From Watersipora subatra (Eukaryota; Bryozoa; Gymnolaemata; Cheilostomatida; Watersiporidae): a stretch of 64,000 nt of DNA. Location of the stretch: NCBI RefSeq assembly GCF_963576615.1, contig NC_088710.1:3142001-3206000 (forward strand), written 5' to 3'. The position numbers and the translations under genes were made by a program. Below, piece after piece: positions 1 to 64,000 of the stretch. Below the pieces are notes generated by a model, which had not been told where the DNA came from, did no database searches, and saw only the letters and a list, made by a program, of their open reading frames with translations. The number at the start of each line of letters is the position of its first letter. Position 1 is the stretch's first letter.

Positions 1-3000
1 TCTATTGACGCCAATACTAGCTGGCACAGTTTGAAGGCTGGCTTTGTCCCCCTCGAGCCTACTCGCCCTGCTGATACATTCGGCTATACAGACTCCTTTG
101 ATCTGTTTCTCCTCACTTACGCACAAATATATCTGCAGCAAAACATGAAGATTTAATGCTTGGCAACTAACAAATATTGCATCGAACTAGCAATATTTGA
201 CAATTTATACCACTCTGTGTACCAGAATACCAGAAATACTTCGAGTAATTAAATAAAACACAAAAAATGAGAGCATCAGAACTACCCCATTAGAGTGAAC
301 AATTATAATTATCTTCTGTTTTTTGTGTCACAGCGGTGACCGATTATATCAAGATAGCTACAAATCTAATGCAGTAATTCTGTGGGTGGTTAAGCAGGAG
401 CCAGAGGACGATAACTCCAAAGATAAGCCATTCTGAGCTATAGTAATTTTGTAACAAACTATTATGTAGTCGTAAGTCAGATGGTTTTCCCACGGAAATA
501 ATTGTTATTACATATAAAATATAATATGATTCAGAATAATAAAAGTGTTAAAAATCTAGTAAATTCTATAAGAACAAACCCGGCGATTAGGTTTGAGGAT
601 ATCATCTTCCTGTACATAGCCGAGTTCCTGGTCAAGGATGACCTTGAGTGCCTGCACCTGGAGACATAGGAAATAGTGACAGAGTTGGAAATGAGTCAGT
701 TAAGATGGGTTCACAATGTATTGCAGTATATGGGCAGTAATCCCACAATATATCGGTGATCGTCTGTGATAACATTGTTCACACCATCACGGACCCCTAT
801 GCGTTCACATCAGCGAATAGTGTGTTACAGAGAGTTCTCACTATACAATGCAGTTGCTAAAATGATAAAACACTAGTTCCGCAGCAACTACCATGAAGGG
901 AAATGTAGATCAAGCATTTCGCGACAGCCAATCACCATCTCTTAAGTGGTGCACATTGCACTGTTGTGGAACGACGGGAAATATCGGCAAAACATGACAG
1001 CTGCCTGTGATGCCGTCAGTCCACACGTCAGCCTCAGCCATCACATGGTCTATGAATAATCGCTAAAAGGAGAACCCTGACAATGCACAATACCACAATG
1101 CAGTGTGTACCAGCCTTTAGTATATATAGCTACCTCCAACTCAACCAACTTTCATTGGATAAAAATGGACACAATAATGAGGCCAGTAAATCCGCAACTA
1201 AAAACTTCTATTTCAGTAATTTGAGACTTTAGAGTGGATACCTACTAAAACAGTTGGCAGCTTAGCCAGACCTACAGGAGAGTTCACGTACCTTTTTCCG
1301 ACAATGGGGAGGGTCTGTGTCATCTATGTAGAGAATCCTATGGTCTGGTCCAGAATATGCTACATGCTCTTTTTTCCAGCCCTGAACGATTTTGAAATAG
1401 TTAAAGATGCTGTTGATAATGGGGACACCATTATAATACAAAACACAAAGGGATGCGAAAACCGCGCGGAGAGAGGGAATATCTACCACAGAGAACTCAC
1501 TGAGAACTTGAGGGCCTGTATGAGACTTGAGTGAAACTGCCTGTGCAGCGCCTCGTCATCAGGGTCACCCCTTGTGTAAACCATACGACAGACCGGACAC
1601 TGCTTTGCATCATCCAAATCCTTCTGTCCGGCATCCTTTGAAGAGAAAGAAACTTCACTAAAGCTCAAGAACTCCCCATGCAGAGAACAATAGAATACAT
1701 AGTATGCCACTTACAATTCAGCTTGGCATAAAGGCCAGTTTGACAGGATATAACAAGTGCTTGTTCATTGACTGGGATGTAGAACTAGTCTTGCTAGCAA
1801 TCCATCGGGTTTTTACGTCATCACCGTTTGCACGTGCGCTCGTTTCCAAAAAAGCCGCCATCATGTAGAAAACGATCGTCATCCTCTTGATTAATAGTAT
1901 TTTTCGGTGTTGTTTTGATACTAAAATAAAAAATTTGCAAACAAAAGCATTGTTTGCAATAATTAATTGCAGAAGCTTCGTGCTTTTAACGATAAAAGTT
2001 GTCCATAAAGATGGCAGACAACGATAGAATGATGTCACAAAAGAACGAAGGATTATCCGAAGGCCCGAAGCAGGATGGAGTATAAATTATATCATACAGT
2101 TACAGTTAAGCCCCCACATACCAACACCTTCGTGCATGAATTTTTTGGAAAACAAATTAAAATTTGGGCAAATATTTGTCAAGGACAAAAAGCGTTCCTT
2201 AATCCATGGCAGTTTGTAGACCAGTAAGTACGTACACAGTTTTCCTCCAGATAGTTTGGCGCTCCAATAATATTAATATATATTATATACTCTTAAACAG
2301 TACTTAATATCTGCTTCTTTGTTTTTACATGATGGATTTTCAAACGAATGTGTGAGTGGTAATAGTGATGAAAGAAGAAAACTTAATTTAAGGAATTTTA
2401 AATTAATTAACAAGTAAAGGTTAACTAACACCAAACTGAACTGATGAAAATAATATCAATATAAAGCTAAGATTTCGATATAAGCAAGTTTCAATTTGAT
2501 ACAAATTTGTCCTTGAAGACCAGTTCAGAGATATTACACTTTGAATGAGATTCTTTCTTGGAATGCACAGATTCAGGTGGAAGCGCGCTTACAACCTCTA
2601 TAGTTGCACTTTGGCAAAGAGACCGACACAAAACAGACGTGTAACATAGCAACTCTAACGCAATAGCCTCTATCAATAATGAGAGAAACAGGCAGCTGGA
2701 CAACTAGTGATGTCATTATAGCACAAATTTTTTGGACAAGTCTGGGCATGAATTTTTCTTCTGAAGTTTGAACCGCGATCAAGTTTTGTCGATTTTAATC
2801 TTTATGCATCCCGACAATCGGACAACCTCAAAAACAATCGTAAATGAGAGAAAAATATCGATACTTTCTGATTACCCTAGGACACTTATATTTCGCTAGT
2901 ATTTAGTTTCGTGAGTAGCACACAGAATAAAATTTCGCTGCAACTTAATTTCGCGGCTCTGATGAGTGCGAAAATATAGTGATGTGAAAATAAATGCAAT

Positions 3001-6000
3001 GGAAAAAACAGATTACATTCCTCAGGTCCAGTTTGCTAATAAGAAAAAAATTCAATTTGGGACTAGTTCGTATTTGTAAACCACAGGTTGAAATGTGTGG
3101 GTGAGATCGGCAATTCAATTTGATCACTTGCTGCCATTTGTTTTTTAGACTATCAATGACGTCTAGGTTCTTCCCGCTGTGACTTTCACACTTGAATCCC
3201 AAGAAAAAAAAAAATAGATAGGTAGCAACCAACTTCACAACCAAAACTGTATAACCCTTACACTGCCATAAACGCATTTATGCGTTTTCTAGGGGCCACT
3301 GCCATAAACGCATTTTTGGACTTTCTCAGCAATTGTCTGGTAACCTGATTTTATTATTTGTTGACCACATAACCCACGGTCTTTAAGTGTTTTATGAAAT
3401 TGACTGTGTTGTCCAAAGATTTCTCTATAAAATCAGCCTAAAACAACGAAGCAATTTTAAACTTTTGTTTGAGAATTGCTAATCTAAAAACGAACATTTT
3501 TCTGTGAGTTCATTAACTACCCCGCGCGAGTCATAAAACAGGTAATTAGTTGTTGATGACATAATAGCCAATTTAGATTTTCGTGATTATACAGATAATT
3601 AAAGTAGAACTTGAAAAAATACTGTATACATATCATGAAGCAATATCGGCAATATCAGTAAAATGGCTGGCACTAGGCCGGTAGCTAATTTGTACATGGT
3701 TGGCAGTGGAAGAGATAATGTGGTTAGACCTGATGAGGGTTGATATCGTTTTTGGTTGGTAATAAAATTCATCACTACAATAATTATTCTGCAATTTTAT
3801 GACTTCACCTACCAGACTTTCATCCTCATCAGTTAGAAATTCGGTGACTAAACTGATATAATCTTAATTTGCTTTGCCATGCTGCTCAGTCGGTGTATTA
3901 GCTATAATGAGTTTACCAGAAATTTCCCATTGATCCCAACCACAGACGAAAATTGCCTGCATTTCTAATATGACGATTTTATTGTGGATATCAATGAACA
4001 AAGCTATTTAACTTCGCCGTTTTCGCTCGTTCGTTATGATAGTTTAGTTTCGCTCATTAAATTTTCGCGAGAGGATGACACCGCGAAAACGCGAAAGTTA
4101 GATGCCGCGAATACATAAGTGTCCTAGGGTAAACCTTATAAAATTTTGTAAGTTTTTCTTCAAAACAAGAAAAAACATGAACAAATATCTTTGGAGCAAC
4201 TCTTTAGAAACTCTAAGAAGCGGTTTGTAATGCCAAAAGAAGAATGAAAGTGATGATAATAATAGTGATTAAATATATGATATTAAGAAAAACACGGATA
4301 AGTTATATAAAGTTACATAAATATATTGTTTATTAGTAGTTCAAGTTAGACTAGCCTCGTATCTCTGCATCCACCTTTACCTACACACTAACCGCACAAC
4401 CCATAGAAACGAGGCTGCACCTTAACCCACTTACCTGTTTCTAATGTAAAGGTTAAGTGACAATAAAACAGTTATTTAGTTTAAAAAACATTTAATTGTT
4501 ACATTTAAATAATCCACTTGCTTCAAGTCTTGTATTTCATTTTTATTTCATATGTAACTCTTTTATAACTTTATTTTTCATCGCAATTTCTTCTTGGCAA
4601 TGACCAGTGTGTCAGACCACAGTTAAGAATTTCCCTAATTTTCTATTTATGTGTACTTTGGGTGATTTTTTGTTGAACAATATATTACTAGAAAATATAT
4701 TATAACAATAATTATTATAACAATAATATTACTGAGAGTGATTATTTTGATCAGTAATAATAATAGTAGTAATAATGAAGCCGTAAGCTGCAATAATCTT
4801 GATCAATTGGGCGACTCGGACACGCGCATGATCGTAGTAAAAATGGCTGAAAAAATGGCAGAGCTCATTCTGTAATACACGGGTGGCATCGTTTATGGCC
4901 TCAGCCAATGTAATGTTTAATGCTGATTTATTTGGTATTAAAACAGTTTTTATAGGTTTAAAAGTTGTAACAATTTATACGCGCCCTTGTCTAATATTAG
5001 GTTTTACTGAATTTGTAACTGTCACGGTAAAAACATTATTTTAGTAGCAAAAGAGTAAATGCTGAAGTGGTTTTTGACTGTCAGGTTTTGCTTTGACATA
5101 CATATTGTAATTGCATAAAGATTAGACTATGAACCACGAGTTTACAAAAGCAGCTGCGGAATATATGCACTCACTATGACAAGCTGTGTTCTGTCAGTCT
5201 TCGACGCTAGTCGTTGTTTCTGGAATAGAGGCAACAGTTTTTTCTGTACAAGAGTCGCATCCCTGTAAGAAGTTCAAATGTAGAGATAGTACGTGTGGAG
5301 AAACATCCGGACTGTCAGATCACCTCAATCATCAAAGAATAATTGCAAATGATGAAAAAATACCGATACTTTCTGATAAAATCTACTAAAAGGTTGTGTA
5401 AGTTCATCTTTAACCCTGCGGGTGCCATTTTCGAGTAATAACAGAGCAAAAGCAAAATGTTGTTTTTGAGCAAAAAATGCGACACCATAGCACGTGGCAC
5501 AACGAATCATGCGACAGTCAAAGAGTTGAGACCTGAACAAACTACCAACAACAGCAAATCAATATGAACCAATACATAATCCCAGCAAGTATTTGTATGT
5601 TAGTGAGTGTTATGTAGTTATTTATAAACTGAAAGATGTTCAAGCTGTCTGCGAACACCTGGCATGTAAGTGCAGACAGTTACAGAGTTGACCACACAAA
5701 ATGGGAGGAAAGGCTAAACCGATACAAGCTACTAACCCCTCTTGTGTGAGTGTGTTATTGCTCCTGTCCTTTTCGTCAGTAGCCCCAGGTCCAGGAACTA
5801 AAGGACTGGAGGCCGAGACGACTGTAGACACTTCGCTGTCATGGTCTGACTCCAATCGAAGAGGACTGAGTCTATCTTTAATCTCATTAGCATTTCTTGT
5901 GCCGTCCTCTCTCAAAGAAAGCCTTGACCTTATCCTAGGTGTTCGTGAAGAGCCTAGTAGGATATTTATACAGGAAGTAAGACAACATTCGCTTGACGTG

Positions 6001-9000
6001 CCTTTGATACTCCATAAGGATTGGTAAAATACATGAAAAACTTGCTACTACAATGTACCCTCAGGATACGATTTTGAGCCATTCCAGGTTGGCACTGTAT
6101 GGTGAAAAAATCATATGCAGGGGTATAGAAACCATAGTAATTACCTAATGCAAACATCCCTAGTAAAATCATCAGAATTTTATATACGCACTGACATATT
6201 AAAAACTAGTAACAAAATAGTATGTTAACCTTAGTAACCATAGTTACCTACAGGAACTTCAGTGTATTTAAAGGTTGACTTGCAACAAAATTCACATTAC
6301 AGTTATTTGGTATCAAAAGATTCACCATGTTTTACTCTGTTGTGTTGTAGGTGTCAAATACGTGGAAATGTGATTACAAGCTCTTAAAAGCTCAAAAACG
6401 AAAAGCCGCCGTAGATTGGAATCTCTTTATTTATCTGACGTAGTCATTCCAGTTTGGTTATCGTCTTGTCACGTATGTTCTCACGTGAATTGAAAGGCCA
6501 ATAAAAAGCTCGATATAAAACTTATCGTAGCACTAGGTTATGACAAACACTTCGGGTTTTACCGAAGACCCCGTAACAAATATAGATGCTCACTACTTTA
6601 GTTTTCTTTCGGCATTATTCAATCGTCAAGTCGTAATCTGATCACGTGACCCAATACTTCGCAAACAATTTTTGCAGCTCTTTTCGATTATCACAGGTAA
6701 CCAACAGGCTCGTCATGATTATCAGACAATGATATATACTCTTTCGAGGTAAGGTTAAAAAGTTTAACGATTTTTTACGGTAAGTTATAAGATATCAGTG
6801 CTAAAAGTGACAGCATTAAAATGACGATAAAGCAGACGCGTAAAAACAATAGACATGGTTTTATTAAACGCGTGAAGTATATTTGTGAAAATATTTCGAC
6901 GAATGAGGTTGCATGAAAGTGTAAACAGAAACCATCATCTAACAACTACGTCCCATTTGAGCCGTTTTGGAAAGCGAATCCAAACTATGGCGGTCTCGTG
7001 TGGCTGCGATTTTGTGTTTGTTTTTGAGCTTTTAAGAGCTTGTAATCACATTTCCATATATTTTGCACCTACAACACAACAGAGTAAGACATGGTGAATC
7101 TTATGATACCAAATAACTGTAATGTGAATTTTGTTGCAAGTCAACCTTTAATGGTTATGATCGGCAATAAAATGTAACAATAGAATGTACCGTAGGGAGT
7201 TCTTATCTTCAAGACAGACGTAGATATAACATTAACTTCACCTAAAATAAGTTTAGCTTACTAAACACACACTTAAAGCTAAGTTTTAGTATGTATTTTC
7301 AACTATTTTACTGAATTTCAACTTTTCATCAGTAAAATTTTATCACTTATCAGTCACGGTCTTTGCTTTCACTATAACTTTTAGCGGGCTTCTTTAAAAC
7401 ATTTTCCAACCGAATTCGGCAAGAAAGCCGGAACGATGCTTTTTCCGTAATGAAGTGGATTTTTGTTAGCAGGCTAAAAGTTGTCTAACCTGTTTGAAGA
7501 GACTGCGACTCCAACTTTGCTACCGGTTTTAAAGGGAAAGTAGTACCATTTTATGCGCGAGAATCGATGAACGGAGAGAAATCGGTCATCGTGTTTCTTT
7601 CAGGCATTGTGAAAATATTTTGGCTAACAAAACTTTGTTATTTTGACGTACGTAATAAACACACTAGACAACCAAATTTGAACTCGGGCAAAAATTTTGT
7701 TGAATTTGTAAGGTGAAAAATGAAAAAAATTTGTATGGCGAGGTGAAAAAATCATCATGTTTCACTATGTAAGGTGAAAAAAGTCGTATATCAGGGTAAT
7801 CGCATCCTGAGGGTGCGCTGTATATCAGGGTAATCGCATCCTGAGGGTGCACTGCATATCGGGATAATCGTATCCTGAGGCTGCACTGTATATCAGGGTA
7901 ATCATATGCTGAGGGCGCGCTGTATCTCAGGGTAAGTGTATCCTGAGGATGCACTGTATATCAGGGTAATCGTATCCTGAGGGTGCACTGTATCTCAGGG
8001 TAAGTGTATCCTGAGGGTGCACTGCATATCAAGGTAATCGCATCCTGAGGGTGCACTGTATATCAGGATAATCGTATCCTGAGGGTGCACTGTATATCAG
8101 GACTATCCTATCCTGAGGGTGCACTGTATATCAGGATAATCGTATCCTGAGGGTGCCCTGTATATCAGGGTAATCGCATCCTGAGGGTGCACTGTATCTC
8201 AGGATAATCGTATCTTGAGGGTGCACTGTATATCAGGGTAATCGTATGCTGAGGGTGCACTGTATATCAGGGTAATTGTATGCTGAGGGTGCACTGTATA
8301 CCAGGGTTATCCTATCCTGAGGGTGCACTGTAATCCACGAATAAGAAGTGCTCTGTTACATATCCCATCAGCTAAACTGATAATGATAATCATAATCCAC
8401 CTGCGCCAGATTAATGCTGCAGTTATTTAAACGTGAAATAACTATTGTGTATCGTGGGTAATATATAGAATAGCGCAGCTATGGCCAAATGTCGGATCTA
8501 AATCCTGACGCTTCTAGCCTTTTGTGTATATTTATTCAGTAGGTTGTCAAAGTTTTTTTGAAGTATTCATTTTAAAATTTGGTTTAAACATTTTTGTAAA
8601 TCGTTTGTCATTTAATTGGCCATCACCTGTAAGCTTGGAAAAGTACCCAATAATTACTAGTTTAGCGAGAAGACTACTTACTGGCTTTGCATTAACTTAC
8701 CTATGTGAATCATTGTTTTCAGCAATGGATTTTGTGAAAAACCATTATAGAACACGATTTACAAATACTCAACATCATGAGCTTGTAAGAGTTGTTGTAA
8801 GTAGCAGGAAACCGCGTTTTGATAGTATTTAGTATTGCGAAGTCCAAGCCCACTCATCATTTTTTCTCACTGATATCAGACATATTTATTACAGCACATT
8901 CATTCACTGAATTTTAGTTAAACAATGTTTATAAATAAAGTTTTTAAAATGGTATTTGACGCTTTTTTTCAAATACACTGTATACATAAATAATTGCATG

Positions 9001-12000
9001 CTTTTGTTTGGTAAAAAAATGCACATCTTCAGTTCATTGTGGATCCTTAATTTGTCAGATTTGGCTGCAGTGGTTCAGGGCCAAAATCATTTGGCCATCC
9101 CTGGAATACCGAATTATAGCTCATATATTATATCTAGGATCTTTGCATTATATCTGAGCAACTTCAAGAAAATGCGCTTGAGACATGACAGCACCCCAGT
9201 CACAGCTGTAATAATATGGCTATGTCACTACATACATGACTATTTCATGACTATCCAATCATGCACAGTTCCAGGGTAGCCCAGTAGCAAGGTAACTACA
9301 AATATTTAAACTGCATAAATAGGCCTATAGAGAAATGCTATACCATAAGCAAGCTTTCGCGTGTCCCGTCTTATGTTTTCCCTGAACAATTGCAACTCTG
9401 ATTTGCTTTTCAGTCGGTGGCCCAGCTTAGAGAAGAGGTTCCCAGGAACTTTTGTTGCGTTTTTCGTTGAGCTGCCATCTGTTTCTGTAATGAAACACGG
9501 AGAACCTATTTTATTGCCACCAGCTGTCTACAAATATATGTGGTGAACAATCTCGGAACCCCTTCATTTCACGCTAAACAGAACACAGTCAGACCTCAAC
9601 CTACGATCTCCTCCGCATACAAAATTTTAGCATAATGAAAAATAAACCAGGTTTAACTTCAAGTTTAAGTTAATAACTTCACATACTATAAAACCTCTAT
9701 TTGAACGCCATGGCGCTGTATTTTTCAACCCTTGTCTTATAGTGGCAGTCTATTGAAGGTGACGTTCAAATAGAGGGCGACACTCTGTATTTCAACTAGC
9801 TGGTCGAAATCTTAGCCATTTTATGGGCAAAGCGATGTTAATGTCGCCTATATTTTGCACTGTCCTTCGAGCAGAGCGAAATTAATGCTGTTAGCCTCAT
9901 CGTTTTTGCTAAACTGTTTTTCATATACGTTGACGTATCAGACCGAGTTAAACAAGGAGCTACTTCGAGTAAATGATATTAGACAGACACAGTTATTACT
10001 TATTTTCATGTTGCGTATAAAGTTTTAAGAACAGAAAAGCTTCGGCGTTACAGATCGGACTTCGATACTCTGTAACATTGGCTGCTATTACATCATATGC
10101 TGTACCTGAAGAATATTCTCATCATTTATTAAACTATTACATCATATGCTGTACCTGAAGAATATTCTCATCATTTATTAAACTATTACATCATATGCTG
10201 TATCTGAAGAATATTCTCATCATTTATTAAACTATTACATCATATGCTGTACCTGAAGAATATTCTCATCATTTATTAAACTATTACATCATATGCTGTA
10301 CCTGAAGAATATTCTCATCATTTATTAAACTATTACATCATATGCTGTACCTGAAGAATATTCTCATCATTTATTAAACTATTACATCATATGCTGTACC
10401 TGAAGAATATTCTCATCATTTATTAAACTATTACATCATATGCTGTACCTGAAGAATATTCTCATCATTTATTAAACTATTACATCATATGCTGTACCTG
10501 AAGAATATTCTCATCATTTATTAAACTATTACATCATATGCTGTACCTGAAGAATATTCTCATCATTTATTAAACTATTACATCATATGCTGTACCTGAA
10601 GAATATTCTCATCATTTATTAAACTATTACATCATATGCTGTACCTGAAGAATATTCTCATCATTTATTAAACTATTACATCATATGCTGTACCTGAAGA
10701 ATATTCTCATCATTTATTAAACTATTACATCATATGCTGTACCTGAAGAATATTCTCATCATTTATTAAACTATTACATCATATGCTGTATCTGAAGAAT
10801 ATTCTCATCATTTATCAAAACGTTTTGAATGCTTCGCATCAGGTTGTAAATCATATTATGGACGAATCTGAAGACAAAAAGTCCGATTTAGACCTTAGTG
10901 ACTTTGAATCAGAGTGTAGTTCTGCTGATTATAACGATCGATTTTCTCAGGTACAACATCACTAAAATCATGGCAACCACTGCATCAGCAACAACAAAGG
11001 AATTGATTGTTATTTTATAAGTACGATTTTTTGGACACTTTTCTACTGATCACTTGCTATGATGGGTTCATAAAGATCCAACATAAGAATGCCACAGTGG
11101 CAGTCTAATCAGTCATACACATCGCCTGCACCTCTGCACTCTCTCACTCCCTCCTCCTCTCTCAGGTACAGTCACAATAAACACTTTAAGGTAATCAATA
11201 CTCAATTATTTAGTTTTTAGATCTATATATGAATACGAAGGTTTGTATGTCTGTTCAAAGGTTACAGTTGTTTGAAAGAGTTTGAAAACCTTTACAGTTT
11301 TTTTTTCTTCTCTTGATTCATTTGAACTGCACAAAAACACTTTTCCATGATATTAAGTTTAAAAGTTAGAATGGTGAATGTTGTATATGTTAAATAAAGA
11401 ATAAATTTTCTGTCCAAAAAATTTTTTGTTACCCGGGCAATGCCGGATATTCACCTAGCAACTCTATAAAAAGCATTTGTAATTACCTGCAGAATTTATT
11501 AGGGGGTTGTCATACATTTTGGATCATGGAATTCTGATATCAAAATATTTGCTTCAACATGAAATGGTTTTGACACATTAAACAAATTGCGGAATGGATT
11601 AACTTCACAGTGGAAATGAACTCGTAAACCTTGATTCTGCAAACAGGCGTGTTATCCACTACGCCACACAGTCTACTTGCCATATTATATACCAATTGTG
11701 CACATACTTATTAACCTACTAATACTCAACTGCGATTGGTTAAAATATGAATCCTTCAACTACCTACGCTTGAACTACTAAAAGAAAAACAAGTGCGCGG
11801 AACTTTCCCAAAATGACTTTCCCAAAATGCTATAAATATACGTACATGTAGCATAAACTTAAATAAACTTATAGCATACACAAACATAAACAAGCACCTT
11901 TATGTTGGAATAGTATATGTTGCGTTTGTTGATAAAAAATAATTATTCTGTGCACAAACATTTTTATTACTCGAGCATAGCTGGGCGTTCACCTAGTATA

Positions 12001-13323
12001 GAATTATGTGAGAAACTGAGTGGTCCTTAGCGCTGACACTAGAATTTAGGTAAAACAGTAAGCCAGACTAACCTTGGCGCGACTGACCTGGAGAATCAAG
12101 GCCGCATGGAAGCCTATGACCTTTCTGTTTATGGGGAGTAGAGGCTACCGAGTCTGAATCTGATGTGAGGATTTGGGCTGGCAAAGATGAACCGCTTCCC
12201 CGCACAAATATTCCATCTAGTTTGTCAGGAGAAAAACAGAGTGAGCCTGATGTAGCAGTTTTCTTAGACTCAGGTGTTGACGGGAGTGGATATACCTAAA
12301 AGAAGTTTGTTATGAAAGCCATCGCACGATTGCAGTGAATCGGCAGGTCTGGACAAATAAATCAAGCGTTGTGGATGTACAGAGCTAAGTTGAGTTTGAA
12401 AAAGAAGTACAGTTAGCCTTCACTACTTCACTGCTCACCTTTCGTGGTTTCAGTGCATCTTGGTTAAAAAATGTTTATTAAAAAATAAAATTTAAATTAA
12501 AAAACATTAAAAATTTAAAACACATAAATTTACAAACAGAAAATACATTTATAATCTCGAAACTTTTTTCTCACAACGAACCCAATTAATCACAAGTACG
12601 AATATTCAGGTCAGATGAAGCCTGAACTCCGCCTGTATTATGTAAGTTTATTCTTTGGCTTAAAATACTTGGACTGAAGTTGAAATATTTACTGAAAGTC
12701 AGTCAAGATAACTTCAATTCACTCGCTATATAGGAAATAAACAAAACATGTTTAGAAAGCAGTTTAAACGTTCTGGTGTTAGAATTTGACCTATACACAT
12801 ATTTATATATTCTATTTCACGAATTTTCACCTATCGCAGAAGATGCTGGTCCCCATTAATCGCGGAAAGTGACGGATTACTGTATCAATATAAAGTTGAA
12901 CGTCAAGTACTATATAAGGCGTCTCTAAAGGTATTTGCTGGAGTCACTGACATAGTGTCCATGCCGCCTTGAGTTGCCAACTCCTTACATGAGCTTGCAC
13001 CTTCCCTAGCCGTGCTGTTGCGCATGTTGTTTTCAGAGGATAACAATGAAATAAAACAAACAAACCGTGTTAGACGCTGCTTCTTGATCATTAGGAAGAT
13101 AAAATTTCCGTGGAGACATCGGCTTAGATGCGCTGCTTGGCTTCAGCTTTTTGGCAATTCGGAAAGAGGCTTTGTCATGTCTGTTTTCATCTTGCCTAAT
13201 CTTTCTTTTTAAAGGAGGTCGTACAGAAGGTCGTGTGATGGACGTAGACTGAGTCATCCAATCTATCACTCTCTGCGTTTTGACCTGTTTCTCCTTTGAC
13301 GGTGACGGATCGACAGGCAGCAT
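1..13323 (-). CDS. ESCO: ESCO/Eco1-type cohesin N-acetyltransferase, 5' part (C-terminus beyond left edge)
   Basis: Acetylates the SMC3 head to establish sister-chromatid cohesion in the nucleus (family knowledge). Seven coding exons on the minus strand, all GT-AG and in matching phase: 13323-13066, 12295-12073, 5953-5737, 1657-1501, 1381-1292, 657-580 and 132 to the window edge, giving 385 codons. Residues 1-232 are basic, Ser/Pro-rich and probably disordered, as in other ESCO N-termini. A C2H2 finger (C253, C256, H271, H275, in the context QCPVCRMVYTRGDP) is followed by GWKKEHV, the ESCO signature after the finger. Then come the segments before the GNAT fold (VILDQELGYVQ) and its first strands (KGVCIAEC, matching the human VVGCLIAE). 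The acetyl-CoA loop and C-terminus are missing only because the window ends. The acceptor of exon 4 (1657) was chosen for phase; 1635 is an alternative. The ATG at 13323 is the first Met of an open exon; an upstream untranslated exon is possible. Introns 2 and 3 (6.1 and 4.1 kb) are full of repeats. ESCO1 and ESCO2 cannot be told apart. Confidence 0.9.
2875..4129. mobile_element. Non-autonomous TIR DNA transposon, 1.25 kb, in ESCO intron 3
   Basis: Ends are perfect inverted repeats CCCTAGGACACTTAT / ATAAGTGTCCTAGGG flanked by TA (TTA on the left, TAA on the right), as expected for a Tc1/mariner-like or similar TA-targeting element. Both ends continue into subterminal TTTCGCG-type motifs, more numerous on the right. 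No transposase reading frame is visible, so it is a non-autonomous copy. The flanks together resemble a second, uninterrupted sequence near 5320-5400, which looks like an empty site in a related repeat. Confidence 0.75.
6272..7147. mobile_element. Long-TIR foldback/MITE element flanked by TTAA, 876 bp
   Basis: Starts AGGTTGACTTGCAAC and ends with its reverse complement. The inverted arms run about 150-165 bp (to about 6420 on the left and from about 6985 on the right) with a few mismatches and small indels. Both sides are flanked by TTAA (6268-6271 and 7148-7151). The TTAA target suggests a piggyBac-mobilised non-autonomous element, but the termini do not begin with the usual CCC, so the superfamily is open. 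No coding sequence between the arms. It lies in ESCO intron 2. Confidence 0.7.
7790..8336. repeat. 34-bp minisatellite, about 16 copies
   Basis: Unit reads roughly TATATCAGGGTAATCGTATC followed by CTGAGGGTGCACTG. Copies differ at several positions (CGCATC/CGTATC, ATATC/ATCTC), so the array is not freshly expanded. Intronic in ESCO. Reading frames through it are by-products of the repeat. Confidence 0.9.
8634..8832 (+). pseudogene. hAT-type transposase C-terminal dimerisation domain, remnant
   Basis: The frame ending at 8832 reads SLARRLLTGFALTYLCESLF then SAMDFVKNHYRTRFT. It matches the C-terminal hAT dimerisation block of GTF2IRD2/ZBED-type transposase-derived proteins (pattern: YPxL..LA..LL..F.STYxCESxFSxM...K...R..L). 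No N-terminal BED finger or catalytic core is visible upstream, where a minisatellite and unrelated AT-rich sequence stand instead. It lies on the plus strand inside a minus-strand ESCO intron, so it is a transposon fossil and not a host exon. Confidence 0.7.
9694..9776. mobile_element. Short element with CCTCTATTTGAACG inverted ends
   Basis: CCTCTATTTGAACG at the left and CGTTCAAATAGAGG at the right enclose 83 bp. Too short to be more than a minimal MITE or a terminal fragment of a larger TIR element. No clear target duplication. Confidence 0.4.
10086..10820. repeat. 49-bp minisatellite, about 15 nearly identical copies
   Basis: Unit begins ATTACATCATATGCTGTACC and ends TTATTAAACT. Almost every copy is identical; only a C-to-T variant (TATCTGAAG) in the third and last complete copies and a diverged right edge are seen. 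Such uniformity points to recent expansion or gene-conversion homogenisation. Intronic in ESCO. Confidence 0.93.
11222..11458 (+). mobile_element. Helitron-like non-autonomous element, short copy
   Basis: Starts with TC (TCTATATATGAATACGAAGG) and ends in a GC-rich hairpin (CCGGGCAATGCCGG) followed about ten bases later by CTAG. This is the Helitron 3' layout of a subterminal hairpin plus CTRR. The body shares long stretches with the copy at 19909-20911. No target duplication, as expected of Helitrons. Confidence 0.6.
11459..11996 (+). mobile_element. Helitron-like element with antisense tRNA-like module, directly after another copy
   Basis: Begins immediately after the preceding copy's CTAG and ends with a degenerate hairpin and CACCTAG followed by T. 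The 5' TC terminus is not recognisable. At about 11620-11690 the minus strand reads TGGCGTAGTGGATAACACGC followed 20-30 bases later by ACGAGTTCATTTCC, close to tRNA A- and B-box promoters. The same antisense arrangement recurs in the other copies of the window. Confidence 0.5.
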
Positions 13324-15176
13324 GATGTTAGGCTATAAAAAATGGGGCAGGCCTATTCAAAAACTTTTTCAATCACAATCATATGAATAAAACTTTTACA
13401 AAGCCAAAACTTTACTTTAGCCACAAAATGAGCAATAAATTTTAAATTATCCCCCGACCAAACACGAGCAAAGCGATTGATTGGGAGCTTCATGATAAAT
13501 TCTCGAAAAACAACTACCGAACTCACAACTCCCGAAAGATTATCCATCAACGGCTGTTACCAAACCCTTGTACCAAAATCCCATCAAAAAATTTAATCAT
13601 TTTTGTGTAGTCATTTAAGTATAATAATGATACAAAACACATATAAACCTATTTAAATATGTTACCAAGTCTTTGAAAAGTTGACGCAATATCCTAAAAC
13701 TAACCCATCTGATCGGATTATACATACATAAATAGGCAGATTAATTTGGCCTAAAATCGCTATTAAAACTTGACAAACCTTTTTTAATCAAAATTAAGAC
13801 CGGCCAATGAAACGCCGATAAGGCCGTGCGACAGAGAGTAGAACCATTAAATCGAGCGCAAAAAAACGTGCACATTTCACCAGTCTATAGCATTGTCCAA
13901 TTGCCGAAAGTTTCTGTGATTAATGTAGAAGTACTGAAAAGTACTTGTTTCTTTTCTGCCAATTCTAACAGACTCTAAAATTTTGGACACTTATAATGAG
14001 TACTTTGGTATTCCAACTGATGTCCAAAGCAGCGAAAGTAAAGGAAACGACGATGATATTTTTCTAACGATTCTTATAAGATTATTATAATATTTACTTG
14101 TAAGAATAATCATTCGAATTTACAAGATTGAAATATATAGTGACTGATGGTGTGCAATATGTTAAAATCTAAATACCAGCTAAAATCTGTTTAGATTTTT
14201 AAATTCGGCATAATTTTTTTTTAGATATAAATACAGAAATCTAGATAATTATCGCATATTCTTGATATTGGTTGCTATAACCGACAATATACAGCCCCCC
14301 GCCTGTGTATACTACACAGCAGCTTGCCATTTTACTTCTAATATTGCATTTCTCCTATTGCAGGGGAGAGATATAAACATATTCTTTTCCTTTAATTATT
14401 GCTGTTTGTTGTACATAATAACACCCAGTGCACCACAGCTACCATTGCAGTTCTCCTATTGCACTGCAGTGCCATTTGACTGCTAATAATGATTTCTCAA
14501 CCGGCAGTACCCTTTCTTTTTTCATTATCTCTTTGGTCGTGGGCTGTATGACAGGAGAATTTTTAGTATTAACTTAAGTTAAATAAAATAATGATAAACT
14601 TTTTAGAAAATATGTATTGTCAAACATCTAGAAATGAAATAAGTTTATTCAGTGATATGGTTAATATGTTGAAGGTATTATATTATATATAAGAGTAAAT
14701 GGTCTAATGTAAATACATTGGAACTCCTTTATAAAAACATAGCTTACCGCAGGTATTACAGCTAACATATTATATAAAATCATGTAAAAAATAAATGTTA
14801 CTGTGTCTTAGAGACATGATCGAAATTTAAGAAATATGAAGTGTAAGCAAAGCTAGGTGAAGTACCAACTATCTCAGATTATATATTATTATATATTACA
14901 TACACTGTATCACATGTACTTCAACAGATTGTTTATTTTGGCTAGCCTAGTTGCTCTCACAATTACAATGCTTCGATAAACTTTCAGCCTTTTATCTTGC
15001 TAACTACTTGGTGTGCAATGTCAATTATTTGCCAGAGAATGCTTGAACATTCACAAGTTAATGCAATCATAAGCACGGGTCTGACTGTGAAAGTACTAAA
15101 TTGGACAGAAAGAAGCATGCTACGAAAACAACCAACACCCATCAGAAATAGACAAGTTCGTTCACACTTTATTATA

Positions 15177-15216
15177 ATCGACACTGCTTGCATCACCAGA
15201 TGCAAGCAGTGTCGAT
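15177..15216. other. Perfect 18-bp hairpin with 4-base loop
   Basis: ATCGACACTGCTTGCATC, loop ACCA, then the exact reverse complement. A perfect inverted repeat of this length with so small a loop is unlikely by chance and could form a cruciform or RNA hairpin. It is shorter than a typical animal pre-miRNA and no T-run follows. Function unknown. Confidence 0.6.
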
Positions 15217-15587
15217 GCTTCTGGTGCACTATCAATGTGCTGAGCTGTTGCGAATGACACCACTACTTCAGCTGGACTAAGAAGGAAGAAATAGCTGGTA
15301 GGTAAAATAGCCGCAGGTAATGTTTGATAATGCTGGTTCCTTACCTTTTGAGACTAAATCACAGTAGTCAATTGCTATTAACATTGATGTCTGATTTTAA
15401 TGATTAAGTTAGTTCCAAAGTGAGATGGAACCAAGGCTGATTGAAAGACTGGTTATGATAACCCAGCATGCAAATTAGAAATGCTGTTTCATCGATTAAG
15501 AATAATGCTTTTTGAGATGAGAGTCTGAAGTAAATTTTACTCGACAAGGATAGACAACTCCCAACTCAAGAGCGAGTTCACACAACT

Positions 15588-16048
15588 TGATGAGTCAATA
15601 AACAGACTTGTGGGTGAGCCGATAAACAGACTCGCGGGTGAGCCGATAAACAGACTCGATGGTGAGCCGATAAACAGACTCGATGGTGAGCCGATAAACA
15701 GACTCGATGGTGAGCCGATAAACAGACTCGATGGTGAGCCGATAAACAGACTCGATGGTGAGCCGATAAACAGACTCGATGGTGAGCCGATAAACAGACT
15801 CGATGGTGAGCCGATAAACAGACTCGATGGTGAGTCGATAAACAGACTCGATGGTGAGCCGATAAACAGACTCGATGGTGAGCCGATAAACAGACTCGAT
15901 GGTGAGCCGATAAACAGACTCGATGGTGAGCCGATAAACAGACTCGATGGTGAGCCGATAAACAGACTCGATGGTGAGCCGATAAACAGACTCGATGGTG
16001 AGCCGATAAACAGACTCGATGGTGAGCCGATAAACAGACTCGATGGTG
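15588..16048. repeat. 24-bp minisatellite, about 19 copies
   Basis: Unit GGTGAGCCGATAAACAGACT plus CGAT. Inner copies are nearly identical while the first two are diverged, the usual sign of homogenisation by unequal exchange. Because 24 is a multiple of three and the unit lacks stops, both strands stay open (repeat peptides GEPINRLD and RLTIESVY). Nothing around it supports a gene, so these frames are treated as artefacts. Confidence 0.92.
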
Positions 16049-16736
16049 ACTTTTCTCAACTATTACACCCTAGCAAGCCAAGCGCAATAATTCTTGATGT
16101 TCGGTCAGTAGCACTTATAGTGAATGCAGCTATGATACGCTGGCTAATATCACAATGCTAAAGTCAGAAACAGTGACAAGAATGTTATACCTATGTGCTT
16201 TTCAACTCAAGCAGAGCTTGTTTGTAAAGAACGCAGTATCTTTATTGGTGTTATATCTCTCAGTACCAAGCAGTAACACACCAACAATGATCAAACCGGC
16301 AGGTTATATAGCAATCCCAAGAAAAATCTACAAATTGATTGGCTGCACAGTAATCAGGTCAACCAATTCCACAATAACATATTTCGAATACAAAAACGAT
16401 AACCTTTGTCACTAACTAATCACGCAATACGAGTATTAATAATTGTTTTTGTGTTTGTATAGTAACATGCAAATCTTAGAACAATATGGTAATAAATGGT
16501 TAACATAAAAAAATTGCTAGTATCACACATACATACACTCTACATTGAACAAGTGTTAAGCGTGCGCCTTATAAATGACTATTCAAATTTGTCTGAATTG
16601 CGATGAACGTAATATAGATCCGTTGAGTTAGCAATTTAAAGCTGCCGGATTATAGGCTTAGAAAAGACGTCATCAACTCTTGCGCATTCTGACGTCTACA
16701 ATTACGGGTACACACTGATTGACAGCTCATTCGCTT

Positions 16737-16949
16737 TTACAAGCATGAAGTGGGGTCCAAGACCATTCGCCCATCGGTAGATCCTATCGGGGACGACAGT
16801 GACCCTCTCGGGCTACCAGTCAAAATCGATTTTTGAGTGCCAGTAGTCTCACCAACCACCTCAGCCCTTTTTAGGGCTATCATTTCCGTTTTAAGGGTTT
16901 TGTTCTGCGACGACAATGGTGGAAACTCGGTGTCGTAATTGTCGTCCAC
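16737..16949 (-). CDS. Coding-like fragment of unknown origin
   Basis: The minus-strand frame (DDNYDTEFPPLSSQNKT ... GSTDGRMVLDPTSCL) has balanced, polar composition and a higher GC content than its surroundings. It lacks an ATG at its left end (the track start is a GTG) and has no convincing splice sites. It may be the start of a retroelement ORF1 or a decayed exon. No family recognised. Confidence 0.2.
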   Translation of the reverse strand: MDDNYDTEFPPLSSQNKTLKTEMIALKRAEVVGETTGTQKSILTGSPRGSLSSPIGSTDGRMVLDPTSCL

Positions 16950-18117
16950 TTTTTTTATTACAAGTCCTTACACTAAGCATGTCCTTGGGATATTATGCAT
17001 GCTATCGCGTTTCTTGTTTTGAAAATCATTTGAATACAGTGACTTTCATTATATAGATACTTTGTTGTATTATGACATGTATTATAATGAACACTCATGT
17101 CAATTGCCAGCAACTATTAGGGTAACCTTTTTAGCTAGAACTGACTTTATATAAAGGCATAAAGCTTTTAGCATGCTGACGGCTTCATAGTACCATTACT
17201 AACAGTCAACAAATAAGAAGCCAAAAAGGTATAATTAACATCTTAGCTTTTTTACTAGGGGTGTATTTTAATTTTTTGACTTAAAGAATAAAGAAGTATC
17301 TTTGAGCAGTAAATATCAGTCTTGCTTGCAATAAATTAACACCTTTACTAGTACCTGAACCAGTAATAATCAAATCAGTTCTCACAAGCTAAGCAAAAGT
17401 GCACAAACAGAACATAGACAAAATAAAATAACACGAAAAAGCAAATTTACCCCCGATGTTGTATGTGAATTTGGATTAGTTATGTATAACATAATTTATC
17501 GCTAACCGCTCATGATAACGGCAACCTCGTAAAAAGATTAGCGCACCTTTGCCCAAATAATTGTTATGTATATGCTTGCTGAACTACATAACTACTCCAA
17601 CAAAAAGAAACTTAACCATTTAGGTAACAACTGGTGAATACTGCTTAATAAGTGAAACACCATTAAGCAACAGGCTTGTCAAAAACATTTTGACAAATAC
17701 TGTGCAAGGTGAGACATTCTTTGTGAAATTGGCGCCACTGACATATGTGCGCATGATCAACGAGAGCACATTATGCAAAACATTATCATTGGTGATCAAT
17801 ACTGTCATTGACCTACAATATAGCACATTTTTTTGTTGTTTCCATGTGTCTCGAAGACGGTGCACTACTACTCCGGAAACACACCTAATGCTCAATCAAA
17901 CAACCGTGATTGGACAAAAAACAGCTGTTTCCGCTTCACCCACATAGTTTAGTTTTAAACAAATATGGGTTCGCCATAACTTTCATCTTTAGCAGTTTCT
18001 TCAATTGTGAGCCTTAATGATTTATCTTGACACGCGTATTGTATTGAATTGCAGGCCGTTCGTGTTTATTGTCTAAAGACGACCAATAGCTTTTCTACCA
18101 GTTTTGTCTACCACAAC

Positions 18118-18540
18118 TATCTACCGCATTAGTTGGTTTGAGCATAGCATGATTAAGGCATTTCAAACTAGCCTGCCAACCCAAGAGTGGGGCAATGCGT
18201 GAATTTTTTGTTTTTGGGGCAATTGATGTATCAATGATTGTATATATAAAATTGTAGAAATTGGGGCAAAAATCTCACGCATTTTCATTTTTTCTTTGGG
18301 GTGATTGCGTGAGTCTCACGCTCAATGCGTGAGAGTTGGCAGGTATGAGCATGGCCAAATCACGACATGCTAGTTTAATTCACCGCATTCATCAATTCAG
18401 CCTTATCCGATATGTACTAAGGCCATATCGAATAACGCTAAGCTGATAAATGCGTTGAATTAACTACTATGTCGTGATTAAGCCATGTTAGTTTGAGATG
18501 CCTTAATCATGCCAGGTTCAAACCAACTAATGTGATAGAT
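18118..18540. mobile_element. Long palindromic (foldback) element, split by a MITE
   Basis: The outer left arm (18118-18171) is repeated inverted at 18485-18540 (shared core GCATTAGTTGGTTTGA). The inner arms 18344-18410 and 18420-18490 are near-perfect reverse complements around a loop of about 6 bases at TACTAA. Removing the 172-bp MITE at 18172-18343 leaves a nearly continuous hairpin of about 250 bp. No coding sequence. Confidence 0.7.
18172..18343. mobile_element. MITE with CCTGCCAAC termini nested in the palindrome
   Basis: Terminal inverted repeats CCTGCCAAC / GTTGGCAGG continue imperfectly inward (GGCAATGCGTGA against CTCAATGCGTGAGA). A TA lies next to both ends. It interrupts the left arm of the surrounding palindrome, so it inserted later. 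Non-coding. Confidence 0.65.
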
Positions 18541-18839
18541 TATGATATGTATATACCAATATCACAATGTGGTATGTACATACTATACTGTGTTATTGGT
18601 TTGAACATAGCAAACTGTGCTATTGGTTTGTTAATATAACAGTACGTTTCGCTGTGTAGTGATGATTTCTTGCGGTTTTGATGTAATTAAATGTTACTAG
18701 ACTGCAATTGTGACAAAGCCGTTATTATTCGTTGCTGAAGTTTGGCATGTTAGCTACGCAAAATACCATCAGTCATATTTTGTTTTGGAATTTAATTGTA
18801 CATTTACTATCTTGCTTTATATAATGTATTTAACTGAGA

Positions 18840-19289
18840 TCTATCTATATATATATTTCTCAAAGTTTTTCTGTGTATTCGTGTATCTGTCTCTGTGTAT
18901 GTTCAGCTCTAGCTATTAAAATCTTGGAATAAAAAATCTGCATCACAGAAGATTTAATGTTGGACCCTCCCATTCATCAGTCCAACACCTTACCATTAAA
19001 GCCACACGAGCTTGATAGATTTTTTAGGCGATGGATGTGGCTATATAAGTGCAAATACACCACCACTCTCCATTACGATGCAACTTGATGGCACAGCGTC
19101 ATGGAGGACTGCAGTGTAATTTTATGCATGCTCAATCGTGAAACCAAGTAGTTAGCTCTTATTAGTAAGCTTACTAAAATTATCCATTGACAATATGCCA
19201 GGCTAATAGCAAGTGGCAGGCAACTACATTACTTCTCATTGTTTATAGGCTGATTTGTAATCCCCGGGCAACGCGAAGCATCCAGCTAA
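18840..19289 (+). mobile_element. Helitron-like non-autonomous element, copy C
   Basis: 5' end TCTATCTATATATATATTTC with the family's CTCAAAG motif. 3' end has a GC hairpin region (CCCCGGGCAACGCG) followed by CAGCTAA and T, matching CTRR. A degenerate antisense tRNA-like block lies at about 18950-19015. The body (GCTAATAGCAAGTGGCAGG and nearby) is shared with the copy at 21489-21951. Confidence 0.6.
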
Positions 19290-19293
19290 TATA

Positions 19294-19908
19294 CCCCTAC
19301 AGGATGAAAATATTCTAGGGATTTAATTAATAATTCACGATTTCGGGTACAGTCAAATCCGCAAGTTATTAAAAACCGCGAATAATTAGTTTTATTTTTA
19401 ACATAATGGAGAATAACTACTACCTCAAATTAAAAAGTGGCAGCTAAGCAGAGTTAGTAAACGTAGTTGAGTTCCAAACACTTTTCCAATCTTTGCCGGG
19501 GCTTTGAGTTGAGCCCATTGTCAATGCATCACACTTTTTTACAGAAGTTTTCAAGGTTGTCACAAGTTATTTGGAATTCGGCACTGCATCATCGAGAAAA
19601 AATTTCCTGCAGTTCTTTACGTTGGAAAAACTCATAAATTACCACAAGTTGTTGGTTCACCAAAGGCCTCCAAATCGATGAACATTCATGCAAACCTCTG
19701 GATGCGGCCAAAAATTTATAGCTTAGCATGATCAACATAAAATTCTTAGCTAAATAGAAGCCTCAACACGTGATATACGCATGTGAAGGTTTCACTCTAT
19801 TGATAGCTGCTTTCATGGAATAATTTATTCGCGAAAATTGTCTTTTCAAGCATTTTCACATTGTCTTTTCAAGAAATTTAACTCCGCGAATAATTTCATC
19901 CTGTTGGG
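19294..19908. mobile_element. TIR DNA transposon (615 bp) inserted between two Helitron-like copies
   Basis: Left end CCCCTACAGGATGAAAATAT and right end (reverse complement CCCAACAGGATGAAATTATT) form imperfect terminal inverted repeats. TATA stands on both sides (19290-19293, 19909-19912) as a likely target duplication. No transposase frame. Removing it would place the CTAA end of copy C next to the TATATAAATCTC start of copy D. Confidence 0.65.
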
Positions 19909-20911
19909 TATATATAAATCTCAAAGTTTACGTCTGTTTTTCTGTGGTTCTGGACTTAAATATGTCAAGCTATAGCTTTTAAAATCTTAGAACGAAAAGC
20001 TCACCTCGTACTGGATTTGAACTCACGGAGATTGCAACTACAATTTCAAACCGCGCATTTAACCACTGAACTATACAATCCTTATCATTTTATTGGTCTT
20101 ATCATATCTCGTATACCGTACGCACACGCTAAATGTGCATTTCGATTATGTTATTAACTAATATTACCTTTTGCATTTGTTATTTTTTGAAATGTTTACA
20201 AACTAATATTTTGCTACCGTTACCTATTTTTTTCAATTGTAGTTTTTAAATGTGCCGTTACACTTCTATTTCCGGTTTTTCGTAAGATTCAATTGCTAAA
20301 TTGATAAACGCTAATACTTTTCACGCAGACCATTGTATTATCTCGAGTAGGAATATCCTCTACATTCTCTCTCTGTTCGGTCAGACAAAGTACCAGACAA
20401 AGACAGTCCAATATCTCATTTTTACATTTGTACCAGTATCGAGAGGTACCAGTATCGTATTGTTAAAGGTTTTGATGGATAGTTTCTGCTGGAACACTAA
20501 CCTTTTTTATACACACACACTTCTATGCACTAATTGTTATTAATTGTATCACATTGTATTGTTACCAATTCATCTTTTATTGTAATTGTAGCAAAACAGA
20601 CTTAATTTAGCTATTGCTAATTATTTCACATTTACATTTAAAAACTTTTATAGTTGTTTCATTTTGTTTCTTAATTAGTTTGAGCTGCACAAAACATTTT
20701 CCTCATGCTATGAAGTTGGAAAGTTACAGTTGTTTGACCAAGTTTGTAAACCTTTACAGTTGTGTTAGTTTTTTATCTTAATTTATTTAAACTGCACAAA
20801 ACACTTTTATCATGATATGAAGTTTGAAAGTTAGAATGGTAACTGTTGTTGCATGTTAAATAGAATTAAATTTTCTGTGCAAAGACTTTTATTACCCGGG
20901 CATACATCTAG
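19909..20911 (+). mobile_element. Helitron-like element, copy D, with antisense tRNA-like module
   Basis: Starts TATATAAATCTCAAAG (family 5' sequence, first bases lost at the transposon junction) and ends with ACCCGGG then ATCTAG. The next copy begins at the following base with TCTATATATAAATC. At 20010-20078 the minus strand reads TATAGTTCAGTGGTTAAATG and, about 30 bases on, GAGTTCAAATCC, a good match to tRNA A and B boxes. The segment 20284-20840 recurs inverted in ARMC6 intron 2 (24444-25330). Confidence 0.6.
20010..20078 (-). other. tRNA-like pseudo-gene module inside Helitron-like copy D
   Basis: On the minus strand an A-box-like TAGTTCAGTGG and a B-box GTTCAAATCC are spaced as in a tRNA. 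Acceptor-stem pairing is not convincing, so this is a tRNA-derived pol III module and not a functional tRNA. Confidence 0.5.
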
Positions 20912-21200
20912 TCTATATATAAATCTCAAACTCCATGTCACTGTGTGTAATTCAGTATGTCCAGCTATAGCTATTAAAATGAGGATTCCGTATCGCAGAA
21001 GATTTGATCGCGGAACCTCCCGTTCGCCAGGCCTTACCCATTTAGCTACCCTAGATTGATCGATTCATTGGGCGATGTATGTCACTATATGGGTGGAAAT
21101 ATGCTACCGCTCTCTGTTATGGCGCAACCGTCATTCTACGTATGAGTAAGAGCCGTAGGTAACTTGCAATCACTGTTTATAAGCTGAAATTATAAGTATA
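20912..21200 (+). mobile_element. Helitron-like element, copy E, abutting copy D
   Basis: Begins TCTATATATAAATCTCAAAC exactly after copy D's CTAG. The antisense tRNA-like block (GATTTGATCGCGGAACC ... ACCCATTTAGCTACC) is present. The 3' hairpin is not seen, so the right boundary is approximate and the copy probably truncated. Confidence 0.5.
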
Positions 21201-21488
21201 AATTATTTATTTATAAATATGGCTCGGATTTTATCAGTATATGTAGAATCAGTGTCAACATTGCGTTATAATTATTTGCCATGTTGGGTAAAGTAACAAC
21301 GCAGCGTGACAACTAGATAGGGAAAATGTTTAAGATGGGTGGCCAACAGAAGTGCCTTTGTTTCCCGTTCATAAGCCTGCGTTTTGCCGAAAAAGTGACC
21401 TCTTGATACCACTGCATGGGGCTTGTGTCGTGAGTGGTTTTACCTCAAAAATTGGTTTGTTTTTTTGATACCAAAATCTTTATGTATG

Positions 21489-21951
21489 TATCTATATTTC
21501 TCAAAGTATGTCTGTATGTTGGTACACATTCCGGCTATAGATCTTAAAATCTTGGAATAAAGATTCCGTTTTGAAGAAGATTTGATCTCGGACTCTGCCG
21601 TTCACCAATCGGACACCCTACCCACTATACTACAAAAACTGAATTGCTAGCTTACTGATAAAGTTATTATATGCGAGCAAATACCTAACGGCTTTGCGTA
21701 CGACGCGGGTCATCCCATAATGTCACGAGAAGCTGTTCGTTCACATTATTAAACGTACTGGCTAATAGCACGCAGGCTAATAGCGAGCAACTCTCACTAC
21801 TTCTCATTGTTTATAAGACAAAACGCTTTTCTCATGATATGTACAGTAGCTTGAAAGTTAGAATGGCAAATGTTGTTATAAATTAAATACAAATCAATTT
21901 TCTGTTCAAAGATTGTTTCATTACCCGGGCAACGCCGAGTGGCACAGCTAC
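21489..21951 (+). mobile_element. Helitron-like element, copy F
   Basis: Starts near ATCTATATTTCTCAAAG and ends ACCCGGGCAACGCCGAG followed by CAGCTAC, a slightly degenerate hairpin plus CTRR end. An antisense tRNA-like block occurs at about 21570-21635 (minus-strand GTAGTATAGTGGGTAGGGTG, then GATCAAATC). Confidence 0.55.
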
Positions 21952-22274
21952 AATGTAGTATATGTATCTACAAGGATTAGTATATATATAATCGTGATAA
22001 CATAATCGTGTATAATTTGCTCATTATCGTGAATAACATCATTAGTCCACATGAGCAAATTGAGTAAGTTATTATGAATTAAAGTGTAAACATACTATTC
22101 TGAATAATTAATAATAATAATAATTTAATAATACATCACTTCTTTTGTTACAAATAACACAAAGTGCTTCATTGTAGATATAGTTAGCCATTTACAGCGA
22201 AGTAGTAAATAGTTAGCCGTTTTATGTCCTTTTTAATTTATTTTTATTTATTTACTTATTTATTTATATTGTCA

Positions 22275-22855
22275 TCAGCCTCACTCACACTTCTTTCATA
22301 TGTAGTGTGATCAGCCTCACTCACACTTCTTTCATATGTAGTGTGATCAGCCTCACTCACACTTCTTTCATATGTAGTGTGATCAGCCTCACTCACACTT
22401 CTTTCATACGTAGTGTGATCAGCCTCACTCACACTTCTTTCATATGTAGTGTGATCAGCCTCACTCACATTACTTTCATACGTAGTGTGATCAGCCTCAC
22501 TCACACTTCTTTCATATGTAGTGTGAGTCAGCCTCACTCACACTTCTTTCATATGTATTGTGATTAGCCTCACTCACACTACTTTCATACGTAGTGTGAT
22601 CAGCCTCACTCACACTTCTTTCATATGTATTGTGATTAGCCTCACTCACACTACTTTCATACGTAGTGTGATCAGCCTCACTCACACTTCTTTCATATGT
22701 AGTGTGATCAGCATCACTCACACTACTTTCATACGTAGTGTGAATCAGCCTCACTTACACTTCTTTCATATGTAGTGTGATCAGCCTGACTCTACACTAC
22801 TTTCATATGTAGTGTGTTCAGCCTCACTCACACTACTTTCATATGTAGTGTGATC
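22275..22855. repeat. 36-bp minisatellite, about 16 copies
   Basis: Unit TCACTCACACTTCTTTCATA followed by TGTAGTGTGATCAGCC. Two alternating variants (CATATGTAGTG / CATACGTAGTG and ACTTCTTTC / ACTACTTTC) suggest a higher-order pattern; occasional extra bases shift the frame. It ends about 170 bp before the ARMC6 start codon, so it lies in the upstream or 5' UTR-intron region of that gene. Confidence 0.92.
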
Positions 22856-23026
22856 CCTTAATACTGAGATTGACCAGGCTTTAATACTTAGTGGAATTTC
22901 TCTTTGAAATTCATCATTCGAAGCAGTTTAATTTGGATGCATAGATAAAACCTTGATCATTTATTTATTCGATATCTAAACTCTAACGAAAGTTTGTTGT
23001 CATGTCAGTACAGGTTCTAACCAGTC

Positions 23027-26000
23027 ATGAGTCTCCCTGGAAAGAGAATAGTGCAACAAACCTTTGATGATGTGGTAAAGGAAAACATAGAGGACTTGGA
23101 GCTGGAGCCAGCTGAGGCGATAGCTGATGCCATAGAACAATTTGAGGCACAGGTAACTTTGATAGACTATTTTTTCACGGGTTCATAACACTTATTGTAC
23201 ATTGTGATTATTTATGTTAAGAATTGAAAGCTTCAGTCTGTCTGTTAAACACATACATATGTCAAGATGCGTGTGTTTGGATACAGATTAGTGACTATTG
23301 GTAAAGAAAGACTTTCGTTTTGAATTATCCTAATTAATTTAAAATCTTTATTGTGCATTGATAGGAAAATGAGAAATATTTTTTAAGTTTATCGTTTAAA
23401 AAGAGACAATTTTATCTGGACAGTTCTCCGGATACCCGTGGGTGTCTGTGTGCGCGCATGTGTACGTTACCCCACATTTTCACATTTTTGGCCGATTTCA
23501 TCCAAATTTGACATGCACATGCTCTTCGCCTCTCCTTAGTCATTAGAATTATTTGGTATCAAAACTCCATCTGGTTGCTGAGAACCAGTCTCTTAAGCAC
23601 CCCCTCTGGCTATCTGATAGAACATGAGAGAAATTCCAGGCATCGCCAGGCTTGCCGCTACTTTAACTTATACGAGTTGTAATAATGTCCAATAACTTCT
23701 AACTTTGGCCGATAGTAAGTCTATGCTAGAAACTATTGGCTATATAAACTTTATGCTGGTCTGACTGAATTGCATGATGGTGATAAACTTATAAGTAGGT
23801 TTTGTATTTATAACATACATCGCAGGAACTACTTTTAAACTGTGATGGAGTGCTGTGTCTCAGGCTAGGCGATATTACAATTACAGGGTATCGAGCTGAA
23901 CAATATCGTTACTGACTTAGTAATAACAGAGGGTGCCACCTCTTGGTACCCAGTGGTATGCGCCATGCAGAGTCTGCAGACTATAGACATACAGGACACA
24001 CAGGCTCTCTATAAGCTCGTGACGATGCTGCGAAGTGAGTGTGACAAAAGCTTAGCCCACAGAGTCCTTGCAGCGCAGCGTTCTACTGGCTTTGAAACCT
24101 TATTCAATATCATCAGCAAACTCCCTTTGGAAGCCATAGAGTCTCGGCGGCTGCTTCTTGAAGTTTTCTGCTCATTTCTTGCTGGCCAACCAGATCTTGT
24201 GACAGAGGAAGCTATGGAAGCGTTCTTAGACAGCTGTAGGAGTGACGATAAGGACATTTGTCTCTACGGAGTTCGTCTTGTTCGTCTCAGCTGTATCATG
24301 CATGAGACAAACAGACAGACATTTGTCTGTAGGTAACTAATGTTTTGTCTTATTAGAAATAGAATATTTCACATGGCTTTCTTAGATTAGCCAATCATGG
24401 GCTCAATGCATGCCTAGGAGAAACAAATGTGGTTTACAGCTGACTAGAAGTGACGGGTGTCCCTAACATTTATTTGTATTTAACTTATAACAACATTTAC
24501 TATTCTAACTTTCAAACTTCATATCACGAGAAAAGTGTTCTGTGTAGTTGAAATAAATTAAAAGAGAAAATAAAAACAACTGTAAAGGTTTTTAAACTTC
24601 GTCAAAAAACTGTAACTTTCAAACTTCATATTATGAGGAAAATGTTTTGTGCAGGTCAAATAAATTAAGAAACAAAATAAAACAACTATAAAAGTATTTA
24701 AATGGGAAATAATTAGCGTGTATAAATTAAAGTATAAAAAAGGTTACTGTTCCAGCAGAAGCTAACCATCAAAACTTTGAATGCGACGATACTGGTACCT
24801 CTCGATACTGGTACAAACATAAAAACGAGATATCGGACTGTCTTTTTCTGACCTAACGAAGAGAGAATGTAGAGGCTATTCCTACTCAAGATAATACAAA
24901 TGTCCGCGTGAAAAGTATTGGCCTTTACCAATTTAGAAATTGAACTTTACGAAAAACCGGAAATAGAAGTTCACGAAAAGCATCATGTTTCATAGAGTTA
25001 ATGGAGTTCATAGAGTGTAAATTAATGAAACTATCGTGTTTCATAGAGTTCATAGTTTCAGATATTATGTCATTTAGCATGTAAAATTGGGAAAAGGGTG
25101 TATAAAGTATATAGTAAAACCTAGGAATCACACAATCCTTCGTGGACCTGTGGATAGACAATAGGTTTACAAACTAATAGTTGTAATCTGCCGTGAGTTC
25201 AAATCCAGCAGAATTTGAGATGAAAATTCCAAGATTTTAAAACTATGGACTAACAAATATTGAAACAGATGATGGTGGATGAACACCAAGCATCGAGTAA
25301 CAATCCCCCAATCTTTAAGCTTGTATGTGGTTTAACCATATACAAGCCAAGTTAAAGTTTGAGTGGATTCAGTGGTACCCAATGTCTGCTGTTCGTCTGT
25401 GTAAAGCTAACTACAGTAGGAAAAATTTTCCTCACACAGGATTTGAACTTGAGTTCTTCATTTAACAAACATGCGCACTTACCACTACACCACTCAGCCC
25501 TGCTACTTCAAAGCGGTTATTATGCATATAGTGATGACTAATGACAATATCTCACGATGCGCGGGACTGCCAAGCGTACCAGTACTAAAGTACTAACAAC
25601 TTTACTGCTGTCAGAAATCCAAGTTGAGGTCCCTTTTGGGCTCATATTGTAATCTGTTGATGAAGACTTCTTTAAATCTCTAGACTTTGCAAACATCTTC
25701 AATTTCAAATCCTTAGGCTCAGTTATTATTTTGGTTTATGCTCAGAATCCTTCAGATCACAAACTACAACTATTTTGGTTCATCGATCAATTTTGGAATT
25801 GCTTTACAGCTTTTGTGTTTTATCACAGGACATTGTTTCTCAATTCAATTTGTCTCAATTCAATTTAAGTCTTAATTTTTTCACTCCGTTTAGCCAAAGG
25901 TGTGGTACCTCTATTAGCCGGGGTTCTTCGGACACACAAAACTGATGAGGCGATAGTGCGGGAGGTATGTCAAACGTTTCGAACTCTCACACTTGATGAT

Positions 26001-29000
26001 GACCCGCGGGTGCCATTTGGAAAAGCTCATGATCATGCTAAGATGATAGTGACTGAGGCGGGAGCCCTCGAGCTGCTCCTTGATGTCGCACTAAGTAAGA
26101 TGAGTTCTCCCTTTGCTTTCTTGCTCTCCAGAACATTGTGACAACTAGCATAAAATAATTTTACCTCTATTTACTGTTGCTTTTCATTAATTTGCTATGT
26201 TATGCTTCATGGTATAGCTATAAGCCTTAAAACATTTGGTATCTATTTTTTAGTGAAACAGTCCACCATGTAATTTTTAAATGTAATTTTAGATGTCAGT
26301 ACATGAAGGAAAAACTCCTTGCAAATGTTCATTACTGTTAACTATTATACTATAAGAGTTCATTAGATTGCAGCCGTCAGCTTTAATTTTATCTTTAGTT
26401 ATTTTTTCTGGTTTCTTCTCTCTGTCCTGATACGCTTTACATTATTCATAGCTTCACTGTGCGAAATCAGATTTAGACTACATTAGTAGTCGAAGAAAGC
26501 TTCTTCAAATAGTGGTAACTTGGTCTGTTTCTAAAAATCTTTTGTTGTTACACGCTTCAGTGTACTCAAGTTCTCTGCAACTATGTATTTGCAGAGTATT
26601 TTGTCGTGTACCATTATCAATTGATATCTAATAATTTATTATTTGTCAAGTCAATAAACAGCTTGATCTGTTGTATATTTAGTGTCAAATTTCTATTATA
26701 GTATTAGCTTCTGTTGACAGAACCCATACTAGTAATATACATGGGTAGACAAGGTGGGTCCTTGTTATGTATACATCTCCTTTTATCAACGAAATGGTAG
26801 ACATATTTTTTATCCTAGCTAGGGTTGCTGTGTCTGTAGGTCACGAATCAGATGTAGTCCTGGCTGACATATTGTAACCTTTGGTAGGCTTGCTATGTCT
26901 GCAGGTCACAAATCAGATGCAGTCCTGGCTGACATATTTGCAACACTAGGTAGGCTCGCTGTGAGAAACGAGTTTTGTCAGAAGATTGTTGACCTGGGAG
27001 GGCTGACCTTGATGCTTGATCTGCTTACTCGCAACATTAAACATAAAGTAGGTACTTCCTGTATTTACTCTCGCTACTCCCATATTTATCACAAAATGTC
27101 CCAATTGACTCCAAAAAAGCTGTTCTACCTGGTAAGCAAGTTAGCTAGTAGATTACATCAAGGCTGGGATGGATCCGTTCTACCTGGACAGAGTTCAGCT
27201 TGACTACCATCTCGTCTATCGCTAGATTATCTCTTGCATTTAGGAGTAAGAAAACATTCTAATCACGCTACACACATATTAGAAGCAAAGAACTATGTGG
27301 GACATCAAGTGGCTGGCCAAGACCACAAACTTAGAAGTCTTACAATGGGCAGGCCTATCGTCGATGGCTGACATCCTTATTGAAAAAATGTCTGAGATGG
27401 TGGGGCCATGTACACAGGCCACGTAAATCTCAGACCTGTGATGGTATAAATCTCAGGCCACGTACATAGAATGGAACAACATCAGATCCACAGTTATACT
27501 CGCAGCAATCTGATAGTAAACGAAATCGAGGAAAGCCTAGACTCCGCTGTATAGATGTAACTAAGAAGAATTTAAAATGGAGGCAGATTAATACCAACTC
27601 ATGGGAAATGCTTGTAACTGAGGTGATTGTAGATCTGTTATAATACGTAAGCCACAAACATACAGTTTTAGTTGCATCAACTGACGGCAAGAGAAGAGAG
27701 AGAGAGAGATTTCAAAGGAGAGAGAGCAATTCTTGGATACCCTTGTGCCATGATATTGAGTATAGATCTGTTGGTGAGATTTCAGTGTTGTGAAGTGATT
27801 CCCATCTTGCCTCTCACATAATTAACTGCAATATTATTTCTTTACAGGTGATAGTGACAAACATCATAGGAGTGTTTAAGGCTATAGCTGGAAATGACAA
27901 TGTGAAGGTAGCTATAACAAAATCTGATGCTCCGGCAATCATAGTCTCCGCTATCGATCACCATCAAACCTCCGAGGCGCTGTGCGCCAATTCCTGCGCC
28001 TGTCTCGCTACCATTTCCCTCAGGAACCCTGAAAATGTGAAGCGTATCATGGAGTGTCATGGACACACAGCCGTTATCCAATGTATGAAGTTGCACCCAA
28101 ACTCTACTCAAGTGCAGGTAACTTCCATTGTCCATTGTGTGACAGTTGCAAGCTACTTTCTCTCTTTCCAACCAACTGCAAAATCAAACTATGGCTATTT
28201 GATTATTAATTTTAACAGTTATTTAAATGTACTTTATGCATTAATTGCTTTGTTAGAATGATGTTCAAGTAGAAAGCTTGAGATTTACATTGGTGGTACC
28301 TACAAACATATCAAATGTGGACAGACAACTTCATATTTGTTTAAAGCAATCTACTGGTTTGTGACAAACATTTGCACCAACAACAGTGGCGTTTTGTTAT
28401 CTGTTGTTTTTTATAGAATGCTTTTATGACTGATAAGCATTTGCTCAGTCGAGAGTTAGTAGTGTTAGTCAACTAGTAACCCTTATCATAGACTGAGTCG
28501 CCGACGCGTTGTTACCATTTATCATCATAGCCAACTTTGAACATCTGTAGTTCCTTTTCATTTCTCATCTCTACTCCACTGATATACATTATCATTTCTC
28601 ATCTCTACTCCATTGATATATATTATCATTTCTCATTTCTACTCCACTGATATATATTATCATTTCTCATATCTACTCCACTGATATATATTATCATTTC
28701 TCATATCTACTCCACTGATATATATTATCATTTCTTATCTCTGCTCCACTGATATATATTATCATTTCTTATCTCTGCTCCACTGATATATATTATCATT
28801 TCTTATCTCTGCTCCACTGATATATATTATCATTTCTCATCTCTACTCCACTGATATACATTATCATCTCTCATCTCTACTCCACTGATATATATTATCA
28901 TTTCTTATCTCTACTCCACTGATATATATTATCATTTCTCATCTCTACTCCACTGATATATATTATCATTTCTCATTTCTACTCCACTGATATACATTAT

Positions 29001-30118
29001 CATCTCTCATCTGTACTCCACTGATATATATTATCATTTCTCATCTGTACTCCACTGATATATATTATCATTTCTCATCTCTACTCCACTGATATATATT
29101 ATCATTTCTTATCTCTGCTCCACTGATATGTATTATCATTTCTCATTTCTACTCCACTGATATATATTATCATTTCTCATCTCTACTCCACTGATATATA
29201 TTATCATTTCTTATCTCTACTCTACTGATATATATTATCATTTCTTATCTCTACTCCACTGATATATATTATCATTTCTCATCTCTACTCCACTTATATA
29301 TATTATCATTTCTCATCTCTACTCCACTGATATATATTATCATTTCTCATCTCTACTCCACTGATATATATTATCATTTCTCATCTCTACTCCACTGATA
29401 TATATTATCATTTCTCATCTCTACTCCACTGATATATATTATCATTTCTCATCTCTACTCTACTGATATATATTATCATTTCTCATCTCTACTCCACTGA
29501 TATACATCATCATTTCTCATCTCTACTCCACTGATATACATTATCATTTCTCATCTCTACTCCACTGATATACATTATCATTTCTCATCTCTACTCCACT
29601 GATATATATTATCATTTCTCATCTCTACTCCACTGATATATATTATCATTTCTCATCTCTACTCCACTGATATATATTATCATTTCTTATCTCTACTCCA
29701 CTGATATATATTATCATTTCTCATCTCTACTCCACTGATATATATTATCATTACTCATCTCTACTCCACTGATATATATATATATATATTATCATTTCTC
29801 ATCTCTACTCCACTGATATATATTATCATTTCTCATCTCTACTCCACTGATATATATTATCATTTCTCATCTCTACTCCACTGATATATATTATCATTTC
29901 TCATCTCTACTCTACTGATATATATTATCATTACTCATCTCTACTCCACTGATATATATTATCATTTCTCATCTCTACTCCACTGATATACATCATCATT
30001 TCTCATCTCTACTCCACTGATATATATTATCATTTCTTATCTCTACTCCACTGATATATATTATCATTTCTCATCTCTACTCCACTGATATATATTATCA
30101 TTACTCATCTCTACTCCA

Positions 30119-30154
<36 letters not shown>

Positions 30155-30242
30155 CATTTCTCATATCTACTCCACTGATATATATTATCATTTCTCATCT
30201 CTACTCCACTGATATATATTATCATTACTCATCTCTACTCCA

Positions 30243-30290
<48 letters not shown>

Positions 30291-30373
30291 AAAAATTATT
30301 GCGAAAAAAGTAAACTTTTAGTATTTGCGTTACAAATCTGTTTCGTGCGAAGCACTCCTCAGACGCAATTGTA

Positions 30374-30409
<36 letters not shown>

Positions 30410-31446
30410 TTTTTTTTTTTTTTTTTTTTTTAGTACAATTGCGTCTGAGGAGTGCTTCGCACGAAACAGATTTGTAACGCAAATACTAAAAGTTTACTTT
30501 TTTCGCAATAATTTTTCAAATATTTCATACTCCACTAATAATCTTTTAGGTTTTAGTGTAGAGTTCTCTTTTTATATGCTTTTGCACTTGCTTTTAGTTA
30601 ACATATATATATATATATATATATTATCATTTCTCATCTCTACTCCACTGATATATATATATATATATTATCATTTCTCATCTCTACTCCACTGATATAT
30701 ATTATCATTTCTCATCTCTACTCCACTGATATATATTATCATTTCTCATCTCTACTCCACTGATATACATTATCATTTCTCATCTCTACTCCACTGATAT
30801 ATATTATCATTTCTCATCTCTACCCTACTGATATATATTATCATTTCTCATCTCTACACCACTGATATATATTATCATCTCTCATCTCTCATCTCTACTC
30901 TACTGATATACATTATCATTTAAAATCTCGCTGTAGGCAGTTTAAAAACTCTCTCTGGAGCAATAAGGCGTTCTTATTCCACCTTGTCCCTCAGATAGGT
31001 GGTATGACGAGAAGATCTGTCTGCCAGTAATTCAACTAATTGATATTTCAGATGCTAATTTGTGCAACTTTTTATGTGATGCTTGTTTGCTGCATCTTTA
31101 CATATGGTTCTTCATAAAAAATGGGGTGCTGCTAATAGCTATGACCTGCTCAGCTGTCAATAATCATTTAATAACCATATCTGGAAAGGGTATCAGTTGT
31201 GAAACTGGTTGTTTTAACAAAGATGTTGTATTTTAGAAACAAGCTTGTATGGCAATCCGTAACCTGGTCTCACGAACAAGAGAAAACAATGAGGCAATAC
31301 TGGGACTGGGCGCTGAAGAGCTCATAAACAGGGCTATGACAGTGCCGGACTGCAAGGATGAGGCCAAAGCTGCGTTGAGGGACCTTGACTGCAATGTCGA
31401 GCTGACAATAAGATGGAAAGGAGAAAGAGGGCAAATATCCCAGTGA
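23027..31446 (+). CDS. ARMC6: Armadillo repeat-containing protein 6
   Basis: Conserved ARM-repeat protein of poorly known function, probably a soluble protein-binding scaffold (family knowledge). Six coding exons with GT-AG borders and matching phases: 23027-23152, 23887-24328, 25894-26094, 26905-27047, 27848-28117, 31237-31446; 463 residues, close to human ARMC6 (501 or 476). The N-terminus [20 protein letters not shown] matches human SKRIAQETFDAAVRENIEE. Later anchors are [41 protein letters not shown], and the C-terminal [12 protein letters not shown]. Exon 2 must end at 24328 (donor GTAGGT) for the phase to fit VSKGVVPLL; the GT four bases on would shift the frame. An acceptor (GTCAGTACAG) 13 bases before the ATG implies an upstream untranslated exon. 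Introns 2-5 contain repeats; intron 3 has a decayed partial copy of exon 4. Confidence 0.95.
24444..25330 (-). mobile_element. Helitron-like element, copy G (inverted), in ARMC6 intron 2
   Basis: Reverse-complement relative of copy D: the CTAG-hairpin end lies at 24444-24470 and the shared body at 24490-24950 (for example GATACTGGTACCTCTCGATA). The tRNA-like B-box GAGTTCAAATCC now reads on the plus strand at 25195-25206. The outer (5') end is diverged, so the right edge is approximate. Confidence 0.55.
25330..25510 (-). mobile_element. tRNA-derived SINE-like element, minus orientation, in ARMC6 intron 2
   Basis: On the minus strand, TGGTGTAGTGGTAAGTGCGC (A-box) is followed by AAGTTCAAATCCTGTGTGAG (B-box) within 25438-25500, then an unrelated tail toward 25330. 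The acceptor stem does not pair. It differs from the Helitron-like copies downstream of the B-box, so it may be a separate tRNA-SINE. Confidence 0.45.
26824..26888 (+). pseudogene. Decayed tandem duplicate of ARMC6 exon 4 start
   Basis: This 65-bp stretch (TGTCTGTAG splice-like end, then GTCACGAATCAGATGTAGTC and CTGGCTGACATATTG) is a direct repeat of 26889-26954, which carries the real acceptor and first 50 bases of exon 4. The copy still has an AG acceptor but reaches a TAA after about 12 codons, so including it would break the protein. Confidence 0.75.
27290..27640 (+). pseudogene. LINE reverse-transcriptase C-terminal tail, remnant in ARMC6 intron 4
   Basis: The plus-strand frame [20 protein letters not shown] then [13 protein letters not shown] resembles the tail following the RT domain of many non-LTR retrotransposons (K-R-x-R-G-x-P...R..D....L.....W). 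The upstream [12 protein letters not shown] resembles the LRWLGHVxRM motif. Frames are interrupted; only about 350 bp is recognisable. Confidence 0.45.
30325..30368 (-). ncRNA. Type I hammerhead ribozyme motif, left arm
   Basis: Exact reverse complement of the motif at 30439-30482, with the same core (CTGAGGA, GAAA), stems and predicted cleavage site (complement of T30331). It would fold in RNA made from the minus strand, while the other copy folds in plus-strand RNA such as the ARMC6 pre-mRNA. Confidence 0.8.
30439..30482 (+). ncRNA. Type I hammerhead ribozyme motif, right arm
   Basis: All conserved core elements are present. Stem I is TTGCGT (30439-30444) paired with ACGCAA (30477-30482), extended beyond an internal loop by AGTA/TACT. 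The core CTGAGGA is at 30445-30451. Stem II is GTGC-TTC-GCAC at 30452-30462. GAAA is at 30463-30466. Stem III is a 3-bp ACA/TGT helix closed by GATT. The predicted cleavage nucleotide A30476 follows the U of stem III (site UA). The short stem III and two-part stem I are typical of metazoan type I hammerheads. Confidence 0.8.
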
Positions 31447-31972
31447 CACTCTTCGCTAGACTAACTTGGAAATATCATGACACTAAATATATATGTCATG
31501 CGCAACATTGTCAAATTCCTGATGAATTTTTCATATTGAGCCACAAACTCCTATCGTAAGTCCCTTGATATTACTGCTGAAGTAGACCTTTTGACTGACA
31601 ATTATGCTTTGTTTAATATGTATATTTTATTTATTTGTTTGCTGTTCGTACAAAAATATATGATTTGGAAGAAAGACTGAGAACTGTGACAGATAGTCTA
31701 ACAGGAAGTTGTGCACACCCACTATTCAATTGATGGCATTTAGCATATTATTAATAATTTATAATATAACAGTAAAATAATAGATGGTTAAACTTGTAAG
31801 TGTCAGAAATACAAGCAGAGCGCAATATTAATAATAGTAAAATAGACATCAGAATGAATGATTAACAGAATGAATGACTAACAGAATGAATGACTAACAG
31901 AATAAACGATTAACATAATAATTGATCAACAGAATAAAATCATTCACTAACTGTTCTTGTGTAAGGCCTACA

Positions 31973-34900
31973 TCAGAGTGGATCAGCCCACCCATGGTTA
32001 TCAAATGTTTGCACATATAACTGCTGCAGACGAGCCCAAAACTTAGATGATCCAACAAGAGCGATGCAGAATAATATGGATGCATAGAAAAGCAGGAGTA
32101 ACGCCTGGCTATGTCTTTGTATCCACAGCAAGCACTGGGAGGGCTCCTTTCTACACCTGTCAATCACACATTGCAAAAACAAGATCAATACATCAACTCA
32201 GTTCGATTTTGTAACTACTAGAGCAATACAGGAAGAATGGATCCAAATATGCAATCTTCAGAGACTTGAAAGGGTGGATATGAATAGATGATGCATTCTT
32301 TGTTGATCCATTTTATTGCAGTGCTACGAGGGTGTTAAAGAAGGTTGATTTGAGGGTCAGTGTAACTAGCTAATAGTGAGTAGTTGCGTCTATCAGCAGT
32401 TCTAATACAGAGACTAATAGAAGTATGAAAAAAAAACTAATCATTGACCAATCATATGATAGAGCAATTCTATTGATATCGTGTCAAGGCTTTTCAGTAT
32501 GAAGGTCGTATAGCTAAGGTCTTGTAATGAAGGAATCGATCGATGGAGGCATGTAAGTTTGCTCAAGGCAAGCCTTTTGTTAAAAATTGGGATGAATATC
32601 CGACACTATATCAACCACCATCTATACAGCTACTCCGTGTCAGGTACTCTATCAACTACCATCCTTACAACTACTCAGTGTCAGGTACTCTATCAACTAC
32701 CATCCTTACAACTACTCAGTGTCAGGTACTCTATCAACTACCATCCATACAGCTACTCAGTGTCAGGTACTCTATCAACTACCATCCTTACAACTACTCA
32801 GTGTCAGGTACTCTATCAACTACCATCCATACAGCTACTCAGTGTCAGGTACTCTATCAACTACCATCCTTATAACTATTCAGTGTCAAGTACTCTATCA
32901 ACTACCATCCTTACAACTATTCAGTGTCAGGTACTCTATCAACTACCATCCTTACAACTACTTAGTGTCAAGTACTCTATCAACTACCATCCATACAGCT
33001 ACTCAGTGTCAGGTACTCTATCAACTACCATCCTTACAACTACTCAGTGTCAGGTACTCTATCAACTACCATCCTTACAACTATTCAGTGTCAGGTACTC
33101 TATCAACTACCATCCATACAGCTACTCAGTGTCAGGTACTCTATCAACTACCATCCTTACAACTATTCAGTGTCAGGTACTCTATCAACTACCATCCTTA
33201 CAACTACTCAGTGTCAGGTACTCTATCAACTACCATCCTTACAACTATTCAGTGTCAGGTACTCTATCAACTACCATCCTTACGACTATTCAGTGTCAGG
33301 TATTCTATCAACTACCATCCTTACAACTACTCAGTGTCAGGTACTCTATCAACTACCATCCATACAGCTACTCAGTGTCAGGTACTCTATCAACTACCAT
33401 CCTTACAACTACTCAGTGTCAGGTACTCTATCAACTACCATCCTTACAACTATTCAGTGTCAGGTACTCTATCAACTACCATCCTTACAGCTAGCAGTTT
33501 TTGGTGTAAGTCAGTTGATTCTAAAAAGTAGCTTCATCTCAATACAGCACCAATATGTAACAGCGCGTCTTTGTTAAAACCTATACTAGAAATTTCACTA
33601 GCAATGTCACTAGCAATATCACTAGCAATGTCAGTAGCAATGTCACTAGCCATGTCACTAGCAAGGTCACTAGCAATATCCCTGACAACGTCACTGGCAA
33701 TGTCACTAGCCATGTCACTAGCAATATCCCTGGCAACGTCACTGGCAATGTCACTAACCATGTCACTAGCCAAGTCACTAGCCATGTCACAAGCCATGTC
33801 ACTAGCAATGTAACTAGCAATGTCACTAGCAATGTCACTAATCACGCCACCAGCAATATCACTAGCAATGTCACTAGTAATGTAAATCCTGTGCATGTTT
33901 TTATCAGAAATAAACAGAAAAACCATTCTGTTTACAAACAGTTCTTTTTCCCAACATTTGTAATTCAGAGAAGATATTAACAGAAAAATCCACTGACCGC
34001 TGATATTTTGAAATCATAAAGAAAAAGGCAAATGAAACAGTTTTGCATTTAACGTATCAGAAAAGTTGAGTAATCAAAGAGTGATGCTAGTAGACAATAA
34101 ACATACCTGATGCCTGTCGACCTTTGGCCAGAGTAGACAAGCAGGTACTTGAGTCTAACCATGTCATTATTAGTAACTATGAGGTATTTGTCAGGTACAT
34201 CACCGCCGTAGCTGTTCGGCGCTCTCCTCCCTGTACTTCTGCTGCCTGAAATTATTCCAGACGAAATCAAGAATTTGAAGGATTTAATAGTAAAGGAAAT
34301 GCAATCACTAGTAGTGTTATTATCATTCCTATATGACATAGTAACCAAATAAACATACATAACAGGAGTCATGAAACCGCTTTGTTCCTCCAATTTCTAT
34401 ATGAAGTTCTCAGAACTTATTTAGCATTGTTTGTGAATCTAGTGTTTATACACTAAACCATTTTGTTCATTTGACATTGTACCAGAATTTAAAAATTATA
34501 TTTCAAAAAAATATCCCTGAGATGTTTACAGTAATCTAATATAAGGTAATAAATAGATTACAACAAATCATTGATTAGCATGAAGACAACTACTGCATGC
34601 TATATCCACGCCTGTTCTTTCCTGAGATCATACCTCATTATAATCAAGGCAGACTAGGATAATTCTTCACTAAATCCTATAACCTGCTACTCTGACCAAA
34701 TCCTTCATGTTACCAACTCAAATGACCAATGGCGCTGTCAGAATATTTCTTCTATTTCTATTTTCAACGCCATCAGATCCTGTGCGCAGCCTTACATTCG
34801 CAGACCACGTTTTGTGAATATGACACACAGATTATAGATATTAGAGTACAGATATTAGATTATAGATATTAGATTATAGATATTAGATTATAGATATTAG

Positions 34901-37900
34901 ATTATAGATATTAGATTATAGATATTAGACTATAGATATTAGATTATAGAGATGTAAAAATACAAATAGTCAGCCACACAGTGAAATCATGAGGTCAGCC
35001 AGGCTACCTCGTCTAGCATGGTGATGTTTTCAAATCAATTTCCACAAAAATTACTAGGTTTATAAATTTGTATATTGTTGAATACTGAGTGTCTGAGACA
35101 CGAAGCAAATGTATTTTGTATGAAGTATTTTTTTTTAGACCTGAGATACCACAGACTATAGAGATGACATGATTTAATAGGGAGGGTTTGTTACCTTCCC
35201 GTGAAGACTTGTGGATAACACTCGGGTGCTCTATGACCTCACACAGAGCTATGATGCTAAAAGACTTTCCGAGGGTTGACTCAGGCCAGCCAGTGCTACT
35301 TGGTTTGCTGTATCCCATGGCAACTGTTGGTTCCAGAGCTAGATAAGTTCCCTCACCATATAATGATGTCTAGGGTAAAAATATGCACACAAAATAACTA
35401 CAAAGATGATCCACTTCATTTGTGTTAGTCACAGATAATGTATGTGGTTGGGGGTGGCTTCACGTCCCTCCCAGTCAGTAGAAACTAGAGCAACATATTT
35501 TGACTGGTTGTCTTTCTATGTCAAAGGGTACACAAGACTCAAATTTTACATCTGTTGTCAGTGAAGCAAACAGATTGTTAGCTGTATTAACTCAGTGTAC
35601 TTGTGACAAATTTGGATGCATATAATTAATAAAGGTAACACTTTGTTTAAGCTACCATAAAAATGCACTATGCGCCTACTTGTCAAATTCACAAGTGTTA
35701 GTACCTGTAGAGGAGAAGTAGCAGAGATACATACACGATGTGAGCCAGATTTATCATATATTCATTAGAAATCTCCATAGCTTAGAACTATTATATAAGT
35801 GCCAAGAAAGGTTGCTTGCTATAGACCTGTCATTTGTTATACATCTTTTACTTGTTATACACCTGTCACTTTCTACACATTTTACTCGCTATACACATTT
35901 TACATGCTATACATCTTTTACTTGCTATACACCTTTGGCTTGCTATATACCTTTTGCTTGCTATAAACCTTATGCTTGCTATACACCTTTGCTTGCTACA
36001 CATCTGTCATTTGCTGTATGTATGTTGCTAAGCTATACACCTGTTGCCGCTTTCCCTCTACTGCTTGCTAGGCTGCTCAAAATTAATTTTTTACTTGAGA
36101 ATAACAACGCGACGCCTGAAAGGTAAAACACCCAGTGAGCAGGATGTTGTGTAGGGAAGTCTTTTACATAAATTCTCAGTTTCAGGCTATTTGAAGCACT
36201 AGTCTTCTTGCAAGAAGCTGAAATATGCCTACATGTTTGGCTGCAACTTAGAAAACAGCCAAACTATCAACAGAATTTGATGATATAGGCCAGTGTGATA
36301 TTGTAGAATGATCCAAACCACCAAATGCTTCAGCCAATCACTGTCAACCTTCAGCCAATCACTATCTACTGCAATTATTACCTGTACTCAAGAAACAGCA
36401 GAGGTTAGATAACAACAGCAGCACAAAAATGATGTGGTAGCACGTGAGATTTGACCTTGACCAATAAACTCCGTTCATACACCAGAAGCATTCCTTAATA
36501 ATTACGTCTATAAAAATATCAAAAATGATATTATTTAAAATGACTTACAGACAATGTAAATGTGAATTATCACACATTTGACTCTTCAGTTAGTGAGCTT
36601 TTTTGATAGCGCAATTAAAAAGTTTAGGTATTGATCGGCACATTGCCACTTCACTGCTGAACTACCCCAACCAATGCTTGTTTCATAAGTTGTGGCCTGC
36701 CATGCATATTGTAACAAGTTATAAGTGACTGACTGATGCTTCCAGTAGATTGAGATTTAGCGAATGTCAAGAAAAGATTTTTTTGCATGACATAGAGTTA
36801 ACAAATTGTCTCACATAAACTTGGTTTCATAAAACCTTTAATAGTTATTTTTCATTACCTCATTAACATGAGCATGCAGTCATACCTTATTAACATGAGC
36901 GTGCAGTCATGCCTTATTAACATGAGCATGTAGTCATACCTTATTAACATGAGCATGCAGTCATACCTTATTAACATGAGCATGTAGTCATACCTTATTA
37001 ACATGAGCATGTAGTCATACCTTATTAACATGAGCATGTAGTCATACCTTATTAACATGAGCATGCAGTCATACCTTATTAACATGAGCATGTAGCCCAT
37101 GATGCAAAATTGAGTAGAAGTTCTCAGCCTTACTACCATGGTATGCATAGATGAGATTTCTGGCGGCACGAGTCTCCTGAAACGCTGCCTCTTTTGATTC
37201 GTCATACTCCAACTCATAGAGGTACTCTGGATCTGGCAAGGATATTTGTTCACCAGTGAGTTTTCGCAAATCGCTCATCTGCAAAAAAAATCGTAACAAA
37301 TCAAAGGTCACTATTGGTATAAAGATAGCCTATGTGCATGCATCTGACTCAGCAGCCAATTACAGGAGCGCACTACAACGAACCAAAACGTGGTATTAGC
37401 CTACAACATAGCAATGGTAAAATATTACATCATTCTGCATTCTGTTTTTACTTAGACTGTGTTATCTGTTCACCCTAAAAGTCGAACTGACCAGTGAAAT
37501 TTATGCTACAAGCTGAAAGAATAATACACAATTGGTAGACAACAGAGGAGAACTATTGGAGTCTGTCTGACCTACCTGGTCAAGTGGAGCAGAGCGAATT
37601 TTAGTCTTGTGAGATTTTATAACCCACTCTATGAGCTTCATTTGTGGAGTACTAAGGCTACAACTGCCATTAAGTATGGCTGTTATGGATGGCAAAGCGG
37701 CAATATCACTTCGCTACAAAATAATAACCACACTAAAGCCATTCAGAGCTCATACGCACCTGCTCATTCAAGACTTTGGTTTTGGCATTTTGGGCAACGA
37801 AACTGATGATAACATGGCACCGTCTTGCTCTCAACAGCAAGACTGGGAATTGTAAATTGGATAAGTCAACCTTTATTTATATGGTAATTTATAGCTGCTA

Positions 37901-38534
37901 TGGTACATTTTGTTAAAAAAATTTTGTACCCTGGGTCTGGGTTTAGTAAAACGCATGACGAATTGTGTGACGCTGCGTGATGGCTAAAATCATGCCAGAT
38001 CGTCATAAAATTGCTCCCAATGGCTTACCAGATGTATTTTAAGTAATATCTCAACAGACCAGCAACCATTGGGAGCAATTTTATGACGCTCAGGTATGAT
38101 TTTAGCCATCACGCAGCGTCACACAATTCATCACGCGCTTCACTAGATCCGCTGAAGGTCTTTTTCCCCAGCCTACTTTGGCAGGACTAACAATATGTTG
38201 CACTGTTGGGATGCAATCATTGTTAGAATATGCACTTAAATTTTAAAAAGAACTTTGTGGAGATGCCAGTTTCTGAAACCTTTGCGCAACGATGGCTTTT
38301 GTTCAACATAAATTTAGGTGATGATAATAAAATATGGTTACATAATTACAAAATCATTACCAAGTTACATATATCTTTTTCCCCATTAATCAAGCAGTAC
38401 ATCGGAGGAAATGGCTTGAGAAGAGATTCATATTTGTAGCTTGACACAGCGGCAGCAAATATAGAAACTGCAAAATCAACATCGGCAGCATTCTCCCTCA
38501 TGTAACTAATTCCTTGCAACTCTGGAGCTTCCAT
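31973..38534 (-). CDS. PARP16: Protein mono-ADP-ribosyltransferase PARP16
   Basis: Tail-anchored ER and nuclear-envelope mono-ADP-ribosyltransferase acting in the unfolded-protein response (family knowledge). Six exons: 38534-38401, 37708-37576, 37278-37075, 35369-35195, 34245-34107, 32156-31973, all GT-AG with matching phases; 322 residues, essentially the human length. The N-terminal helical domain includes [14 protein letters not shown]. The NAD-binding H-Y-Y residues sit in [11 protein letters not shown] (H136), YGEGTYL (Y166) and RLKYLLVY (about Y253). A hydrophobic segment (about 280-297, [18 protein letters not shown]) and a short polar tail form the C-terminal anchor. The second-exon acceptor at 37708 was chosen by phase. 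The gene converges on ARMC6, with 526 bp between stop codons. Introns hold three minisatellites and a foldback element; the exon-3 donor is embedded in one of them. Confidence 0.95.
32600..33492. repeat. 41-bp minisatellite in PARP16 intron 5, about 22 copies
   Basis: Unit CTTACAACTACTCAGTGTCA followed by GGTACTCTATCAACTACCATC, with CTTACAACT/CATACAGCT variants. The unit lacks stops in all three plus frames and 41 is not a multiple of three, so three long overlapping frames (up to 311 codons) arise that cycle through the same three peptides. They are artefacts: PARP16 is on the other strand and the array is intronic. Confidence 0.93.
33590..33885. repeat. 12-bp minisatellite in PARP16 intron 5, about 25 copies
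   Basis: Unit TCACTAGCAATG with frequent substitutions (GCCATG, GCAATATC, ACAACG). The 12-bp period keeps frames open on both strands, producing low-complexity ORFs that are not genes. Confidence 0.9.
34826..34948. repeat. 14-bp tandem repeat, about 9 copies, in PARP16 intron 4
   Basis: Unit ATTAGATTATAGAT, very uniform, with one variant (AGAGTACAG) near the left end. Confidence 0.85.
35845..36010. repeat. Degenerate tandem repeat (about 17 bp) in PARP16 intron 3
   Basis: Loose repeats of ACTTGCTATACACCTTTT and variants. Too diverged for an exact copy number; the ORFs across it are low-complexity. Confidence 0.7.
36857..37092 (-). repeat. 27-bp minisatellite made from PARP16 exon-3 end plus its splice donor
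   Basis: Nine units at 27-bp spacing (36857 to 37073). The last unit is the true exon 3 end, reading on the minus strand CATGTTAATAAG then GTATGACT (codons H-V-N-K, then the GT donor). The other eight lie directly downstream in the intron, so the intron begins with eight further candidate 5' splice sites, seven of them exact or nearly exact. Using any of them would add GTA TGA in frame, stopping translation before two of the three catalytic residues. Confidence 0.88.
37937..38150. mobile_element. Foldback MITE, about 214 bp, in PARP16 intron 1
   Basis: Arms 37937-38020 and 38063-38150 are imperfect reverse complements (shared GTGTGACGCTGCGTGATGGC and CCATTGGGAGCAATTTTATG). About 40 bp of loop. 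No target duplication resolved and no coding capacity. Confidence 0.7.
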
Positions 38535-39760
38535 TTTGCTGACTCATCCGTCTGGATTACATGAAAACTTCATTCTTCAACTGAAATTGTCAGCATGCAT
38601 TGCGCTTCTCACTAAAAAGACTTGCTGGATTAAATTTGGAAAGGGTATGTCCCATGACGACTAAACTAAACAATACAATAATTTAAGGCGTTTTTATGTA
38701 TCAGCAGAAAAATCCATTGATAAAGCAGAAGTTAAAATGAAATAACTATATATGGTATAGACAAAAATAGGAGGCTACAGGAAAAGGTTGAGGAATTCAA
38801 AGGTTGCAGAGAGTGAATTATTGAATCGTACAGTTAAATAAACCTTGGTATATTCAAATACAATATTTCATTCTAAAAACTTGTTAAACAATGGTGAATG
38901 CATTAAAATAAAAAAACTTGATATAAAAATTGTTGATCAATTTTTTGCAAATACAGTTTTTAATTAATAATGAAAATTAAAAACAATACACCTGGTCCTG
39001 CAATCAAAATCATTTATTTCTGTTGTAGCCAGACAAAGGTTTGAATTAGAAATGAATAAAAATAATGTGTAATTATGATAAAGATAATCAGTGTAGCAAA
39101 ATTTGTAACTATAAGAGGATTGTTGTCTGACAATAGCAAATAGCCAATGAACTACTAAGAAATGTTCTATTACATGGCAGTAGAAATACTATGCCGAATA
39201 CTAAATAATCAAACATAGTATTTCAGTTGATTTCAAAATGAGATATTGAAAGGTTCAAGTATTTTTAGTTATATATTGTAAAACACATTAAGATTCATGC
39301 CGAGTCATTCTAATTTGCATATAATTGAACCAACCAATTAAATAAATTTATTTTGAGCTAAACTTTCTTTATTATTGGTGCTCGACTATGTTCCTTTCAA
39401 ATCATTTGAATTGCTTACTTAGCGGATGCTAAGGTTGAAATTCAGGATACTCAAAAGGAGCTGTTGCACTTGTAATATATTTACATTTATTTATGTTAGT
39501 TGATGATGATTATAGGATACTTGGTGTGTTGCACTATTGACCTCGCATTTAAGAAGTCCTATGAAGTTTTTACTTGAATAAGATAAGCGTTTGATGTAAC
39601 GTACACCAATATATTCAATGGCCTTAGTTTAACTAATGTTGCATGAAGCAATCAGGAGCCATAAAATAGCCTAGTTTTATTTATTTTTGACGTGATGTTT
39701 TAAACAATTTTTAGCTATCAAATATTGCTCTACTTTTTATTCTGTATCATTTGAAGAACA
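38535..39760. other. Intergenic region upstream of PARP16, nothing recognised
   Basis: AT-rich sequence without exon-like frames, splice-site pairs or clear repeats. It should contain the PARP16 promoter, but no specific element (TATA box, CpG cluster) can be pointed to. Confidence 0.5.
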
Positions 39761-39764
39761 AAGC

Positions 39765-40520
39765 CTAACAGAAATGGATAGGATATATCATGAATTTGAT
39801 TCACAACTTTCTCTTAGAGAAACATCAGTCAGTAGTCCTGAAAGGAACATGCTCACAAAAAATGTGATGTCACATCAGGAGTTGTCACATCAGGAGTAAT
39901 ACAGGGATCTGTTTTGGGTACTCTATTCCACTGTTACATAAATGGCCTGCCTGATGGTTTATCATGAAACATCAGTCTCTATGCTGATGACACACTTTTG
40001 TATCAAACTACCAATGATCTGTCGAATGCCGAAAGATTCTAGAGAAACCTAAATTCTGTGTACAAATGGTTGAGGTAATGAAAGATATCATTGAACGAAA
40101 AAAAGTGCTAAGCAGTATGTGTAAAAACATGGAAACAAAAACAATATACACCCTCAGTTCCTCACTCTTTGAATTGCCTGAAAGCACCAAATATCTTGGT
40201 GTGACAAACTGTACAATTATCTGAAACTTGACCAACATGTACATGAGAAATGTGCCAAGTTGAGGAGAATGCTTGGGGGACATAAAGCACTTCATTTACA
40301 GAGCACCATCAGAGGTTAAGCAGCTTGCATACACAAGTTTGTGTAAACTCATTTTGGAATACGCTTATGTGGTGCAGGATCATTATGCCATAAAAAACTA
40401 TACACACACAATTGAGGTGACACAGAATAATGTGATATGATTCACTGGGACTATTCATGGGCATGAAAAAGCATCATCACTGCTAGAAACAGCCTTAAAT
40501 TATGCATACTTCAATAAAGG
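39765..40520 (+). pseudogene. Non-LTR retrotransposon (jockey/CR1-like) reverse transcriptase remnant
   Basis: Plus-strand frames contain VIQGSVLGTLF (compare GVPQGSVLGPLLF), YINGLPDGLS, LYADDTLLY (the catalytic ADD motif), and then KYLGV and SLCKLILEYAYVVQDHYA (compare the LVRPxLEYASxVWDP motif). Frames change and stops occur throughout, so it is a dead, 5'-truncated LINE copy. It ends where the LTR of the gypsy element begins. Confidence 0.75.
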
Positions 40521-41060
40521 AAAAAAAACTGTAGTATATCCCGGATGTGATGTCAACCGGATATGAAATGACAGCGCATGCTCAACGGAAGGCACTTCGA
40601 TACTGATGGTTAACTTGTATGGACGTGCGCTAAGCCTGGATAGATACTTATAAAGGTATACTTACTATAAAATTCTACGTGGTGTCAGAAGTTGTGAGCC
40701 TACTACTACAAACAGTCACAGATAGTGTTTGAATTGAAATTAGCTGCAATAATTGATTATTGATACTACTAATAGGGTTAAGTTGGTTTGCTGGAACCAC
40801 TTAGAGGTAATATCATAGATTGTAATTGAATTTGCAGGAATTCATAGGCACTTGAAATACTCGTAGGTTGGTTTGTAGTAACCATTGTAGTAGATTGTCA
40901 CATATATATCACATTGTATTGTATAGTGGTTTGCAGGAACCATTTTGGAAATAATATTTGATTTCTTAACAGTGAATTGGGGTTTGTAGGAACCATTATT
41001 ATTGATATATATATATATATATAGATATTGTTTATTGATCGTAATCATAACAAATAAATT

Positions 41061-41915
41061 ATGGCGGAGGCAAGAGACGACAGATTTGTACAACGCCTGG
41101 ATTTTAAGGACAGTAGCAAATTATCAGTTTCCTGGAAAACTTTCAAGTCCCAGTTTGCAATAGTTACAATTGCTAAGAAGTACTCCGAAATGACTGAGGA
41201 GGAAAGGATAGCAAACTTGCTACTGTTAATGGGTCCTGACAGTGTGAGAATTTATGATCAATTTACATTTGATTCTTCACAGACAGACAGAAAGAAAACT
41301 CTAGTAAATGTAGTAAAATTCTTTGACGCACACTTTGAACCTGTTAAAAATGTCATCTATGGACGTGTCAAATTCAATGACATGAAACAAGGAAGTTTGT
41401 CGATCCACCAATTCATAACAGAGGTTCAAACACAGGCTGACAACTGTGACTATGGAAACATGAAAAATGAGCTTATCAGGGATAGAATTGTTGTGGGGGT
41501 TAATGATCATAAATTGAGGGAATACCTAATTGATATTGATGATCTTACTCTACATAAGGCAATTCAAAAGGCTAAGCAATACGTCACGCACTACTCTTCA
41601 GTACTGCAAATGAGTAGTAGTTCATCAGCAAATGACAATCTAGATGAGGTTAGAACTCGCCCTAGACATTTTGTACATAATAAAAATGAATCATCGGCCG
41701 ATTGCAGGAGTAAATGTCAATACTGTGGCAGAAAACAGGCACATTCTAAAGACAAGTGTCCAGCAAGGAATACTACCTGTTTTGTATGCAAGAAAAAAGG
41801 CCATTTTAGTAAATCTGCAGTGTGCAAGGGGCGTAGTCTACATAGCAATGCAGATGAAGTGGTAGATGAAGAGAATGAGCTAGGTGGACTGTATCTAGGA
41901 TCGGAGTCAGAATGA
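41061..41915 (+). pseudogene. Gag region of the outer gypsy element
   Basis: Capsid-like region followed by two zinc-knuckle-like clusters (CQYCGRKQAHSKDKC and CFVCKKKGHFSKSAVC). It stands at the usual place after the leader and is followed by the pol region. Confidence 0.8.
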
Positions 41916-44900
41916 CTAGGCATTGACACTTTAGACAATAATGTTATCACAGAGACACCCAAGGCTTGGTTAGTTGATACTAAAGTAAATAAAACTCCAA
42001 TAACTTTTAAATTAGATACAGGTGCAGCTGTAACTGCCATACCAGATTTGCTAAAATACTGTGTGTCAAGATTAAATGTCACAGAGAAGGCACTGAAAGG
42101 TGCTGGAAATCACAATTTTAAAGTTCTAGGCGTTTCCAAGGCTAATATATCGGCTGGTTCATATACCATACAGGAAGATGTATATGTAGTAAAAAACTTG
42201 GTGACGCCATTACTTGGTAAGCCAGCGATATCAAAATTAAGACTTTTGAACCTGTTAGACAATATTGAAATAGAAAATGATTGGATTTCTGAATTTCCAA
42301 AGCTCTTTAAGGGACTAGGAACAATGGAGACAGAGGCAAGAATTATTTTAGATGACTCCGTGTCACCTTTTGCACAGAGTGTACCTCGAAGGGTGGCAGC
42401 AGCAAGGAGACAGCCTTTACTGCAGGAATTGCAGAGGATGGAATCTCTTGGTGTCATTGAGAAAATAGAAGCACCAACTGATTGGTGTGCGCCTTGTAAT
42501 GTTGTGCCGAAGAAAAATGGAAATATAAGACTGTGCATTGATTTCACAAAACTAAACAAGGCAGTAAAATGAGAATTTCATCCATTACCGAATGCCCAGG
42601 AGACGCTGAGCGAACTGGGGAATTCTAAATTATTCAGCAAGCTTGACGCCAATTGCGGGTATTGGCAAATGAAGTTGCATGAAGAATCTCGAATGTTAAC
42701 ATCCTTTACTACTCCTTTTGGAAGATTTGTCTGCAAACGTTTGCCTTTCGGTATCAGCTCTGCTCCTGAAATATTTCAGAGGGAGATGCAGAAGATCTTG
42801 AGTGGCTTAGAAGGCATAGTTTGCCAAATGGACGATATTTTAATTCATGGTTCAGACAAAGCTGAGCATGATGAAAGATTAAGCAATGTAATGCAAAGAC
42901 TACAACAAGCAGGCGTTACTCTAAATGACTAAGTGTGAGTTTGGTAAGAAGCAAGTAAAGGTTTTGGGTCATGTTATCGATGAAACAGGAATACATGCAG
43001 ATCCAGAGAAGTCTAAAGCTATACTGAACTTTTCAACACCAACAAACAAAACGGAGCTACGGAGGTTTTTTGGTATAGTGAACTACTTAGGGAAGTTCTC
43101 TCCACTTTTAGCTACAAAAACAAACCACTTGCGTCAACTAGTAGGAAAGGATGCAGATTGGATATGGGGGTTTCAACAAACTGAACAGTTCACAGAACTT
43201 AAAGAGATCCTGTCCTCAACACCAGTTCTAACTCCATATAGTGTGTCAGCTGAGACCATGATAAGCGCAGACGCTTCAGCTTATGGTATAGGAGCAGCTA
43301 TACTCCAAAGAGTTGAAGGTGAATAGAAGCCTGTTGCATATGCTTCTAGGGCATTAACCACTGCTGAGAACAGATATGCGCAGATTGAAAAAGAGGCGTT
43401 AGCAATATGCTGGGCCTGTGACAAATTCCACTACGATGTGGCAGGCAAAGATATTATGATCGAAACTGACCACAGACCGCTGTTAGCTATCCTAGGAGAG
43501 AAGGAACTTGCCAAACTTCCGATCAGGGTTCAAAGGTTCAGATTAAGGATGATGAATTACACATACAAAATCACATATACTCCAGGAAGGAAGCTAGTTT
43601 TGGCTGATGCCTTATCTAGATCTCCAGTATTAAGTGAATGTGTTGTCCAGGAGTTGAAGGACTCTGCAATGGTATTAGAGTTTAATAGACTCTTTACAGA
43701 TCTCATCTGGAAGACTGAACAGAATAAAAGCAGCAATGCTGGAAGACAATGTCAGAATGATGTTGCTACAGTTTACCACTGATGGTTGGCCATCAAGCAA
43801 GGACTTACCAGAGATAGTACAACCTTTTTATACGTTCCGAGACTACATAACAGCAATCAAAGGAGTACTGTTCTATATGAACCGAGTATTCATTCCGGAA
43901 CTAGAGAGAGAAAAGGTTCTCCAGGAAATTCACCAAGGACACCAGGGTGAAACCAAGTGTATAAGAGCAGCAGAAGTCGTCTGGTGGCCAGGTATGTCCA
44001 GGGAAATTAGGGAAATGGTCAAAGAATGCTCAAAGTGTGAAGAGTTTCGGAGGACACCAAGGGAACCCCTTAAGAGCACTCCATTTCCAGAACAACCATG
44101 GTTGAGATTAGCAGTAGATATTTTCGAAAAAGATGGGGCTAATTATTTAGTGGTAGTGGACTACTATAGTCGATATATTTCCGTACATGAGTTGAAGGAC
44201 TCAACAGATGCCAGGACAGTTGTACTGGAATTAGAAAAATTGTTATGCATGATCGGGATACCAAAAACCATAGTAAGTGATAATGGTCCGCAATTCATTG
44301 CAGACAGCTTTAAGAAGTTTGTTAGTAAATGGGATATTGAGCACATCACGAGCTCCCCCAAATTTCTCCAAAGTAATGGAGAGGCGGAGAGGGCTGTCCA
44401 AACGGTGAAAAATTTAATGAGAAAGAATCTCAATACACAGGTAGCACTGTGTGCTTATAGAGATACACCTCTTGCCAATGGATACTCTCCTTCTCAACTA
44501 CTATTCAGCAGATCGATGAATTCGATGGGATTGATGACTGGAAAACAAGTTGATGTGGAAAGATTGAAGACATTTGAACAAGATAGGAGGGAAAAACAAG
44601 CATTCAATTATAACCGCCGACATGCTGCGAGAGATAGGAGCCCGATATGTATTGGTCAGAAAGTAGTGGTGAGAGAACCACAGAAAGCAACCACACCAGC
44701 TTTAGTAGTTGCTGCACAAGGACGGAAAATAGTAGTGGAAAATCAGCAACAGAATCTAATTAGGAGAAATAGATCACAAATAGCTAGAGCGCAAGATAGG
44801 TTGGAAGATAATGCAAGTGAAACTGAGGGAGTTCCAGAAGTTCCTCCAGCAGTTACAAACAAAGAAGTTGAGCCACCACTTATGACATCGCAATCAGAGA

Positions 44901-45067
44901 ATGTCGTATCAAGTCAGAGTAGAGTGGCGGTTCAACGGAAAAACTCTTTGCCTCCAACCATTCAGCGTAAAAGCTCGTTGCCTTCAACAAGTCCAGAACC
45001 AGCAAATATGGCTAAGCGTACTAGGTCTGGGAGGATATCTAAACCAGTACAAAAACCCAACTTATAG
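41916..45067 (+). pseudogene. Pol region of the outer gypsy element
   Basis: Parts in order: aspartic protease (KLDTGAAVT type) around 42000-42230; reverse transcriptase around 42430-43050, with QMDDILIHG as the active-site motif; RNase H around 43240-43620; integrase around 43900-44550 with an H2C2 zinc region (IHQGHQGE ... CSKCEEF) and SDNGPQF in the catalytic core; then a low-complexity tail. Broken in several places; treated as a fossil. Confidence 0.85.
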
Positions 45068-45070
45068 TAG

Positions 45071-45709
45071 ATGGTATTAACAAATTTCATATATGTTTTA
45101 GATATGAAAACATTTGTGATAGGAAACTCCATTGTGAGAGGACTGTTGGATCCTGAGTGGGAGACCATCAGCTTGAGTGGAGCAGACTGGGAAGATATTA
45201 TTACGTATGTTTTTAATAATAGTAATAGGTTCGAGAGTTCTATTATATACATACACATAGGCCCAGTGAGATTTTCTGAACTTGTTCTTAAAACTGGTCA
45301 GGTCGAGTGTCACCTGCGTAGTCGCAGAGAATTATCCGAACCAATAGGTCACATTTTTAAAGACTGGGTCAACTTGCTAACACCCTACAGAATACACCCA
45401 GTTGTGGGCACAGTTTATCCGATGTGCTTTACACGGTATAACAGACATCGGGGAGTACATATTGACTCTAGACGAAAAACTTATTTTGATTCACTGACAA
45501 GAAAAATTAAAGGGATGTCGGTAGTGGAAAATCGGGATATAGTTGACTTTAATGTCAGCAATGACATGATAACACCGTACATGCATAGGAAAGTGTGTAC
45601 CCGACGAAGAGGACGATATGTATTTGGAGATGATTTTCTGACAGACGGAGTACATCCAAGTAGCAGAATTGTTAGTGACTGGAAATCAGAAATACTTAGA
45701 GTGAATTAG
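45071..45709 (+). pseudogene. SGNH-hydrolase-like extra ORF downstream of integrase (outer gypsy element)
   Basis: An intact frame of 212 codons right after integrase and before the 3' end, the position of env or other accessory genes in some gypsy elements. FVIGNSIVRGL resembles SGNH block I (G-D/N-S), SGADWEDI and YIHIGPVRFSE the middle blocks, and TDGVHPSS block V (D-x-x-H). There is no signal peptide or transmembrane segment, so it is not an envelope. SGNH/esterase domains are known in some LINEs (CR1 ORF1) but are not a standard part of gypsy elements. The function would be inference. Confidence 0.6.
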
Positions 45710-46121
45710 ATCAATCAGGAAACCCTAGACCTAGATGGTCATCGTCAGAGTCGACGGAGGTCTGTGTAATTGATGTGTGGGCATCAAACACCCAGTCTCA
45801 TTGTAAATAGTAATTAATATAGTGCACAGACACTGATTGTATATAGTTAATATATGTATGGAAACAGACTGTAAATTTAGTACTATTGAGAGTGTAGGCA
45901 CTACTCATAAACCTTGTACATAGCGTGGCCATACAGTTAAAAAAAAGCGTAATGTTATGAGTGTATGTTGCGTTGTGTTAGATTTGACAATTTGTTATGT
46001 CCGTTATGTTAAATTGAACAATTGAGTAGATGACGTTGTGTATTAATGTCAGACTCGTTTAAGTGATGAGTTTAGACCGTATGCATTTATCAATGGATTA
46101 TGATACTGCTGTGGTTTGTTG

Positions 46122-46296
46122 TGTTATAATAATAGTGGGCTCGCTAATATTCTAGAGCCGGTTTGCAGCTTCGCTGGGGGTTTCTGGTTTTCAGAGCTGG
46201 CTTAGAGAACATGCTGAGTTATTCTGGTTCTTATATTATTCTGCTACTTATCAATTAATAAAACTAATCATCATTACACAAACAACAGATGTAACA
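46122..46296 (+). repeat. 5' terminal repeat of the nested gypsy element
   Basis: TGTTATAATAATAGTGGGCT ... GTAACA, 175 bp, matched by the repeat at 50861-51035. It contains AATAAA-type sequence near its end. Confidence 0.92.
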
Positions 46297-49200
46297 TGGT
46301 GTCAGGTGCCAGGACCTCACGCCTGAATGCCTAGGTATACCTGGCCTCTGTAACCTAGGCGCAAAGGCAGAAGAACTAAGTTCATACACTTACTTACACA
46401 ATTAGTGCTTGCCTAAATAGAGATATTAGAATTTCAATACATTTATGTAACAAATCCTATTGATATGGGGGATCCACCACCGCCATTACGCATCAAGGTA
46501 GATACACCTAAGCCTCTGGATTTTGTCAATGCCAGCACACAGTGGACAGAATGGCTGCGAAGATTTAATCGTTTTAAGATCATCAGTGGACTAGCTGCAC
46601 AAGATCAGTCAGTACAAATCGATACTTTCCTTTACATTCTAGGCTCGGAGAGCGAAGACATTTATGAGCAGCTGGTGATCGCAGGTGATAAAACTTTAGA
46701 TAAGGTGATAGCAGCATTCACTCTGTACTTTCAACCTCGTTCAAATGTACTGCATTATAGAACACAGTTTTATAACCGTAAGCAAACAGTCAATGAGTCA
46801 GCAGAAGAATACATCCGTGGCATTCATAATTTAGCCGGCAAATGTAATTTCACAGCGAACCTTACAAAAGAAGACATGATCAAAGATAGGCTGCTTTCTG
46901 GAATGTTAGATACTAAATTAAGTGCAGAATTACAGCTAGATGAAGCGGTCACCCTAGCAGCAGTCACTGCAAAGATGAGGTCTAAGGAAACCATAGAAAA
47001 CCAAATGAAAGCAGCGGCTAAAGTTGAAGTTGTCAAATCTCAGATGAAAAATACTTCTACAGATAAGGCTAGAGGTGGTACTTCGTCAGAGAAGCCTAGA
47101 AACTTTACGTCAAATCAAGGTGGAGCTAGAGGAACAGGTAGCTCTACCCAAGGAAGAGTTTGCAAGTACTGTGGAGGATCTCATCCACCACGTTCTTGTC
47201 CTGCGTATGGAAAGACTTGCAATATATGCATGAAGCGCAATCACTTTGCTAAAGTCTGCCAACAACAATCCTCACGCGCTGTGGCTGAGGTGGCAGAGAC
47301 AGTAAACAACACTTCTGAGCAGAAGGGTGAATTCTATATACACGCAGATGACGCCGTCGTTGACATTAATGCAGGGTTTTTAGCTAAAGCTTTTGTTATT
47401 GATGCTGTAGTAACTGAATGGTTAATGGATTTTCAAGTAAATGGTTTTAACCTCAGGGCCAAAGTAGACACTTGGGCTCAAACTAATTTCATATCGAGTT
47501 CTGAACTTCAACGGGTTTCTCCACAGTCAACTATTCGACCTAGCCACACTAAACTCACAGCATACTCTGGCCATACAATCCCCATTGTAGGTGTAGCCGA
47601 CATCACATTGAAGCATGCAAATGTTGACCACATGCTTTCTTTCCATGTACTTAGAGAAGAACTAAAAGCTCGGACACTTCTAGGGCTACCATCAATTACA
47701 AAGCTGGGTCTCATTGACACTGTCTCAACCATCGGTAGTGACGGGACATCCATCAATCCAGTAGAAATCACAAGTACATACTAAGTGAGTTCAAAGATGT
47801 TTTTACTGGTTTTGGCAAACTAAGTACCACACATAAGATAAGATTCAAACCCAATACAATACCTGCGGTTTGCCCGCCAAGGTCAGTACCACATGCTCTT
47901 AGAGAAAAACTCAAAACCGAACTAGAACGTTTAGTCTCATTAGACATCATAGCTGAATGTCAGGAGCCAGCTGAGTGGTTAAACCCCATAGTCCCAGTAC
48001 TCAAACCTAATGGCACAATAAGAATATGTTTAGATCCGCAGAGAATAAACGAAGCAACCATCAGAGAGCGCTATACTTTGCCCAAAATAAGTGACATTTA
48101 TGCCCGGTTAGCTGGTTCCAGAGTATTTACTACACTTGATGCACAATCCGGTTTTCATCAAATAGCAATTGATGACGAGTCTTCTAAACTAACAACTTTT
48201 CTGACCCCATATGGTTGATTTCGTTACAAGAGATTACTGTTTGGCATTACGTCAGCTCCAGAGTTTTTTCACAAAACCATATATGATATCGTGGGAGATC
48301 TCACAGGTGTAGAAATTTACATAGACGATATTCTCATACATGCCCCTACTCAAGCGGAGCACGACAGTAAGCTCCGTGAAGTTCTGACAAGATTTAAGGA
48401 AGCTGGCTTAAAGTTGAACTCGAGCAAATGTCATTTCAGTCAAAATACCGTGAAATTTTTGGGTAACATAATTTCTGAGAGGGGTATTGAACCGTCTCCT
48501 CACAAAGTGCAAGCCAGAGTAGATGCGTTAAGACCTAAGAATAAAGCTGAGGTTCGATCCCTGTTAGGTCTTGCAACATACCTAGCCAAATTTTGTCCAC
48601 ATCTATCGGAAGTTACTAAGCCGCTAAGGGAGTTACTCAAAGAAACAGTCGATTTTTGCTGGGAGGGGGCGTAGGAAAATTCTTTTAGTGAGCTCAAAAA
48701 GCTAGTAGTCAATGCACTGGTTTTAGCACTTTTTGACCCAAACAAAGAAGTAACAGTCAATGTAGATGCTAGTTCACATAGTCTAGGTGCAGTGTTGCTA
48801 CAGGAAGGCAAACCAGTAGAGTATGCGACCCATTCGCTCACTCCTACCCAATGTTTATACGCGCAAGTTGAAAAGGAGATGATGGCAATTCAGTTTGGTT
48901 TAACACGCTTTCATCAGTACGTATATGGCCGAGAGGTCACAGTAGAATTGGATCACCAACCTTTAGTTAGGATCAACAAAAAGCCACTGAATGAGCTCAT
49001 GCCCAGGCTTCAGCGAATGAAAATGCGTGTGCAACATTACCAATACACAGTCAAACATGTACCTGGGAAACAAATGTATCTGTCAGACTATTTGTCTAGA
49101 TTTTGCAAGGTCACAGCACCTGATAAAAAGTTGAGCCTAGATGATCCCATGCCACAAGTTTGTGCCATTGTTATACGTGGTAGTAAGGCTCTTGATGAGT

Positions 49201-50860
49201 ATTATGAAGCCACCAGCATTGATCGTAGCTTGCAAATCGTTTCTCAGTACACCAAGAAAGGGTGGCCAAAGCAAAAGAAATCATGCCATCCCTTGGCTAA
49301 ACCTTACTGGCAGTTCAGAGACACAATCAGTGAACATAATGATTTGTTGTTCTACGGCGAGAGGTTAGTAATTCCTCATACAAAACAATCGGAAATTATA
49401 GAGCGTTTGCATGATAGTCACCAAGGAATCACTAAAACACAACAGCATGCTCGTACAGCTGTGTTTTGGCCTGGCATGTGCCAGTGCATTGAGGATAGAG
49501 TTAGTTCGTGTGGCGTATGCAAACGTCATGACAAAGCCCAACACCACAGTCCACGGATACCTAGTGAAATTCCTAACTATCCGCGGCAAATGATCGGTAG
49601 CGATCTACTTCAAATCAAAGATCAACACTGCTTGCTAAATGTAGATTACTATTCAAAATGGGTAAACGTTTCACCACTAGGAAATTTGACAAGCCAAGAC
49701 ATCATACAGGAATTCAGGAAGCGGTTCGCAGATTTTGGTCAAGTTTCTAAAATAAGATCCGACAATGGCCCTTAATATGCATCTAGGGAATTCAAGGAAT
49801 TTGCTGAACAGCTCAAAATCGAGCATGTCACTTCCTCACCCAGTTTTCCGCGTTCTAATGGGCAGGCCGAACGGGCAATACAAACAGTAAAACAGTTAAT
49901 GATCAAAGCCTCAGAAGATGGCAAGTGTTATTGGCATTCGTTGCACATGCTTCGCAACACTCCCTTAGAAGGAAACTCCCTTTTTTCCTGCGCAGCTTTT
50001 ACAAGGTCGCACCCTCTATGATGGTTTGCCAGCGCAATGTCACACTCTTTTCTCTAGAGCATACAATAGAGAGTTAGTTAAGTCCAAAATGATATCTAGA
50101 CGAGAAAACATGAAAACCAATCATGACGCCAAGTGCACAGGTAAAGAAAGGTCAGTTTTAGCGCTAGGAAAGCCTGTTAGATTCCAGTTACTGAACGGTA
50201 AGTGGGAGCAAGCTGTAGTGGTCAGTCATGCAAGTCAGACCCGCTCATACTTAATCCAAAATTTGGCTCCAGGGGCAGTTATCCGATGAAACAGGCAGCA
50301 GTTGAGAGAAGACGAAACTCAACCACATACTGCACCCGTAAGTAGGGCTGTATCAAAACCAACTCCGCAGCAGTTTCCGAATACAGGACCCGAGAAAGTT
50401 GTCAATCAGACCGGTAGCGAACAGTCAGAAAAACCACCCGTTGTGCCTTTACCAGGTACTCCAAAGCAAGCACTGGTCAGACCGGCTGAAACTTCCGGCA
50501 CATTATCAAATCAAACTCAAAGTTCACTGTCTGCTACACCAACGACCCCTGTTACCCACACCAGAAGTGGCAGAACTGTTAGAAAGCCACTGAGGTTCAG
50601 AACTGAGTAGTCATTACTATGACCGTTTAGAAAGATGTGTGTACTGTAGTTTAGTAGCTTAGATCCGTAAAGGTAGTTAGTAATTAGGCTATAGATAGCT
50701 TTCTTCACATTAGTATTTAGCCTTGTTTTTAACTTTTTATTTACTATTATACCCAAATACTCGTTGAGTGCCTTTTTTACACATAATACTGTACACTCCT
50801 CTACGCGGGCTGCTAGGGGACAATATTATCTTATTGTTACTGCGTTCAGAGAAGAGGAGA

Positions 50861-51035
50861 TGTTTTAATAATAGTGGGCTCGCTAATATTCTAGAGCCGG
50901 TTTGCAGCTTCGCTGGGGGTTTCCGGTTTTCAGAGCTGGCTTAGAGAACATGCTGAGTTATTCTGGTTCTTATATTATTCTGCTACTTATCAATTAATAA
51001 AGCTAATCATCATTACACAAACAACAGACGTAACA
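50861..51035 (+). repeat. 3' terminal repeat of the nested gypsy element
   Basis: 175 bp, about 98% identical to the 5' repeat, preceded by a purine-rich tract and followed by the GTTG target duplication. Confidence 0.92.
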
Positions 51036-51130
51036 GTTGTTCTGCATATTGCAGGTGTGTTGGCACCTGTGGAAGAGACGGAAAATGGTCTTAGAGGGAG
51101 GATGTAGTATATCCCGGATGTGACGTTAAC

Positions 51131-52080
51131 ATTTCCCAGAGCCAAGAATATCACCAAGCCCTCGCTAAAGCATATGATGAGATAATTAGATGTTGAGAGC
51201 GCACCACGATAGAAACCTAAGCAGCCGCCAAAGAAGAACAAATCTTCTTCGGTGTAAACTAAAAACCATACCCAACTTCAAACAACATAAAAAATCCAGA
51301 GGCTTCGCCAAAACTGCTACTATCAATTGCTTACAAATTCTACTTCAACTGAGGTAATGATTGAGGTAAAACGGAGCTAATAACTTCAACCTCTTGGTGG
51401 AACTAAATATTAGAAAAAAATATAATTTATTGAAAGGATACAAAAACAACCATCATATTTCGAATTTAATGGGAGTAATTAGCGTCAAAACAATTACAAC
51501 TATTAACAACGAGTACTCCAAAATTCATCCAGAAAGAATATTCATCCATCATCGATAATTTCATTTTGGTGAGAATATAATCGCGATGGTGTATCTATAA
51601 GAAGGATATGAAGAAAAAGTTAACAGTTGGACGTGTTAATTCCAATAGTTCTAGCTCTACATCTTCAAGAAAATGTATAAAATAGTGTACTGTATACATG
51701 TATATACATATATCTAAGGCTTATCAATAAGTGAGTAGCGAGTCGAATTTTATTACTGATGAATAAGCTTTCATCGAGCTGCTTTTACAACGCGATAATT
51801 GGGCGCTTGCTAGATATGAGATAATTAAGTTTTTGACAAACGACTGTTATGTTCGAGAATGCTACGTTTGAAACTATGATTTCGTTTACAATTACTGTTT
51901 ATAATAGCACTGAAATATACACGTTCAAATACAACGATATTAACTTCTATCTATCTATCTATCTCTGTAAAATATCTCAAGTGGCCGCTAGGCCTGTAGA
52001 AATAAAATGGTGCATTAGGCATAAAAATAAGATCACAAATAAGCATAGACTTATTTATCTAAGTCTGAAGGATAAAAGTA
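51131..52080. other. Intergenic AT-rich stretch, no gene seen
   Basis: Only short frames and a (CTAT)n run at about 51947-51964. No recognisable domain or splice-consistent exon. Confidence 0.5.
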
Positions 52081-52099
52081 TAAGATCGCCTGGTCTAGT

Positions 52100-52960
52100 T
52101 ATAAGAAAATCAGATGTTAAAATTTCATCGCACGGTTAAAAAAAGAGTGTTTCATTGCACTTGTATTGATTGTGTGTCTGATATTGGAGCCTCGAGTAAA
52201 ATAGGATGAGTTCTTAATTACAAATCTATTAAAATCGACCATTAGGTCTTGGCTTAAAATTTTTTGCAGTGTGCTTTCGTCCTTGATGCGTCTTCTCTCT
52301 GCAAGTGTTTGCCATCCCATTTTCACCATTTCTGATGATATACTATCAAATTTTCTTAAATTGTTGGCCCACCTAAAAGCTTTTCGGTTAATGGATTATA
52401 CTATAATCAAAATGTGGACTCCAGATTTCCGAAGCGTACTCTAGCAGTGGACGACACACACTATAGTATGCTGTCCTTTTGACATTAGGAGATGTTTTCT
52501 TAAGGGTCCGCATAAGCATAAAAAGAGTGCCGTTAGCCTTACGTATGATGCGACTTATGTGTTCATTAAAATTGAGGGTGCTAGAAACAAGTATACCCAA
52601 GTATAAAAAGGATTGCGAGGATATAAGAGATGTACCGCAATAGTTGTATATATGTGAAAATCTAACTGGTTCCACAGATGTAGATGTGCATTTATTAGCA
52701 TTAAATCTCAACTGCCACGACTCAGCCCATGCAGCCACTCTGCACAGTTGGTCCTGAAGCAGAAGGCTGTCGGACGCACATTCTATTGGTCTAAAAAGTA
52801 TGGCATCATCCGCAAATAAACGTATGGATGTCTTTGGACAGTTCAGAGACTCTGGAAGGTCATTGATATATAAAAGAGAACTTCGTTCTTGGCTGCAACT
52901 CCTAACTTTTGCAAAGCCTGTTTTTGCTTTGCCGCTTTCGTGGCTCAGCAACATTGGATT
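52100..52960 (-). pseudogene. Non-LTR retrotransposon (CR1/jockey-like) reverse transcriptase remnant
   Basis: Minus-strand frame with LLYINDLPESL, IRLFADDAILFRPI (catalytic ADD), WQLRFNANKC, YLGILVSSTLNFNEHI, and CRPLLEYASEIWSPH, the canonical succession from RT palm to the C-terminal part. A second frame (GWQTLAERRRIKDEST and TRGSNIRH) continues downstream. The N-terminal palm motif GVPQGSVLGP is missing, and the frame is broken at the join of the two parts. A 5'-truncated LINE, younger-looking than the one at 39765-40520. Confidence 0.8.
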
Positions 52961-53049
52961 AATTTTTGAAAGATTTGGTCGTGTGCATTATAATATTTGT
53001 ATTTAGGACTCTATGTTGTGAATAGAAAAACCATCAGATCAAATTCCGC

Positions 53050-56000
53050 ATGGAACAGTCACCATTTGTAAAAGGTTTGAAGCCATTAAGAGGTACAAAG
53101 CTTCGAGGACCATGCTTTGGCTTAGGACCTGTCACAAAAGAATTCGGCTATCAGATGGCTTACATTGGTAGACAAGGAGCTTTAGATGCGATATATGATG
53201 ACTGCAGTGCTGGAGATTGGGTGACATTGCCATTTGATCATATCGTTGAAAGTATTGCAGTATACAAAGATCAAATGTATATTTTGGCCAGCAAGCCCTC
53301 TTACACAGTGTTCGTTAGAGGCTTAGGCTGGAAGTCTGAAATCTTTTTTAGTTGGAGGCACTGTGATAGTTCATGCGATGGATATAACAAACTGATAATT
53401 AACTCTGATCGGCTTATCATTCCGGACAGATCAAAAAAGCAGCTGACTGTATATTCATTTAAAGGAATTATTCTAAAGCAAGTTTCTTGTCCCGGATATG
53501 GAATATGGAAGTCGGTTGCTCTATGCAATGCGGACAATCAATCAATTGTGGTATCATCCACTAGCACATCGACAATTTTTAAAATAAATATTGATACAGA
53601 GGTAGTGACATGGATTTGTACAAGTATTAACCTTCCTGGAGGTGTGACTTGCTACAACGGAGATTTCATGTTTGTTTCTCGTTGGAACACAACTAAGACA
53701 GAAATTTATATACTTTGCGCTAAAACTGGTGAGTATTGAGAAGCACAAAAGTTTTGTGTTTATAGGATTTTAAAGGAAGTATAAGTTGAAATACAATATA
53801 ATTTGAATGTATGAAACCTCAGCAGACTGTAGTGAAGATTTTGATAGGAAAATGCCGGTTCGTTTTACTCTCCGCAAGACAGTCAAGCAATATCACCGAG
53901 TGTTAAACTCTAGATAGCGTTATATATTTAAATAAATAGATTTTCATCAGAATACATATAAGATAGACAATAAACCATATGCAAACATGCAGAGAGTGTG
54001 CGCGTACAACTCTGCTAAAATAATCGTTTTGTGCTCATTTTATCTTTTTTTTTGGTTTCGGCTCCGCCCACTTTTCTCTTTGTTTTTGTCATGCAAGTGC
54101 CAAGTATTATTGGTACTTTGCCAACAAACATTATGCTTTTTAGCTAAAGCTTTATACAAGCTAATATTATATAGTACTGTCTCATTATAGCTATTAATAA
54201 TGCTTGTAGCTTTTTACAAAGCTTTTCTATGACCAAACATATAAATACTTGGGTTTTCTGTTATCAAATCAGTTGTCTCTGGAGTGTGCAATAAACCATT
54301 TCTCTAACTTAATACTCTATTTAATTGCTTCTGTGCAGAAACATAACAGTTTTATGTTTGGTCTTCTAGTACGATCTCCTTGGTGGTCCGGGTGCCCGCA
54401 ATGGTGGCCGAGCCTTCTCCAGTAACCGGAAGACTCGGCCCTGTGACCATGGTGGCCAGGAGGTCAATCGCTACGGCCCTGGTCATGGCGCTCTGTCGTA
54501 ACTATATACACAAATGTAAAAACTTAATTTTTTTAATTTTTAGATTGGCATTTTTATCGGAAAGTTGGTAATTGATGTATATGTAGGGCCTACATGTGTT
54601 GTTCCAATGTATGCAGAATCTGCAAAAGTGCGCATAAGTATATATATTCAATATTTACCAAATAACCAATTAGACATATTTTAAATACATGTACAGTACA
54701 TGTATGAAATTTATCTATGGCTGTAGCTCAGTATTCACTCTCTACCAATATGATCAAGCAATCATAACAACTTATTTTGTACCAAAAACTCAGTAATTTT
54801 TTTGCTTGCAGGATTTTTGTGCCATATTATTTCAGTATTTTCATGTATGGCCCACATTTTTTGGGTGTCTGGTTTTAACACAGTCCATTATTTTAAGACA
54901 CCTGGTGTATTGACTGCATCAGCATAACTTGGTATTGGTGACATCGTCAGCTCTATCTTTGTTGTTAACCACGGACTACAGCATAACAGACTGATTTTTA
55001 GCTTCTGCACACAGCGCGAAGACATTCTGTAGCTTCTACATTAGGTTCATCAGTTCAATAAGCTTTTCCTCCAATGTGGATATATGGTTGGCATAAGTAC
55101 TTTACGCTTTTTGTGAGTTCAGGGAGTAGCTAGCATATAAGACAGCTGCTAATTGTTGATGATTTTACCCCATTCCTCACATTAGAAATAAACTCCATAA
55201 CCTTTTTCACATTCAGCTTCTCATCAGATTTTATGTGATATTACTAAATGAAGTTTATTGCAAACTTAACCACTGATCATCTGTAGTATTATTGCTTCAA
55301 GCTGTGTACGATGTTATGAATTAGGGAATAGCCTGACGGATAGCAATTGCATTAGGCAGCAAACGCTTGAGTTTTGCTTACCTTAGACAAGTGAGATTGC
55401 TATGGCTTGGGCAGTTTCCAACCAACCTGACTGCATCATGTTTCCAACTAACCTGACTGCATCATGTTTTTTCTATTTTCTTATTGATTATTCACCTTAT
55501 TCAATCATTCAATCCATGTTTCATTGATCATCCTACTTTTCTGTTAGATCAATTATATCCACGTATTTCTAATTACTGGCAGCGGATAGAAACCCAAAGT
55601 ATTGGCCATGGTAAGCCTCATTATTGGTTGCTTTCTACTAGTGAGTTTTTCAAGCGCAATGTTTTGCATGACGTAACATCAGTGCGTCTCATTCATACAG
55701 TAGAGCCTATCGAGATCATAATCTTTTAACATTCTTTCGAGTTCAGTTTTGCCTCATTCAACCCTATCAGCCTAATCCATATAATTCTTTTTTTCATGGG
55801 TCTTTATTGAGGCCAACTGGATTGGTCAAAATATTATGCATTCAACGTACTTCTTGGCACCATTATTAAATTTTTTGCACTGGCTGCCTTAACCACTTAA
55901 GGCAAAGCAAAGTGAAAACTTGTGTTTCCAATTTGGTCAAACACAGAGTGATCAAAAAGAAAGAGTATTGGCCAATGCAACTTATGGTAATAAACCAGGA

Positions 56001-57036
56001 TCCACACTGATAAGCTTGCTGTATCTGTATTTTTTATAATTGAGAGCAGTTTTTTCAGCTTGTACTTTTGAGTATTTTTATATATTGAGTCAATCTTTGT
56101 ATATAAAGGCTCCTATATTACAGTATACCTGAATATGTAAATTGACTTGCACTGTATTATTTTGTCACCAAAATTATTGATATCTGTTCATGATTTGCTA
56201 TTGCCAATGGATTTGCTCAGGCTACATAGCTACAGGGCAGTTTTTTGGATTTTGTATTATTCTAGTTCATAAACATGGCCATTTTTCTGTGAAACTAGAT
56301 CGATGATAAGCACAAGACGAACTCTCTAACACATAATAGTCTTTGTTAATTATTGACAGTCTCTGCGCCTTCTCAAGTTTAAACAATGTTGGCTTGAAAG
56401 TAAAAGCACACAAATGCCAGGGGATGCTAGATAAAAGAAGGTTAATGCATTGGCTATACTGTAGGGGCCTACTGTAAAAATTCACTCTAACTTGCTATTG
56501 AGACCTCCGAAGAGAACTAGTTCAAGGTAGTCATGTGCCATTCAGAATAATATTGAAAGAGTAAAAGCAAATGTGTTGTCGGTTTCATTGGCATAGTTTG
56601 CTGATATTCCCTGTTGTGATGATTCATAGTATCTCTATTCTGAACATACTTTTCGAAAGCAAGAGTTACTTTGAGGTCGTACAAGTTTTCAGACTAGAGC
56701 CTTACAGGATAATATACCATGAGGACTACCACTACTAGTCAGACGAAAGATTTTGTTTAGTCAGCTGCAGCTGAAATTTAGCTGTTATTTATTGCGTTCT
56801 TATGAGAAACAAGTGGCATCGCAAACTTATCAAGAAATCTATTGTCAATAAAATACATGGAGTTGTTATATTAAGCTCAATCTTCAGGCAAGCGTTTGGG
56901 AAGGCTCATTGACCCAATGCCCAGGGCCATGTCCAGTGTACCCGATTTGGCTATGTTCGGAGACAAGTTGATTGTGCTGAGGATGGATGCAGAGGAAGTC
57001 ATAGCTTATGAGCTGAAGAAGAAAGAGGGCTGTTGA
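53050..57036 (+). CDS. NHL/beta-propeller-like protein, two coding exons
   Basis: Exon 1 is 53050-53728 (donor GTGAGT), exon 2 is 56888-57036 (acceptor TCTTCAG); phases fit (codon GGC across the join) and give 275 residues. Three blade-like repeats are visible: LIINSDRLIIPDRSKKQLTV, GVTCYNGDFMFVSRW, and DLAMFGDKLIVLRMDAEEV. Each has a G/D-x-L/F-hydrophobic strand followed by V/Y-x-Y/L. This resembles the NHL-type propellers at the end of invertebrate TRIM-like proteins, but no RING, B-box or coiled coil is visible upstream, and an in-frame TAG precedes the ATG. AATAAA at about 57400 could be its poly(A) signal. The specific function is unknown. Confidence 0.6.
54370..54501 (+). CDS. GC-rich exon-like segment inside the propeller gene's intron
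   Basis: Markedly more GC-rich than its surroundings and preceded by a good acceptor (TTTGGTCTTCTAG). One plus frame reads as a Gly-rich tail (LGGPGARNGGRAF ... RYGPGHGALS) and stops at 54501. The other frames and one minus frame are also open, so direction and frame are unsure. Joined to exon 1 of the host gene it would be read in a different frame from the Gly-rich one. It could be an alternative last exon, an exon of another gene, or a retrocopy fragment. Confidence 0.25.
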   Translation, partial: YDLLGGPGARNGGRAFSSNRKTRPCDHGGQEVNRYGPGHGALS

Positions 57037-58613
57037 GGTCAGTTTTTGATACTTATGCCTCATTGGTATTTCACAAAGGCTGTCCAAGTGTCTGTGATTT
57101 GACATATAGCTCAGATAGTTTGCTTCACTCTCTAACTAGAGCATAGACATCAGGAAACAATAGCTTCTAAGTTATGGTTGGGCTCATTTGTTCCTTCACA
57201 ACTTAACATTTTGTATGATAGTCATTTTTATATTAATGTGGTATTGTTTATATTAATGTGTTTCTGTTACGCTTATTAATATAGTAACGTTTCTTTCTAT
57301 GATTTTTTCACAAGATTTTGGTTAAAATGGTCAGTTGGCTGAACTCTGAAGAAGTAATGCTAACTGAACTTAAGAACTGTTGTACAGTAATGTGAAATAA
57401 ATTACACCGATTCCTTGTAACTATTACAGGCAATGGTCTGTGATGGCATGATAAAAATGGCAGACAATTGACGAAAGCTTCATAGAATGCTACAATATTT
57501 TACTCTCGACTATGCCCCTGTTGATCTAAATAATATTATTATTTTTATAAATCAATTTTTGTGTAAAATATTTTGTGAGTTGCTGATTTTTTGTTTATTC
57601 CATAATTTTTTTTCTCAAACAACTCTTGGACAAATTTTATCGTTTGGGATGCCATATGGCGCAATTAGCACAAGCATCTTGTATAAAGCTTTTATTTATT
57701 TCGAGCTTGTGAAATTAAAAGCATTCTATTGAGCCTATGAAATTCAGAGAATACTGGAAGAGCATGTTTTATCAGAAGTCTCCAAACATCAGTGTTGGAG
57801 TATGGTGTATTCTTTTGATATGTTATATTTAGAGGATACCATTATAAAGTTTCTTTAATGTACGGACTGTTTCCTGACGAAATGAGTGTTGTAAATGTCT
57901 ACATTTTTTAGATTACGTAGGTCATGCTTGCTTGCTTTGATAGTCATGACTTTTCTTAATTTTATACCCATTATGGTTTCATATGCATTGCTTTTATAGT
58001 TTTTGCAAATTTTGAAAGCCTACAGACAATAACTAAGTCTGTTTTGTTACTTATTCGTTTTTAAACAATAAATAGCATGAGGTTAGAAGTTACCAACAAG
58101 TCGTTGCTGAGGAGCTCAAAACGAGATTCGGGTTGGTTTAAGCGGCGACATACTGATGTACCAAGCTTTACCATATTTCAACTTGCAATTAGTTTAAAAA
58201 CTGGTAGACAAGTATACAAAAGGGTTTTAAAAAATATAATTGTTTTATTTATCTTCTTTTGCGAGACTTTTTATATGAAAAACTTCAAGTATAGTGTTTC
58301 ACAGTATCTAGTGGGCTACGATAAGCCTATTTTCAACTAAAGCTATCTTGGAAAAATCCACCTGATTGTCAGAAACTGGTTGAGGCAAAGATTGTTTTGT
58401 ATGCTCATTTTTGAGTGTATTCCAAGATTTAATTTCAATAAAATCAAGTCAAAAAACAAACCCATCCCCAATTACGCTTAACTAAACGACATGAGGAGTT
58501 TTATGGCTACCCTTGTTATGTGAAAGAACTTTTCATTTACTTCGGATTGTGATCAGACAAATACTTTGGCTTGAGGACCTGAGTTCTGCTGCTGCGTCTT
58601 CAAAAAAACTATT
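57037..58613. other. Intergenic region, no gene seen
   Basis: AT-rich, with only short frames that have no recognisable domain and no paired splice sites. It lies between the propeller-like gene and the Harbinger element. Confidence 0.5.
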
Positions 58614-58879
58614 GGTGCGTTTACACTGGCCAATTTTGTTGAGCACCGACAAATTTGGTGAGTCAGCGTCGGTAGGTGTGAACAGAGAGATCGGTGTCGG
58701 CACCGATCTGAAAATCTGTGTCGGTGCAACCCAGCAGTGCCTGGTTGCGCCGACAAATCGGACGCTTATCAGCCAATCAGAAGCTAGGAGCCTCATTAAA
58801 CTTTCCCTCACGCTCTTTCTGATAGTGAACCAGCATGGCTAGCAACGATGTGAACGCGAGAGTATCTTAAAATCAAGTT

Positions 58880-60504
58880 AGTTCGTCGATAAAACAAGTC
58901 GATACAGACTTGTTTATAGAGGAACTAGAAATGAGGCGGTTTATTTGGAACCATCGGCTTCCAGAAGCACACACGAAGGCTCAGGAATCTTGTTTCGCTG
59001 GCCCAATCAATGAATTCTACTGGTAAGTTGCTGTAACTTTTATTTAATTTAATTAAAAGTGAATAGCCAGTTGTACGACTACTACTAGTACTATTACTAG
59101 TACTACTACTACCACCACTACTACTACCACCATCACTACTACTACTACTACCACTATTAATATACATTCACCATTCAATCTTCTTCCTTATTTATTTTAT
59201 TTATTATAATTACTTGGACGAAAGAACTGTACGTACAGTTCGTTGCTCGGACTTTCATTGCTTCATCATTCAGTCATTTTATTTTGGATTATTCGGACTT
59301 TCATCATTCTTTCATTGCCTCATCATTCATTCATTCATTGCTCGGTATTTTATTCATTCTTTGAATTATTATTCATTTAATAAAATTTGTTTACATTGTA
59401 TTCACTTTTCCTCATAATGATGTTGTGTAGATGTGGCATGGACATACCAACAATGTCACCATGTGTTCTGTCAGGCTTTACATGGCTATTCGCCAACTGT
59501 TATCACTGTCACTATATATTACATTCTGTTTATTTTGCAGTACAACTAATGAAAGCTAAGTATGCTAATCTCAGAACCTATTTTGTAAAGAAATACAAAA
59601 TGGTGCAACAGAGCAGTCGCTCTGGCGCGGGAGCAGCTCAAGTGTATACGTCTTCGTGGCCATACTATGAGCGCCTCCTATTTCTGAGTAGCACTGTAGA
59701 CATACATGAAACTATATTTTCCATTGCGCCAGAGCCTGTAGTGGAGGATAACTTGCCTGTAAGTCTAGTATGCTCCTGTAATATTATAATATGTGATCAG
59801 CTTTCAGTTTGTCAAAGTTTTTGCATGAGTAATTGCTGATAATGAATCCATGCTTTGTTGAATCAATGTCTTTTCCTTTCAGGACTCTGATGATAATGAT
59901 GATACGCTCAGTACAGCAAGTACCTCAGCACCACCATCTACCTCAGGGGGCTCTGTTGCAGCTTCTACTGTAGCTGGACGAAGTGGTCAGAAAAGATCAA
60001 AGCCTACTTCTGCTACCGCTGCTGTTGCTGAACAAATGTCCTTCACATTCTGAGATATTGTGGAGGAAAAGAAGAAGACCACTAATGAGTATTCACATTT
60101 CGGAACAAATTTTGCGGCTCAGATCAACTCATTACCAACACCATTTCAGAGGTCAAATGCCATGGTACAAATCCAGCAGCTCCTTCACAACATCGCTTTC
60201 AATATCACAGATACTCAACAATCACCCTACACAGCACCAATCCCAGTTCAATCCTGTCTCAAACCAGTTCAATTATGGCTCAGCCCCATCACATGTAACT
60301 CAAACCCAATTATCCCAATTCAATCATGGCGCAGCCCAATCACATGCAACTCAAATCCAATCACCCCCATTCAATCATGACCCAGCCCCATCACATGTAA
60401 CTCAAACCCATTCACCCCCATTCAATCATGGTCCAGCCCACTCACCCCAAAATCAAGAAATCCCTCGGTTCAGTATTAGTCAAACTCAGTCACTTGCCCC
60501 TTAA
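58880..60504 (+). pseudogene. Harbinger accessory MADF-BESS (Myb/SANT-like) protein gene
   Basis: The DNA-binding partner that brings Harbinger transposase to the nucleus and the element ends (family knowledge). Exon pieces: up to 59022, with DLFIEELEMRRFIWNHRLPE (MADF start) before a GTAAGT donor; 59541-59760, with KAKYANLRTYFVKKYKM and YTSSWPYYERLLFL (MADF end) before GTAAGT; then from 59881 a Ser/Thr-rich linker. A BESS-like helix (HFGTNFAAQINSLPTPFQRS, then IQQLLHNIAF) follows in a shifted frame. The first two pieces do not join in phase, so an exon is missing or the copy is mutated; a stop and frameshift separate the linker from the BESS region. Confidence 0.6.
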
Positions 60505-60650
60505 TCACTTTATTGTGTTCTTGAGACTCCCTAAAGATATCTGAAGATGTGTATATTTGTCTTAGTGGATATTAAATTAAACATGAACATGTTCCTTGAA
60601 CACATAATAACTATACTAAATATACTATATAGACTAAATATACCATAATA

Positions 60651-62640
60651 CTAAAGCTGAGGCACCATCCGTTCCTGCCAAGGAACAGCTCCTATAGTGT
60701 TAATATATTGACAGTATGCATCACGGACTCGGCTGGCTGCTGCAGTCGGCCTTAGAGCAACAGGGGCAAGTCTTGGCAGCTGTTCTCCATAATCTTGAGC
60801 CTCATCATTTTGAGTCTGAGGTTGTGCGCTTTGTGGCGGTGTTCTTGACTTCCTCAGGCGGTTGTGCAAAATGCAGCAAGCCAAAACTAAAGTTTGTCTT
60901 TTCTGGCTCCAGATCAATCTTGCGCAGTAGAATTCGCCAAGTATTTGCAAGAATACCAAAAGAATTTTCAATCAATCTTCTCAATCTTGAGAAGCTATAG
61001 TTGAATATCTGCAATAGATGTGGAAAATCTAAGTCTCCTCAACACATGAAAAAGTATAATGGGGCGATTATGTATCACAAGACAAGACTATTCATGTACA
61101 CACTCTTCGCTCATGATTCAGAGTGCGTTTTGGATAAGGTCGCATAAGATAGGTTTGCAGCTGGAATGCCTCATCAGCCAAGATGACATGTGGTAGTGCC
61201 TGATTGGAATTGGGGGGACATCGATCAGCGGGCAAGTTTAGGTATTGCCCTCAATTCCCAGCTGCAAGGTGGATCTCCCAAATACACCACCATCTCAAAC
61301 TCTACCTTGTGCTCCAACATCAACATAAGTGAATCTGAAAGCATGAATTTAACCACTTTAAATATTGCTCACCATATTCTTGAAGTTTTAAACTATGAAC
61401 ATGCAAAGTTTGGTTTTGATGGGTTCAAGCTAGATGGGTGGTCCAAGCATGATGGTCATGCTACAAAGAGTATCAAAAGATTGCACACACACGCGAACAC
61501 ACAGTAGTTAGTTTTATTGTTACACTCACGAATAATTGGTATCACACATAGCCATGAGTATTATTTACTCCTGCGTTTTATAATTGAGAAATTCAGAACC
61601 TGCATGCCAAGGCTTCATCATAATGATATGCTTCCAATCAAGAGCCCCTGCAACAAAAGGACACAGTTTGTATGTGTGTGCGCACGGCTTGAATAATTGG
61701 GAATTTTCACAGAACCCACCCAGTGCATTAGGAAAGTTCCAATTGTCCTCTAGTTGCCTGGAAATCTCAATCCATTCTTGCTCTGTGGTAAGTGTCCTGA
61801 GATAATGAGCACACAAAGATGTGTAAATGGCGTGGCATGTTTCTGGTATGATTGCAGAGAGGGAGGCGACAGATATACACCAATCATAAAGGAGTTGTGT
61901 CATACTTGTCCCAGTCGCTAAATACCTCAGTGTCACCATCAGTCTTTGTTCAGCACTTATGCTGTCTCGGAGTGCAGTGTTTTCCTTGGCTATAAGGGGT
62001 TCTACCTTTCTCAATATCAGAACGAATTGCTTGCGTGTCATTCTGAAATAATTTCTGAATGTTCCTACACGATTTGATGGAAGTTCACTGTCATCATCGT
62101 TATCATCATCATGTATCAGTAGTGGCACAGTGGCATAATAAGCACCACTCCTTTGCCTTGAGCTTGTGATAGGGCCTGTCCATGTACGATTATTCCGCTT
62201 ATCTGAATGGTTCTGCATAAAACACATGAGAAGATTGAGACCACTAAATGACGGAATAATATCATCACTAAACACACTCACACTGACCAACAATCTTGGT
62301 ACCAGCCATCACCGAAAATTGATCTCAGTGAAGCTATTGAAAACCATTAGCAGTTATATTATAGTAGTGAGTGTAATAATAATAATATTATTTAAATAAA
62401 TAAATAGTAGTAGACTAGACTGGTACATATGTTGATAGCAGTCGTGACACGCAAATGTGCACCAAAAAGCTCCTTGCGTACTCACACAAAACAATAACTA
62501 ATAACTACTACTACTGCTACTACCAACAAACAACAACAAAATAAATATTATATCAAACAAACCTGTTCTTCCTCCTCCATCATACAGGCTGTCAGAGCTG
62601 CCGCAGCCTATCCGGCCATCAAAAAAATCTCATCATCATC
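60651..62640 (-). pseudogene. Harbinger transposase (DDE_Tnp_4 / HARBI1-like)
   Basis: Minus strand. A probable short first exon ends MMEEEEQ at about 62565 (donor GTTTGT). The main exon starts near 62219 (DKRNNRTWTGP) and carries FRNYFRMTRKQFVLILRKVE and RLMVTLRYLATGTSMTQL, the HARBI1-like N-terminal region. Catalytic residues are seen in VAGALDWKHI (first D), TYVDVGAQGR (second D, about 61325) and [17 protein letters not shown] (E, about 60950). YLMRPYPKRTL lies between the second D and the E. A TGA replaces the expected Ser codon after GAQGRV, and further stops and frame changes occur between 60950 and 61200, so this copy is not functional. Confidence 0.8.
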
Positions 62641-62937
62641 GGAAGACTCCATTCGGCATACAGTAGTTGCTTCTAGCGGTAGTAGGAGCAGCATTAGTAG
62701 TGTAGTACTACTATAGAATTTTCCACATCAAGCGCCTTGATTTTTATGTGTCCTCGTCTTCGCGTGGTCGGGTGAAGGTCAGAACGGTGAAGCGCTGTGA
62801 TTGGCTGTTGGTACTAACAAAAATAGTTCGATCGTTGGAATTTAAAGGGGGAGTCGGTGTCGGTACCGATACGTGAAATGTCCGAGTCGGGGTATTGGCA
62901 CCTAATCAGAGTCAGTGTCGGCCAGTGTAAACGCACC

Positions 62938-63530
62938 TTAAACAGTTCTAGTTTGACTTTTGCCTGTACAATATCATTAAAAAAACCGAGTAACTGGGTT
63001 GTCTACTTGCAAATACCATCGATACCACTTGCAAATACCATTGATACCAGGTACCATCGGCGTTTTGGGGTGCTGGTGAGATCTATGAGATATTTCCTTT
63101 TCTTGCATGCGGATAACCTTTCTGACTTTTTTGTAAGAGGATCTACAAATTGTTTCATCCTTTCTAAATTTTTTGGGTTGTTCATGTTCAAAATGTAATT
63201 CTTCAGTGTATTGAAGGAGTTTGTCTCAACCTCCACATTTTGATTACTATATCTAGTTTTTTTCTAATGTTTTGACAGTTTGCCACAAGCTGCATATATT
63301 GTCTCACGAATACAAATCAATTAATACTTCTCTCAATATATCTCTCTTTTGCTAGCAAGCTACCAAGTATAATAGCATAGTAAAAGCACTACCAACAGGA
63401 ATATCAAGCTGATCCCAAAGATAATTGTTCACCATTAGATGCTCTTACTAACTAGGGATTCATAGGTTAAGTTTACACAAATGTTCCAAACTGTGTAGTA
63501 GAACTGACATGTCTAAGATTTTCTTCATTC
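62938..63530. other. Right flank of the Harbinger element, unidentified coding-like frame
   Basis: A minus-strand frame at 63003-63236 (VETNSFNTLKNYILNMN ... KKRKYLIDLTSTPKRRW) has charged, protein-like composition but no known domain, start or splice sites. A near-duplicate ATACCATCGATACCACTTGC / ATACCATTGATACCAGG lies at about 63012-63052. Nothing else stands out. Confidence 0.3.
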
Positions 63531-63637
63531 TCAAGAAAGTGCTGCAACATTCACTTCTTCACCCTGTTGCCCATTTAAAAACACGTGCTCTTCTTGAAAC
63601 TCCCGAACTGTTTTCATCGGTTGACTTGCTGATCTAC
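63531..63637 (-). CDS. Possible terminal exon of an unidentified minus-strand gene
   Basis: Minus strand: a polypyrimidine acceptor (CATGTGTTGCAG) is followed by 35 codons (RSASQPMKTVREFQEEHVF then LNGQQGEEVNVAALS) and a TGA. Composition and the acceptor argue for a real last exon; upstream exons would lie beyond 64000 or in 63640-64000, where none is clear. Family not recognised. Confidence 0.3.
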
Positions 63638-64000
63638 CTGCAACACATGGAACAAAATATGTGGCGAAAGTGGAAAACTGGTTGGCTGACTGAAATAGGA
63701 AAAAAACATCATGTAACCTGAAAGTGGCATAAAACAAATTAATACACATTTGATACTAACCTCATATTACTATTTTATTCACCAAAACCATTCATGTAGA
63801 GTTTAGGCCTATCTCAATGAATTGGGTCAAAGATTCTTTTAACCATTTCGTAACTTAGTTAGGCGAGTGTCTGTGCTTTGAACCGTACTATCTCTTGGAC
63901 TGTTTTCACGAGTTTTTCTTTTTCTTTAGGACTGTTTGAGAAGCTTGTATATTTATTTTAATTTTTTTGTTACTCTCACTGAGACATGCTTCTTTCAGAT

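Follow-up and report, generated by a model that had tools for sequence, protein, structure and literature searches.

Hammerhead motifs in an ARMC6 intron of Watersipora subatra very probably belong to a short insertion of a Penelope-like retrotransposon

A perfect palindrome in ARMC6 intron 5

The window analyzed here is a 64-kb stretch (64,000 nucleotides) of Watersipora subatra DNA that contains ARMC6. We placed the exons of this gene by tblastn with the Watersipora ARMC6 protein P0122, which gave six matches in the window, one for each exon; the closest ARMC6 match is a Watersipora subatra protein. Exon 5 (27845-28117) and exon 6 (31237-31443) enclose intron 5 (28118..31236, plus strand), and the palindrome noted in a preliminary description of this DNA does lie, as claimed, within that intron. 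The intron also holds a 34-bp minisatellite of about 50 copies (28558..30253), which resumes at about 30607, past the insertion that interrupts it.

The palindrome is a perfect inverted repeat at 30284-30523, the only one in the window, with arms of 118 nt each (30284-30401 and 30406-30523) that are 100% complementary across a 4-nt spacer. By BLAST against the reference of the element described below, the left arm corresponds to D:2445-2546 on the minus strand and the right arm to D:2445-2546 on the plus strand, followed by a tail up to D:175. The left pLTR arm (30284..30375, minus strand) and its perfect inverted copy, the right pLTR arm (30432..30523, plus strand), face each other across an A30/T26 junction at the palindrome center (30376..30431). 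The outer end of the left arm is a site that we call site A (CAAATAT), without a tail; the right arm continues into a tail (30524..30603, plus strand) that spans the distance from site A to a second site, site B (GTTAAC, then AT repeat). The whole insertion, made up of an A-ended arm, a homopolymer center and a B-ended arm with its tail of about 80 nt, occupies 30284..30603 within an (AT)n tract, with (AT)n on both flanks.

Three further inverted repeats in the window, at 6268-7151 (135 nt, 95%), 37939-38150 (85 nt, 89%) and 18119-18540 (57 nt, 86%), are possibly MITEs or older inverted-pLTR insertions. Open reading frames at 41061-45067 and 46465-50610 resemble, by eye, two Gypsy-like LTR retrotransposons (gag, RT, integrase). 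The segments at 15595-16161 and 32543-33577 are repetitive and open in several frames, which is not evidence of a gene.

Hammerhead motifs in both arms

A descriptor scan of the 64-kb window returned exactly two hammerhead sites, one in each arm, on the plus and minus strands, in agreement with the earlier claim of a complete type I hammerhead in both arms; being two halves of one palindrome, they count as one observation and not as two independent ones. The plus-strand motif (30439..30482) comprises a 6-bp stem I (30439-30444/30477-30482), the core segment CTGAGGA (30445-30451), stem II GTGC-TTC-GCAC (30452-30462), the core segment GAAA (30463-30466) and a 3-bp stem III, ACA/TGT (30466-30468/30473-30475). 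Stem I is extended by an outer AGTA/TACT segment (TTTAGTA/TACTAAA) beyond an internal loop, CAA/A, so that the extended motif spans 30429..30490 on the plus strand. The features of a type I hammerhead are all present: the CUGANGA, GAAA and UH elements, with three stems arranged as in type I. The descriptor locates the predicted cleavage site between 30476 and 30477, where it had been placed before, and 5'-OH ends after cleavage would be expected at ACGCAAAU. The mirror motif, with coordinates derived from palindrome symmetry, lies at 30325..30368 on the minus strand, with predicted cleavage between 30331 and 30330. Among 60 Markov-simulated 64-kb sequences there was no site with a stem I of at least 6 bp and a stem II of at least 4 bp, and one looser site.

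Two results count against the motif. The first is a refuting condition named in the preliminary description: none of the Rfam hammerhead families matched in the whole window at the gathering score or in two local stretches at E<=10. The minimum-energy fold of the isolated RNA (RNAfold) is not the hammerhead and is 3.4 kcal/mol more stable (-10.9 for the core against -7.5). The best local Rfam scores belonged to microRNA models, which fit any long hairpin, and all were under gathering scores. The proposal that the two arms would pair with each other and compete with ribozyme folding does find support, the full perfect hairpin of both arms being predicted at -175.7 kcal/mol. Judged from their sequence, the arms carry a hammerhead motif that we regard as a putative ribozyme.

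Hammerheads in the pLTRs of Penelope-like elements (PLEs) are already known. According to the accessible text of PMC7761336, PLEs and Terminons carry minimal type I hammerheads (Cervera and de la Pena 2014; Lunse 2017) that have their cores in the pLTR and a very short helix III and are proposed to act in dimeric form. The present motif resembles these in being a type I core in a pLTR and in its stem III segment, ACAGATTTGT (30466..30475, plus strand), which is predicted to pair over 10 bp with a second copy (self-dimer, -8.4 kcal/mol) and would make a dimeric hammerhead possible. Unlike them, it retains a helix III of 3 bp together with an extension of stem I. We found no report of a bryozoan hammerhead among the titles of the literature on hammerheads and Bryozoa.

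Copies at other loci

A search of the genome with a 94-nt unit gave 840 first-look candidates, 40 of which were scored to yield at least 50 matches. All 50 were examined and resolve into 33 insertion loci, among them the window and a copy that begins at a contig edge (L041). Nineteen loci have arms inverted head to head and show the outer end of each; the arms overlap, lie 76 bp apart or are separated by up to kilobases. The single and tandem copies that had been suggested as a search target were also found, as ten solo A-ended loci (L030-L039) and one tandem without an inverted arm (L025). Another locus is complex (L028), and one combines an A end with a 41-nt inverted piece (L029). L032, counted as solo, has an opposite A-ended pLTR, 80.6% identical, 288 bp off; we take this to be a separate older insertion, and as a pair it would give one A/A. 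A second search, with the tail only and hence without bias towards copies with the whole hammerhead, gave 706 candidates, of which 40 were scored to yield at least 40 matches. Scored copies are nearly identical, and candidates number in the hundreds. When 41 centers were compared, L015/L016 and L023/L050 shared identical or near-identical ones; these are probably duplicated loci, on the same chromosome within each pair, in which the surrounding DNA was copied after insertion.

These loci bear on the concern that the second arm might be spurious. A fold-back read, arising as an assembly or library artefact, would produce perfect symmetry and could be suspected from the homopolymer center, but the outer ends of the insertion are asymmetric, with a tail on one side only, and unrelated loci share the palindrome type while differing in centers and flanks. 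Furthermore, the assembly tzWatSuba1.1 was built from HiFi and Hi-C data according to the accessible text of PMC12902671. We regard an artefact of this kind as exceedingly improbable and the palindrome as not likely to derive from assembly.

The palindrome unit is the pLTR of a Penelope-like element

Kilobase-long copies encode a 702-aa open reading frame (P0001), and the palindrome unit is the pLTR of that element. On its sense strand, a full copy (L009) consists of an inverted arm, a partial 5' pLTR with a hammerhead, a tail of about 80 nt, a leader, the 702-aa ORF, a 3' pLTR with a hammerhead and an AT repeat. The hammerhead is situated shortly after the 3' end of the ORF, and this copy has a second one ahead of the ORF; its leader, which precedes the ORF, also contains the tail sequence of the window.

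Homologues of P0001 numbered 3094 at E<=1e-3 among 8000 scored. P0001 itself had no significant match in Pfam, in a PDB sequence search or by profile, and a Pfam scan of 24 homologues returned GIY-YIG in one and RVT_1 in one. A homologue from Solemya velum has a precomputed GIY-YIG domain, and PF26215 is precomputed on many homologues among the matches listed, although our own Pfam scans of P0001 and homologues did not return it. The AlphaFold model of P0003, which is 67% identical to P0001, has a mean pLDDT of 90.8, and in a Foldseek search of the PDB its best matches were TERT structures, 3du5 (E 1.7e-8, TM-score 0.31) and 6usr (E 6.8e-8, TM-score 0.34); the TM-scores of the first TERT matches, by query length, are low (0.31-0.35). 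No chain described as GIY-YIG was among the best 50 rows. The ORF contains a YRDD box, and its C-terminus reads IYQA...TYIG...RYSNH...E, which we take to be a GIY-YIG-like motif.

The P0003 model suggests that the ORF has a telomerase-like RT fold; a telomerase-related RT is a feature of PLEs. Other PLE features found here are pLTRs in tandem and inverted arrangement with an optional tail, AT-rich targets and 5' truncation. In PLEs a target-site duplication is variable and may be absent; here one would be indistinguishable from the repeat, since the insertions sit inside (AT)n. On the strength of the TERT match and the pLTR arrangement we assign the element to the PLEs, a link that the preliminary description had already drawn. 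As a short copy, the palindrome shows the head-to-head pLTRs that are usual for PLEs, and the layout that was left unexplained before is the ordinary inverted-pLTR structure of these elements. With high confidence, we read it as the result of a young Penelope-like retrotransposon having inserted a short copy of itself into an AT microsatellite, probably by the joining of cDNAs that started at two sites. The window copy is thus an ordinary PLE insertion, real and of a kind already known.

Published PLEs have much in common with this element. As described in the accessible text of PMC3846280, Pen families of Adineta vaga have inverted pLTRs, a tail on one inverted pLTR, partial tandems and junction palindromes. 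PAc (Poseidon of Anolis) has, in the accessible text of PMC11167929, two adjacent RT start sites with a tail between them and a hammerhead at the pLTR-ORF region. With the PLEs of both sources the present element shares a single ORF between pLTRs that combines RT and GIY-YIG (the latter putative here), an inverted pLTR on the 5' side, an optional tail on one of the inverted pLTRs, partial tandems and AT-rich targets, and with PAc it shares the two adjacent RT start sites and a hammerhead motif at the pLTR-ORF region. Its tail is about 80 nt, in contrast to the 30-40 reported, and its ORF has 702 aa as compared with 830-842 in Adineta (PMC3846280). Whereas the PAc hammerhead overlaps the start codon (PMC11167929), the one here is located entirely downstream of the stop codon, within the 3' pLTR.

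Assignment to a coding element also affects two other interpretations. A MITE, that is, a palindromic DNA transposon whose terminal inverted repeats contain a hammerhead by chance, would match the perfect inverted repeat adjoining TA-rich DNA; given the RT ORF in kilobase copies, the non-equivalence of the outer ends (A versus B) and the single-ended or tandem state of some insertions, we consider this highly unlikely. A dimer of a retrozyme, a non-autonomous circular RNA element with a hammerhead, would match the type I hammerhead within a short repeat, and a separate 259-bp tandem hammerhead repeat does exist in the genome. However, the arrangement here is inverted and not tandem, and longer copies are continuous with the RT-coding element and its 702-aa ORF, leaving hardly any probability for a retrozyme. 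Metazoan retrozymes, in the accessible text of PMC7229834, consist of tandemly repeated units of about 150-450 bp and lack an RT of their own; the present unit resembles them in its type I hammerhead and low G+C, and differs from them in being the pLTR of a coding element.

The 259-bp-period tandem repeat (L024:4176-4740 and L002) contains a different type I hammerhead (GCTGCACTGATGAGGCTTCAATAGCCGAAACAGTACTGTCTGTAGC) and resembles a metazoan retrozyme. Next to this repeat, which also occurs in the flanks of L015/L016, a PLE copy has inserted.

The preliminary description further suggested that self-cleavage could affect the intron or its processing; a special role of this kind in ARMC6 finds no support here. 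In such a scenario the plus-strand hammerhead would be a functional ribozyme that cleaves intron 5 in the pre-mRNA and tunes its processing, and a complete motif does lie on the ARMC6 sense strand. However, the pLTR unit is present at dozens of other loci, the window copy being comparable to dozens of other short PLE copies examined in AT tracts, and the monomer RNA favors another fold. Moreover, since the complementary arm precedes the ribozyme arm in transcription of either strand and would pair with it in a hairpin of -175.7 kcal/mol, self-cleavage of the ARMC6 pre-mRNA is unlikely. We consider a functional ARMC6 ribozyme very improbable; the hammerhead of the window is, from its sequence context, most likely inert in ARMC6. 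The window copy shows that an intronic palindrome with ribozyme motifs need not imply regulation.

Outer ends pair site A with site B

Insertions begin at one of two sites, site A at TTTTTCAAATAT (RNA start CAAAUAU) and site B, about 80 nt downstream, at TTAGTTAAC (RNA start UUAACAU), and their outer ends continue into AT-rich repeats. The inverted pairs of the first sample are 18 A/B, one B/B (L014) and no A/A; a binomial probability of 3.8e-5 for 18 of 19 presumes independent ends and loci, and L015/L016 are probably one event. In the tail-only sample, which is unable to reveal A/A pairs, nine of the 40 matches were already known, all A/B, and the 31 new ones comprise three internal pLTRs (L042, L046, L065) and 28 outer B ends. 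An A partner was seen for 22 of these 28, called in some cases on three flanking bases (L044, L050), an alignment stop (L058, L061) or a 12-nt match (L045). Four had no A partner within the DNA examined (2.5 kb at L051; only about 100-150 nt upstream at L060, L069 and L072), and the partner of two (L047, L066) is unassigned. The two samples together give 40 A/B pairs, one B/B and no A/A; because L015/L016 and L023/L050 are probably duplicates, A/B events number 38 at most.

The first sample suggested a stronger rule under which B ends are always paired, since none of its 20 outer B ends stood alone (leaving out the contig-edge copy and the complex L028); this rule fails in the second sample, in which 4 of 37 B arms lack a seen partner. 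Strict A/B pairing of outer ends is an addition of the present analysis: we did not find the rule stated in the mainly open-access literature covered on PLEs, pLTRs, retrozymes and TPRT. In the accessible text of PMC11167929, PAc start sites are described as non-homologous to the target and show no strand difference in vitro, whereas here the target is (AT)n with short AU matches, and the A/B rule has no simple match there.

Inner ends lie mostly at the pLTR 5' edge or are scattered

Where the cDNAs stop was read from the inner ends of the outer B arms. In 19 of 37 arms these fall within 17 nt (T:2440-2456), at TTTTAGTAC, just upstream of the hammerhead (or 18 of 36 when L023 and L050 are treated as duplicates and only L023 is counted), and those of another 17 arms are scattered. 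The position coincides with the pLTR 5' edge, UUUUAGUAC, and long T/A runs recur at the same edge in the window, L031, L032 and L067. We read this pattern as copying up to an RNA 5' end at that edge, probably the transcription start, with slippage on oligo(U). Since the 19 arms run past the cleavage site to the edge, their templates were uncut at that hammerhead, and probably many templates were uncleaved. This is in line with the accessible text of PMC11167929, according to which PAc hammerhead mutants still insert in vitro.

Hammerhead cleavage as the usual template 5' end was considered and rejected, as a stop at the predicted cleavage site is seen in only one of the 37 B arms, that of L056, a copy whose A arm also ends within 1 nt of this site. 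L028 has an end near the cleavage site and, being complex, was left out of the B-arm count. The PLE insertion at this locus (L028:2610-4620) includes a B-ended piece duplicated in inverted orientation, with a 5' end that differs by no more than about 1 nt from the position of hammerhead cleavage.

A two-site model of insertion

We propose that the PLE endonuclease would cut both strands of an AT tract, that one target end would prime cDNA at RNA site A (CAAAUAU) and that the other would do so at site B, 80 nt downstream (UUAACAU). By eye, both start sites have short AU matches to (AT)n. Both cDNAs would extend back through the hammerhead until they reach the edge of the pLTR on its 5' side. 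This edge is probably where the RNA begins, and slippage on oligo(U) there could generate the A/T runs; joining of the two cDNA ends would leave the pLTRs head to head. The hammerhead presumably serves in the processing of PLE RNA and may do so in dimeric form, but about half of the examined copies that started at B passed it uncut. A more specific version, which we offer tentatively and at somewhat less than an even chance, holds that PLE insertion is two-ended by design: the cut strands would prime on A and B, one each, which would make head-to-head pLTRs the regular outcome; mini-palindromes such as that of the window would be strong-stop products begun in the pLTR of the 5' leader and run to the mRNA 5' end; and hammerhead cleavage would supply a rare second template end (L056).

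Alternatively, the inverted arm could arise by snap-back, that is, by self-priming on one template and not by two priming events, as proposed by the authors of the Adineta study for its PLEs (PMC3846280, accessible text). The equal length of the window arms and the partly palindromic pLTR edge (CAATTG, GTAC) fit this idea. However, snap-back copying would not yield two different outer start sites, and the inner ends are often very unequal (898/1068 in L010, 1325/2370 in L011, 2260/458 in L012 and 1311/700 in L014); we therefore think snap-back unlikely. As to the template of the two-site model, a circular RNA would explain the presence of the tail after the 3' pLTR in the copied RNA, as well as the tandems (L013, L025), but multimeric transcripts account for these equally.

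PLE integration and the role of the hammerhead are described as open in the accessible texts of PMC11167929 and PMC7761336. Since this family has hundreds of candidates, nearly identical scored copies and a chromosome-level assembly, junction statistics can separate models: two-site priming from self-priming, and cleaved from uncleaved templates.

The hammerhead is conserved in the family and in diverged elements

The loci examined contain 97 ungapped family copies of the hammerhead, which reduce to 34 distinct sequences across 62 nt (with one row displaced by 1 base). The core, stem II and at least five of six stem I pairs are kept in 92 of the 97, as anticipated by the proposal that other genomic copies would have a conserved core. 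Divergence from the reference is 0.95% at core sites and 3.4% at other sites, the copies being related and not independent.

We also examined the 3' ends of six diverged PLEs, whose matched segments have 37-67% identity; five come from the flanks of loci and the sixth, L040, from a search of prokaryote genome contigs. In five of the six, CTGANGA...GAAAC occurs on the sense strand 114-152 nt past the ORF match, the corresponding distance in the reference being 89; the end in L024 has no hammerhead core. The full descriptor is matched by three of the five cores (L034 at 3182, L028 and L021), whereas L034 at 4693 has the core alone and the core of L040 is truncated where its contig ends. A P of 4e-11 for cores at diverged PLE ends is post hoc, takes its background from the same loci and is illustrative.

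Among relatives in viral contigs, none of 17 pattern matches was confirmed, and in prokaryote genome contigs 1 of 13 was (L040). The PLE of L040, with 44-47% identity, is head-to-head inverted, and its core (L040:3762-3787), with stem II GTGC/GCAC, is the one cut by the contig end; its occurrence in a contig labelled as a bacterial MAG is presumably contamination from a eukaryotic host. In L034:2770-5450, two diverged PLE copies are each followed on the same strand by a hammerhead core (3182, 4693).
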